DNA from: Diacronema lutheri
Taxonomy: Eukaryota; Haptophyta; Pavlovophyceae; Pavlovales; Pavlovaceae
Direction of reading: 5' to 3'
DNA length: 64,000 nt
Assembly: GCA_019448385.1 (NCBI GenBank)
Contig: JAGTXO010000021.1
Location: forward strand, 124,001 to 188,000
The translations under genes and the position numbers were made by a program. The stretch's first letter is position 1. Every line of letters begins with the position of its first letter. The notes under the pieces are model-generated. The model had not been told where the DNA came from. It did not search any database and saw only the letters and a program-made list of their open reading frames with translations. Shown in pieces: positions 1 through 64,000 of this stretch.

Positions 1-2462
1 CGTGATAGCAAAGTGACGCGCTTATGTCAAACCGAGCCGGCGCGCGCGCCCATCGCGTCAATTGCGTCCTGCGCGATGGCCGTGCGGTAGCGTACGCGTC
101 TGCGGCGGCACGCTGATCTTCAACTGTGCGGAGGTGACGAGCTAAGTCGTGGCGGCGTTCTGGAGGTGGCAATCCTGCTGCGAGAGCCTTTTGGCCCAAT
201 GCCAATCAGCTGACCGGCACAGTGCGCAGCTGCATCGACTGCCGCTGCTGCGCATCGCATCGCTCAGTTGTCGGCCCGAGCCAAAGGCGCACGACAGGCC
301 GCACGCCTTGCTATTGTACAAGCACCGCCCGATGAGTTCGAACGTGTAACTTTGGCTGCCGAGGACTCCTGTTTTACGCCGGCGCTCGCCGCGTCGGAGA
401 CGCAGTCAACGACAGCGAAGATGGCCTTCGTCGCCGCGCCAGTGAACGCGGAGCTGAGCACTTCGGCGCATGAGCGCAGCCAGAGGCTGTTGTAGCGCAG
501 CACTATCGCACGCGCTTGGCGCTGGCAAGCGCACCCATGACGTCCAAGGCGGCTGGCGAGAAGCGCGTCAAAGCGCTGCGCGACGTCCTCGATCTTCTCG
601 GGGAGGCAAAGAGCGAAGGTGTGGTCAAGCCGATAGATGGAGCATTACAAAAGGATTAGCCAGGCAGATTGTCCAGTACTGAGCTTAGAGTAGGCATCGT
701 GGATGTCGCGCTTCATGGCTACGTACTTGCGTTCGAGCTCCTGGCGGACGAACGTACGCTCGCATGAGGGGACGCCAGCGTACATGCCGTCTGCAAGCAA
801 AAGGACGGTTGTCTGCGCGCCAACCACCACATCAGTCACATCGCCACACGGGATGAGATGGCTGAGTCACTTGCACGCATCGCCGCGTCCGCGTCCGGGT
901 GCGACTTGGGTTTGCGCGGCTGAGCTTGTCGCGGAGCGCGTCAGCGAGCGGGTCTACGGCGGCGTGCACTTCGGACGATGCGCCCTCAATGGACGCGTCT
1001 TTCACGATGGTGAGGATGTGGATAGACGGCGGTGGCCGATTCGCCTCGTCTAGTGGGCATGTCAAACTGGTTGTTGTTTGAGTGCTCACGACGCCAAGCG
1101 CCGGAGAGGCGCGAGCGACGGGGGCTGCTAAGGTCACTCAACCCCTGCGTTGAGAGCGGCGCGAGTGATGCACAATTGGTGATCGCACTCCCGTGGCGCC
1201 CCGAGCTGCCTAGCTAGTCTTACTCACGCCAATTTCATCGCGTACGTCACATCACCACCATCGCCGTTGCGCGTGCACGCCGCTCCATATTCCATCACGA
1301 TTGACGCGGCAGAGTAGCAATCAGGCCGAACGCGACCTCGCAGAATTGCGTGCTCGATGTGTGCCAACGACGAGCGGGCGGAGCCGCACAGCAAGCGAGA
1401 CGAAGTCAAAATCGCCGACAGCACCATATATCTGTTCACTGCATGATTGAGCACATCTAGAGAATTGGCCTCGCTCATCCGTATTGGGTGTCTTCCGCCT
1501 GGGACCCCGGATCACAAAGCGGTCGACGGCCTATCAATATGCCACCAATTGCAGTGGCTTCAGCCGCGCAGCGCCCTTCATCACGTCGCGCCGGACCTGG
1601 ACGTCGCGCCAGTCGGGGCAACTTTGCTGACTATGTGTGGTTGCAGAGCCGACGAGAGGCGTGAGCGGGCCGCAGATAGAATTTGGAGCAAGCAATATTT
1701 TACAAACGTGCATCCGCGCTTGCTGTGGGAATCCATCTTGAGGGTATTTTGCTGCAGCTCGCTTCCTGGATCGGCGCTCGCCGCGCTAACCTGTGAAAAA
1801 TCATTGTTGTCCGCAGGAGAGTGTATACGGTTTGCTTGTATCAGATTGGTGTGCGTAGCGCTTTCGCCCCCTTGCGCGTGGGGATGGGCGTGTGCATCCC
1901 GATGCGCGCGCGAAGGGCAGCGAAGGGCAGCGGCCTCGGATATCTTGGGCAATTTCGTCGATATCACGTGCTAGCGAGCGTGCGCAACTGAGCGTGGCGC
2001 GCAGACCACGGGCGCACAGCGGCCCTCGCCTCGCCGCCACCGTGTGCGACTCGCGTCGCCGCGCGAAAGCAGCGCTGCGCAATAGCGCGAATGGCGCCAT
2101 CGCGTCTGCAGCGCGACTGGACGCCTGCGCACAGCCACGCAGGATACACGCTCGGGTCTGTTGGCGCTAGGGTGCGACCCCTATTGAGCTTCACTAGGTG
2201 CGTTTCATGACCCGCGGTTCGCGGCCGCGTTACCAGCAACCAATCGGCTGCACAATCACAACACCCTCTTGAATGATTCTCTGGTTAGCGATAGACCTCG
2301 TGCTGTTCCATGCGAGCTCCACTGTGCGCAGTATGCGCACATACTAACGCCAGCCCGTGATGAAGAGGTTGCCAGCTAGCAACATGCCGGCCCCGCGTAC
2401 GCAATCATAGTTTGACTTCGCCTTAAATTCTCAACCCACTGCACAGCCCAACTGTACAGGTG
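1..2462. other. No confident gene; weak ORF fragments
   Basis: This stretch is less GC-extreme than the rest and contains only short open frames. Minus-strand frames around 1224-1478, 832-1137, 645-839 and 264-503 read like protein in places, but I could not join them by credible splice sites or recognise a family. They may be remnants of a decayed gene. An E-box-like tatcacgtg lies near 1966. I see no RNA gene, no terminal repeats and no tandem array. Confidence 0.5.
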
Positions 2463-3453
2463 TCAAGGCACGAGCTGGTCCCCACCGTAGATGAGCGCCC
2501 GTCTCAACTCGAATGACAGCTCAGGAGCGCGGCGGATCATGCGATTGAGCGTCAGCGAGCCTGTGCTGAAATCTCCCGGGAAGACCGCAGGATCGAGCAG
2601 TTCTGGCAGAGGCACAAAGTCTGGTGCAAGCCCTCGGCGGTCGAGGGTCGGCAGCTGGAGCGTGTAATTCTCGAATCCGGCAAAGCGCATCGCCACCTGC
2701 GATGACACGGGCGACAGTCCGCACGCGCAATCGGGCGCCGGCGAAGCGTGAACGCACTCCTACTTCGGCGCGGAGAGGGCCGAGCGCGCGATGCATGCTT
2801 ACCTCGTATAGCTGCGCATGCGCCTTGATTTCCATGCACAGGAGCTGCTGGGCGGCCATGAGAACCTGCCGGTCGAACATCGCCAGCATGTGCAAGCGCA
2901 GGTTGGAGTAAGCGCTGAAGAGACACAAGGTCGCCACCGCCGCGCAATATTGCGTGAGGAGGACACAGGCTGCTCAATACCGCGCACTGCCGCGCTGCGC
3001 GGGCGCGCCGCGGCGGCTCGCGCGCATGCCTGCCGAGTGGAGAGGAGCTGATGTCGCTTGCAGTGGAACCACAAGCTGCCGTAGTTGGGCTCAGCGTTGA
3101 CGCACAGCTGCGCCACGCAGCGCATGCGCGCGGCGCGCGCATGAGCGAATGACGCCGCGGGGAGCGCCGCGGCTGGTAGTGGGCAAGGCGGTGCGGGCGA
3201 GCCGACCGCGCGCGCGCGCACCTGCACGAGCCGCGCCAGCTCGTCCGCAGGCATGCCGAGGAGGAGGAGGAGCCGCAGGTACTCAACAAACGAGTCGCCA
3301 TATTGCGGCGTGAACTCGACGGCGAACTCGAGGAAGCGCCGCGCGGCCGCCGGGTTGAAGGCAGCGCTCGTCGGGTCGAGGCACACGCGCGCGCCCTCGC
3401 ACCACACCTCGCCCGATTTGGGCACCTGCGTGCGCCGAGGGCGCGCGGGAGGT

Positions 3454-3484
<31 letters not shown>

Positions 3485-6009
3485 TGAGGGGTTGCTGAGA
3501 GAGAGTCTTGCGCCGGCGTGCGCGCGCGGCACGCGCGGTGCGCGCACCTCCTGCAGCGCCTCGCGGAAGACGCGTAGCAGCCGCGCGCCAGCGGGCTCAT
3601 CGTCCGCTGGCGGCGCGCCGCCGGTGCGCGCCTCGGCCGCGTCGGGTGCGGCGTGGCGCAGCGTCGGCCTCAGCTGGATGAGCGCCGCCCACAGACGGCC
3701 GGTACCCGAATGGACGCAGAGCGCATGCCGCGCGGCGCGAAGCGCTCGGCGCGGCTGGCGCGCGCGGACGTGGAGCAGCACGGCCTCGAGGAACACCTTC
3801 CACTCGTGCGGGCACTCGCGCCGCGCCGCGCGCAGCTCGGCGCGCGCGCCCGCAATGTCTCCAACCGCCTCGGCGAGGCGCGCGCGCTCGAGGCGGACGG
3901 CACCGCGCACCTTTGCGGGCGCCTCGATCATGGCGCGCTCGAGCAGGAGCACCGCCGTGTCCGCGCGCGCGTGCGCGAGCTCGGTACGCGCGCCACCGAG
4001 CCAAACCTTCCACCGTAGGTTTGGCGGGCACGCGAGCACCGCGCGCACGTACGCGGCGCGCGCGCCGGCGAGCGAGCCCGCGCGCTCTTCGAGGCGCGCG
4101 TACTCAAACCAGAGCTTCCACACGAGGTCCTTCGAGATCGTGCCCGCGCCGCGCGTCACGAGCGCGCTCGCGCGCGGGAGGAGCGCGTGTGGCGGGAGGA
4201 CGCACTCGAGAAGACGCAGCGCGGCAAACCAGAGCGGGCCGTAGCGCGGCAGCTGTGCGAGGCCCTGCTCGGCGAGAAAGAGCGCTCGCGCGTCGCGCTC
4301 GCACCGCTGCTCAAACCTGCACACCTCGTACCACACCGGGCCGCACCACGGTGCGTGGTGCAGCAGGAACTTGAAGACGCGCCGTGCGGTCGCGACGTTG
4401 GCCGTGCGCGCCTCGAGCAGTGCTCCCTCGAGCAGCGCGCGCCACGCGCGGTCGACGGCGACGGGCGCGAGGCGCGCGAGCAGCCGGCGGGCGGCAAGCA
4501 GATCGCCCATCCGCTCATGGTGCTTGATCGCTTTGAGCAGCAGCGCCTCGCTGTGCGCGCAGTGGCGAAGGCCGTGCGCGAGGATGCGCTGGCAGGTGCG
4601 AAAGTGGCCACGCTCCTCCTCCATCTTGGCGTGCTCGAGCCATGGCTGCGGCGCGCTTGGCTGCAGCTTTGCCGCGCTCAGATACAGGGCGCGCGCCTGC
4701 GTGAAGCGCTGCTCGCGCTTGGACAGGTCAGCCAGCTCAAGGTGCACGCGCCAGTGCGTCGGCTGCGGCAGCTGCGCGAGGCACGTATGCACGTACTCGC
4801 ACAGCGACGGCAGCCCCTCGCCAGACACCTCACGCGAGCGCAGCGCCGCCACAAACTCCTTGTACATGCCACGCGTCAACGGCGACATGCTTAGCTCCGC
4901 TCGGCCCGCAGCGCCGCGCGCAGCGCCGTCGCCGCCGCCGCTCGCAGACGCCGCGAGCGGAGGGCACGCGCCGCCCGACGCGGGCTGCGCACTCGGCGCG
5001 TCCGCGGAGAACGCGCAGCCGCCTGGCGCACACCCGCCGCCAGCTGCGCACGTAGCGTGCTGTGTGCGCGCGTCGGCCGCGCCGCCCTCGGGCGCGCCGC
5101 AGCCGCGCGCGCTGTGCGGCGTCCCGCGCTGCTCGTGCGCGCGTGCGCCCGCGCCGACGCGCGCCGGCACGGCGTGCGGGGCGCAGCAGCTCGCGTGCGG
5201 CCGCGATGCCAGGTGCAGCAACAGCTGCTGTTGGCCACCGGGCGGCGCGGCGGGCGCAGGCGGCCAGAACGCGATGGGGAGGGATGGGACGGGCACGGAC
5301 GACGATGGCGATGGCGCGACGGGCGGCGCGTGCGCGCCCATCGGGCACAGGCCGCCGCCGCCCGTCGGCTGTGCGTGCGGCAGAAGGGCGACGGCCTGGC
5401 CAAAGCCGCAGCCATACGGCCCGTGGGGCTGCTGCGCGCACTGCGCGCCGGACGCGAGTGCGACGGTGCCCTGCGTCGCTCGCATAAGACGCTGCCCCTT
5501 GCGCGCACCGCCCGACCTCTCAACGCCAACGCCAGCCGGCACGTGTGCGCCACACACGGCCTGTGCCAGCGGCTGTCGCGCCGCGCCAAACGGGGCCGAC
5601 GGCGCAAGCTGCTGGGGCTGCCGCAGCTGCTGCGCGCCGGGGCAGCAGCCGTACGCGCTCGTGCCTGCGGGCAGCATGGCGCCGTACGCGCACGTGCCGG
5701 GCGGAGCGCACCCGACGGCGGGCGGCGCGAGCTGCGGCGCGACGCCGGCGACGAGCGGTTGCGCAAAGCCGCGCAGCCCTTCACCGCCCACGACGGCGAA
5801 GCCGGCCGCTGCCACCGCCGCGGGCCCGAAGGCGGCCTGCCCGCTCGCCACGCCCCACTGCGGCTGCTGCGCATCGTCGGGCGCGCGCGGCCACGCGGCG
5901 ACCGCGACGGCACGCTGCGCGTGTGACGCGCCAGCCATGGGCGTGCACGGCGCGCCCGCCCCGACCGGTCTATCCAGCTGGACGTGCGCGTGCGCGTGCG
6001 CGTGCGCCA

Positions 6010-6086
<77 letters not shown>

Positions 6087-6892
6087 GGGAGCTGCGCGCG
6101 CGTCCGTGCGCCGTTGAAGAGCGAGAAGCCGTTAGATAAAGCAAGCGATCCGCACGGAGAGCCGCACGGGCTGCGGCGAGTGCCGCTGCCGCACGCGCCG
6201 CGCGCGTCCGGGCTGAACGAAGCGAGCGCCGACAGCTGGTACGTGCCGGCGCAGTTGGGCGAGCATGGCGGCGGCATCGGCGGCGGCGTCGGCGGCGCGT
6301 GCGCGAGCGCGGAAACGGTCGCGCGGTCTGCGCCCCTCGCGAGGATGGCGGAGAGGGGGGACAAGCCGTGTGGCGGCATGTCGTGCGGTGGCGCGGCACA
6401 CAACTCGCCGCCGCCGCAGCAGCCCGCATGCGCGCCCGCCGCGCCGAGATGCGCGCCAGCGTGCGCGTGCGCGTAGAATGCACGATGGCGCGGCTGCGGC
6501 TGCAACTGCGGGTGGTGCGGGTGGTGCAGCTGGTGCGGGAGGGGTGAATCGCTCTGCGAGATGGCGAGCATGCCGACGGACGCCGCAAGCTCGAGATGCG
6601 CGCTCAGCTCCGCATGTGTCGCGAGGATTGGCGAGAAGGTGAAGGCGGCATCTGAGGGCGAGAGCGATTCACCGCTCTTCCCTGCGCCGCCCGCCTCGAG
6701 CAGCTCAGCCGCGCAGCCGGTCGGGTCGACTGGGATGCTCGACGCGTCCTGCGCGTGCAGCGAGCGGACGCGCGCGGCGCGCGTGCGCACGGGAAGCGTG
6801 TGAGGCGCGACTGAACGCGTGGGCGCACGGGCGTGCCCGCCGCAGCCGCGCGCGGGCGGGGCCCAGGCGCAGTCTGCAACGGCAGGTTGCAT
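2463..6892 (-). CDS. HAT/TPR-repeat protein with polyQ-containing N-terminus
   Basis: The predicted protein is about 1,307 residues from five exons: 6892-3548, 3425-3222, 3107-3030, 2865-2803 and 2696-2463. The first ~630 residues are low-complexity Ala/Pro/Gly/His with a run of about 25 Gln. The C-terminal ~650 residues are helical repeats of the half-a-TPR kind (for example WLEHAKMEEERG, VWKLWFEYARLEERAG, WKVFLEAVLLHVRAR), as found in RNA-processing scaffolds such as Prp6-like or organellar mRNA-maturation factors. The introns are GT...AG except intron 3, which begins GC. Intron 1 carries a 30-nt sense-strand C run 28 nt before its 3' splice site. All exon phases close on the stop at 2463. 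The role in RNA metabolism is inferred from the repeat class; the exact partner is unknown. The start is the first ATG after an upstream GTG in the same frame. Confidence 0.8.
6011..6085 (-). repeat. (CAG)n trinucleotide repeat coding polyglutamine
   Basis: About 25 uninterrupted CAG codons (CTG on the + strand) lie in the N-terminal region of the HAT-repeat gene. A short His-Ala dipeptide repeat flanks the run, from alternating GCG/CAC-type codons. The array is pure, so it is probably length-polymorphic. Confidence 0.95.
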
Positions 6893-7186
6893 GCTGCGCG
6901 GGCGCACGCGCCGCCTGGGTGCTCTCGCGCGTCACACGCACCGACCGGTGCGGCGACGACGCGTCGCACAGCGCCACGGCCGCGTCGCGCGCAGACGCGA
7001 AGATGGTGGTGAGCTCGAGGTCAGGCTCGGTGCTCTCGGCCGCGAGGCCACGCGCCTGGGCCAGGAAGTCCGTCGGACGGGCGCGGCACGAGGCCGCGTC
7101 GTCCGGCATCCCGCCAACGCGCTCCGCGCCGCCAGAACTGGGCCAACCTTGGCCGTCCCCCAGGCCAACTTCAAACTGGCCCAGGA

Positions 7187-7872
7187 ATGGCGCCGGCCAT
7201 TTTTGTCGTGGTCGCTCACGTCGTGACGTCCACGACCCTCGTCTGGTCCCCACCGTCCCCTCGGGAGGTGGAACGCGTCATTGCGGCGGGCGCATGCCGC
7301 GCGCACAACTACGCGCCCGTCGGTCTCACGCGCACGCGCCTGCAAGACGCGCAGCGCTACCGCCGGATCGAGATGGCCGTCGCACTCGGCCACGGTCGCG
7401 CGACCTTTGACAGAGCGGTGCGCGCGCTGCGCGAGCTGCGCATGCACGACGGCTCGCGCACTCGTGGCATTGGGAGGGGGCTTGTCCGCGCCCAGAGCGG
7501 ATCCTTGATTGGCGAGGGCATCGTGACCTGGGCTCGGAGCGCACTCGGCGTATACGCGGTGAACCCGTGCCGGGTCGTGCGCGACGAGCGCTCCGAGCCC
7601 AGGTCACGCTCGATGGGCACTGGCTCGCGGGCGAGGAATCTATGGCCGTGCGCATTGACAGTGCGGGGTGCGTCACCTTTCGTCTGCTCTCGCTCTCGAG
7701 GGGGAGCGGCGCCGTGGGCGTCGTGCTGTTCCCGCTGCTCGGGCGGATGCAGCGCGCCTTTTTTGCCGAGCAGGTGGACGTGATGCAGAGGCTCGCCTCG
7801 TCGCTGCCGTCTGCCACCCGTCCGCTGTGCGTTGCAGGGCACGGCTCGTCACGCTGTCACGCCACAGATTGA
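7187..7872 (+). pseudogene. DUF1990-family protein, reading frame interrupted
   Basis: The first frame (7187 to about 7590) shows the N-terminal half of a DUF1990 protein: HNYAPVG, then ALGHGRATFDRAVRALRELRMH, and then NPCRVV. The C-terminal half (GHWLAGEES, then FFAEQVDVMQRLASSLP) lies in another frame from about 7603 to 7872. The family segment between CRVV and GHW, usually a Phe/Gly/Tyr-rich strand, is missing. In its place is a 20-bp perfect inverted copy of upstream coding sequence. A 26-nt GTGCGCG...CAG stretch there would restore frame if spliced, but it is too short for a normal intron. So this is either a recently damaged gene, an assembly error, or an unusual allele. DUF1990 proteins are small and of unknown function. 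The gene is head-to-head with the HAT-repeat gene. Confidence 0.55.
7523..7607. repeat. 20-bp perfect inverted repeat inside the DUF1990 gene
   Basis: Bases 7523-7542 and 7588-7607 are exact reverse complements separated by 45 nt. The right arm lies exactly where the DUF1990 frame breaks. This is the signature of a short template-switch (inverted duplication) event. Confidence 0.9.
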
Positions 7873-7891
7873 ACGAAGTCAGACAGACATG

Positions 7892-8968
7892 TCAGGTGCT
7901 TCTGTCAACGGCGGCGGTCTCGGCGATGATAAGCGAGATGCCGCCCGGGTAGTGCGAGGCGTGCATCGTCGTGCTCGCTTCGACGAGCTCGGGCAGCGCG
8001 AGCGCGCCGCTCTCACTTTCAAGCCGCTCGACATGCACCGCGCCAAAGGCCAGGCTGGCCGCGAGCGCGGCGAGCAGCGCGGCGTGGATCGGCGGCGAGC
8101 GCACCGTCATCACGAGCACGAGCAGCCCACCGGGCGCGATGCGCCGCGCGGCAACCTCGCTGATGAGCCGCGGGTGCGCGCCCTCGTACACCACGTCCGC
8201 GCCGAGCACGAGGCCGAATCGTTCGGCCGCGTCCAGCGTCGCGCACGCGTCGCCGCCGCTGTCGCCGCCATTGAGCGATGATCCGTCGGCACGCGGCACG
8301 AGCGGGTCGAGCTCGGGAACGAACGTGTCGTCGCCTGCCTCGGCGGCCCAATCGAGCCGCGCGACGCGCGCGTGCGCGGCGCCGGCGCCGTTGAGGCGCA
8401 CAGCCCTGCAGAGCGTGCGCAGCACCTCAGGCTGGTTGTCCGTCAGCGCGACGTCCGGCGCGCCGAGGTGCGCGGCAGTGAGGCCGACGGCGCCGCAGCC
8501 CGCGCCGAGCTCGATCACGGCGCGTTCCCGCACGCGCGAGCGCGCCAACCCCGCGGGCGAGCAGAGCCAGCGGCAGAGGAGCAGCGCCGACGTCCAGACG
8601 CTGTAGCCTGTGCCCGCGCTCGCGTGGTCCATCTCCTCGATGCGCACCTCCACGCGCGCGCCATCGGCGCCGCCGTCAAATGTGAATGTGCGCTGCGCAC
8701 GCGCGTGCCCGCGCTGCGTCGAGCTCAGCCGTGCGAGCGCCTCCGCTGCCGCCTCGACGAGCTCGGCGTCCGGGCTACGCAGCAGCGCCGTCAGCCGCGC
8801 GATGCCGCCCGCGCGGCTGAAGCGCTCGGCGTGCGCGCGCGCAATGCCGCGCGATGCAAGGACGGCAAGTCGCGCGCACGCCTCGAGCTGCTCGGCCGAC
8901 GAGCCGAGCACGCGCGCCACGAGATCGTCGAGCTCGGCCCCGACCCGCTCCTGCGAGTTGGTCGCCAT
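7892..8968 (-). CDS. Armadillo-repeat plus protein-lysine methyltransferase-like (MTF16/METTL21 type)
   Basis: A single exon of 358 codons. The first ~100 residues resemble one or two armadillo repeats (GGIARLTALLRSPDAELVE, AAAEALARLSS). The rest is a class I SAM-dependent methyltransferase of the seven-beta-strand lysine-methyltransferase group: motif I VIELGAGCGAVGL, an acidic post-I strand ALTDNQPEVL, and a GADVVYE motif in place of the usual NPPY. A preceding YSVWTSALLL segment matches the G..vW.sa..L helix of METTL21/EEF2KMT-like enzymes. The likely reaction is N-methylation of lysine on a cytosolic substrate; the substrate cannot be read from sequence. The start is the ATG at 8968, only 53 bp from the divergent Patched-like gene, so the two probably share a promoter. 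Confidence 0.85.
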   Translation of the reverse strand: MATNSQERVGAELDDLVARVLGSSAEQLEACARLAVLASRGIARAHAERFSRAGGIARLTALLRSPDAELVEAAAEALARLSSTQRGHARAQRTFTFDGGADGARVEVRIEEMDHASAGTGYSVWTSALLLCRWLCSPAGLARSRVRERAVIELGAGCGAVGLTAAHLGAPDVALTDNQPEVLRTLCRAVRLNGAGAAHARVARLDWAAEAGDDTFVPELDPLVPRADGSSLNGGDSGGDACATLDAAERFGLVLGADVVYEGAHPRLISEVAARRIAPGGLLVLVMTVRSPPIHAALLAALAASLAFGAVHVERLESESGALALPELVEASTTMHASHYPGGISLIIAETAAVDRST

Positions 8969-9021
8969 GCGGCGCTCGCATTTGAAATTCGACCCCCCAA
9001 CCACAAAAGGCTCGCACAAAA
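8969..9021. promoter_or_regulatory. Short bidirectional intergenic spacer
   Basis: Only 53 bp separate the divergent ATG codons of the methyltransferase (minus) and the Patched-like gene (plus). The spacer is AT-richer than both flanks. A shared bidirectional promoter is inferred from the geometry; I see no TATA-like box. Confidence 0.45.
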
Positions 9022-12000
9022 ATGCGGCGCTGGCCGAATCGATTTCCGACCATGCGCAAGTGGACGGCGCTCCAGGAGCGGCTGCAGCTCGCGTTCTACC
9101 GCGCGTTCGACCGGCTCGGCTTCGCGGTCGCACAGCGCCCGCACACGGTCATAGGCGTCGCGCTCTTCATCGCGCTCGCCTGCATGGGCGGCATCGCGCG
9201 CGGCACGTGGGAGTCGCGACTGGAGTACACCTTCGTGCCGCGCTACCTCGCCAGCTTCGCGCAGTTCGAGCGGCAGGCGGTGCTCTTCGGCCCAAGCGCG
9301 CGTGTCGAGGAGTTTAAGCTCGACCGCGTCGACGGCGGCAACGTGCTCGACAAAGCCGTGCTCAAACAGGCCAAGCGACTGCACTCGCACATCTCGCACG
9401 AGATGCGAGCGACGATGCCCAACGGCACGCGCGTGAAGTACGCGGACATCTGCGAGCGCGCGTACGACGACGGGCCGTGCGCGATGGACAACATCTTCTC
9501 GTCCACGCGCCTCGACGCTCTCTTCGACTCGCTCACCTCCAATCAGCTCGACAGCTTCTTCTACGAGCTGCGCGACGACCTCGAGCGGTGGGTGGGCGGC
9601 ATCACCGTCGACGAGCGCGGCAAGCGGCTGCGCGCGACGTCGCTACGCTTCTTCTACCTGGTCAGCCCGGTGGATAGCACGCCCGCCGCCTTCACCGACC
9701 CGCCGCGCGGCCCCGCACGCGCCGAACGCCTCGCGTGGGAGGCGCAGTTCATCGAGGCGACGAATGCGCTCGACAACGGCGCCGGCCTCCGGCTGCAGGG
9801 CGTCGCGGGCCGCAGCCTCGACGACGAGATCGCGCGCAACGTGCAGGGCTCGGTCGTCTTCATGGCGCTCGCCGTCTGCTCCATCCTGCTGTACATGTCC
9901 GCGCTCCTCGGCGGTGCGCCGCCGTACGATTCGCGCTTTTTGCTCGGCTGCGGCGCGGTGGGCACGATCGTGCTCTCGGAGCTCGCGGGCTTTGGGCTCG
10001 CGGCGCTCTTCGGCGTGCCACTCACCGACGTATCGCTGCTCATCGTGTTCATCGTCGTTGGCGTTGGCGTCGACGACATCATCTTGTGCACGGACTTTGT
10101 GCGCGCGACGCCCGCGAAGCTGCCGCTGGCAAGCCGGCTGGCGCACGGGATGGCGGGCGCCGGCTCGGCCATCTTCCTCACGTCGGTCACCAACCTCGTC
10201 GCCTTCCTCGTCGCGGCGAGCGTCGACTTCCCCGGCGTGCGCTGGTTCTGCATGGCCGCGGGCATCATTGTCTTCGTCCTCTTCGCCCTCACCGTGACGC
10301 TCTTCGCCGCATTGCTCCACCTCGACGACAGGCGCAGAGCGGCGCGCCGTTACGACTGCCTCGCCTGCGCCGGAGGCGGCGACGGCGAAGACGGCGCGCG
10401 TGAGGGACGCGCGGCGCACACGACGAGCAACGCCCTTGCCGCCGCGCCCGCCGACGCCGCGCCGCCATCGCCGGCCAGGGGCGGCGATGGCTGCGCACGC
10501 ACGCCCGGCCGCATGCACGCGCGCGCGCGCATGGCGCTGCGCGCGTACGGCAGGTGCATCACGCGTCCGATCGTCGGGCTCGTCGTCGTCGCGTGCTTCT
10601 GCGCGGTGATCCCGCTCGGCTTTGTCGTCGCCGTGCCGGTTGGCGCAGCGCGCGCCGGCCACGCGCGCATCGACGCGCGCGCGCTCATCCCGCGCGCGCG
10701 CGCGCGCACGCAGGCGCTCAAAATCGGCGTGGATTTTGAGGACAACTTTCCCGACGGCAGCTACCTGGCGCGCTACTACCTGCACACCGACGCGTTCTAC
10801 GAGGCGCTGTCAGCCTCGTCCGTGCTCACGTTCGAGCGCGAGCGCTTCGACGTTGACTGGGCGGACCGCGCAGAGCAGCGGCGCGTGCTGTCACTCGTGC
10901 GCACGCTCGACGAGCACCCGCGCTCGTCCGGCCCGATCCGCTCGTGGCTCGCGGACTATCGCGCGCACGTCGACCGCGCGGCCGCACAGGCAAACCGAAC
11001 CGAGCCCGTACCGCCAAAATGGGGCGGTGGCTTCTACGATGGGCTGCGCGGCTGGCTCGACCGGACCGAGCCCGAGTGCGACGACGACGCGTGCACGCGC
11101 ATCATCATCCCGCGCGTGTACAAGCAGCACATCGTGTGGGAGGACGACGGGAAGGAGGGCGACGAGCGGCGTATCCGCGCGACGCGCTTCCTCGGCGAGG
11201 TCGAGGCGCCGGGCACGCTGCAGGGGCGGATTGACGCCAGTGCGCGCTCCCGGCCGCGCCCCGCTGCCCGCCACGCGCCGCGCGTCGCGCACCGCGCATC
11301 GCGCACCGCGCGCACGCGCCGACGTGCCATCTCGCGTGCCCCCGGCCGATGGCCGATGCACGCCGCGGCAGTGAACGAGTTCCGCGCGGCCGCGCAGCCG
11401 CAGGCGGGCGCGCTCGGCGCGGAGGTGTACAGCTACTTCTTCATCTTCTCGGACAGGGACGCGACGGTCGTGCGGCTGATCACGGGCACGCTGCTCTCGG
11501 CGGCGGGCGCCGTGCTTGCCGTGCTCCTCCTCTTCCTGCACGTGACGACGGTGCTGCTCATCGCCATCGGCATCGCCGCGGTCGACGGCGGCCTCTTCAT
11601 CACGATGGCCTTCTGGGACGTGCCGCTCGACGTGGGCAGCTTCATCTGCCTCGCGATCGCGATCGGGCTGAGCGTCGACTACGTCGTGCACCTCGCGCAC
11701 GCGTTTGAGCACGCGCGCGGCGACGCTGCGGAGCGCGCGATCGGCGCGCTCGATGAGATCGGCTCGGCCGTTGCCAAGGGCGGCGCGAGCACGTTCCTCG
11801 GCATCGTGCTGCTCGCCGGCTCCGAGTCGGAGATCTTCCGCATCTTCTTCAAGATGCTCGTCGCGACCGTCGTCCTCGGCCTCCTCACCGGCCTCGTCTA
11901 TTTCCCCGCCGCGGCCACGCTCGTCGGCCGATGGATCCCGTCCAAGGCTCACGGCGCCGACGACCGAGCCGCACGCGACCAAACCGCGCGCGGCGGCAGC

Positions 12001-12039
12001 GGCGTGGGCCTGGCGCCGACACCCGGCGCGGCGGCGTAG
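9022..12039 (+). CDS. Patched / sterol-sensing-domain RND-family membrane protein
   Basis: An RND-superfamily protein of the Patched/NPC/dispatched branch. An N-terminal TM segment (VIGVALFIALACMGG) is followed by a ~220-residue extracytosolic loop. Next comes a five-helix sterol-sensing-like bundle with the diagnostic GVGVDDIIL, then a cytosolic loop, a second TM/loop unit, and a second bundle containing IAIGLSVDYVVHLAHAFEHA. The last is the equivalent of the proton-relay helix. The frame is open throughout, but two stretches look like in-frame introns: 10633-10713 (81 nt, GTGCCG...GCAG) and 11240-11371 (132 nt, GTGCGCG...GCAG). Removing them deletes loop residues rich in Arg/Ala and gives about 934 residues. 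A second ATG at 9052 is an equally good start. Lipid or sterol transport or sensing is the family expectation; the cargo is unknown. Confidence 0.88.
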   Translation: MRRWPNRFPTMRKWTALQERLQLAFYRAFDRLGFAVAQRPHTVIGVALFIALACMGGIARGTWESRLEYTFVPRYLASFAQFERQAVLFGPSARVEEFKLDRVDGGNVLDKAVLKQAKRLHSHISHEMRATMPNGTRVKYADICERAYDDGPCAMDNIFSSTRLDALFDSLTSNQLDSFFYELRDDLERWVGGITVDERGKRLRATSLRFFYLVSPVDSTPAAFTDPPRGPARAERLAWEAQFIEATNALDNGAGLRLQGVAGRSLDDEIARNVQGSVVFMALAVCSILLYMSALLGGAPPYDSRFLLGCGAVGTIVLSELAGFGLAALFGVPLTDVSLLIVFIVVGVGVDDIILCTDFVRATPAKLPLASRLAHGMAGAGSAIFLTSVTNLVAFLVAASVDFPGVRWFCMAAGIIVFVLFALTVTLFAALLHLDDRRRAARRYDCLACAGGGDGEDGAREGRAAHTTSNALAAAPADAAPPSPARGGDGCARTPGRMHARARMALRAYGRCITRPIVGLVVVACFCAVIPLGFVVAVPVGAARAGHARIDARALIPRARARTQALKIGVDFEDNFPDGSYLARYYLHTDAFYEALSASSVLTFERERFDVDWADRAEQRRVLSLVRTLDEHPRSSGPIRSWLADYRAHVDRAAAQANRTEPVPPKWGGGFYDGLRGWLDRTEPECDDDACTRIIIPRVYKQHIVWEDDGKEGDERRIRATRFLGEVEAPGTLQGRIDASARSRPRPAARHAPRVAHRASRTARTRRRAISRAPGRWPMHAAAVNEFRAAAQPQAGALGAEVYSYFFIFSDRDATVVRLITGTLLSAAGAVLAVLLLFLHVTTVLLIAIGIAAVDGGLFITMAFWDVPLDVGSFICLAIAIGLSVDYVVHLAHAFEHARGDAAERAIGALDEIGSAVAKGGASTFLGIVLLAGSESEIFRIFFKMLVATVVLGLLTGLVYFPAAATLVGRWIPSKAHGADDRAARDQTARGGSGVGLAPTPGAAA

Positions 12040-12261
12040 GTTTGGCGCCCTTGCCCAGCGTGTTGCAATCATCCGCGAGGGGCCCCGGTGGCGTCGAGGA
12101 GCAGTCAGCACTCACCAGCCTGATGGAGTGGTTGCCCAGTCATGAGAGTAGTGTGAGAACTCAACTCACTCTGATCAAAAACGACATCTGTTGACCCGTC
12201 GGAAAGCGTCGTTAGTATCAAAAACGACATTATTGCCAAGTATTCAAGTATCACGTGATCG
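12040..12261. promoter_or_regulatory. Intergenic promoter region with repeated octamer-like motifs
   Basis: The 3' flank of the Patched-like gene and 5' flank of the helicase. The motif atcaaaaacgacat occurs twice (about 12174 and 12216) on either side of gcgtcgttagtat, and that 13-mer recurs at about 20039. An E-box-like tatcacgtg lies about 15 bp before the helicase ATG. These are candidate cis elements seen directly; function is inferred. Confidence 0.4.
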
Positions 12262-17364
<5,103 letters not shown>

Positions 17365-17427
17365 CTAGCTTCTGGTGCTCGAGAGGCCCCTCGTTCTCAC
17401 AGGGCGGGAGTTCCCTGCGCATCGTTC

Positions 17428-18072
17428 TCACAGGGCGGGAGTTCCCTGCGCCTCGTTGCCTTTCGCAATGACGAAGAGGGAGCTTGCGGTCGCAAAGAGC
17501 GTCTCGCCGTCGAGCGACTCGACGCGCGCCTCGAGAAAAAGCTTCCGCCCTTCGATGCGCATGAGCGACGTGCTGACGAGGACGGGCGTGCCTGCGATGA
17601 GCGGCGCCTTGTAGTTAACGTTGAGCGCCGCCGTGTATATCCGCGTCGGCTGGTCCGGCCCGCAATGGTGCGCCGTCCAGCCGAAGAGCTCGTCGCAGAT
17701 CGCCGCGGTCGCGCCGCCGTGCACGATGCCGCGGTGGCCGCAGAAGCGGTCGCCTATGCGCACGAGCGCGAGCGTGCGCGAGCTCGCGACGTCGATCCAG
17801 AGGTCGAAGCGCTCAACCTCGCCCGCACCCCGGTGCCCGTGGATGAGCGAGTGCGCCGCGCCCTCAAATTCTGCGTGCGCCGCGCCCTTGCCGCTCGTGA
17901 GGCGCACGAGGCCGGGGTGGCCGTCGAGTAGCCCCTCCAGCTCGCGCTCGGTCGAGGCTACCGCGCGCTTCGATGCGCTTTGCTCCAGACGAGCCCAATG
18001 CTGCCCCAAGAGGGCCGCGCTGACGCCCAAGGCGCCGCCTCTGCTCGCAAGGATGGCGACGCGGCGCAACAT
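17428..18072 (-). CDS. PaaI/THEM4-like hotdog thioesterase
   Basis: The frame from the ATG at 18072 gives 214 residues. An N-terminal hydrophobic stretch (ILASRGGALGVSAALL) may be an anchor or organelle-targeting segment. The hotdog domain has the PaaI/THEM signature HRGIVHGGATAAICDELFGW, followed by NVNYKAPLIAGTPVLV and a final strand FATASSLFVI. Such enzymes hydrolyse acyl-CoA or acyl-thioester substrates; the substrate is unknown. The last codons overlap a ~30-bp tandem duplication (17386-17450) that extends into the convergent 3' flank of the fusion gene. A 5'-UTR intron is possible: on the minus strand a C run at 18424-18353 is followed by tatatctcag at about 18320. Confidence 0.85.
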   Translation of the reverse strand: MLRRVAILASRGGALGVSAALLGQHWARLEQSASKRAVASTERELEGLLDGHPGLVRLTSGKGAAHAEFEGAAHSLIHGHRGAGEVERFDLWIDVASSRTLALVRIGDRFCGHRGIVHGGATAAICDELFGWTAHHCGPDQPTRIYTAALNVNYKAPLIAGTPVLVSTSLMRIEGRKLFLEARVESLDGETLFATASSLFVIAKGNEAQGTPAL

Positions 18073-18111
18073 TTTGTCGGACTTTTTCGGGTAATTTAAC
18101 GGCAACTCGGC

Positions 18112-18282
18112 GTGATCAACGGCAACTCGGCACGACGGTTGTACGCGCGCTTTGGGTTCGTGCCGGCGAAGAACAGCGCCTCGTGTGTAACATGCTGCAT
18201 GCTCATGCTGCTCTTCGGTCAGCCGTACGGCTGGTGCCCCCCGCGCTTTGGAAATGACATCATGGAGAAGCCCCTCGACTGA
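18112..18282 (+). pseudogene. C-terminal remnant of a GNAT-type N-acetyltransferase
   Basis: A + strand frame ending at 18282 reads NGNSARRLYARFGFVPA, then a Cys-rich helix and a terminal MEKPLD. The pattern N..A..LY...GF is the classic end of the GNAT fold. No upstream GNAT core is present; upstream lies the divergent thioesterase promoter with a short duplicated segment (ggcaactcgg twice, 18091-18130). I call it a fragment left by duplication or deletion. Confidence 0.45.
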
Positions 18283-18314
18283 CGCGCCCTTGCCCGGGCG
18301 TCAGCTCGCAATTA

Positions 18315-18351
18315 CCCCAGCTGAGATATAGCGCATATAATTCTCGGCTAT

Positions 18352-18425
<74 letters not shown>

Positions 18426-18460
18426 GGTATGCGACGCATATGCGTCCGCATATCTGGGGT
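18315..18460. repeat. 72-nt G run flanked by gcatat-rich, intron-like sequence
   Basis: Bases 18353-18424 are uninterrupted G. On the minus strand this is a C run followed by an AT-rich segment ending tatatctcag (about 18320) and preceded by agatatgcg/gcatatgc motifs. The same motif order occurs on the plus strand at 19190-19295 inside the zinc-finger gene. The structure matches an intron 3' end in this genome, so it may be a 5'-UTR intron of the minus-strand thioesterase gene. Confidence 0.5.
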
Positions 18461-18599
18461 CGCCGCGGAAATGTCAGTGTGGGCGCTTGTCAAAGACACG
18501 AGGTGGCCTGTGCAAGTAAGGAATTTAAAGCTAGCGCCTCCGAAAAACATTATTTTTCGGAAAATAATTGAAGCGGAGATCGCCGCCAGTGAAAGCACG

Positions 18600-19914
18600 A
18601 TGGAGGAGATCGACCCGGAGTTCTTCGCGGCGCTGGCCGGCGACAGCGCGCACCCGCACTCATCGGCCATCCCTGCCGTTCTAGCCGGCGCTTTGGTCGC
18701 GGTTGACCGGCGGCTGCCCGTTCCGCGTCGGTGACCAAGTGATCGACGAGGTCCTCGACACGGGCCTGGTCACGTCGCTTTGCTCGAGCGACGAAAGCTA
18801 CCGCGGCCCTGGCGGGCACACGAGGGTGCGCTTTGACAATTCGTCACATGGCGAACGCTGGCGCACGTGGGGTCATCTCTCGCGTGCGTCTCGCCCTCCC
18901 GAACCCGCTCTCAAACTTTCCGCCAAGCGCAAGTCCGCGATGATCGATTTTTTCGCTCCTCGCCCGCTGTGCGCGGCGAGCGGCGCAGACGGCGGCTACA
19001 GCGGCGGTGTCGGAATTGACTCATTGTCAACGGGCCAGTCTTTGCGCGCGGACCCCGTGACGGGCGAGCTGTTCTGCGTGGCCTGCTGCTGCAAGGTCAC
19101 CAATGCAGCGCACCTGGTCTCGCAGCACATACGCACGCAGAAGCACAGGCAAAAACTGATCAACTTCACCCAGCGCAAGAAGGGAGAGCGCATATGCCCC
19201 GCATATCTTGCGCATATTCCGAGCCTGTGCAAGATATGCGATCCCGCGACGGCCCAATTTTCGCATACCATATTCCCCTTTTTTCAGCCTATATCTCAGT
19301 TTCTCGTCGTCGTGCTCAACGGTGCGGGCTCGGCCCCTCAGCTCGTGCAGACACTGTGCGAGCTCAAGTCGATCTCGTACTGCCCCACGCGCTACGGCCA
19401 GTCGGACACGCGCCGCTGCCAGGCCGCTGAGCGGCGGGCGGCGGCCGTCGGCGGCGAGCGGCGGCGTGCGTGCGCTCAACTCGACGAGGAGCTCTTCGGC
19501 ATGCAGCCGGGCCAGGTGGGCCCGATGCAGGCGCGCCTCAACTCGTTCCCGCCGATCCGCGCGCTGGTCATCGGCTCGTTCGGCGAGTGGTCGGCCGGCC
19601 TCGCCGACCTGCTCGCCACCTTCTCGCACATGGGCGCGGACGCGTGGATGGCGCGCATGGGCGCGCCCTCGCGCGACGTCGCCCGCGCGGCCCTCGAGCG
19701 CCACATGCGCCTCCAGCTCGCCGCGTGCGTCGTGCGTGGGCACGCGCAGCTCCTGCTCGCGCGCGCGCAGATGGCGCGCGGACAGGCGCCGCCGCACCGC
19801 CACGCGGCTCACGGCGTCCAGGCGGATGTGGACGCCTGCGGCGGTGTGGACGGCCTCTGCTTCCGGCGCGGCGACGGCGGCGGCGGCCGGCGGGGGCCGG
19901 CGAGGGGTGGCTAG
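18600..19914 (+). CDS. Zinc-finger protein, possibly mobile-element derived
   Basis: A long frame (18703-19914) encodes a CxxC...HxxxxxH zinc finger (CVACCCKVTN...SQHIRTQKH) of BED/C2H2 type. A C-terminal ~120-residue segment follows, beginning PIRALVIGSFGEWS and continuing through GADAWMARMG and a helix that ends ARAQMARG. I recall similar segments in large algal gene families, but I cannot name a domain. A short frame from the ATG at 18600 (MEEIDPEFFAALAG) overlaps its start and may be a first exon. An AT-rich stretch, about 19190-19295, ending tatatctcag looks like an intron; removing it loses a Cys/Pro-rich stretch. Function is unknown; a DNA-binding role is inferred only from the finger. 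Confidence 0.5.
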
Positions 19915-20459
19915 GCGTGTGTGGGTGTCCGCCCATGACGCGTCCTGCCACGTCCTTGCCGTCCCGGCCGTTCCCGCTGCCGGCGTGCACAGGGTCGACG
20001 CCCTGATTTCGGCCTGATGTTGCGTGCGCCCGCCTGTAAGCGTCGTTAGTATATCTCAGTTTGGGCAAGCTCGCAATGCGTCGCCGGTCTGCTGCCTCAG
20101 GGGCCCAGTCTCAGACTCACGGAGCGCTCTGGATGCTTTCAAATCGACGTCACAGACAGCAGCAGTCATGTTCAATGTTGTGCTGGATCGGCACCTCGGC
20201 CCTCCATGTCATGCCATGTTGCAGTGCAGGGGCGCACAGCTGCGAGCAGGCCACCGGGGCTGCGCGCGCGTTGCGCGCGTTTTGCGCGCTGCGCCGACGG
20301 GCCGGGTGAGCCCGTCGTGCGGGGGCTTGCGCTCGCCGCGTGCGCGCGCCGCGGCCACGGGTCCGGAAGCGGGCGGCGCCGGTACGCTTCGCGGTCGCCA
20401 CTCGCCGCCTCGTGTGCGCGAGAGGCGGCCGGCGTGCGCTTTGCTGAGCGGCAGCCGAG
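19915..20459. other. Intergenic, no gene seen
   Basis: I see no convincing coding sequence here. It contains a second copy of gcgtcgttagtat followed by tatatctcag (20039-20060), matching motifs at 12207 and at the intron-like segments near 18.3 and 19.3 kb. The right half is the 3' flank of the minus-strand ankyrin-like gene. Confidence 0.5.
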
Positions 20460-22076
20460 TCAGCAGCCCGAAAAATCGTCGGGCACAACTGGGCCGGGCT
20501 GCACGTGCAGCCCGGCCCAATCGCTCCCGGCCCAGTCCGCGGCGTGCGCGTCGTGCGACGGCCACCCCCGCTGCCCGCTGTGCGCGCCGCGCATCGAGAG
20601 CGACGCGGTCGCGCCGCGGTGATCGGTCGACGCGGCCTGGCGGGCGGCGTGCGAGTAGGCGCCGACGGGTGCCGACCTGCTGAGCGGAAGCATCGGCGGC
20701 GGTTGCTCGGGCAGCACGAGCACGCCGCGCACGCTGCCGCCGCGGCGGTCGACGGACGCCGCCGGCGCGGGCGATGGCGGCGTCGGCGGCCACGGCGTGA
20801 AATCGGCGGCCGCCATCGGCAGGCCGCTGCCCGCAATCGCCGCGCCACGGCAGCCATCGCGCGGCCAGTAATAGGCGAGCTCGAGCTGCTGCTGCTGCTG
20901 CGCGGCGAAGCCGAGCATGGAGAGCGGTGGCGGCAGCGGTAGCGGCGCAGGCTTGGCCGGCTTGCCCGCCGCGCTCGCCGTGCCGACGCCGCTGCAGCCG
21001 TCGCGCGGCCAGTAGTAGGCGCACGCGCCGGCCGCGCTGTAGCCCGCGCCGGCCGCGCTGTAGCCCGCGCCGGCCGCGCCGAGCCGCACATCGGCGCCGT
21101 CGGCCGCACCGCCGCTCGATCGGTCGTACGCGCCGTCGGGCAGCAGCATGGCACCGCTGCGGCTGTCGCCCACGCCCTCGGTGCCGCGGCTGCCCAGCCA
21201 CGGCAGCCATGCGTGCCAGCCATCGGCGCCGCCGAGCCATGGTTGCCAGCCCTGCGACGCTGTCGGCACACCCGCGGCGGCGGCGGCGGCGTAGTCGTCC
21301 GGCGCGTCGCACATGCCCATCTCCGCGTCGCCGCTCTCGCTCACGCTCTCGTCGGGCCGCTCGTCCACGAGGCCATCGTCGCCGTCGCCCGCCGTGTGGC
21401 CGCGGAGCGCGGGCGAAACGCCTGCCGTCGCAGCCGCCGACGCGGCGCACGAGCGCGAGGCGCAAGGCGGGTCGAAGGCCTGCCGGCGGCGCGGCGGCTC
21501 GACCGGCGAGGCGGGCTCCGCGTCGATCAGCGCCGACGCCGCCTGCTCCTGCGCCCACACGGGCGCGAGCTGCAGCGGCGTCTTGCGCTTGCGCGCAAAC
21601 TCGGAGAGCAGCTCCAGCATCTGCCGCTTGGCGTCTGACTCTGGCCACTCGGAGACGTGCGCACCGACGGTCTCGCCGTCCATGTCGGTGGCGGCGTTCA
21701 CATCGCCGCCCATCTCGAGCAGCGTGCGCGTCATCGCGAGCGAGTGCCCGAGCGCGAGCGAGAGGAGCGGCTCGCCGTAGTCGAGTGACTTGATGGACGC
21801 GTCAATGCCGCGCAACCGCATCGCGAATATCTCGCGGACGCGGCGCACGTCCTCGCGCACGTCCGAGGCGTCTGACGACACGCGGTCAAACAGCTCGTCC
21901 ACCAGCCGGCACTCAGCTGGCGAGAGCGCGCAGTACCTCGCGGCGCGTTCGTACGCGTCCTGCCCGATGCGGCATGCCGCGGGCGAGAGCGCGCCCGATG
22001 CGTAGCTGTCGAGCAGTGCCCAAAAGGAGTCGGGCGCGAGTGCGCGCACGTGCGCCGGCACGTGGCGCACGGCCAT
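20460..22076 (-). CDS. Ankyrin-like protein with internal Tyr/Trp repeats
   Basis: An open frame of 538 residues starts at the ATG at 22076. Residues ~1-100 are helical (VPAHVRALAPDSFWALLDSYASG). Residues ~105-145 resemble one ankyrin repeat (SLALGHSLAMTRTLLEMGGDVNA). The C-terminal half is low-complexity but carries two copies of AYYWPRDGC and a small tandem GYSAAGA repeat from 21-bp DNA units at 21037-21081. I do not recognise the family. It is the downstream member of a same-strand pair with the homeobox gene. The codon bias is typical of its neighbours, so I take it as a real host gene of unknown function. Confidence 0.6.
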   Translation of the reverse strand: MAVRHVPAHVRALAPDSFWALLDSYASGALSPAACRIGQDAYERAARYCALSPAECRLVDELFDRVSSDASDVREDVRRVREIFAMRLRGIDASIKSLDYGEPLLSLALGHSLAMTRTLLEMGGDVNAATDMDGETVGAHVSEWPESDAKRQMLELLSEFARKRKTPLQLAPVWAQEQAASALIDAEPASPVEPPRRRQAFDPPCASRSCAASAAATAGVSPALRGHTAGDGDDGLVDERPDESVSESGDAEMGMCDAPDDYAAAAAAGVPTASQGWQPWLGGADGWHAWLPWLGSRGTEGVGDSRSGAMLLPDGAYDRSSGGAADGADVRLGAAGAGYSAAGAGYSAAGACAYYWPRDGCSGVGTASAAGKPAKPAPLPLPPPLSMLGFAAQQQQQLELAYYWPRDGCRGAAIAGSGLPMAAADFTPWPPTPPSPAPAASVDRRGGSVRGVLVLPEQPPPMLPLSRSAPVGAYSHAARQAASTDHRGATASLSMRGAHSGQRGWPSHDAHAADWAGSDWAGLHVQPGPVVPDDFSGC

Positions 22077-22492
22077 CGTGCGCTCCGGCAGCTGCGCGCC
22101 GCAGCCGATGGGCTCGCGGGCCGCCGTTCCTCCACCGACTCGGATTCTGGGGGTGGCCGGCACGACGCGTCTCCGTGTGTGGTCGTGCAAAAAACTCAGC
22201 GCAGGGGGCAATTGCCCGTTCCCAAGTCGAAATTTAAGTCTTTTTACCCTGCCCAATGGCGGCCGGGGAGAGGAATGTGACCAGGGCAACGGCCCATGCC
22301 AATGGCGCGCGAGCGCGAAGCCGTGGGCACCGACGCGCTCAACGCGCGTCGCGCGGCTGGCGCGCGCTTTGACTGGCTCGCAGACTTCTGGTCAGGCTCA
22401 CGACTCAAGACTCACGAGCCCCCTGGTCACATTTCCTGGTCACATGCACCCCTGCCTGATCCTGCCTGCCTACCTGCATGTGCCAGCGGCCC
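22077..22492. other. Spacer between ankyrin-like and homeobox genes
   Basis: A 416-bp gap. A + strand frame from 22296 begins MPMAREREAVGTDALNARR and could be a small exon, but nothing supports it further. Short direct repeats (ctggtcacat, cctgcc) lie near 22420-22475. It presumably holds the 3' end of the homeobox gene and the promoter of the ankyrin-like gene. Confidence 0.4.
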
Positions 22493-23896
22493 TCAGCCCT
22501 GGCCCTTGTCGATCATCGCGAGCACGTCGTCGAGCGCGAGCGTCAGGTCCACGCTGAGCGCGGGCCGGTGGACACCGCTGCCCGCGGCGGCGGCGGACGA
22601 AGCGCGCCGCGTGACCGGGCCGCCGCACGGCGCGTGCGCCAGTGGCACGCGCTGCGCGTAGGCCGAGCCGCAGCCGCCGCCGATGCCGATCGGCGGCCTG
22701 CCGGTACCAAAGCCGCCCGCCCCGCCGGCGCCGCCGCCCGCCCTGCCTGCGCCGCCGCCTGCCGCGGCGGTGGCGAACGCGTTCGCGGTGTGTGCCAGCC
22801 CGACGAACGCGCTCGGCTCTGCCGGCGGCGGCCTGGCCGGCGTGGCCGGCCGTTCGGCCTGTTGCTCGTGGCGGCAATGCGCACGCTCCGCCTGCACGCG
22901 CGGCGCGTGGCCGAGCGCGTCCCGCCCAGCAATGGCCGCACCGCCGGGCGGGTCGGCCGGCGGCACCGCGTGCTGCGGCCCGTACGCGCGCAGCCGCCCC
23001 GCCTCGCCCAGGTCGCGTGCCACCGACGGGCTCACGAGCTCGCCCCGGCTGGGCAGAGCGCCGGCGAGCGAGAGGGTGACAAAAGACTCTCGGCCGTGCT
23101 CGTCCGCGCCCGCCGTCACGGACAGCGGTCGCGTCCTGCCCGCCTCCACCAGGGCTCTCGAGAGCCCGAGCCCAACGGCGGCGGTGCGCGTCACGGGCCC
23201 ACAGCACGCGCGCAGCTCGTAGCTCGGCTGCGCGAGCTCGTCGCCCAACCGCGGTGATGGACGCGGCTGCGAGGCGGACGCGCCGGCAAGCGACGGTGCA
23301 CGTTGCGCCGCCGCGTAATGCTGCTGCTGGTGCGCCGTCGAGCCGCCCGTCGTGCTGCCGCCCGCGCAGCCCGCAGCGTCCGCGCGCGGCGTCGAGAAGC
23401 GCGGCGGCCCCGACGCGATCGTCGGCGCTCCGCCGCCCCAGCCGGCGGGCGGCAGCGGCGGCGCTGCAAGTTGGGCCGCATTCGCCGCGGCAGCCAGCCG
23501 CATCACGACCGCGTTCGTCTGCTGGTCCTCGGGCAGCAGCGCAATGTCAGGCTCGGGGCGTGGGCGCGAGCGCTGCCTCCGATTCTGAAACCAGATACGG
23601 ATCTGATGCGCGGCGCGCGGCGAGCGGAGGGGCGCAAGCGCGCGTAAGACGGTGATTCGCGCGCGCGCCACGCAATGCCGCGCCGCGCTGCGGCCAGCGG
23701 CGGCGCGGCCCCTCACCTGCCGCTGCGGCAGCCCGAGCTGCAACGAGAGCTCGGAGATCTTAGCGGCATCAGGAGTGGCGCCAACCTCAAACGTGCGCAC
23801 GAGCAGATCCTTCTGCGCCTGCGTCGGTCTCCAGCGCTTTGCGCCGCCATCCACTTCGTCGCCCGCCTCCGCGGGCGACGCGGCCCTTTTGGCCAT
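22493..23896 (-). CDS. Homeodomain transcription factor
   Basis: The start is at 23896. A homeodomain occupies the N-terminus: KRWRPTQAQKDLLVRTFEVG, then ISELSLQLGLPQRQ, an intron, and then helix 3 IRIWFQNRRQRSR. The in-frame intron at 23603-23716 (114 nt, GTGAGG...CATCAG) splits the domain just before the recognition helix; without splicing, 38 foreign residues would interrupt it. No TALE three-residue loop is evident. The remaining ~370 residues are low-complexity Ala/Gly/Pro. Trp48, Phe49, Asn51 and Arg53 equivalents are all present, so DNA binding should be intact. Targets are unknown. In microalgae homeodomain proteins are often linked to life-cycle transitions, but that is inference. 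Confidence 0.85.
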   Translation of the reverse strand: MAKRAASPAEAGDEVDGGAKRWRPTQAQKDLLVRTFEVGATPDAAKISELSLQLGLPQRQVRGRAAAGRSAARHCVARARITVLRALAPLRSPRAAHQIRIWFQNRRQRSRPRPEPDIALLPEDQQTNAVVMRLAAAANAAQLAAPPLPPAGWGGGAPTIASGPPRFSTPRADAAGCAGGSTTGGSTAHQQQHYAAAQRAPSLAGASASQPRPSPRLGDELAQPSYELRACCGPVTRTAAVGLGLSRALVEAGRTRPLSVTAGADEHGRESFVTLSLAGALPSRGELVSPSVARDLGEAGRLRAYGPQHAVPPADPPGGAAIAGRDALGHAPRVQAERAHCRHEQQAERPATPARPPPAEPSAFVGLAHTANAFATAAAGGGAGRAGGGAGGAGGFGTGRPPIGIGGGCGSAYAQRVPLAHAPCGGPVTRRASSAAAAGSGVHRPALSVDLTLALDDVLAMIDKGQG

Positions 23897-24128
23897 CCCG
23901 GCGAGGCGCGGTCGGAGCGGCTCCGATGCGAGGAAAACGAGGGAAAAGGAGACGCGGCTTTTTTTGGGTTTGCGGGTGACGAGCCTTGGAATGGCGGGAA
24001 TCCGAATCCGCGAGAAGACTAGTCACGTCCTCACTCACGGTCAATCAGACACTCACTGAGTCAGTGTCAGCGCGTGAGTCGGTGACAGTGTGCGCGCAAG
24101 TCGCGGCGGCGAGCAGGCGAATCGCGGC

Positions 24129-27100
24129 TTAGTCAATCTCCTCAAAGCGCGGCGGCCGAGCGCCAGCGGCGGGCGCGGCGGCGGGCGGACGCTCCGGCCC
24201 GCTGCCCGTGGGCGCGGCGAGCGCGGCGAGCACGCGCTCGGCGTGCTGCGCGTGCGCGAGCTCGGCGCGCGCGGCCTCGCACGCGGCGCGCGCGTTGGCG
24301 CGCGCGCGCTCGACGGCGGCGCTCGCCGCGCAGAGCGGCGCGGCGTGCGGTCCCCACAGCTCGAGCGCGCCAAGCGCCGCCACGCGCACCGCCGTCGAGC
24401 CCTCGGCGCGGCGCACGCACTGCGCGAGCGCCTCGCCCATTGCGGCGAGGCCCTGCGCGTCGAACGGCGCCGGCGCGCGCACGCCGTCGCGCGGCGCGGC
24501 GAGCGCGGCGAGCGCGCAGCGGAGCGCCGCAACCTGCAGCTGCGCACAATCGTGGCGCTGGCGCGCGAGCTGGCGCTCGGCGGCGGCGCGCGCCGCCGGC
24601 GCACCAGCGACCGCGTGCTCCGCGCGGCCGTTCTCGTCGGCATCGCCCAGCCAGCACGGCAGCGCGGCGAGGAGGAGAGGGCGCGCCACCGCGCCGAGCG
24701 CGCGCGCGGCCGTGTTGCCGTCCGAATGGCGCGCAGCGAGCTCAAGCGCGCGCGCCGTCGCTTCGGCCACCTCCGCGTGCTCGCGCGCGCTCAGCGCCGC
24801 GCCCGCCACTGCCGCGGCGCCCGCCGCCACCGACCGCGCGCCCCCAAGCGCACCACCTGCGCCCGCCCCGCCCTCGCCCCCGCCACCTGCGCCCGCGCTT
24901 CGCGCGTCGACGGACGCGGCGCGCGGCGCGCAGACGACCGACAGGATGGGGCTGAGCGTGTGCTCGGCCATGTCGGCGCCGTCCGCGGCGGTCACGCCCC
25001 CGGCCGCGTCGCCGGCGCGCGCGCACAGCCGCGACGCCAGCCGCGCGGTCGCGAGGGCGATGGCGGGCGATGGCGACGACGCGGACTGTGCGAGAAGGCG
25101 GAGCGCGACGCGCAGGGCGGCGGCGAGCGCCACGCCCGGCGCGCGCGCGCTGAGGAGGAGCCACGAGAGCGGCCGGCGATGCGCACACGGCAGGTGCCAC
25201 GGCCGCCCGGCCTCGCCGAGCGCCGCAACCGCTGGCGCGAGCAGCGCGCCATGCGCCGCCGCCACGCACTCGTCCGCGTCCTCCGCCGCGCCCGGCGCTT
25301 CGCCGCGCGCGGCGGCGCGCGCATCGGCGCGCACGATGGCGCCGAGCTGGCGCAGCGCCGCGCCGCAGTCGGCGCCGATTGCCGCCTCGACGTCGGCCGC
25401 AGCGGCCGTGGCGGCGGCGGCGGCGGCGGCGGCGATGGCCGGCGTGGCGCCGGGAGCGGCGGAGCGCTGCGCCGCGCTCGCGCCCGCCGGCGCCGCCGCC
25501 GCTTCCGCGGCCGCCTCGGATGACGAGGCGAGCCACGCGACCGCGCGGTAGAGCGAAGCGGCGTGGGCGCGCACCGCGTCGAGCTCAGTGCGCGGTGGCG
25601 ACGGTGGCGGCGGCTGTGGCTGCGGCGGCTGCTGCGTGCCGTCGGCGGAGGCGACGGCGACGGCGGCGGTGGTGGTGGTGGCGGCGGCGGCGGCGTTCTC
25701 AGCGTTCTTGACCGTGGCGCAAAGCGCCTGCGTGGCCGGTTGCGGCGCGGGCACGGCGGGCGGTGGCGGCGCCGTCGCGCCGTCGCGCAGCGCGCGTGCA
25801 GACGCACCGGCGCGCGTCGCGCCGCGGAGCAGCGCGGCAAGCGCGGCGCGCAGCGCGCTGTCGGCGGTGATGGGCGCGTCGGCCGTGTCGCCGAAGAGCG
25901 CGGCGAGCACGGCGCCGAGGCTGCGCACGCGCTCGTGCGGCGCCATGCCGTCGAGGAGGCAGAGAAGGAGCCGAGCGCTGCCAGCGCGCGACGCGGTGCT
26001 CGCGCTTGCGCCCGGCGCGAAGTGCGGCAGCAGCAGCGGCAGGTAGGCGTGCGCGGGCGTGTGGAAGGCCAGGAGGCGCGCGCACGCCGCCGTGTGCGCG
26101 CGCAGCGCGCGGCCGCCGTCGGCGTCGTCTGAGCTGCTCCGCGCGCCGTTGGATGTGCCGTGCGCGCCGGCAAAGTTGGGCGTGAGGCACGCCTGCAGTG
26201 CGGGCACGAGCTTGTCCACGAACTCGGTCAGGTGCTCCTAAGGCGCGTGGGCGCGAAGCGGCGCGGCACGGCGCGAAGCGTCGGCGCGTCAGGCCGCTGC
26301 GACGAGCGGGCGCGCGCGCGCGCGCGCCGCGTGAGCCGCCGCAGCGCTCACCTCCTGGTAGACCATGAGCACGGAGAGGAGCCGTGCGGATGGCGCGCGT
26401 CCCGCCGTCTGCCACGCTCGCATCTCGGCAGTGATCGTGCCGACGAGCCGGCGGAAGTGGTCGCGCGCGCGCAGCCGAGCGCCGAGTCGCGGCCTGCGCG
26501 CGAAGGGGAAAAACAATGGCGTCGCGGCCTGCTCGCGCGCGCGCTCGTCGAGCCAGCCGTACTCGAGGCGCTCCTTGAGCTCGGCGGCGTTGAGCTGCTC
26601 GTAGTCGGCGCCCAGCACCTCGAGCCGCTCAAACGCGAGCACCGCGAGACGCTCGTCCGGGTCCGCGAGCGCTGCGCGCGCGTGTGCGCCAAGGACGCGT
26701 GTGCGCGAAGGGATGGCGCCAAGGACGCGTGTGCGCGAAGGAATGGCGTGAGCGGCCGCGACCGCGACCGCGACCGCGCGCGGACGGACGGACGGACGGA
26801 CGGCGCTTTGCAGCGCGGCGCGGCCGCGCCGTCGCCGTCGCCGTCGGGCGCGCACCGGCAAGGAGGTACACGAAGAGGCGCGCCTCCTGTGAGTAGAGGT
26901 CCTCGTACGGCAGCTCGCGGCACCAGCGGAAGAGCACGCACTGCAGCGTCGCGCGCACGGTGCGGCTCTTATCCTGCGAGAGCGACGCGAGCACGTTCAC
27001 CCGCGCGCTCGCCTTGCCGTAGAAGCTCGCGATCGGCACAACGTTGGGCTCGGTGTACCCGACGAGCGTCTCGATCGATGCGGCCGCGCCGCACGGCACG

Positions 27101-28758
27101 AGCTCGACGAGCGCGCGGAGCGCCGACGCGCGCACGGCCGCATGGCGGTGGCCCAGCCCCGGGAGCAGCGCGTCGATGAGGCCCGTCGTGAACGGCCTGA
27201 CGGCCTTGGCGCCCTGCGCGCGCGTGAGCGGCGCGAGGACATCGAGGGCGAGGCGGCGGAGCACGGCGTGGCCGGCGCGCAGCGTGCCCGGGTGCGCGTC
27301 GCGACAGCAGCCGAGCGCGATCGAGCCGAGCGGCTGCAGGTGCGGCGAGAGCAGCTGCCGGCAGCAGCGCACGAGCCGCGCGACAAGCCGGCCGAGCGCC
27401 TCGCGCACCTGCCGCGCGCGGCGCGCGCGCGCTCGCGCAGGGAGGTGCCCGTCGGGTGCGCGCCGCGCGCCGCGCGCCGTGCGCCGTGCGCCGTGCGCGC
27501 GCGCGAGGCGGCGCGCGGCGCGCGGCGCGCGGCGCGCGGCGCGCACCTCCTCCGAAGTTTCGACGACCGTTTGCTGCCCGAGGCGCTCGACGAGCACGGG
27601 CAGCACGAGCGGCAGCGCGCCCGCGACGCGCTGCGGCTCGCAGCGCCGGAGCAGCGCGCCGGCGATGCGCGCGGCCGAGACGCGGCACGCCTCCGATGGG
27701 TCGGCGAGGCGGAGGAGGAGGGGGCGGATGAGCGCGGAGAGATACTCGGCCACTTGCGCGCGCTGTGCCGAGCTCAGCTCGCGCGCGCCGTCACGCGCGC
27801 GCGCCGTCGCGCCGCGCGCGCCGCGCACGCCGTCAGCGTCGGCAGGCAGCGGCCCCGCCTCGGCCTCGGCCTCGGCCGCCTCCGCCGCAACCTCCGCCTC
27901 GCATACGTGAGCGCGCGCCGCGTTGGTGACGCGCGCTGTCGGGCGCGCGCCCGCGCGACCCGCGGGCTCCACCTCGTCAAGCGCCGCCTCCTCCGACGAA
28001 TCAAGAGCATCCGCCGCATCCGCATCGAAGGCGTCCGACGTTGGAGCCGCGCCGGCCGTTGGCGATGCGCGCGCGGGCAAGCCGCCCGCCAACGTCGGCG
28101 CGGGCGCACCGCCACCGCTCGTGTCGAGCAGATCGGCGACGAGGCTCTCGAGCTGCGCAAGCGCGTCGCGGCGCACGCCGACGCTCGGGTCGACGAGCAG
28201 GTTGGCCAGCCGCGCGAGCGTCGCTGCGCGGGCGCCACCGCCCGCGCTCGCCGCCGCGCCGCCTTCACCGTGCGCGTCATCGTCGGGCGCGGCCGCGTCG
28301 GCGTCGTCATCTGAGTCGGCCGCAGCCTGCAGCCCGAGGAGCTCCGCCTTGACCGCGACCGCCACCTGCGACTTGCGCGCGGCGAGCACCTCGTCGAGCG
28401 AACGCGCTCGCGGCGCGCCCACGAGTGGCGCGGCCTGGGCGTGGGAAGCACACGGCGCGGCTGGCGAGAGCGGTGGCGGCACGTCTGCGAGCGGCGCGAG
28501 CGCCGCCGACGACTGGGCGCAGACCGTGGATCCACACGCCGGCGCCGGCGCCAGCTGGTGTGCGCCGTCGCTCGTGCGCGCGTGCGCGCTCGACTCGGCG
28601 CCGCGGCCGGCGGTCGCGCCGGCGCATGTCACGCGTGCCTTGCCAAAGGAGGCGGTGAGGCCGGCGAGGCCCACGGCACCAGCCGCCGAGCGCGGCTTTG
28701 CGCGGCTCGCCTTCTCCTCCGACTGCAGCTGCGCCCAGAGCGCGTCGATCTCGCCCAT
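24129..28758 (-). CDS. DNAAF5: HEAT-repeat dynein axonemal assembly factor 5 (HEATR2) homologue
   Basis: Four exons (28758-27547, 27408-26856, 26671-26352, 26237-24129) join in phase to 1,397 residues. HEAT repeats begin near residue 160 (LARLANLLVDPSVGVRRDAL) and continue through LIRPLLLRLADPSEACRVSA and LLPGLGHRHAAVRASAL. The central block SQDKSRTVRATLQCVLFRWC and a downstream LLSVLMVYQEEHLTEFVDKL match the conserved middle of DNAAF5, a cytoplasmic factor for assembling outer and inner dynein arms. It is longer than animal DNAAF5 (about 850 residues) because of Ala-rich inserts. Intron 2 contains a twice-repeated ~30-bp unit at about 26690-26750 and a (ggac)n run. The gene is divergent from the 28.9-kb gene with a 122-bp gap. 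Its presence implies motile cilia or flagella. Confidence 0.75.
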
Positions 28759-28880
28759 GAGAGCTCGGCCGTTGGCAACCGCCGTGCTGGCTTGGTCTTT
28801 GCTTTGGACGGACAGTCAATATTATCGCCCAAACCGCCCCTCCCCGACGGCCAGGCGGCGAACCAGGCCGCCAGTAGGTT

Positions 28881-30044
28881 GTGAATGCGCACGTGCGGGC
28901 GTGGCGCCGACGGTACGGCGCCACGAGCAGCGCGCGGCGTTGCGCAAGCGAGCGAGCTGCGCATTCGGCGCTTCGCAGCTCGCGCGCACGGGCGGACGCA
29001 CCTGATTCGTCAAGCCAGCTGGCGCCTGGCGGTGTGCGCTGCGACCAACACTGCGCGGCGTCCCCTGCAGGCAAAGCGGACAATGACGACGGGCTCGAGC
29101 CTTTGACAGAGTGGCGGGACGCTCTACGTGCCGCCGGCTACACGGCCGAGAGCCTCGACGCCGCCTTCGCTTCAGCCGATGCGCTGGCCGAGCTCAAGTC
29201 TGCGCTCGAGCTCGGAGATCGCGACCGCGTTGCATGGCTCGCGCTCGTGGGAGCATTGCGCAAGCGCCTCGGGCTGCGCGCGTCGGAGCCGCAGCCGACG
29301 TTAGCACCGGTGCGCGTGCATCTGCGTGCGCTTTGCGTGGCGTGGAGGTCGTTCGCTGAGCAGAACAGCACCGTGTACGGCCTCCACCCTGCCCGCGCTT
29401 GCCGTCCACCCGTGCGTTTGCACCCGCGCGCGCGCAGACAAGGCACATGGTGGACACGCCCGCCCTCTGGATCGTACAGGCTGAGCTTCGATTATCGGAC
29501 TTGCTGGTAGGCGCGGCCGCGCGTCCCGCCTTTCTCCTCGCCTTTCTTCTTCTCTGGCGCGCTTGTGCAGGGCGACGACCAACCGCGCCCCATTTTGCGC
29601 CGCCCTGTGCGCAGGCCGGACGATTTCGATCGCCGCAGGGCACCAAGGCCCACGCTGAGTGATGTCTCACGCAGATTCGTCATGCTCTTAAAGGGTGCGC
29701 TCGGGCCGGCTGCCCGACGACGGTGCAACGGCGGCCTCGGCGGGCGACGGCACGATTGGGGGCAAATCGTGCTGCTGTTGCTCCTGCTGCTGTTGCAGCC
29801 GCTGAGCGATTGGGGGCAAATCGTGCCGCTTGGCGGCTTGCGCGAGCTGTCGATGGCCGTGGCCGACGGTTGCGTGCCACAGGATGTGGTTGGCCAGGTG
29901 GCAGCGCCCGAGGAGCACGTGCTGCCTCCACTGCTCCCACTCGGACGTCGCCGCCACTGCCTCCTCGCAGCGCGCGAGGATCTCGGCCGCGCACAGGTAC
30001 TTGAGCCTCTCGGCGAGCCCGGCGAGCATGGTGTACGCGGTTGA
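28881..30044 (+). CDS. Protein with an unrecognised ~80-residue domain (copy 1)
   Basis: The best-supported exons are 29071-29309, 29438-29506 and 29571 onward. The first encodes a domain beginning DDGLEPLTEWRDALRAAGYT and ending near LVGALRKRLGL, a helical SAM-like pattern I cannot assign. The second gives HMVDTPALWIVQAELRLSDLL and the third GDDQPRPILRRP, then LSDVSRRFVMLLKG. Splice sites are GTGCGCG/CGCAG and GTAGGC/GTGCAG, all phase 0. The start and first exon are unresolved. The frame stays open to 30044, overlapping the convergent copy-2 gene antisense by ~350 bp, so the true stop may be earlier if another intron exists. Copy 2 on the opposite strand shares the domain and the two splice sites flanking its exon. 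Confidence 0.55.
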
Positions 30045-30986
30045 GACTTCGGCGAAAAAGCGCATGGAGTGGATGATGCCGAGCGAGGCTGTCGCGTAGC
30101 CCGTCATGTCGGCCGTGAAGAAGCTTAAGAATGCGAGCGCATACAGCAGCAGGTCGACGGCGGCACGATCGGAGCAACCGCACCAGAAGCGCACGCTGCC
30201 GTACTGCACGAGCGCGAGGATTGGCTCGCGCATCGACGGGTCGTCGTTCCAACCGCTCTTTGAGTCCATCACAAACACAAGAATCGGCTGGGAAAGCAAG
30301 CCCTCGAGCACGCAGCAGCACAGCGAGAACGCCCAAAGGGTGATCGCCAAGCCGAGCGCGCTCACGACATCCTCAGCGGTTGCCAAGCTAAAGCCGTGCG
30401 AGAGCACGGCCATGACAAAGGTGGCACAGTTTGCGGCGAAGAGCGCCGACCACGCAATGCTGCGCACCGCTGGTGCACGCTCAAACCGGCGCGGCTGTGA
30501 CGCACGCACCGCCGCGCGCGGGAACAGCGCGCTGGCGCGCGCATGAGCCGGGTGCGGCGTCACGAGGACAGACATGCAGGGGCGTGCGCAGGCCGCCAGC
30601 CCCCACGATTCTCTTACGCACACGCGGCGTGCATGCGCAAGGAGCTGACATCAGCGCTCATCCGGGCATGCGGTGATTGGGCTGCGGCCCACGAGCGCGG
30701 CCACACAACTCACGGCGCTCGCGCTGCTCAGCTGCATGCAGGCGTGTGCGCACCAGTGGCGGAGGCGCAACGTCCGGCTCCGGCGCCGCGATGTGGAGAC
30801 GCATGCGCACCGCCCCCACAAAGCCCAACCACGCGATACGATTGTGCTCGCCATCGAGCCCAAGCAGCGCTTTGAGCGCAGCAACGTCCTTCGGAAGCGC
30901 AAACGCGGCCTCCAACGCCTCGGCCGTGTAGCCCGCGGTACGAAGACAGTCGCGCCACTCGGTCAGCGGCTCAAGCCCGTCGTCGC
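29688..30986 (-). CDS. Membrane protein with the same unrecognised domain (copy 2)
   Basis: Exon 30986-30754 encodes DDGLEPLTEWRDCLRTAGYT through VGAVRMRLHIAAPEP, closely matching copy 1 on the plus strand. It is bounded by TTACAG and GTGCGCA splice sites. The following frame, ending at 29688, carries at least three hydrophobic segments (SALFAANCATFVMAVL, LGLAITLWAFSLCCCVL, LLLYALAFLSFFTADM). Its C-terminus repeats HDLPPI around a Gln-rich stretch, from duplicated ~19-bp DNA at 29753 and 29807. An upstream exon probably lies in 31010-31174 but its start is not clear. The function is unknown; it is likely an integral membrane protein with a cytosolic N-terminal domain. Confidence 0.6.
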
Positions 30987-31266
30987 CTGTAACAAGTGGG
31001 GAGCAGCAAGAACGACGGATTGTTGTGCGCACACGACCACGCGGGCGCCTTGCATGCAATGAGTAAGGCTTGGGTGCAGGCAGGCATGGCCATGCGAGAC
31101 GACCGCTTGCGCGCTGCGCCGCGCGCACCCTGCCGCGCCTTCATCTGCAGCGCGTTGTCGAAGGGCTTCCCCAAGAACCCTTTTTCCCGCTAGGGATTTA
31201 CAGAATGATGACGGGCTTTGGGTTTCGTCGGTGAGCAAGGCCGGACTCATCACCCAACGGACACAG

Positions 31267-31763
31267 CTATGACACCTTCTGCACCTTCCCGTCCTGCGCG
31301 CGAGCGCCGCGCGCGTCGGTCGCGCCGCCGGCGTCGAGCCCGCCCTGCAGGCAGAGGAGCGCGGCGAGCCCGACGAGCGTTGCGGCCGCGCAGCCGCCGA
31401 GCGCCGCGCGCTGCCCCGCGCGCGCGAACGCCCAGCCGATGCCGAGCGGCGCAACGACGCGACCGAGTGAATTGGCCGCGTCGAGCGCGCCGAGCGCCTC
31501 GCCTTGCGACTCGGCGGGCGCGGCGCGCGAGACGAGCGCGGCCGGCGCGGCGCGGATCACCGTCACCGCCAGCGCGAGCGCCGGGAGGGCGGGCCAGAGC
31601 GCGGCCGCGGTCGGGTGAGCAGCAAGACCCGCGCACGCGAGCGTGAAGCTCAAGTAGCCCGCACAGAGGCGCGAGACGTCGCCGAGCGCGCGGAGAGGGA
31701 TGGCGCCGAGGAGGACGGACGTGCACAGGGCTGCACGCACGACCACCGCACGGGGGCGGGCGG

Positions 31764-31796
<33 letters not shown>

Positions 31797-33171
31797 AGGG
31801 GGGGGTAGCTTGGTAAGGGGAAGGTCCCCATGGGGTTGGCTTGCTTTTGCGTGCGGGTGCCGCGTGCGGGCGGGGCTGGGTCGGCGCGCCGCGCGCGTCG
31901 CGAGCGGCGCGCGTCCGGCGTGGCGTCCGGCGCGGCCGTGTCGCGCACCGGCAATTGCCCACGCCGAGTTGTAACTGCCGAGCTCGCTCGGGCTCCAGCC
32001 GTGCGCGTGGGCGATTGGTCCGAGCGCCGCCGCGGTGAACGCGACGAAGGCGCACTCAGGCAGCCATTGCGCGCATATGATTAAAAATATTCGTGGGTGC
32101 GCGCGCAGCACGCCGCCGGCCGCGCGCGCCGCGGCCGCCGGCCGCAGGACGACGCGGCCGGTCGACGCGCCGGCGGGCGGAGCGGCGGCGTCGAGCGGTC
32201 GCCGCACCGCCGGACTCGTCTCCGGCAGCATGGCGAGGGCAATGGGCGTGAGCGCCGCGAACACGACGCACGCGACGATGGCCGGCAGCGCGGTCACCGG
32301 CGTGCGCCCGTCGGCAGGCACGCGCGCATCCGGAGGCGCAGAGCCGGGCACGCGCCGGTGCGCGAGCCAGCCGCCCGCTGGTGGTCCGACGATATAGCTA
32401 CGCGTGTAGAAGGCGGAGGGGGGGGGGGGGGGGGTGGGCGGTGGGCGGGTCGCGATGCGCGAGCGGCGGTTTGCTCTCGCACGGCGCGGGCGCGAGCTGC
32501 AGGCGCGGCGATGCGCGCTCGACAAGCGCGGGTGGCGCGCGACTGCGCGCGACTGCGCGCGACTGCGCGCGTGCGACGCACCCGGCAGCCATTGCTGAGT
32601 ACAGTCGCTGCATCGCCGCGGAGCGCGACGAGAGGGGCGTGAGGTCGGCGAGCACTGAAATGGGGGGGGGGGGGGGGGGGGGGGAGGAGGGAGGCACTCA
32701 AGACGCGCCTGGGGTGGCGCGCGTCGGCAGTTGCTTTCCGAGGGCGCCAGCAAACGCGAAGCGCTCGCCCCCGAGATGCCGCCCGCGACGCGCCGCACCC
32801 GCGCGCGAGATCGTGATCGTCTGCTTGGCGAGCCCGACGGGCACGCGGCTGAGCAGCAGTAGCGGCAAAGAGTAGCGTTCGCCGCCAACGCCGGCGATGG
32901 AGGCAGCGACGAGCGCGTAGCCGAGCGCTGAGCCGCCAAACGAGATCGCGAGGCCCGCCTTTCGCCCACGTCCATCGCTCATGCGGCCGAGCAGCACGGA
33001 GCCGAGGAACTGCCCCATGCCGCACAGCGCCTCGAGTGCCCCCTGCACGAGCGCGCTGCCGCCGAGCTGCTGTGCGTAAAAGGGTAGCAGCGTGCGCATC
33101 ATCCCCACCGCAAAATAGTCCAGCGCGACTGCGGCGTACACGATCGCCCGGTGGTGTCTACTTGGCGCCAT
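31267..33171 (-). CDS. Major facilitator superfamily transporter
   Basis: Four exons (33171-32799, 32654-32582, 32397-31949, 31730-31267) join in phase to 452 residues with about 12 hydrophobic helices. Helix 1 is AIVYAAVALDYFAVGMM. The loop 2-3 signature GSVLLGRMSDGRGRKAG is the MFS G-x-L-x-D-x-x-G-R-K motif. YIVGPPAGGWLAHR matches the motif C region of helix 5 in TetA/SLC22A18-like antiporters. LGALDAANSLGRVVAPLGIGW marks helix 11. All three introns carry sense-strand C runs (23, 17 and 32 nt), 7, 20 and 34 nt before the 3' splice site. The substrate is not predictable. It lies downstream of, and on the same strand as, the RS-rich gene, with 27 bp between them. Confidence 0.88.
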
Positions 33172-33198
33172 CCTGAAAGGCACGACAAAATAATTTAG

Positions 33199-36100
33199 TC
33201 ACGGGGGCTTGTTCGCGGCCCGGTGGCGACTGCGCGCCGCGTAGCCGCGACAGCCCCACGTGCTTGCCTGCCCGCCGCGCCGGCGGCGCGGCTGCTGCGC
33301 GCACGCAGTAGCGCGCTCGAGAAGCACCGACAGGTGGCGCATCGCGAGCGCCGCGCCCGCGTCGACCTGCCGCTCGACGGAGCCATCCGAGCGCTCGGAG
33401 CGGAGCTGCCGCAGATTTCGTTTGCACAAGGGTAAGGCCGTGTGCTCGTCGAGCATGCTCACATCGACGAAACACATGGCATGCCTGCCTGTCGCCTCAA
33501 CGCTCGCGCCCATCGCGCGCTGTGCGCTCGCCAGGTCGAGGATGGGGCCGGTCAGCACGTGGCCGGGAATTTTGGTCCCCGTGCGCATCACGCCGCAGCC
33601 AACCTCACGTAGCACGCTCGAGAGCTCGTCGAGCCCGGGCGGCAGCAGCGCGACAGCTGCGAGTCGCGGGTCGAGGACGATCTGCCGGTGGGCAAAGCTG
33701 GGCAGCCGTGCGGGCAGCAGCGACGCGCGCATGGCCGGGAGGCGGCCCGCACCACGCAGCGAGGCGCCATCGCTGCTCTCGGGATAGCGCAGCCGCTGCC
33801 CGCTTGCACCGCGCAGCGGGCTGGCGCGGCGCGCGGCTTTCGGGCTGCGGCTGCGGCTGCGGCTGCGGCTGCGGCTGCGGCTGCGGCTGCAACGGCTGCG
33901 ACTGCGGCTGCGGCTGCGGCTGCGGCTGCGGCTGCAACGGCTGGGGCTGCGACTGCGGCCGCGTACAGCCCTGCGCTGCGCGCCGGCGCGGCCGCTCGCG
34001 CGCGCGCCGTCCTGCTCAAGGTGCCTGTTGCGAAGGTACAAGCTGCACAGCTGCATCCTGACTGCGTGCGCGGCGACGTGCGTGCGCGCGGCGACGCCCG
34101 GCTCGACAGGCGCGAGCGCCGGCGCAGTGGGCGCGTTTGGTCGCACCGTGCAGTAGGAGAAGCTTGCATTGCGCCCCGCCGCCTGCGCCGCGCGCACGAT
34201 TTGAAACGCCTCGTCGAGGTCAGGCACTGGCCGGTGGTTGGGGTTGCAGGGCGGCATGACGATGCCAAAGCCAGTCTCGAGCACGCAGCCGTGCTCGCTC
34301 GCGAGCTGCTGCAGCTTGCCAAGCTCCTTGCCCCGCAGCACGTGCGATGCCAACCGCGTGTCCACGCGGATCGCGACGCACGCGCGAACGACGAGCGGCC
34401 TCGTTGGCGGAAACATATGCGGCAACTTTCTGATGACACCCCCCCCTCCCCGGCGGCACACCGCCACGAGCGACGGTGGCGCGCTCGGTGGCGGCGGCGG
34501 CGGCGGCAGCGGCAACGGCAGCCCGAGCCCTGCCGCCGCTGCCGGCGGCAGGGGCTCGACCGCACCGGACGTGCGCGCAGCGAACGGCGGCGGCGGCGGC
34601 AGCCGCGGCGGCGGCGGCGGCGGCGGCAGCCTCGGCGGCAGCGGCGCGCGCGACGCAGCGGCCGCAGGCTCGGGTGGCTCGCCCTCGCCGAAATTGTGCA
34701 CGCCGCCGGTGGCGGCGGTGGCTGACGGCGCCGGCGACGGCGCCGGCGCGTCGTGGACAGCCTCGGGCAACCCGCTCGCCGACACAAGGTCCGTAGCTAA
34801 CAGCGGAAGCACGTCAGCCACGCTCCAAGCGCCGCGCGCCGACACACCCGCCGCCGCCGCGCGCGCGCCCCGCGCAACGCAGCTGGCGCCGCCGCCGCCC
34901 CCGTCCGCGACGCCGGCGCCGCTGTCGCAGCTCAGCGACGCGCTGCGCTCAATGGCGCAGGCGGGCGACACGCAGGCGAGCGACACGCGGTTGGGCGACA
35001 CACAGGTGGGCGACACGCTGTTGGGCGACACGCTGTTGGGCGACACGCTGTTGGGCCCATCCAACCTGTGCAGCACCGGCTCCGCGCGGCCGACCTGCGC
35101 ACCAGCGCCGGCGCAGTGAAGCCGGGCGGGCGTCGAGCCGCGCGCGGCGCCGCCCGCGCGCGGCGAGCAGCCCGGCGCGTCCCCGGCCGCGCCGAGCGCC
35201 GCGGTCATGTCCGTGACGCTCGTCACGCGGAGGGGCGGCGGCGGCGCGCCAGCGTGTGCTGCGAGCGTGCATGAGACAGGCGATGCACTGCTGCTGCCGC
35301 TGCCGGGCCCGAGCGGCGCGTCATGCCCCGAAGCCAATGCGACGCGCAGCGGCGCCGGCGCGCCGAGCTTGCGGCGCGCGGCGGCCGCCGCGTGCACGCG
35401 CTGCAGCCACGCAAGCGCCTGCGCCGTGCGAGCGCCGGCCGGCGGCTCGGCGGCGGGCGCCGGCGCGCCAGCGGACGGCCCCGGGGCGGACGGCAGCTCT
35501 CGCGCAGCCGGCGGCGCGTCCGCGCTGAGCGGCGGCGAGCCGGGCGGCCGTGCGCACTCGGCGGCGGCCGGCGCGCTCGGCGCGGCGCGCGTGCGCTCAA
35601 TCGCGGCCACGGCGATGGAGGCCATCGCGGCGCCGGCGGCGGCCGGCGCGGCGGCAGCCGCAGGCTGCGCGCGTGCCGGCTGCACGGCCACCATCACAGT
35701 GTGCCACTTCCAGCCGTACACCGCCACGCAGCACTCGGCGCACAGCTCGGCGCCGTCCGAGTCCGGGTGGGCGTCCGGGTGGGCGTCCGGATGCGCGCCC
35801 GGATGGGCTCCCGGGTGGGCGCCCGGGTGGGCGCCCGGCAGCGCCGGCGCGTCCCACGGCGTCGCGACCGCCTCCCAGCTCGGGTTGCACCCGGCGAGCC
35901 AACCGCCCTCCACCTCAGGCGGCGGCGCGCTCAGCCGACGGAAGCGCCGTGCCGCCGGTGCGCCCATCGCGCCACACAGCCCACAGAACTCGCGCGCGCG
36001 GCCGCCGGTGGCAGCCGCGCCGCCATCGCTGTCAAGCACGCGCGCGAGCACGCGCGTCGCCGCGATCGCGACGCGCGTGGAGATGACGCCCATGCCGTGC

Positions 36101-36674
36101 AGCGCGCGCAAGATGCTGCGCGCCACCTCGCGCCCCTTCTCCGCGAGCTCGCGCCGCTCGGCCGCGCGCTCCGCGGCCGCGCGCGGCTCCGCCGTCGGCG
36201 CGAGCCGCTCGGTGTAGGTCGCGGCCACCTCGGCCGCGACCGCATCGACCGCCTCCGCCGCGGTCGTGTCGGTCGCCTCCGCCGCGGCCGCGGCGGACTG
36301 CGCGAACAGCAGCGCGAGCGAGAGCGCGTGCTCCTCGGCGACCGCGCGCCAGGCGCACGGGGCGCGCGCCGAGGGCCCGCGCGCGCCGCTGGCCACGTGC
36401 GCCTCGCGCTGCGCGCGCGCATGCGAGCCGGAGGGGGGAGGGGGGGGTCCATCGCTCGCTTAGGTCAGCTTGATGACGGCGTGCGCACGCGCGCCGCCGC
36501 CACCACCGCCGCGCGGCTTACCGTGACGAGGAGGTAGAGAATGTTGAGCAGCGCGAGGCGCGCGCTTGCACCGGTCGAACGCGCGTACACGTCAGCGAAG
36601 GCAACGGTGTGCGGGGCAGCGCCGTGCGGCCCTTGCACCTCGTCGATGATCGCCGACGGAGCATGCGCCGCCGC

Positions 36675-36718
<44 letters not shown>

Positions 36719-37406
36719 ACATCTTCGTCCAGAGGGGCGCGCGCGCGGCCGCGTCGGACGGCGCATCGGACGGCGCATCGGACGCGCGGTCGGCTTTGCA
36801 GCGCTTGGCGCCGGCGCGCGAGGGCGACAAGGCCGCGCGCCGGCCGTCCTCTGGCCGATCCGGGCGCATGATCGCGCTGCGTCCGGCGCATCGCGTCCCG
36901 CCGCCCGCGCACGCGCTGCCCGCGCTGCTCACGCCGGCGTCGCGAGCGCGGCCACTGTCCGCGCCAAGCGCGGTCCACGCAGCGCTCGGCACGGCCTCGG
37001 CAATGACGTCGTCGCACGCCTGCGCGCTCAGCTTGGTCTCCAGGTGCGCGAGCCACTCGAGCCTGCGCGCCCACGCGCGCACGGCGAGGTCGTCTGCAGC
37101 CACATGGTGCGCCACCATTGCAAGCGGGCCAGGGTAGATATTGTAGCGCTCGTCGGCGGTGGAACGGTCGGCGGCATTGTCGCGCGTAGTCGCACCGAGC
37201 GCGGAGCCAGCAGGCGGCGTGTGCGCGCGCTTGCGCGCACTTCGCGCGGGCGCGCGCGCCGAGCCGACGACATCGGCGGCGCGACGCGGCGGCGGCGCGC
37301 GCACGCCGCGGTCGGCCACGCCGCGTGCGCGTGGCCGCGCGCGCGGCTGCAACCCCGCCACGCCACTGTGCGGGGAGGCCTTACTGTCGCCCGTGTGGCC
37401 GGCCAT
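33199..37406 (-). CDS. RS-repeat protein with a duplicated unknown domain
   Basis: Two exons (37406-36522 and 36408-33199) are joined by a GTAAGC...GCGCAG intron and give 1,364 residues. The N-terminal ~450 residues contain helical segments spanning the splice junction (ARLALLNILYLLVT, then REAHVA and EEHALSLALLFAQSAA). The middle is low-complexity Ala/Pro/Gly with GAHP and SVSPN repeats. Near the C-terminus two copies of a ~75-residue unit (see findings) flank an Arg-Ser dipeptide tract of about 35 residues, encoded by a ggctgc hexamer array at 33841-33960. RS tracts are typical of pre-mRNA-splicing proteins, so a nuclear RNA role is inferred. The helical N-terminus could be a CID/ENTH-like fold, but I am not confident. 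Confidence 0.65.
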
Positions 37407-38263
37407 CACACGGGTGCGCTCGAACGGGTTTTGCGCTGGAGTTTTAAAAAATCTCTAGTCTGATGAGGACGGCATGGTATCACGTGTCGCGCCACCGCCT
37501 GAAAGCCGCACGAGAACCAAAACCCCCTTTACGCCGCCACCGCACCACCAAAACAGCGCCCGCCATTCCCCTGGGCCATGAGCGCCACCTCAAGCGAGCG
37601 CATGGAGAAGACACTGCGCGCGGGCGCGCGACTGGACGCGCGCTGCGCGGCGAGCGGAGCGATGAATCGCAGGCGCGCGAGGACGAGCTGCGCATGGCCT
37701 CGCGCAGCCATCGTGCCGACGTGCGACAAGATCCCCATACCCGTTCATCGGCATCATCGCCGATTCGCCACGTGGTCACCGCCGCCGCTGCACCGCCCGC
37801 GTAGCGGACGCCGCACGCGACGCCGCGCGGAATTCGTCCCACGCTATTTGGTTCAAGCGTCCGCAGTCCGACGGTCGCGCTTCGCCGCCACGCCTCGCGT
37901 GCGTTGCTGCGCGCGTGGGCCCCAGCATACCGCCCGCGCCCGCGCCACTCACGTACCGACGGCGCGACACTTGAGCAACCCAATCTCCAAATCCTCTCCC
38001 TCCTTCTTCCACCAGGGGGCCAGGCCCTTTCCGGCTTTCCCCTCGGCGAGACGGCGTCTTCGTGCATTCCTCGCTCAACTGCCGAAACTCGCAAGAACGC
38101 CACCATCCCCCCTTTAATTTTTTATTAAACAGTGAATGACCTCCATATCAGCCCTTTCCCTCGGCGAGACGGCGTCTTCGTGCATTTGCCCAACTGTTGA
38201 AACTCGCAAGAGCCAAGAAGGGAAACGCACGAACGAAGCTATGGGCGCGGTTCCAGACGCGGC
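37407..38263. other. Divergent spacer with small ORFs, no assignable gene
   Basis: About 850 bp between the divergent RS-rich and subtilase genes. A + strand ATG at 37578 opens a frame beginning MSATSSERMEKTLRAGARL and running to ~38115, and an antisense frame of similar length exists; neither resembles a family I know. An E-box-like tatcacgtg is at about 37481. The right part is AT-richer and pyrimidine-rich and presumably carries the subtilase promoter. Confidence 0.4.
38040..38213 (+). repeat. Imperfect ~57-bp direct repeat upstream of the subtilase
   Basis: The block beginning ccctcggcgagacggcgtc at about 38041 recurs at about 38159. Each copy continues through tcgtgcatt and ends near gaaactcgcaaga. 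The copies are separated by ~60 bp of AT-rich sequence containing taattttttattaaaca. The second copy ends about 50 bp before the ATG, so this could be a duplicated promoter or 5'-UTR element. Confidence 0.8.
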
Positions 38264-41200
38264 ATGAAGATGAGGCCGACCGCCGCGCTGCTGCTCCTCG
38301 TCATCGCGTGCGGGTCGCGCGCCGCGACGGATCGGTACATAGCTGCGTTTTTTTATGGGCTCGAACTGTCCGACGCCGAGCTCGACGCCGCCCTGCGCGC
38401 CGCGCCCGACGGCGGCGCGAGCGCGAGGCGCCGGTTCGGCTCGGCCTTCTCGGGTCTCGCCGCGCGGCTCGATGGCGACGGCGTAGCTTACTTTGAGGGA
38501 CTGGGCGCGCTCGTCGTGCCCGACGCGCGCGTGCAAGCCGCAGCCGCGCCGCCCAGCTGGGGCATAGACCGGATCGACCAGCTCGACCTGCCACTCTCGC
38601 AGACGGCGTACGCGCCCGCGTACGACGGAAGTGGCGCGTCCGTCTTCGTGATCGACACGGGCATCAACGCGTCGCACGCCGATTTTGCAGGGCGCGTGGG
38701 CGCGGGGTACGACTTTGTCGACGACGACGACGACCCCGCCGACTGCAACGGGCACGGCACGCACTGCGCCGGCACGGCGGCCGGCGCGACCTATGGCGTC
38801 GCGCCCGGCGCAACGGTGCACGCTGTGCGCGTGCTCGAATGCGGCGGCGGCGGCTGGCTGAGCGACACGATTGCCGCGCTGCTATGGGTGGCGGAGCACC
38901 CGGCGGCGCTCAAGATCGCCTCGCTCTCCCTTGGCGGCGCGAAAGACTTCTTGATCGACCGCACGGTCGCGCTCGCCGTCCAGCTCGGCACGACCGTCGT
39001 CGTGGCCGCAGGCAACGCCGGCGCGAGCGCGTGCAACGTATCGCCTGCGGCGGCGCCGGAGGCGATCACGGTGGGCGCGAGCAACATCAGCGACGGTATG
39101 CCCTCGTGGTCCAACTACGGCGCGTGCGTCGACATCCTCGCGCCGGGCGTGGGCATCACGTCCGCATGGGTCGGGTCGGCGACGGCGGCCAAGACGATCA
39201 GCGGCACATCGATGGCGACGCCGCACGTCGCGGGCGTCGCCGCGCAGATTGCTCAACGGCTGGGCGCCGCGCACGCGAGCCCGCGCGCGATTTGGGCGCA
39301 AATGCGCGCCGACGCGGCTGCCGGCCGCCTCACGGGCGACCTGCGCGGCTCGCCAAACTTGCTCGCGCAGAGCGCGGCGCGCACGCCGTTCCCGCCGCCC
39401 ACGCCACCCGCGCCGCCCGCGCCACCGCCATCGCCGCCGTCGCCACCGCCGACCATCTCGGTGGTCGTCACGCCCGACAGCCTGCCGGAGGAGCTGTTTT
39501 GGATGCTCTTCCGGCTGAACGCCACCGGGTACTATACGTACGCAGGGCAGATGGGCGAGGTGGCGGAGCAGCAGGCGTGGGACATTGCGATTGGTGAGTA
39601 TGGCGGCCATTACGCGTGGGCACTCTTTGACCGAGCGGGCGATGGCTTCTGCTGCGAGCACGGGGCGGGCATGCTGCGCGTCTCGGTGAACGGCGACGTG
39701 ATCGCCGAGACAGGCGCATTTTACACGAGCCGATATGTCGTCTTTATTGATTTTTACGCCCCACCGCCACGCCCGCCACCGAGCTCGCCGCCGCCAAGCC
39801 CGCCACGACCGCCGCCGAGCCCGCCGCCAAGCCCGCCGCCGCCAAGCCCGCCGCGAAGTCCGCCGCCACCTAGCGAACCGCCAAGCCCGCCGAGCCGGCC
39901 GCCGAGCCCGCCGCCTAGCCCGCCGCCGCCGCGCCCGCCGTCAAGCCCAGCGAGCCCGCCGCCGAGCCCGCCGCCACCTCGCCAACCGCCAAGTCCGCCG
40001 CCCGGGCCGCCGCCCAGCCCGCCGCCGGGCGTGCCACCGTCTCCGCCAGCAAGCCCTCCGCCGCCCAGTCCGCCGCCCAGCCCGCCGCCGCGCCTGCCGC
40101 CGAGCCCGCCGCCGTCCCCGCCACCGAGCTTGCCGCCGCCCAGCCCACCGTTCAGCCCACCGCCGCCTAGCCTGCCGCCGCGCCCGCCGCCGCCAACCCC
40201 ACCACCGCCAAGCTTGCCGCCCTCGTGGCCGCCGCCGCGCCCGCCGCCACGCCCGCCGCCGCGCCCGCCGCCACGCCCGCCGCCCAGCCCGCCGCCGAGC
40301 CCGCCGCTACGCCCGCCGTCGCCGAGCCCGCCGCCGAGCCCGCCGCCGAGCTCGCCGCCGCCGCGCCCGCCACCGAGCTCACTGCCGCGCCCGCCGCCGC
40401 CGAGCTCGCCGCCGAGCCCGCCGCCACGCCCGCCGCCGAGCCCGCCGCCGCCCAGCCCGCCGCCGAGCCCGCCGCCGCGCCTGCCGCCGAGCCCACCGCC
40501 GCCGAGCCCGCCGCCGAGCCCGCCGCCGAGCCCGCCGCCCAGCCCGCCGCCGCCCAGCCCGCCGCCCAGCCCGCCGCCGCGCCTGCCGCCGAGCCCGCCG
40601 CCGTCCCCGCCACCGAGCTTGCCGCCGCTCAGCCCACCGCTCAGCCCACCGCGGCCTGGCCTGCCGCCCAGCCCGCCGCCTCCGACCCCACCACCGCCAA
40701 GCTTGCCGCCCTCGTCGCCGCCGCCGCGCCCGCCGCCCAGCCCGCCGCCGCGCCCGCCGCCACGCCCGCCGCCATGCCCGCCGCCCAGCCCGCCGCCACG
40801 CCCGCCGCTACGCCCGCCGCCACGCAGCCCGCCGCCGAGCCCGCCGCCGAGCCTGCCGCCCAGTTTGCCGCCACGCCCGCCGCCGCCGAGCCCGCCGCCG
40901 TCTCCGCCACCAAGCCCTCCGCCGCCCAGCCCGCCGCTCAGCCCACCGCCGCCCAGCCTGCCGCCACGCCGCCCGCCGCCGAGCCCGCCGCCGCCGAGCC
41001 CGCCGCCACGCTCGCCGCCGCCGAGCCCGCCGCCGAGCCCGCCGCCGAGCGCGCCGCCGTCTCCGCCGCCAAGCCCCCCGCCGCCCAGCCCGCCGCCCAG
41101 CCTGCCGCCCAGCCCGCCGCCGTTGCGCCCGTCACCGCCGAGCTTGCCGCCCTCAGCGCCGCCGCCAAGCCCGCCGCCGAGCCCGTCGCCGAGCCTGCCG

Positions 41201-43270
41201 CCGCCGAGCCCACCGCCGAGCCCGCCGCCGAGCCCGCTGCCGAACCTGCCGCCGCCCAGCCCGCCGTTCAGCCCATCGCCGCCCAGCCTGCCGCCTAGCC
41301 CGCCGCCGCCGACTCCGCCGCCCTCGGCGCCGCCGCCGCGCCCGCCGCCCAGCCCGCCGCCGCTCCCGCCGCCCAGCCCGCCGCCGCGCCCGCCGCCGCC
41401 GACCCCGCTACCGCCGAGCTTGCCGCCCTCGGCGCCGCCGCTGCGCCCGCCGCCGAGCGTGCCGCCGAGCCTGCCGCCGCCGACCCCATCGCCCTTGGCG
41501 CCGCCGCCGAGCCCGCCACGCAGCCCGCCGCCGAGCGCGCCGCCGAGCCCGCCGCCGCCGAGCCCGCCACCGAGCCCGCCGCCGCGCCTGCCGCCGCGTC
41601 TGCCGCCGAGCCCGCCGCCGAGTTCGCCGCCGAGCCCGCCGCCGCCGAGTTCGCCGCCGAGCCCGCCGCCGCCGAGCCCGCCACCGAGCCCGCCGCCGCC
41701 CAGCCCGCCGCTCAGCCCACCGCCGCCCAGCCCGCCGCTCAGCCCACCGCCGCCCAGCCTGCCGCCCAGCCCGCCGCCGCCGACTCCGCCGCCCTCGGCG
41801 CCGCCGCCGAGCCCGCCGCCGAGCCCGCCGCCGAGCGCGCCACCGAGCCCACCGTTACGCCCGCCGCCACGCCCACCGCCACGCCCGCCGCCGCCGAGCC
41901 CGCCGCCGAGCCTGCCGCCGCCCAGCCCGCCGCCAAGCACGCCGCCGTCCCCGCCACCGCCGCTCAGCCCACCGCTCAGCCCACCGCCGCCCGGCCTGCC
42001 GCCCAGCCCGCCGCCGTCGACGGCTTTGCTGCTCGACGCAACGTTCGAGCTGGGCGTTACGCTCACGAACTTTGGTAACGACGCACAGCGTGACTTTGCC
42101 GCCAGGCTCTCGACGCTGCTCGAGCTGCCGTCCGAGGTGCTCAACGTCTCGGCGGGCTCGGTCGTCGTCGCCGCACGCATCGCTGTGCCACCGACCGGCG
42201 CGGGCGCGCCCACTTCGGACGGCAACGGCGGCGGCGGCGGCGTCGGCGGCACGGCAGACATGTCAAGCGCGCGCGTGCGCGCCGACGCCGCGCTGCTCGT
42301 GCTCGCGACAATGCCCCTCGACGACTTGAGCGTGCGCCTTGCCGTACCCCTGCTCGCACGCCCGGCCGTGCGGCTGGTCGCACCGTCGTCGCCGCCGCCG
42401 CCGCCGCCGCCGCTGCCGGCGCTCGCGCCGCGCGAGCCGCCGCGCGCCGGCGGCGGCGATGGCGGCGGCGGCGGCGACGCGGGCGCCGGCGCATTGGGCG
42501 CGCGCGGCGATGACGCGCTGCCCCAGTCGGGCGCGCCGCTTGCCGCCGACGGCGGCATCGCATTCATCGCGGGCACGGCGACCGGCGCGTGCGTACTGCT
42601 CGCGTTCTGCTCGGCGCTCGGCGGCGCGTGGCTCGTGCGCGGCCGGCGCAAGCGGCGACGCGGCGACAGGTGGGCGGCGGAGCGGCCGCAGCCGCGGCTG
42701 CACCGCGCCGGCGGTGAAGGCGCGCTGCCGGCAGCGCGCGCGCCGCGTGGAGACGACGGCGCCGACCGACGCGGCGCGCACGCGCGGCCCTACGCGCCCG
42801 TGGCCGCGCCGGTTGAGCCGTTCGTCGCGCCGGGCTCGAGCGCGGGCGCTGCATCGCGCCCGCGCTCGCGCACACCGTCGCCCGTGGCATCGACGCCCTT
42901 TGGCGTCGGTGGCCGGCAGCTGGCGGGCCGCGCGGGGTTTGAGGGCGTTCTCGCCATGCCGCAGGGCCCGGAGCTGCCGAGGCATCGCGCCAAGCCGGCG
43001 CCCGCGGCGCTGCGCGCCCGAGGCAACGTGCAGCCGCAGCCGCGCCTGCAGTCGCTGAGGCGCGCGTGCTCGTGGCCGCGCAGCGCGCGCGCCGGCGCGG
43101 AGGTGGGCGCGGTCGTCGGCGCGCGCGCCGTTGAGGCGGGCGCTGCGCACGCGCAAGGCCGGCCGCCGTCTCCGCTCGCGCCGGCGGTCCCGCGGCGCCA
43201 CTCGGCTGGGGATCCCAAGCCGTGGCTTGGCCCCCCGTTGCGTGCCAGACTGCCAGTTGAGTTCCGGTGA
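38264..43270 (+). CDS. Subtilisin-family protease with proline-rich stalk and C-terminal TM anchor
   Basis: A 1,668-residue frame. It begins with a signal peptide (LLLLVIACGSRAA) and an I9-like prosegment. The S8A proteinase-K-type catalytic domain follows, with Asp in VFVIDTGI, His in NGHGTHCAG, the oxyanion Asn in VVAAGNAG and Ser in SGTSMATPH. A Cys-containing beta module (YAWALFDRAGDGFCCEHGAG) is of the kind often appended to algal and bacterial secreted proteases. Then come ~750 residues of SPPP/RPPP/LPPS repeats (39760-42015), a module with ELGVTLTNF and VLNVSAGSVVVAARI, a TM helix (FIAGTATGACVLLAFCSALGG), an RGRRKRRRGDR stop-transfer, and a ~230-residue cytosolic tail. The stalk is a likely target for prolyl hydroxylation and arabinosylation. 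No intron is needed. Confidence 0.9.
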   Translation: MKMRPTAALLLLVIACGSRAATDRYIAAFFYGLELSDAELDAALRAAPDGGASARRRFGSAFSGLAARLDGDGVAYFEGLGALVVPDARVQAAAAPPSWGIDRIDQLDLPLSQTAYAPAYDGSGASVFVIDTGINASHADFAGRVGAGYDFVDDDDDPADCNGHGTHCAGTAAGATYGVAPGATVHAVRVLECGGGGWLSDTIAALLWVAEHPAALKIASLSLGGAKDFLIDRTVALAVQLGTTVVVAAGNAGASACNVSPAAAPEAITVGASNISDGMPSWSNYGACVDILAPGVGITSAWVGSATAAKTISGTSMATPHVAGVAAQIAQRLGAAHASPRAIWAQMRADAAAGRLTGDLRGSPNLLAQSAARTPFPPPTPPAPPAPPPSPPSPPPTISVVVTPDSLPEELFWMLFRLNATGYYTYAGQMGEVAEQQAWDIAIGEYGGHYAWALFDRAGDGFCCEHGAGMLRVSVNGDVIAETGAFYTSRYVVFIDFYAPPPRPPPSSPPPSPPRPPPSPPPSPPPPSPPRSPPPPSEPPSPPSRPPSPPPSPPPPRPPSSPASPPPSPPPPRQPPSPPPGPPPSPPPGVPPSPPASPPPPSPPPSPPPRLPPSPPPSPPPSLPPPSPPFSPPPPSLPPRPPPPTPPPPSLPPSWPPPRPPPRPPPRPPPRPPPSPPPSPPLRPPSPSPPPSPPPSSPPPRPPPSSLPRPPPPSSPPSPPPRPPPSPPPPSPPPSPPPRLPPSPPPPSPPPSPPPSPPPSPPPPSPPPSPPPRLPPSPPPSPPPSLPPLSPPLSPPRPGLPPSPPPPTPPPPSLPPSSPPPRPPPSPPPRPPPRPPPCPPPSPPPRPPLRPPPRSPPPSPPPSLPPSLPPRPPPPSPPPSPPPSPPPPSPPLSPPPPSLPPRRPPPSPPPPSPPPRSPPPSPPPSPPPSAPPSPPPSPPPPSPPPSLPPSPPPLRPSPPSLPPSAPPPSPPPSPSPSLPPPSPPPSPPPSPLPNLPPPSPPFSPSPPSLPPSPPPPTPPPSAPPPRPPPSPPPLPPPSPPPRPPPPTPLPPSLPPSAPPLRPPPSVPPSLPPPTPSPLAPPPSPPRSPPPSAPPSPPPPSPPPSPPPRLPPRLPPSPPPSSPPSPPPPSSPPSPPPPSPPPSPPPPSPPLSPPPPSPPLSPPPPSLPPSPPPPTPPPSAPPPSPPPSPPPSAPPSPPLRPPPRPPPRPPPPSPPPSLPPPSPPPSTPPSPPPPLSPPLSPPPPGLPPSPPPSTALLLDATFELGVTLTNFGNDAQRDFAARLSTLLELPSEVLNVSAGSVVVAARIAVPPTGAGAPTSDGNGGGGGVGGTADMSSARVRADAALLVLATMPLDDLSVRLAVPLLARPAVRLVAPSSPPPPPPPLPALAPREPPRAGGGDGGGGGDAGAGALGARGDDALPQSGAPLAADGGIAFIAGTATGACVLLAFCSALGGAWLVRGRRKRRRGDRWAAERPQPRLHRAGGEGALPAARAPRGDDGADRRGAHARPYAPVAAPVEPFVAPGSSAGAASRPRSRTPSPVASTPFGVGGRQLAGRAGFEGVLAMPQGPELPRHRAKPAPAALRARGNVQPQPRLQSLRRACSWPRSARAGAEVGAVVGARAVEAGAAHAQGRPPSPLAPAVPRRHSAGDPKPWLGPPLRARLPVEFR
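39760..42015 (+). repeat. Degenerate (S)Pn coding repeat
   Basis: About 2.25 kb built from ccgccgagc/ccgccgccc-type codons encode the stalk of the subtilase. Larger imperfect units recur (for example blocks containing LPPLSPPLSPP or SPPPSLPPPSPP), indicating repeated internal duplication. Because CCG codons read as stop-free Arg/Ala/Gly codons in the other frames, the region produces several long false ORFs on both strands. Confidence 0.92.
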
Positions 43271-43424
43271 TGTCAGTCGCGCAGTGATCCTCAGAGAGAA
43301 AAAGTGGAAAAGAAAAATATTTACCCCCATACGCATTGAAACGTCTCCAAGCGAGACGTTTCGCGTGCAACGGCGGACGTGCGACGCTCTTCGGCCAGGC
43401 TGAGGTCGGCACCGGCCGCGCGGA

Positions 43425-44078
43425 ATGCAGACGGCGGTTGCCGTCTTCATCGCCTTCTGCGCGTGGCTTTTCTCGCCCGTTTACATTGCGCGCATGCGCC
43501 ACCTGGAGCTCGCTGATGTGGGCAACTGGGGCGGCGTGGGCGAAAGCCAGCCGGGGCTACCGGCTGCGTGGCGCGGCGCGTACTTTTTGCGCGGCAACGC
43601 GCAGCCCGACGGCAAGCCGTCGCCGCTCGTCGGGATGGACCTGTCGCTGTGCGCGTTCGACGCGGTGACGCGCTCGCTGAGCTGCCCCGTCTCGTCGATG
43701 CTCTGGGCCGCGCGCGATGACGCGACGGCCGCCGCGCGCCAGCTCGCGGCTGCGCGCTTCGTCTACGTGCTCGAGTTTGACCCGGCGTATCGTGCGGCGT
43801 CGATGCGCGCGCGCGTGTTCGGCATGGATGTGCTTCCCCGGATCGGCCTGGTCTGGGACGTGGGCAAGCTGTCCGACGACGGCAGCACGCTGCGGCGATG
43901 CTCGTGGGCCGCGTCGAGCGCGGGCGCATACGGGGCGACGCCGCTCGAGCGCATCCGGCGCGCGCCGCGCGCGAGCTGCTACCGGCCGCAGCGGCTGGCG
44001 CGCGACGGCAGCGTGAGCAAGGCGGCGGCCGCCGAGCTCAAGCGCGCGTGGGGCAGTACGATCTGGCGCTTTGCGTGA
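43425..44078 (+). CDS. Small secreted or membrane-anchored protein of unknown family
   Basis: A 217-residue single exon starts at an ATG 155 bp after the subtilase stop. An N-terminal hydrophobic segment (VAVFIAFCAWLFSPVYI) is a signal peptide or anchor. The rest is globular: WRGAYFLRGNAQPDGKP, VSSMLWAARDDATAAARQLA, DVLPRIGLVWDVGKLSDDG, plus four Cys that could pair. No family is recognised. The same-strand, close spacing suggests no operon, just compact packing. It converges on the receptor-like gene, with G-rich sequence between the 3' ends. Confidence 0.65.
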   Translation: MQTAVAVFIAFCAWLFSPVYIARMRHLELADVGNWGGVGESQPGLPAAWRGAYFLRGNAQPDGKPSPLVGMDLSLCAFDAVTRSLSCPVSSMLWAARDDATAAARQLAAARFVYVLEFDPAYRAASMRARVFGMDVLPRIGLVWDVGKLSDDGSTLRRCSWAASSAGAYGATPLERIRRAPRASCYRPQRLARDGSVSKAAAAELKRAWGSTIWRFA

Positions 44079-44164
44079 TCGCCGCTTTCGCCGTGCGCGC
44101 GGCGTGCCAGAGCACCGCGCGCGACGATGGCCCCCATGGGGGGGGGGGGGGGGGGTGTGTGTGT

Positions 44165-44200
<36 letters not shown>

Positions 44201-44500
44201 GATGGGCAGATGGACAAGCCGCGCGTCTCGCTGCCCACGCAAGGCGGCGCTAGGGCGGAAATTTTGCAAATGGCCCATGCTACTCCCGCCTGCCGCGTGA
44301 TGTGTGACGGCCTGCGCGCTCCCCGTCATCGCCGCCATCGCCATCGTCGTCTTCGTCAGACGCGGAGAAGTCCGCGTCACTTTCGCTGCCCGCCTGCGCA
44401 GGTGCAAAACGGGCACGGACCGGACGCAGCCGGCACCCGTGCGCACATGCGGGCGGCAGGCGAAGGCGCGCGCGCGCAGCGGAATCAGATCATAAGGTGT
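44079..44500. other. Convergent 3' spacer with G runs
   Basis: Contains an 18-nt G run (44138-44155), a short (gt)n stretch and a 34-nt G run (44165-44198), then GC-rich sequence with no supported gene. It may hold the 3' UTRs of the converging genes. Frames seen here on the plus strand are antisense or chance. Confidence 0.5.
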
Positions 44501-47500
44501 TCACTCATTGGCGCGCGTGCGCGCGTACGGCCCTGTGGCGCCAGCCGCGTAGTTCGCAGCACCGGCGCAGCAGCCGCGCCGCGCACAGCCGCGCCGCGCG
44601 GGCGCGCGGGCGCGCCGCACCTCGACGTCTGCCGTCTGCAGCGCATAATTCTTGCGCGCATGGACGTAACGGACAAGCAGGCAGATGATGGCGAGGAGGA
44701 GGAGGAGGAGAATGGCGCCCGCCACGAGCAGCACCTGCGTGCGCCGCGGGAGCGGGCGGGCGGTCGGCGTGGGCGCGGTGCGCGGTCGAGCCGTGCGCTC
44801 GCGCGCGGCGCGCATGCGGGGAGCGGCCGCAAGGCGGCGAGCGGCACGGGCGGCACGGCGCGCGGCGTGGCGGCGTTGAGGGCGCACCCGCACGCCCGTG
44901 TTCGAGATGAGCGATTGAATTTGGGCGCCGGCCGGCGAGCGGAGCATGTGCGCGTTCTCGAAGAAGTGTTTGTACCTGAATTGAGTTTGATTGGGGGGAA
45001 AGGGGGGGAGGGCCATAGAAGGTGTGATGAACGCGTACTTCTTTCGCGCGGCGTGGGCGGCAAGCCGCCGCGGCGCAGCGTGGCAACGGCGGCGCAGCAC
45101 CACGACGCGTCGTGCTGCGCGTCGGCGGCGCGACACGGCGTGGCGCTGCTGCGCTGTGCGCGCGCGCGGCGGCGGCGGCGGCGTCGGATCGCGCGCGTAC
45201 ACCCTGCAACTGCGGCAGCCATGCTGTAACATCGACCACTGGACATCCATCGTGTACGTCGTATATTCGCGCCGGTGCGTGCTGTCCGCCGGGCAGCGCA
45301 TCGCCGCCTCCTCCGCCGCGTTGCAGCACGCGCGGCTGCAGATCGCGCCGTACGTCGAGTTGTCACCCGTCGGGCCGCACGCGGCGCGGAAGCGCGGGAG
45401 GGGCCCGGACGGCGCGGGCCCGTCGATCGTGCACGGCTCGGCAGCGCCATGCGACGCAGCGTGCGGCATCTCGTTGGCCATGCCTAAGCGCGCGACCGGG
45501 GGGGGGGGGGGGGGGGTAGGGATGGAGGGGTGGAGGGGTGGGTGGCGCGTGGGCTGGGTGGGTGGGGGGCGGTGGTGGCCGGCGCGGCGCTGCGCGGCAA
45601 GGCCGCGTGGGAGCACAAGAGGACAGGAGATGGGGAGGGCGGGGTGAGGGAGGGAGGGAGGGGGGCGGGGGGCAGTTTGCGTGCACGTACATAGCTCGAA
45701 CGGCTTGGGCACGTTGCAAAATTCCCAGCGGACGGTCGGATGAGTCGTAAAGCAAAAAGGCTGCGCAGGGCGGGGCGGGGCGGGGCGGGGCGGGGCGGGG
45801 CGGGGCAGGAGGGCGGGTGATGCACGATGGGGCAGGGACGGGAGAGGGCGGGTGATGCACGATGGGGCAGGGACGCGAGAGGGCGGGTGATGCACGATGG
45901 GGCAGGGACGGGAGAGGGCGGGTGATGCACGATGGGGCAGGAACGCGAGAGGGCGGGTGATGCACGATGGGGCAGGAACGCGAGAGGGCGGGTGATGCAC
46001 GATGGGGCAGGGACGGGAGAGGGCGGGTGATGCACGATGGGGCAGGGACGGGAAAGGGCGGGTGATGCACGATGGGGCAGGGACGGGAGAGGGCGGGTGA
46101 TGCACGATGGGGCAGGAACGCGAGAGGGCGGGTGATGCACGATGGGGCAGGAACGCGAGAGGGCGGGTGATGCACGATGGGGCAGGGACGGGAGAGGGCG
46201 GGTGATGCACGATGGGGCAGGGACGGGAAAGGGCGGGTGATGCACGATGGGGCAGGAACGCGAGAGGGCGGTTGATGCACGATGGGGCAGGGACGCGAGA
46301 GGGCGGGTGATGCACGATGGGGCAGGGACGGGAAAGGGCGGGTGATGCACGATGGGGCAGGGACGGGAGAGGGCGGGTGATGCACGATGGGGCAGGAACG
46401 CGAGAGGGCGGGTGATGCACGATGGGGCAGGAACGCGAGAGGGCGGGTGATGCACGATGGGGCAGGGACGGGAGAGGGCGGGTGATGCACGATGGGGCAG
46501 GGACGGGAAAGGGCGGGTGATGCACGATGGGGCAGGAACGCGAGAGGGCGGTTGATGCACGATGGGGCAGGGACGGGAGAGGGCGGGTGATGCACGATGG
46601 GGCAGGGACGGGAAAGGGCGGGTGATGCACGATGGGGCAGGAACGCGAGAGGGCGGTTGATGCACGATGGGGCAGGGACGCGAGAGGGCGGGTGATGCAC
46701 GATGGGGCAGGGACGGGAAAGGGCGGGTGATGCACGATGGGGCAGGAACGCGAGAGGGCGGGTGATGCACGATGGGGCAGGGACGCGAGAGGGCGGGTGA
46801 TGCACGATGGGGCAGGGACGGGAAAGGGCGGGTGATGCACGATGGGGCAGGAACGCGAGAGGGCGGGTGATGCACGATGGGGCAGGGACGCAAGAAGGGG
46901 CAGCGGCGCCTGCGCGCACAGCACGTTGCCGGCGCCAAGCGTGCGGGCGCTTGCGCGGGCGCTCGTCGCGCTGCGCGCAGGGCAAGGCGAGCGCAACCCG
47001 TGCAGCCCAAAGACGGGGCAGGGCTACAAACCGGGACGGCAGGCCGCGCGTACCTGTGCTTCCCTGCCTTCCGGGTTTCGGCAAAAGTTGTGCCCGCCCA
47101 GCCCAGAGCGCGGGAAATTGCCATGGGTGACTGCGTGCTGATGCGGGTACTGCTCGCTCCAACGCATGCACTGCAGGCCAGACGAGGTCTGCGAGACCTG
47201 CCCGCGGTAATCAGCGCCGTCCGCACTGTGGTAGCAATCCGAGACGGCATGCGCGCAGTCGTTCCCTGCGCGCGGTAGCGCGGCGCGCGCGCGGTGGCGG
47301 GGCGCGTCGGCTCGAGGGCGAGAGGGCCGGCTGCGAAGGGGCTGCGGAGAGGCCGCGACGTGGGGGGCGGGAGGCGCGGTTGGCGACTCCAGAACATGGG
47401 ACCCCCCCCCCGGGGGGGGGGGGGGGAAGGGGTTCGTTTTCCCGTTTCTTTTCCCGTGTCTCTTCGTCTTGTTCGTGCTCGCTTCTTGGGGGCGCACGCA

Positions 47501-47857
47501 CCGTCGTAGCTGCACGGCTCGTTGTTGCATTCCTCGTCGCATTCGCCATCGTTCACCCAGCCCGCCATGCAGCCCGGGTGGCAGATTTCGTCAGTCTGTG
47601 AGTGGGCACAGTCCGTGCCGTCCCACCTGCGGCGCCGCGCAACAGGGCGAGCGGTGGCCAAGGGGAGGGAGAGGGGAGGGGAAAGGGGGGAAAGGGGGGG
47701 AAGGGGGCGGTGACGGTGGCAGTGGCAGTGGCGCGAGGGCGAAGGCGATGGGCGAGGGAAGGGGCCGTACAGCCGTGAGCGCGCAATTCGGCGCAAGGGA
47801 TGCTCGCAGCCCATCTCGTCCATGCCGCACGCTTCCTTGACGACCTCCCCCCCCCCG

Positions 47858-47906
<49 letters not shown>

Positions 47907-49158
47907 AGGGCCCACCCTCGCACGTCGCCGCAGCCCCGCCATCGCCCCCCCCCCCCCCCCCCACACCTTCGCACGTCGCCGCCCCTGCGCGACGCCGCGC
48001 GCGCTGCACCCGCGCGCGCGCTCACTCGCATTCCTCGACGAAACACTCCTCGTCACACACACCGTCACCGATCCACGAGCTCGGGCAGCCGGCGCGCGTT
48101 CTCCAGTCACACGTGCCCCGCGAATGTGACACGAGGCCTGCGTGCGCGAGCACGGGTGGGGTGGGGCGGGGCGGGCAGCCGGGGGCGAGGGCGGTTTGGG
48201 TTCGCGCAGGCGGGGCACGTGTACACTGGCCCTGTGCCAAGGCACGGTGCATGCTTGGTTCTGCCTGTTCCCCCCCCCCCCCCCCCCCCCCCCGCACTCA
48301 TGCCCCATCCCACCCACCCACATCTCACCATCCACCGCGCTGTAACCGCCGCGCCACGGCCCGGCCCGGCCCGGCCCGGCGCGGCCCGGCGCGGCGCGGC
48401 GATGCGATGCGGTGCGCGCCCGCACAGTCGCCGCCATCGTAGAAGCAAGCCGTCGTGTTGCATTCGCCGTCACAGATGCCGTCCGAGAGCGCAAACTCGG
48501 CGCAGCCTGGCGCGCACATGGGCGGGTCGCCGCCGGAACTCAAATCTGTCGCGTTGTACACGGCCAGCTTGAACTCCGACGCCTCATAGCTGCGCGCGGG
48601 CCGAGCGAGCGCGCGCGCGCGCGCCGCGCGCGCCTGAGGGTCGCGCACTGCGCACGCGTGCGCGCCGCGGTCGCGACGCGCCGCGTGGCACACCCGTAGA
48701 CGGAGACGTGGAGCGTGCATGGCTCGCCGACGCAAAAGTCGGCGGCCTGCCGGCGGAGCAGCCGCTCCTCGGTGCCTATCCCGTCCATCATCCATGTCGC
48801 GGTCGTATCATCCGGCTCGGCGTGGACGAAGGAGAGGTAGACGTCCTGCGCCCCACGCGCGCGCGGCGTCGCGCGGCGTGACGCGCTGGCGGCGGCGCTC
48901 GTGCGGCCGCAGCGCGCGGACCGGGTCGCCAAAGATGGGCGTGATGATGACCTTGACGGCCCGCGAGCTGGGCGGGATGCGCACAGCGTAGTGCTCAAAG
49001 TCGTCCTCCTGCACGTAGCCCGACGCCAGCTCGCTCAGCTTGAGCGGCGCCTCGCGCGCGCGCGAGGCGCCGAGCGCGACCGCAGAGGCGAGCAGCACGC
49101 GCGCCGCGCACGCACGGGCGGCGGGAACGCCAGCGCGGCGCCCAAGCTGTGCGGGCAT
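44501..49158 (-). CDS. Receptor-like transmembrane protein with PPC-like, LNR and kringle domains
   Basis: Exons supported by phase: 49158-48922, 48845-48694, 48589-48426, 48137-48026, 47626-47502, 47265-47054, 45760-45691, 45483 to about 45204, then 3' exons near 45020-44900 and 44735-44501. A signal peptide leads into a PPC-like beta domain (EDDFEHYAVRIPP, VYLSFVHAEPDDTT). Three Lin12/Notch repeats follow: DGICDGECNTTACFYDGGDC, GDGVCDEECFVEECEWDGTDC (split by an intron) and NDGECDEECNNEPCSYDGNDC. Next is a kringle (DYRGQVSQTSSGLQCMRW, PHQH, FCRNPEG / FCFTTHPTVRWEFC), a Cys-rich segment, and a TM helix (VLLVAGAILLLLLLAIICLL) with a short cytosolic tail. An adhesion or signalling receptor is inferred. 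The joint between the 45.2-kb and 45.0-kb exons is not resolved. Confidence 0.8.
45766..46895. repeat. 35-bp minisatellite (about 31 copies) preceded by a GGGGC pentamer array
   Basis: A (ggggc)n array runs to about 45806. It is followed by ~31 copies of a 35-bp unit containing gggtgatgcacgatggggca, with period exactly 35 from 45811 to about 46895. Copies differ at a few fixed sites (g/a before acg, g/c after it, g/a two bases on, and gtt for ggt). The variant types recur in blocks of several units, so the array has higher-order structure. It lies wholly inside the intron (45761-47053) that splits the kringle domain of the minus-strand receptor-like gene. Confidence 0.95.
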
Positions 49159-49247
49159 CGAGCGCGGCGCACGCCCGCCGTCCGCAGCTCACACGCGGGT
49201 GCGAGCCGCCGACCCGCGCAACGCAATGGCGACAACGGCACAACGCA
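49159..49247. promoter_or_regulatory. 89-bp bidirectional spacer
   Basis: The spacer separates the divergent ATG codons of the receptor-like gene (minus, 49158) and the SDR gene (plus, 49248). It contains a small direct repeat, acgcaatggcg, at about 49220 and 49243, the second overlapping the SDR start codon. A shared promoter is inferred. Confidence 0.4.
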
Positions 49248-50219
49248 ATGGCGCCCGCGCTCCGCGTGCTCGTCACGGGCGCGTCCGGGTACATTGGTCG
49301 CTTCCTCATCGACGCGCTCGCGGCGAACGGGAACTGCGAGCTGCACGCCGCGTGCGGTGCCGATCCCACCTTCGCCCTCGAGTATGGCGCGCGCTGCGCG
49401 AGCGTGACGCCGCTCGACCTCGCCGATGGCTCGACCTCGCCGATGCGCGCGCGGTCGGCGCGCTCGTCGAGGCAACGTTGCCGAACGTCGTCGTCCACCT
49501 CGCAGCGATCTCGGCGCCGGCCGCGTGCGAGGCGGATCCCGAGCGCTGCGCGCACATCAACGAGCCGCGCGCGCTCTTCGACGCGACTGTCGCCCACGCG
49601 CCCGACGCGCGTCTGATCGCCTTCTCTTCCGACCAGGTCTACGCGGGCGGCGCCACCGCCGACCGGCCGTACTCTGAGCGTGACGAGGCTGCGCCAGTGA
49701 ACGAGTACGGACGGTCCAAGCTGCGCTTCGAGTGCGCGGCCATCGTTCGCCTCGGCGCCGCCGCGATCGCCCTGCGCTGCTCGCTCGTGCTCGGCCCGCG
49801 CGCGCGCGGCGCGTGCAAGAAGGCCACGTCCCTGCAGTTCGTCGCCAACCGGCTCGCGCCGCGCGACGGCAACGCGGCGGCGGTGGCGGTGGCGGGCGGC
49901 GGCGGCGCGAGCGGGGGGGGGCGACCTCGACCTGGCAACGCGTCGAGGCCTTTGGCGACGAATGGCGCAGCGCGGTCGGCGTGGCCGACGTGGTGCGCAC
50001 GGTCGCGCTGCTCGTCGCGAGGGGCTGGCCGCCGGAGCGCGGCGCGCACGTACAACCTGGGCGGTCCCGCGCGTTGGAACCCGCCCCCCGCGGTGCATGC
50101 AGCGCGCCATTTTGTATCGCCCGGTGCGACGCACGGCGTCCTGCACCAGCAGGACGACGCCGACAACAATTGCCGCCCCGAGGCGACGTCGTCCACGTCT
50201 TTGAAAATAGCGAGTAATT
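49248..50219 (+). pseudogene. NAD(P)-dependent SDR epimerase/reductase (MAT2B/RmlD-like), frame disrupted
   Basis: The protein starts MAPALRVLVTGASGYIGRFL with the extended-SDR glycine motif. It continues after a frame change as VGALVEATLPNVVVHLAAIS, then FSSDQVYAGG and the catalytic YGRSK, then a segment FGDEWRSAVGVADVVRTVAL, and then TYNLGGPARW in another frame. The pattern (dTDP-4-dehydrorhamnose reductase / MAT2B group) is clear. However, a 17-bp tandem duplication at 49412-49445 shifts the frame, and further shifts occur near 49910-49930 and 50045. An intron could explain the second. The C-terminus is short for the family. So this is probably a recently decaying gene or a mis-assembled allele. 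Confidence 0.65.
49412..49445 (+). repeat. Perfect 17-bp tandem duplication
   Basis: The unit gctcgacctcgccgatg occurs twice head-to-tail. Removing one copy would give the expected family sequence LDLADARAVGALVE, so the duplication itself is the frame-changing event in the SDR gene. Confidence 0.95.
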
Positions 50220-50784
50220 ACCCATATGCGTGTGGGTGTCTTCACGCCTTTTTGTGAAAAATTAATCCTTGCGCATGGCGGTAAGGAAGAAGGGAGGGAG
50301 GGCAGAAGGGAGGGGGGAGGGAGGATCAAGGGCCCTCGCCCTCGGCTGAAGACTCCCTGAGCCGTGCTGCTGTCGCCTTTCCTCGCGCCCTGCTTGCCGC
50401 TCTGCCGCCCCCGCGCCGTGCTTCTCGCGATCGCGCAGATGGCTTCGGCATTCCGGCACGTCCTGTTTACCGTCGGCTCGGCAGGCGTGCGCTACGTTCG
50501 CACTGGAGCCTTTCGGCGGTGAGTTGCGCACGTGTTTCGCGATCGCTCTCTTGGGGTTGCGTGTCTGCGCGTTGTTGCGCCATGGCTCCAACCCGCGATT
50601 GCGTTGTGACCAAACGGTGCATCCCGCACGCCGCGCGCACATGCAGGGCGACGCCGCACGTCGCGATTCTCGCCCAGGCGCGCGACGGCGACAGCTGCGG
50701 CGCGCCTCGCGGCACGCGACCGCTGAATAACGCTTTTTCCACGGCGAAAGCGGATGGTGCGTTGCATGCACCGCGCGCGAGCGC
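50220..50784. other. Intergenic, no gene seen
   Basis: AT-rich at the left (aaaaattaatcc), then purine-rich agg tracts and a lower-GC stretch up to the heptad-repeat gene. Frames on both strands are short and unlike any family I know. Confidence 0.5.
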
Positions 50785-51630
50785 ATGGAACGCTGTCTAA
50801 GACGCGCTCACCACTTCGCATTGGCTCACGCGGGCGTCGCTCCGCCGCTGCCCACAGGCCCGCGCAACTGCAAGATCGTCGTCGAGGCGCTCATGGATCC
50901 GCTCAGGTGTGTCGCGGGTGAAGACGTCGTTCGCCCAATACGCCAGGGAATTGTGGACATCATCGCGAGCATGGAGCAGCTCATCGCGAGCAAGGAGCAG
51001 CTCATCGCGAGCAAGGAGCAGCTCATCGTGGCCAAGGAGCAGCTCATCGTGGCCAAGGAGCAGCTCCTCGTGGGCAAGGATAACTACAGTGCGACTATCG
51101 AGCGCGTCATGGAGCACGTGTATATTTCGAAGACCTCGCAGCTCGCGCTGCACACGGCGCAGTTCGAGCCAAGCATCATGGTGGACACGCTTTGGGCCGC
51201 GCTGTGGCCTCTAGAGCCTCTTGGCAAAGATGACGATAGGAACAAGCGCAAATGGGGCACGCTGATCCGCGATGTGCTCAACGAAGGCAAGCTCACAGCG
51301 GCGGCCAAAGCTGACCTCGATGACCTCGGCGGGGCGGCCGAGGAACCTACCGTCATCAACGACCTGGGATCCCTCTCGAGACTCCTCTCCCTGCCGTATT
51401 ACTTTGGTTTCACCATCGTCCTAAAAGGAACTGGCTGGCGCATCGGGACATCACCGTCGCCCCACTTGGCTACGGCCCTCGTGCTCAGCGCGAACATGCG
51501 CACGTTGCGGAAAAAAGGCATCGAGTCGCTGCGCGGTGACGTCATTTACCTCGACCGGGGCTGCAACGAAACGCACCGTTTCGACATGCGCACGTTGCGC
51601 TGGGCGAAGACGCGCGCAAAGGACCCGTGA
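50785..51630 (+). CDS. Heptad-repeat (coiled-coil) protein of unknown function
   Basis: A 281-residue open frame; the ATG at 50893 (MDPLRCVAGEDVV) is an alternative start. Residues ~60-100 are six tandem heptads (ASMEQLI, ASKEQLI twice, VAKEQLI twice, VAKEQLL) encoded by 21-bp DNA repeats at about 50957-51076, an obvious coiled coil. The rest is globular, with WAALWPLEPLGKDDDRNKRKW, then LPYYFGFTIVLKGTGWRIG and a Cys/Arg-rich end. No family is recognised. It is followed by G-rich sequence (51649-51703). Codon use is less GC-biased than the neighbours, so it may be a recent arrival or a fast-evolving lineage-specific gene. Confidence 0.55.
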   Translation: MERCLRRAHHFALAHAGVAPPLPTGPRNCKIVVEALMDPLRCVAGEDVVRPIRQGIVDIIASMEQLIASKEQLIASKEQLIVAKEQLIVAKEQLLVGKDNYSATIERVMEHVYISKTSQLALHTAQFEPSIMVDTLWAALWPLEPLGKDDDRNKRKWGTLIRDVLNEGKLTAAAKADLDDLGGAAEEPTVINDLGSLSRLLSLPYYFGFTIVLKGTGWRIGTSPSPHLATALVLSANMRTLRKKGIESLRGDVIYLDRGCNETHRFDMRTLRWAKTRAKDP

Positions 51631-51862
51631 GCGGGAGGGAAGGGAAGGGGGGGGGGGGGGGATAAAAGGGAAGGGGGGGGAGGGGGGGGGGGGGGGGGGG
51701 GGGAGCTGGTCCGCCCGACTGCGCTAAAAGCTGCAGTCTGAGATCGTCGCTCCCGCGGGTCCCCTGCTGCACGACTGTGCGCTGCGGCCTGCGCGGTGAG
51801 CGGAGCGGGCGCGCGAGGATTTTCCCCCATTAATTTTTTATAAGTTTTTCCCCAATTTTCGA

Positions 51863-53385
51863 ATGCCGCCGTCGTCAACATTGGCTCGCAGGCGGGAGAA
51901 CAAGGTGCTCGAGCTGCTGCGCCTGCTCTTCACCTCTGTGCGGCACACGTCGGTGTTCGACGTTGCGCAGAAGCTCGCGCTCGTCTTTGCTGCCGTGCAC
52001 CTGGTCAGTTTTGTTCGCTCGCGCCCGTGGGTCGCCAAGCATCGGCTGCCGTCCGATGTGCAGGCGCTCCTCGCGAACGCGAGCCGCGAGCCGCCAGATA
52101 GCGAGCTCTTCCCGCAGTACTTCCCTAGCCCGTCGACGGGCCTTTGGCTGTACAGCCGCCAGTGGCTGCCGCCTGCGCCCGCGCGCGGCATCATCTTCGT
52201 CGTGCCCGGCATGGGCGAGCACACCGGACGGTTAGCGCGCTAACGCGCGCGGGCGCTGCGTCCGCGCTGTGCGCTGCGCGCTGCGCGCTGAGCGCGCGAC
52301 AGCCGATCGCTGCGCCGCGCGCGCAGGTGCGCGTGTGTTGATACGCGCGGCCGCCACGGTCGCGCTGCGCTGACCGCGCGGCCGCCACGCGAGCAGATAT
52401 GAATTCCTTGCGGCCTCGATGACCAGGCTTGGCCTCGCCGTCTTTTCGCTCGACCACCAAGGCCACGGCGCGTCCGAGGGGGACCGCGTGCACGTGGAGC
52501 GCTTCTCCGACTACGTGTCGGACCTGACCGGCTTCGTCTCGCACGTGCTCGGCAGTCGGCCTGAGTGCGCGCTCTGCCCGTTGTCCCTGCCTGATCACTC
52601 AAGCCGGTCGTTCTCACACGCCGTGTCCACCCGCGCCGTTACGCGGAGCGCCCCTGTCCGCACCGCACGCCCTCCGACCCCGTGCGCTCCCACGCACGCC
52701 TTCGCCGCTCCCACGCACCCATTCATTCTTCATTGTTTAGGTACGCTCGGCTTCCGCGCTTCCTGTTCGGCCATTCGCTTGGCGGCGCCATTTCTATCCT
52801 GACCGCGAACGCGACGACTGCATCCGCCGCCATCGCCACAGACCGCGCCGCGCCGCTTGCCGCGCCCGCCCTCACATGGAGCGGCGTCATTCTCTCGGCG
52901 CCAGCCATCGTGCCCGACCCCAAGGCACGCGCGTGCTCCTCGGCGGCCGCGCGGCGGCAGCGCCGTGTGCCCCGCGCGCGCCGCACGGCGTGCCCCGCGC
53001 GCGCCGCACTTCGCTCTGCACGGCACGCCGCGCGGCCACCGACGCGAGTTGCGCACGTGACCGTTACGCCCGTGGCCACGTGCCAGCGCTCGTCCGCGGG
53101 CCAGTGCGCGCCGTGCCTGTTCCCGCCACCGCGACGCGGCACTTCCTGTTTCCGCCGTGCCTGTTCCCGCCACCGTGACGCGGCACAGCCGCACACATGA
53201 GTGTGGCACACCTCTGCGCGCCATCTGGCCGCGTGCAGGTGAAGACGCCGCTCAAGGTCTTCATCGGCAAGGCGCTCGCGTCGGTGCTGCCCAAGTTTGC
53301 GCTCGCGCCGCTCCCAGCCTCAGGCATCTCCACCAACCCGCAGGTGCGGCGCGCGCGCGCGGTCTCGCAGAAGCGCTCCGCATCG

Positions 53386-53421
<36 letters not shown>

Positions 53422-53924
53422 CATACCCGCGGCGAACCGGCACGGCGCGCTGCGCGCTGCGGCGCGCGCTGTCCGAGCTGCGCGCGCCGGCCCGCGGTCG
53501 TCGGCACGCACGCGGCGTAACGGCACGCGGCGTAACGGCACGCGGCGTAACGGCACGCGGCGTAACGGTCGAGCAGGTGCACAACTTGTACCGCACCGAC
53601 CCACTCATATACCACGGCGGCGTGCGCGTGCGGTGGGGCTTCGAGACGCTCAAAGCGCTCGGCGCGATCCACGCGACGGTCGAGACGGTCGCCTTCCCGT
53701 TCCTCATCATGCACGGCATGGACGACTCGATCGTCTCGCCCGCCGGCTCGATCGACTTCCATCGGCGCGCCGCGTCACGCGACAAGACGATCAAGACGTA
53801 CGACGGCCTCAAGCACGAGATCCTGAACGAGCCGCGCGAGGCGCGCCACCGCGTCATCGCGGACATCTCGGCGTGGATCGAGGCACGGGTGGGTGGAGGG
53901 ACCGAGCCGCCGCTCGCCGAATAG
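51863..53924 (+). CDS. Monoglyceride-lipase-like alpha/beta hydrolase
   Basis: Five exons (51863-52230, 52397-52564, 52741-52924, 53239-53343, 53577-53924) join in phase to 390 residues. An N-terminal hydrophobic segment near residues 30-50 could anchor it to membrane. The hydrolase core has VPGMGEHTGRY, LDHQGHGASEG, nucleophile FLFGHSLGGA, Asp in MHGMDDSIVSPAG and His in YDGLKHEIL. These are all hallmarks of the monoacylglycerol lipase/lysophospholipase family, which releases fatty acid and glycerol from monoacylglycerol. Intron 3 begins GC. Intron 4 carries a 37-nt sense C run and four copies of a 15-bp repeat. Confidence 0.9.
53509..53568 (+). repeat. Four copies of a 15-bp tandem repeat in an intron
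   Basis: The unit cacgcggcgtaacgg is repeated four times without change, ending 8 nt before the 3' splice site of intron 4 of the lipase gene. Confidence 0.95.
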
Positions 53925-54453
53925 CGCAGCGGGGGGCTAGGGGGGGGGGGGGGGGGGGGGGGCAGTCTCGGCGGACGAGTCAGCACTCAGCAGTCCGCCC
54001 ACACGATCAAAACCGTTGACATTGAAAAACAAGGCCGCCGTTTCAAGTTTAGATGGTCAAGCCAAATCCGATCAGGGGCACGGTCGAGCGCCCCGAGTGC
54101 AGCGCGGGCCATTCGGAAGGACGTCCTTGTGAGGGAGCTCTTCGCGTTTGGCGAGCGGGGGAGCACGACGCGCAGCGTTGCTGCGGCGGCGTGCGGGCGG
54201 CGAGCAGCGGTCGGGCTGCTCGCGACGAGGCCGGAGCAGACGGCGCCGTGGCCGCCGGCGCAGGTGACGCGCGCCGACGAGCCGTAGCAAGCGTCCGTGA
54301 TCCGCTCGGCGGTTGGAGCGGGCCGGCTGGTGCGGCGCGCTCGGCCACGGGCGGCGGCGTGCACGGGCGTGCCGCGCGCGGCACGCGTCGCCAGCCGCGC
54401 GCGACCTGGGCGGAACCCGCAAAGCGTCGACCGCTGCGTGGCTCGGCCGTGCG
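53925..54453. other. Spacer between lipase and Fanzor gene; candidate element end
   Basis: It contains a 22-nt G run (53941-53962), an AT-richer island at 53990-54070 (gttgacattgaaaaacaagg) and GC-rich sequence up to the Fanzor stop. No family match appears in any frame. Fanzor guide (omega) RNAs are usually transcribed from the 3' end of the gene and adjacent non-coding DNA, so this is where one would look. I cannot identify terminal inverted repeats by eye. Confidence 0.4.
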
Positions 54454-57178
54454 TCAACGCCGGCCGCGCTTCGGCCCGCGCGCGCTGCCGCCGCCGGCAC
54501 TGGCGCTGGCAGCTCCGCGGGCGGGGGTGCGGGCGCGAGAGCCGCCGCCGCAACCGCCGCCGCGCCCACCGCCGTCGTCGCCACCGCCGTCGCCGCCGCC
54601 GCCTCCCCCGCCGTCATCGTCGTCGTCGCCGCCGCCGCCTCCGTCGCCGTCGCCGTCACCGTCGCCCTCCTCGCCGCCGCCGTCGCCGCTGCCGTTTTCG
54701 TCGTCGTCGTCGCCGCCCTCGTCGTCGCCCTCGTCGTCGCCGTCGCCCTCGTCGTCGCAGTCGTCGCCCTCGCCGTGCACCATGCGCTCCTCGCGCTCCC
54801 ACACCTCGCCGCGCGCCCACCAGGCGAGCACGAGGGCAAAGCGCTCAGGCGTCGACGTGGTGTCGCGCCCGGCCGCGTGCGCCGCAATGTCGTGCACGTC
54901 GTAGAAGATGTTGCGCGCGGCGTTGTAGTCGCGGTGCACGGGCTTCTTGCCGCCGTTGCACGCCGGGCAGATGACGAGCGCGTGCACCGTGCGCGTGCCG
55001 CCCTTTGCCACGGGCAGGCGCGGGTTCTGCGCGAGCTCCGCGCCGCAGCGCTGCAGCCTGCCGCCCTTGGCGAGCCGCGGCATCGAGCAGTGCATCGACG
55101 TGTACGGCTCGGGCACGAAGACGGCCGCGACGCCGCGCCGCCGCAGCTCGCGCAGCAGCCCCACCTGGAAGGCGGGCGGCGCGCCCTTGGGCTGCGCGCC
55201 CTTGTGGTCGTGCAGCCACTTGCCCACGCACACGAGCAGCCGGTCGCGCGTCACGCCGTCGACGCAGTGCGCCGCGATGAGCGCCTCGGCGACGCGCGCC
55301 GCGTTGGACCGCCCGCCGCTGTCGCGCCGCCAGCGCACCTTGCGGCGCGCCGGCGCGTCGTACACGTGCTCGGCGGCGCGCTCGCGCACCCGCGCGCTCT
55401 CGCGGTGGAAGGCGAGGAACTCGCCCTCGCCGAGCACCTTGGCGCTGTGCGCCTCGCCAAGCCGCGCCTCGTCCGCCTCCACGCTGAACTCCTCGCCGCG
55501 CCCGTCGGTGCGCACGCGCCGCCGCGCCGCGTTGGTCTTGGCCGTCTCGCGCGCAAAGCCCGCGGCGCGCGCGCGCGCGCGCTGCGTGAACTGCCGCCAG
55601 ACGGCCGCCCGCCCGACGTGCGCAGAGTAGGTGGTGATGTTGCCCATGTTCGGGTCGGCCGCGACGACGACCGCCTCCTCGACGTCGATCGCCCGCCGCA
55701 GCTCGGAGCCGAGCGCGACGGCGATGCGCCCGTCCGGCCGGCGCCAGCGGTGCAGGACGCTCGAGCTGCCGGCCGGCGCCTGCGCCTTCGGCACGAGGAC
55801 GGTCCCGACGGCGTGCACGGCGACGCCATCCGTCACCACCGACTTGACGGGCTGCCGGCCCGGGAGCGGCACGCGCGGCAGCGGCGCGAGGCCAACCCAC
55901 GAGCGCCGCGCGTGCCACGGCAGATCGGCCGGCGGCCGCTCGCGCCCGGCGTAGTCGAAGACGCGGTTGGAGATGTCGAAGCACGTCGCGAAGACCGCGT
56001 ACCTGACGCGCACGTCCGACATCGGCGGGGTGAGGCCGTTTGTGCCTGTCCACTTGATCGGCTCGCCATCGTGGTCGCGCAGGTCCAGCGCCTTGAGCCG
56101 CGCGCGCAGCTCCTTGCGCTCGTCGTCCGGGAGCGTCTCCCAGATGGCGTTCGCGGTGAGGCGCACGTTGCGCGGCACCTGCGCGCAGCGCGCGGCGCGC
56201 GAGCGCGCGGGCGCGTGACCAACCTGGCCGCGGGGCGGCGCGCACGGCGGCGGCGCGCGCGCTTGGGCGCTCGGCGGCGGCAGCGGCAGCCGCGCCTCGC
56301 GCGCACATTGTGCGTGCGCAGCGGCGCCACATTGTACCGCGGCGGCCGGTCGGTGAGCTGCGTGTACAGGCGCGCAAGCCGGCAGAGCAGCGCCTGCCCT
56401 TCGGCCACGTGCTGCAGGTTGCGGATCTGCACGAGGAAGTAGCGCGTCGTGTGCCGGTCGTAGTTCCACCTTTTCGTGGGCGCGCACCCGTAGTCGATCT
56501 TGTGGAGGACCATGTCGGGCAGGTGGCGGTCGAGCGCGGCGGGGCAGCCGACGCGCGCGCCCTGCACGTCGCCGCGCAGCAGCCGCTCGCACAGCTCGCG
56601 CACGCGCGCGTTTCGCTGCATCTCGGGCAGCGCGACGAGCGCCTCGTCGCGCTCGACTGCCGCGCGGACGACGTCGCGGAGCAGCCCGTTCACGACGCGC
56701 GATGGGTGCATCAGGCACGCGGTGGACACCTGCGTCGCCTCCTCCTCGAGGATGCTCGCGAGGCCCACCGCGCAGACGCGCTGGACGCCCTCGGCCATCT
56801 CGCCGACGGCGCGCGCCGTCGCCGCCTTGGTCTGCGCGCCGGCTTGCTCGGCGGGCTTGCCTCGGGGCGCTGCACCGTACGTGCTCTCGTCCTTGTGCCA
56901 GCCGATGGCCGAGAAGATCGCAAGGACGGTTCCCTTGTCCATCGTGGTCGACGTGTGCACGCTGGTCGACGGGCCGCCCGACGCCGCGCCGGCGGCCTGC
57001 GCGCTCGCCACCGCAGCCTCGTCGCGCACCACCTTGTTGATGACGCGGTACGCCTGTGTCGTGAGCCTGTGCACGGCCGCCGCGATGCGCCGCAGCTCCT
57101 TCCGCGCACCGGGCTGCGCCGTCACCGCCTGCGGCCCCGCGTTGAGCGTCGAGCGCTTAACCACGAAGCCCGGGAGCG
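54454..57178 (-). CDS. Fanzor (eukaryotic TnpB-like) RNA-guided nuclease region
   Basis: Two exons (57178-56307 and 56178-54454) flank a 128-nt GTGCGCG...GCGCAG intron. The N-terminal part is helical (RIAAAVHRLTTQAYRVINKV) with the typical KRWNYDRHTTRYF stretch. The RuvC-like nuclease follows: Asp in VVVAADPNMGN (RuvC-I, about 55650), Glu in VFVPEPYTSMHC (RuvC-II, about 55110), Cys pairs of a zinc ribbon including ICPACNGG, and Asp in VHRDYNAARNIF (RuvC-III, about 54925). The triad therefore looks intact. The tail is acidic, then Gly-rich. Fanzor proteins are omega-RNA-guided DNA endonucleases carried by eukaryotic transposons. The upstream chromodomain frame joins this one in phase through a 145-nt intron (57323-57179), so it is probably the C-terminal part of a larger protein. 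Confidence 0.85.
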
Positions 57179-57323
57179 CTGCCGCGCGTGCGCGCCGTCG
57201 CGCCGCCGGCGGCGCGCGCGCTCGGCGCAGCGGGCTCGTCCACGCGCGCGCGCTCGACGCCGCGCGCGCGGGGAACGCTCGGCGCGCGCGCGCCCGCGGC
57301 GTCGCGCGCGCTCGCGGCTGCAC

Positions 57324-60300
57324 CCGCCACGGCGCGCTTGCCCGCGGCGCCCGACACGCCGTGCGCGCGAAGCGGCGCCGACGCCAATGCCGACGCCGCG
57401 CCCGCGCCGCCGCTGCCGCTGCCCGATCCGCCCGCGCGCCGCTTCTGCTCGTCGCGCGTCTTGCGGAACTGGGCGACGAGGTCGCTGCTCACGTTGGCCT
57501 CAGGCTCCCACGTGTCGGCGCTCTCGTCGTAGCCCCGCCACCTGATCCGGAACTCGAACGTCACCTTCTTGCCCGCCTTGCGGCGCTCGTCGACGACCGC
57601 CTCGACCTCGTACGTGCGCGCCTCCTCGTCGACGCTCGCGCCCGCCGCGCTCGCGCCCGTGTCCGGCCACCCAGCGACCGTGCCGCCCAGCCTCTCGGCG
57701 GCCGCGCGCAGCTGCCGCTCGCGCTGGGCGGCCGCGGCGCCTCGCGCGACCAGCGCGGGCAGCATGCCCGCGCCGCCCGCGAGGCCGTGCGCGCCGACGC
57801 TGGCGGTCATCAGCGCGTCGAGGCACGCGAACGTTGCGAGCGCACGCGCGCCATCGTCGCCGCCGCGCGGCTGCGAGCGCACGACGGGCGATGGCCGCGG
57901 CTCCCCCTCGGCCGCGAGCAGCGGCCAGATCGCATTGGCCAGCGCGACGGCATGCGTGCCGACCGCGACGGCCACGTCCGCGTCGAGCGGCGCAAAGTCG
58001 TAGCGCACGAGCGCGGCCGGGCGCGAGTCGTCCGTCGGCCGGTCGGCGACGAGCAGCCCGACCGGGCGCGGCGGCTCGTCGGACGGCGCGGCGACGGGCA
58101 CGCAGAGGAGCACGACGAGCAGGCGCGGCGTGCCGCCGAGCAGCGCGCGCGCGGCATCCGCCCCGTCGGCTCCGCCGCGCGCGGCCGCGGCGAGCAGCTC
58201 GGCCGCGCGCGTCGGGCCCAGCGCCGTGCGCGCGTCCTTGCGCGCGCGTGCGCGCGCCGTGTACGCGGCGCAGGCGTCGTCGAGCACCGCCGCGCTGGGC
58301 GCGGTGCCAGTCGTCGCCCACACACGCAGCGCGTCGCGCACCCGCGTGACGATCGCCTGGTCGACTGCCGCCTCGCCGGCAGCGTGCGCCGGCGCGCACG
58401 CCGGCGGTGCGGCGGCAGGCGCGAGCGCGGGCGCGCCGTCGGCGCCGTCAACGCCGACGGCGCCGTCGGCGCGCCGCCACGCGAGCTTCGCCTCGATCTG
58501 CTGCCGGACGGCGTGGCAGTGCCGGTCGATGCCGCGCGCGTCGTCGAGCGCGGCCAGCGCGTCCTCAGCGGCGGGACGGCCGCTCGCGTCCGCGACGGCC
58601 TGCAGGCAGAGCAGCGCGGCCGCACGCGCGTTGCACGCGCTCTGCGGCTCGGGCGCGAGCGCGAGCTCGAGCTCGAGCGGCGACGCGCCTCGCGCCGCGG
58701 CGATCGCGTCCATCAGCACGTCCAACCGCTGCACCCCACGAGCCCGAGCGCGCGCGCCGGCGCGCCCGCCGGCGTGTGCAGCACGAGCAGCGCCGCGCCC
58801 GCCAAGCTCGCGTTGCGCGTGACGAGCGCGAAGATGCGCGTCGCCTCGTGCGCGCCCACCGACGCCCAGATCGCAGCGCGATCGGTGTCCGTCTGCGCGT
58901 CGCACAGGTCGCGCACGTCGTCCGGCGCGAGCAGCGCGCCGCCGCCGGCGGAGCGCGCGACGATCGCCCGCGCCTCCGCCACGAAGACGGCCTGCGGCAG
59001 GTCGGCGTGGCGCGCGTCGACGATGGCGCGCGTCGCGTGCACACCGAGCTCCACGCCGCGGTAGAAGGCGCGCGCGTTGGCCGCGCGCGCGTGCGCCGGC
59101 CGGCCGTCCACGTTGCGCCTCGCGCGCGCCTGCTTGCTCGTGCGCGCGAGGCCGTCGCGTGGCGGTGGCGGCAGCGTGGCGAGGAAGCGCGCGGCGGGCG
59201 GCGGCGCGCGCACGCCGCGCTGCCGCCGTGCGATGGCCGCGAGCCGCCGGCCCGCCGCGCTGCCGCCCGCGCCGACGTGCTGCCAGCGGTTGAGCGCCGC
59301 CGGTGGCGGCGGCGGCGGCGGCGCGGCGGCGGGCGGCGGCGCGGCGGCGGGCGGCGGCGCGACGGCGGGCGGCGGCGCGGCGGCGGGCGGCGGCGCGGCG
59401 GTGGGCGGCGGCGCGGCGGCGGGCGGCAGCGGCGGCGGCGCGGCGGCGACGGCAGCACCAGTCGGCTTGTCCGCCCACGCACCCGAGACGCTGTCCCAGG
59501 CCTTGCCCGGTGGCGCGCGCCCACGCGGCCGCGGGTGGCGGGCTCGAGCGGCGGGGGGCGGGCGGCCGGCGCGCCAGTCGAAGACAGGTGCAACCGTGGC
59601 GGCAGGCGCCGAGTGCCGCGCGTCGGTCACAGAGCGCGTGGTGCGCGCGGCGACCGTGGCGCGCATGGCGGGCGGGCGGTGAGCAGCGCCCGCCGGCGCG
59701 CCGGCGGGCGCGGCAGCCGGCGCGCCGGCGGGCGCGGCCGCCTCGAGCCCGGCGGAGGCGCCGCGCTTGCGCTTGCGCGTGCCGCCGCGCGTGCGCCTGC
59801 GCGCGCGCCCGCCGCGCGCCCGTTCGGCCTGCGCGTCGCCAGCCGCGTCGCCGGCCGCGTCGCCGCGCCGCACGTAGACGACCGCGAACACCTCCTCGCC
59901 GGTCCCGTCGACGCCGCCGCGCGCGCGGCGCAGGACCGACCGCCACTGCAGCCGCCGCGCGCGGCCGGGCTCGCACGCAAACCAGCGCCCACCGCGCCTG
60001 ACGACGGCCACAAAGTCGTCGTCGCGCCGCCCGCGCCGGCGCGTGCGCAGCAGCACGCACTGCACGTCGAGCCAGCCCTCGTGCCAGTCGGCCGTGCTGG
60101 GGGCGACGCGAATCGACTGCGGGAGCTCGACGCCAAAGCCGGCGAGCCGCACGATGTGCGCGACGATGACGCTCGAAATGGCGGGGGCGCTCGACGGGTC
60201 GCCCGCTGCAGCGAGCACCGCCCCGCCCCAGTGCTCACGCGTGACGCAATCCGCGTCCTCGACGTGCACGTGCGCCACGCTCGCGCCGAGCTGGTGCAGC

Positions 60301-63300
60301 AACGCGCAGATGTCGGCGTCGACCGTCCTCTCCTCCTCGGCCGCCTCGGCCGTGCCGCGGGCGGCGGCGTCGCCCGCCGGCTGCCCGAGGTACGCGATCG
60401 CCCGCTCGACGGCCGCGCGCTCCGCACGCGCTGCGCTGTCGATCGCCGCATTGCCGACGGGCGCGCGCAGCGCCGCGATCGCGTCTTGCAACGCCGTCGC
60501 GTCGCCCGTCGCCGCCGTCGCCGCCACCGCCGCCGCGCTCGCGGTGCCGTGCGCGACGGCGTGCAGCGCGGCGGCGCGCGCGGCGGGGATGCGCCCGTCC
60601 AGCGCGAGCACGAGCGGCGGCCCGGCCGGCGTCTGCTGCCGCCGGTGCCGCCGGCTCGCAGCCGGGTGGTCGGCGCGCGCGCGCTCGAGCCGCGCGCGCC
60701 GCTCGACGACGCGCGCCCAGAAGGCCTGCACCCTCGGCTGCGCGAATGCAAGCCAGCCGGCGCCGCGCGTCACGACGTGCACGACGATCCGGTCCTCGTG
60801 CCTGAGGTACTGCACGTAGAGCGCTTTGCTCACGCCGAGGACGTGCATGCCGAGCTGCAGCTGATCGCGGTGCGGCTGCGGCGGCCCGTCCTCGTGCGCC
60901 GTGGCGCCCGCCTTGGTGAGCGTCTTCACCTCGACGAGGACCTGCTCGTTGTTTTCGGGGAGGATGGCGAGCCCGTCCGGCGAGAAGGCGAACGGCGCGC
61001 TCTTGTCGTGCGGGTCCGCACGCACCATCGGCAGGTTGCACACGACGGTGATGCCGTACGCGGCCGCCAGCTTGCGCAGCGCGACGGCCTCGCCGAGGAT
61101 GCCCGCGGTCGTCGCCTTGGTCCGCACCTCGCGCCGCCGCCGGTGCACGTACTCGTCGGTGAGCGTTTCGTGCGCGACGCCGGCGTTGTCGTTCACGACG
61201 TCGCCAACCTTGCTGCCCGTGACCTCCTCCCATCGCTCGTCGTGCCAGCGCGGGCTGCGCTGCGCGGGCGCGCCCGCGCCGACGGCGTCGAGCACGCGGC
61301 GCAGCGCTGTGCCGTCGGGCGCAGCAGGCACGCGCGCGCGGTCCTGGGCCTCGCGAGCGTCGAGGACGCAGCCCGTAGTGGAATGTTGGGGTAGGTCGAG
61401 CTTGCTCGCCTCGCCGTAGCGGCTCTCCAGCTGGCGCGGTGCGTCGGCAGGGCCGCCGTCCGTGCGCGCACCCGACGCGCCCGCCAGTGCACGGGGCGCA
61501 GCGTCCGGGGCGCCCGCCGCGCCCGCGCCGCCGCCAATCGCGCCAGCGCACGCGCGCGCCGCGACCTGCGGACGGCCAGCCGCAGGGACCTCGTCCGCTC
61601 GGCCGGCCGCTGCGTCGGCCGTCCGCTTGGCCACCTCGCGCACGTCTCCGAGCGCGAGCGTGGCTGGCGCCGTCCAGCTCCCGTTGCGTTTGTCCCAAAA
61701 TTTGAGCAGCCCGCCAAGGAAGGGCGTGCCCGTCGGGCGGTCCTCGGGCACCTCCGCCAGGATCGCGTCGACGCGCAGCGCGGCCGCCACATCGCAAAAC
61801 GCGCGCGCGGCGCGCGCCATCCGCTCGGCGCGCGCGCCGCCGTCGTCCGCCGCGCGGCGGATGGCGTGGCTCACGTGCGCGACGCGGAGCGAGACGACGG
61901 CGTGCGCCGGCGCGTCGGCGCCCGTGCCGAGCGTGTGCCGCCGGATGGCCAGCTGCCCATCGCCCATGCGCGGCGGCAGCGACGCGCACGCCGCGACGGT
62001 CGTCGTGCCGGCCGCGCTGTCGCACAGCCAGCTCGCCTCGCCGCCGCCCGCAAACTCAAAGGTCGTTAAGCCCTTGCGGCCGAAAAGCGCGACGAAGTGG
62101 TCGAGCACCGCCTTGTTGATCGCGCGCGCCGCCGGCCGCGTCGATGCGCCGCGGGCAGCGCCACCCGCCGCGCCGCGCGCATCGCTGCACGTCGCAGGGC
62201 AGGTGCAGCCGGACGCGCGCACGCCGTCCGACCGCGTCCGCGGCAGCTCGAGCTCGCGCACCTTGGGGCAGAACCAGAGCGGGTTGGACGCCTCGAGGCA
62301 CAGCACGACGAGCCGCCCGTCCGTGCCGGCCAGCGCGCGCGCGTCGCGCAGCAGCTCGACGGCGAGCTCGGACGTCGCCGCGTGCACCGCCGGCTCGCCC
62401 GTCGCGCGGTCGGGCGGGAAGAGGCCGCCGCCGACGAGCGGGCTGGGGCAGCGGCCGAGCATCACGAGCAGCGGCGGCGGCGGCGTCTGCGGCGCCTGCT
62501 GCCCGACCGCAGCCGCCGTCAGCCCGGCCAGGTCGGAGCTCGTGCGGAGGGCCTTGAGCGCGACGCGCGAGCCGGTGCCCGCCTGCTCGGAAAACGTGGC
62601 GAGCATGGCGCACGTGCTCGCCCTCGCGCCGCACTGCCAGCTGACGCGCGCGAGGAGGCCTTCCAGCGTGTCGTTTTCGCGCGGCCGCGTGACCGCGTCG
62701 AGCGCCGCCGGGCCGAGCTGGAGGCTGCCGGGCGTGACGCACAGCACCGCCTCGTGGTAGGCGCGCAGCAGCTCCCTCGGCAGCTGCTCGGCGGGCGTCG
62801 CCGCCTGCCCGCCCACCCACCGTGCACCGTGGCCGCCGTCGCCCGCGCCCGCGAGCCGCACCGCCGGCCCGCCCGTGATCGCCGAGGTCGGCGGCGTGCC
62901 GAGCGCGTCGACGAGCGCGCGCACGGGCGCGACACGCCTGCGCGCAGCGTCCGCGCCGACGGCGAGCGCGGCGATCTGAGCGCCCTCCCATGCGCGCTCC
63001 CTCGCGTCGTCCCGCGCGGCCGCCGGCGCGGCGCCCGGCCGCGCGCCGTGCGGCACCGCGCACGCCGCCGCGACGACCTCCGCGCGCGCGCCGGCGGCGT
63101 CGGGCGCGTGCAGCTGCGCGAGCGCGCCAAAGAGCGCGGCGGCCGAGCGGTAGCGGCCGTGCGCCGCGACGAGCGCGTAGAGCACGCGCAGCGCGGCCAC
63201 GCCCGCCTGGTCGGGCGCGTCGCCAGCGATTTGCTCGACCTCCCACGTGCGCGTGGGCGGCGGGCTGCCGTCGGCCGGGTCCGGACGCAGCGCCCACGCG

Positions 63301-64000
63301 CGCTCGACGATCGCGTTGAACACGCCGTGCGCGGCGCCCTCGTCAAACTCGGCGGCGCCCGCCGCGTGCGCGCACCACCCGTGCACGCGCGACGTGGGCG
63401 CATCCACGGCGCGCTGCACGACGAGCACCGCCGGCCGGTCGACGCAGCCGAGGCTCACCGCCGCGTGCTTGCCCTCGAGCAGCGCCGCCGCCGCAGCCTC
63501 GACCAAGGCGTCATCAGGCGCGTCGCCGACGACGACGGCACAGCCGTCGTCGTACTCGGCCTGCATCGCGGCGACGCACGACGCGACAAAGTCGCCGCCC
63601 GCGGCCGCCGCGTGTCGCGCCGCCAGCATCCGGCGCGCGATGGCAAGCCAGACGTACTCGGCCGGCGCGCGCGCGGCGCGCGCGCGAGGCGCGCCGGCCG
63701 CGCCGCGTGCACCAGCGCGTGCGCCTCCAGCGGCCGCAACGGCCGAGGCGGCTGGAGCGGGGGTGAGCGTGCGCCGCGCGCGCTTCGCCGGCCGCGTGAT
63801 GGGCGATGCACCCGCCATCGCACCGCCCGCAGCAGCCGGTGCGGCCGCCACAGCGCCCGCCGCAACGCCACTCGTCACGACGCCCGTGGCGGGCGGCGCG
63901 GCGTCGGACGCGGCCGCGTCGACGGGCGTCGCGCAACTACCGCCAGCGGTCGCGGACGCGCCCGGCGACGCGTCGGCGAGGAGGTGGCGCAGCACGCCGC
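57324..64000 (-). CDS. YqaJ/lambda-exonuclease-type nuclease plus chromodomain, N-terminal part of the Fanzor fusion (5' end outside window)
   Basis: Exon A (open to the window edge, ends 58785) and exon B (58728-57324) are separated by a 56-nt GTGCTG...GTGCAG intron. Exon A has ~900 residues of unknown sequence. Next comes a PD-(D/E)XK nuclease (about 61270-60740): GILGEAVALRKL, FSPDGLA, LVEVKTL and the Gln-containing QLQLGMHVLGV, the motif order of YqaJ/lambda exonuclease. An Ala/Pro-rich linker (59290-59450) follows. Exon B ends with a canonical chromodomain (about 57616-57452): YEVEAVVD, FRIRWRGYDESADTWEPEANV, with the three cage aromatics present. At least 2,200 residues precede the Fanzor part. 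Strand-processing and chromatin-targeting roles are inferred from the domains. Confidence 0.7.

Follow-up and report, generated by a model that had tools for sequence, protein, structure and literature searches.

A predicted exonuclease-chromodomain-Fanzor fusion protein at the 3' end of a probable giant Helitron-like element in the haptophyte Diacronema lutheri

The role of Fanzor proteins in eukaryotic transposons is an open question, and it is addressed by a locus of the haptophyte alga Diacronema lutheri. The window, that is, the whole stretch of 64,000 nucleotides analysed here (contig JAGTXO010000021.1, positions 124,001 to 188,000), ends in a minus-strand region in which the first-pass annotation saw four open blocks, joined by three candidate introns into one predicted protein carrying a YqaJ-type exonuclease, a chromodomain and a Fanzor nuclease. 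What kind of genetic unit is this, and does it encode one protein? The four blocks are present and their joined frame is open for 3,071 codons to the window edge, although block 1 measures 5,216 nt to that edge and not 5,211 nt. The extent assigned to them (54454..64000) was too narrow, since the 3' end lies at about 54052 and the copy runs on beyond the window edge to C88:195361, where it is 5'-shortened.

The region is very probably the 3' end of a giant Helitron-like element, which exceeds 26 kb in other copies. The part lying in the window (54052..64000, minus strand) is 96.8-98.8% identical over long pieces to copies on contigs C71, C29, C82, C6, C1, C26, C91 and C99. The element has been amplified recently to well over 100 copies. 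A 25-mer of its 3' end occurs exactly 217 times in the whole genome and a 25-mer used as an upstream marker 174 times; 3' ends are thus overabundant and 5'-shortened copies are present, as is typical of Helitron2 elements with Fanzor1. On contigs C1-C42 a same-strand upstream marker lies 16.8-18.4 kb from 65 of the 98 exact 3' ends and is absent for the other 33, and the exact 3' end is absent for 19 of the 84 markers, all of these being counts of exact matches in which loss and point change are not separable. Recent activity follows from a piece of 709 nt that is 100% identical at 40 places (query included; the 40 scored among 247 candidates). The combination of exonuclease, chromodomain and Fanzor is also repeated in copies across the same genome, so it is not a product of chance. 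A host gene with three introns would account for the open joined frame, but this reading is refuted by the more than 100 dispersed copies, and two of its three introns coincide with deletions confined to the window copy; its probability is negligible.

In fuller copies the gene order is a PIF1/Helraiser-type helicase, a ubiquitin-hydrolase-like protein (PF00443 (UCH), 20.3 bits, under the cut-off of 23.9), an ORF of roughly 1,340 codons (1,345 scanned) with no Pfam match, and lastly the giant ORF, about 4,500 codons long. Some contigs stop at the element's 3' end and were at first taken as telomeric; these ends may be assembly breaks, because other contigs (e.g., C7) end within the 5' side of the element.

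The window copy is a damaged, 5'-shortened copy of the element, and two of the three introns proposed for it do not survive comparison with its relatives. The 29 sister copies aligned are those with the highest scores and do not represent a random sample. All 29 contain 55 bp that are missing at 58736..58736 (minus strand), inside the first proposed intron (58784-58729), and two bases that are missing at 57178..57179 (minus strand), at the edge of the second (57323-57179). The frame breaks which these two introns had bridged therefore stem from deletions in the window copy, and in copy L031 the interval of the first has coding composition throughout. The third interval (56179..56306, minus strand; GTGCGC...GCGCAG, 128 nt here) is present in every aligned copy and is probably a true intron, as judged from its GT...AG ends, its non-coding composition and its length, which is 128 nt in 24 of the 29 sisters, 130 nt in four and 129 nt in one. 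In the length variants L003, L018 and L030 both flanking frames are intact, and L009 and L029 have additional 1-nt insertions. Ribosomal frameshifting at this last junction is unlikely, given that the copies differ in the length of the interval (128, 129 or 130 nt).

In intact copies the giant frame leads unbroken from the RecE/YqaJ-like exonuclease through the chromodomain to the end of the Fanzor-like N-terminal half (56307..57178, minus strand, in the chromodomain's frame in these copies), and is followed by the GT-AG gap of 128-130 nt and the RuvC half. In 63 of the 82 copies listed, the window included, the chromodomain lies in a frame that stays open for 4,000 aa or more. Therefore exonuclease, chromodomain and Fanzor are likely to form a single polypeptide, with a predicted size of about 5,000 aa, presumably translated from one mRNA. 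The same element could instead yield the exonuclease-chromodomain part and the Fanzor as separate proteins with independent nucleases, by alternative splicing, an internal translation start, or processing of a polyprotein by cysteine-protease-like proteins of the element itself. The ubiquitin-hydrolase-like protein encoded upstream, with its score below the profile cut-off, would suit such a scheme, as would the Ala-, Arg-, Pro- and Gly-rich linker that separates the chromodomain from the Fanzor. Moreover, the second interval has GT...AG ends and in intact copies is a multiple of three (145 nt plus the two deleted bases), so that optional splicing is possible. Against separation, in 28 of the 29 aligned sisters the frame from the chromodomain through the whole Fanzor N-half is free of stops and the first 70 or so residues of that half lack Met, and this Met-less stretch has coding composition (0.69/0.59/0.96). 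Separate proteins are accordingly considered unlikely, and the earlier proposal of one polypeptide within a mobility machine gains support from the continuous frame in 28 of 29 copies and from the high-copy element with its Helitron-type helicase; two of the introns were artefacts. Rough dN/dS values among the 29 copies (0.86, 1.07 and 0.55 for three exon stretches) and between the window and one copy (0.91-1.43) rest on few differences and speak neither for nor against selection on the fusion.

The YqaJ/RecE-like exonuclease domain (60837..61247, minus strand) matches the RecE-like phage family phrog_434 at 1.1e-15 in the window and at 3.1e-16 to 8.5e-16 in four other copies. Because of this match the domain call is sound as a sequence-based assignment in spite of the PF09588 (YqaJ) scores, which for long frames are 16.4 bits in the window, 17.3 in C29, 16.5 in C82, 16.5 in C6 and 16.4 in C1, and 20.6 for the long C71 piece, all under the cut-off of 22. 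This cut-off is exceeded only by an isolated stretch of 138 aa from C71 (27.7 and 28.2 bits), the 28.2-bit score being the sole one of 150 scored candidates to reach E<=0.001, and NCBIfam TIGR03033 gave 25.2 bits, far under its cut-off of 68.05. By eye the region contains SPDG...VEVK, a candidate for the PD-(D/E)XK active-site motif. PDB sequence searches with the exonuclease stretch and with the N-part of the giant ORF gave nothing informative, and neither did a single-sequence structure model of the exonuclease region and the part upstream (pLDDT 35). The chromodomain (57460..57612, minus strand) matches PF00385 with an E value of 1.5e-12 (47.6 bits, cut-off 25.1); its closest solved structure is CDYL (2dnt, 4.7e-11), and HP1 structures were also matched. 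In the window, PF00385 and the TNB profile PF07282 thus scored above cut-off and PF09588 below it.

The last exon (54454..56178, minus strand) encodes the Fanzor/TnpB-type RuvC half, 574 aa and a stop with an acidic C-terminal tail, and its protein is 95-97% identical in five other copies. The Cas12f1-like TNB domain, comprising the zinc finger and the last RuvC Asp (54907..55146, minus strand), matches PF07282 with 27.5 bits in the window and 31.3 bits in many other copies (cut-off 26.3). Fanzor signatures were compared with those published in PMC3627910, PMC10711439 and PMC10432273. The motif D-X(125,275)-[TS][TS]-X-X-C4-X(5,50)-RD is matched by D175, T360-S361, C4 and RD417 with a D-to-TS spacing of 185, and the motif search was positive in six of the seven copies examined, C91 giving no match. 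A Glu displaced six residues ahead of the zinc finger is a rule for Fanzors and a TDG in the wedge domain one for Fanzor1 (PMC10711439), and the exon-4 protein has both E357-PYTSMH-C and, by eye, VVTDGV upstream of RuvC-I. RuvC-I is described as "near exclusively" DPG in Fanzors (PMC10711439); here DPG is absent and DPN is read, and SpuFz1 uses D383 and N385 (PMC10432273). No Fanzor in the PDB was matched by sequence in searches with the RuvC half, and a single-sequence structure model of this half was uninformative (pLDDT 38).

Further Fanzor-type sequences occur at 21 places in the genome (39.5-44.5 bits). They favour an alternative in which the element has captured the Fanzor as a passenger that mainly serves its own spread or host-genome restriction, and the exonuclease and chromodomain serve unrelated purposes of the element, such as recombination and escape from chromatin. 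It is in line with this that many transposon types capture Fanzors (PMC3627910), but the Fanzor N-half and the chromodomain lie in one frame in 28 of the 29 aligned copies, and that half accompanies the remaining element in the copies compared. A passenger Fanzor is accordingly thought rather unlikely.

The assignment to the Helitron type is made because the helicase, which matches PF05970 (2e-24) and PF21530 (3.1e-13), is closest to Helraiser (PDB 7lcc, 6e-26), the next match being Pif1 at 8.4e-7. A PIF1-type SF1 helicase of the RepHel lineage, as is expected of a Helitron, is thus encoded within the element and outside the fused frame, so that the first-pass idea of the protein as a self-contained machine is not tenable. 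Helraiser is not known to carry accessory nucleases. A helicase segment of 3,490 nt is 100% identical (rounded) at all 40 scored places (query included; out of 1,307 candidates) and precedes the marker by 6,077-6,132 bp at 19 of 20 scored places on C1-C42. The HUH Rep domain (PF14214) was found at one place genome-wide, on C63, and no HUH Rep was seen in the element, which was read upstream as far as C6:26500. An endogenous virus, an LTR chromovirus or a TIR transposon would be an explanation of another kind. YqaJ domains accompany giant viruses and PHIS/ISL2EU transposons. In addition, LTR elements can carry chromodomains (PMC6338049). The nearest solved relative of the helicase, Helraiser, argues against this explanation, as does a Pfam scan of about 21 kb of element coding frames, which matched neither reverse transcriptase nor integrase nor capsid. 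Furthermore, the 3'-end 25-mer occurs in neither orientation within 20 kb further upstream for any of the 84 markers on C1-C42; it lies 26-38 kb upstream for five of them, at no fixed distance. An LTR or TIR element is judged improbable from this distribution, and a giant-virus origin was rejected as no relatives of three pieces were found in viral contigs by a pattern-based search which detects close relatives only. A search of the same kind with one element piece gave no relatives in a collection of genome contigs. A virus, LTR or TIR origin is altogether quite improbable.

The 3' end of the Helitron-like element consists of a non-coding tail of about 400 nt (54052..54453, minus strand; 400-403 nt from stop to end in six of seven copies), which is where a guide RNA of the Fanzor would be expected; the RNA fold of this tail is not significant (z -0.73, C71 copy). 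A palindrome GGGGC...GCCCC (54075..54094, minus strand), some 22 nt away from the conserved terminus, is a candidate 3' subterminal hairpin, and the DNA fold of the 3' region is no better than that of shuffles (z -0.17, C71 copy). The terminus reads ...GACCATCTA; of the 12 full flanks read after it, 10 begin with TAC, one with AAC and one with ACG. The canonical Helitron1 3' CTRR is absent, the element ending in CATCTA, usually with TAC after it.

How might these parts work together? We tentatively propose a cut-resect-copy mechanism, in which guide RNA, cutting, resection and chromatin targeting are all presumed steps. A RepHel-type protein would peel off one strand and paste it elsewhere by rolling-circle transposition. 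RNA from the 3' end of the element, reading into the flank, would guide the Fanzor part to cut the vacated or the sister site, the attached exonuclease would resect the break, and repair would then restore the element with a homologous copy as template. Marked chromatin bearing element copies would be the place to which the chromodomain tethers the machine. Cutting by Fanzor has been proposed earlier as an aid to single-stranded DNA transposons (PMC10432273). Taken as a whole, a Helitron-like element whose protein unites exonuclease, chromodomain and Fanzor and acts in this way is the best explanation and somewhat favoured; that it is an autonomous rolling-circle transposon with its own guided break-and-resect copier in a single protein, held by the chromodomain on element-rich chromatin, is a doubtful but conceivable further step. 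A recently active family of nearly identical copies, present in an alga that is small and in culture, with a Fanzor that seems to be joined to a recombination exonuclease and a chromatin reader and that accompanies a Helitron-type helicase, constitutes a natural test of whether guided cutting helps single-strand transposons persist. In addition, the element shows the size that Helitron-like elements can reach. Its predicted fusion of a guided cutter with a resection enzyme is also relevant to homology-directed editing.

The literature search found no report of YqaJ together with Fanzor or with a Helitron. Helitrons with Fanzor1 and with overabundant 3' ends have already been described (PMC3627910), and the Chlamydomonas Helitron2 elements CRe-1, CRe-2 and CRe-3 (Bao and Jurka 2013, PMC3627910) share with the Diacronema element an algal rolling-circle host, Fanzor1, introns and numerous copies that are shortened at the 5' end but complete at the 3' end. 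However, they are described as non-autonomous, whereas the Diacronema element encodes a helicase, exceeds 26 kb and has its Fanzor fused to an exonuclease and a chromodomain. The autonomous Helitron Helraiser/Helibat (PMC4778049) is the best solved relative of the helicase and likewise has a 3' subterminal palindrome, but its termini are 5'-TC/CTAG-3' in place of the 3' end CATCTA-, and the Diacronema element is far larger. Helitrons and Helentrons with the deubiquitinases OTU and VTD (PMC9741609) similarly combine rolling-circle transposition with a ubiquitin-protease-like passenger; in the Diacronema element it is the UCH profile that is matched, with a score under its cut-off, and exonuclease, chromodomain and Fanzor are added. 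Finally, SpuFz1 and other Fanzor1 proteins (PMC10432273, PMC10711439) have in common with the Diacronema Fanzor the signature residues, the D-x-N first Asp motif and the displaced Glu, but the first zinc pair of the latter contains an insertion (C-x13-C), and, unlike SpuFz1, which is a stand-alone ORF, it forms the C-terminus of a predicted fusion of about 5,000 aa.

The exonuclease-chromodomain-Fanzor frame on the minus strand of the window (54052..64000) is the 3' part of a giant Helitron-like element which is dispersed in the Diacronema lutheri genome. When the assembly (43,492,796 bases in 103 contigs) was searched, a piece of the chromodomain region gave at least 82 matches, that is, the window and 81 others, with 98-99% protein identity, and two 25-mers, one at the element 3' end and the other (the marker) about 16.87 kb upstream of it, had 217 and 174 exact occurrences, respectively. 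On contigs C1-C42, where both 25-mer lists are complete, a same-strand marker lies 16.8-18.4 kb away for 65 of 98 3' ends and not for the other 33, and 19 of 84 markers have no exact 3' end. A 709-nt stretch at the marker is 100% identical over its whole length in 40 of 43 listed matches, query included. Farther upstream, with scoring limited to the top 40 among several hundred candidates and the query copy always included, the regions at 18.5-20 kb (on C6) and 23-26.5 kb are common to 40/40 places, and that at 20-23 kb has 40 long places at 98-100%, 37 of which span the whole query; the element is thus more than 26 kb long. Its share of the genome is about 5-10%, an estimate rather than a measured value; the D. 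lutheri NIVA-4/92 genome paper puts the repeat content at 22.9%, and its main text never uses the word stem "transpos" (PMC8379373). The starts of contigs C1, C5, C6, C10 and C12 and the ends of C3, C15 and C33 lie within a few bases of the element 3' end, and these are probably places where the assembly broke at a long repeat, a subterminal chromosome position being the less favoured reading.

A helicase-bearing segment begins some 6.1 kb farther upstream than the marker (the distance is 6,077-6,132 bp in 19 of the 20 C1-C42 places among 40 listed), and the helicase matches the profiles PIF1 (2e-24) and Pif1 2B (3e-13); among solved structures it is closest to the Helitron transposase Helraiser (6e-26), with cellular Pif1 behind (8.4e-7). 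Also encoded in this segment is a protein resembling ubiquitin hydrolases (20.3 bits, under the cut-off of 23.9), and beyond it lies a 1,345-codon ORF for which Pfam gave no match. Short stretches of this ORF and of the giant ORF presumably resemble Ulp1-type cysteine proteases, none of which was found by Pfam in L042:5298-9332 and L032:1223-10000, the stretches of these two ORFs. The Helitron Rep profile PF14214 has a single place in the whole assembly (G000:C63:35738-36019, 8.3e-23), so a Rep of the element is unproven, and the 3' end, CATCTA followed by TAC in 10 of 12 full flanks, differs from the canonical CTRR. Because of these two points, the element is called Helitron-like and is left outside Helitron1.

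The first-pass annotation had proposed a single protein of YqaJ exonuclease, chromodomain and Fanzor, encoded by four minus-strand blocks joined by three introns. The blocks are present and, joined in this way, give 3,071 codons without a stop up to the window edge; among the Pfam domains in the window copy the chromodomain is strong and the TnpB/Fanzor TNB slightly over its cut-off, while YqaJ stays under. YqaJ reaches 16.4-20.6 bits in six long frames (cut-off 22) and exceeds the cut-off only when a stretch of the C71 copy is taken in isolation (27.7-28.2 bits), and NCBIfam TIGR03033, at 25.2 bits, is far under its own cut-off of 68.05. For the exonuclease domain, the phage RecE-like family phrog_434 gives a match of 1.1e-15 with the window copy and of 3.1e-16 to 8.5e-16 with four others, and the closest structures to the chromodomain are CDYL and HP1. 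By the Fanzor signature rules taken from PMC3627910 and PMC10711439, the RuvC half has TDG, D175 (DPN), T-S and RD417, a Glu exactly six residues N-terminal of the zinc finger, and a C4 finger with C-x13-C as its first pair; the solved Fanzors gave no sequence match. In addition, PF07282 scores 39.5-44.5 bits in 21 genome places (e.g., C11:803083-803310 and C1:154701-154928), 13 of them with an identical score of 43.9 bits, which points to at least one further Fanzor/TnpB-type family with TNB scores above that of the element and, given the identical scores, likewise repeated.

The window copy is damaged. Its match to the sister copies ends at C88:195361 on its own contig, so the upstream genes are missing from it. 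In addition, it was aligned with 29 sisters, chosen as the best-scoring of the 81 other copies rather than at random; in all 29 comparisons 55 bp are missing from it at 58736 and 2 bp at 57178/57179, and these deletions are the frame breaks that the proposed introns 1 (58784-58729) and 2 (57323-57179) had bridged. In sister L031 the first interval has coding composition (G+C by codon position 0.84/0.70/1.00); the second is ambiguous (0.88/0.84/0.94). Since both are multiples of three in L031, their optional splicing is possible. The third proposed intron (56306-56179), between the Fanzor N-half and the RuvC half, fared better. Its composition (0.81/0.91/0.88) is unlike that of the coding halves (0.72/0.51/0.94 and 0.75/0.54/0.94), and of the 29 copies, 24 have it at 128 nt, four at 130 and one at 129. 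Both flanking frames are intact in three of the five length variants (L003, L018 and L030); the remaining two, L009 and L029, have additional insertions of 1 nt. For an interval whose length can vary by 2 nt, an intron is a better fit than a frameshift site.

The fused frame itself is widespread, being open for at least 4,000 codons in 63 of 82 listed copies. Of the 29 aligned copies, 28 keep it open from the chromodomain through the whole Fanzor N-half, the exception being L029 with a 1-nt insertion, and these 28 are free of Met from codon 821 (ahead of the chromodomain) to codons 1089-1096, about 70 residues into the N-half; in two of the 29 (L004 and L006) there is a stop a long way upstream. 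In three exon stretches dN/dS is roughly 0.86, 1.07 and 0.55, which does not prove that the fusion is under selection. The first-pass observation is confirmed in part and its interpretation partly supported, the actual object being larger than was seen there. Elsewhere in the window, gene pieces at 51800-53924 (+), which we take to resemble an alpha/beta-hydrolase, end about 130 bp from the element 3' end, and 40001-42000 has a G+C of 0.868 and a GC skew of -0.354 within overlapping long open frames.

No paper was found on YqaJ together with Fanzor or on Helitron together with YqaJ, in a search lying outside most subscription journals, preprints and Repbase, and a Fanzor-chromodomain fusion is not described in the co-mentioning text examined. 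Fanzor and haptophytes are named together in a CRISPR review; a Helitron with a chromodomain could already be in print. In the predicted fusion the Fanzor cutter gains two partners, an exonuclease for end resection and a reader of chromatin. In the simplest joint function, of which everything past the open frame is inferred, the Fanzor part would cut DNA, the exonuclease part would resect the cut ends and the element would be copied back, the chromodomain placing these steps at marked chromatin. With this element, what Fanzors do in rolling-circle transposons can be put to the test. Fanzor1-bearing Helitrons are known, among them algal elements that show 3'-overabundance (PMC3627910), and it has been proposed that single-strand transposons are promoted when Fanzor cuts the sister chromosome (PMC10432273). 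The DPN at D175 deviates from the near-exclusive DPG of Fanzors, yet in SpuFz1 the metal is coordinated through D383 and N385 (PMC10432273).
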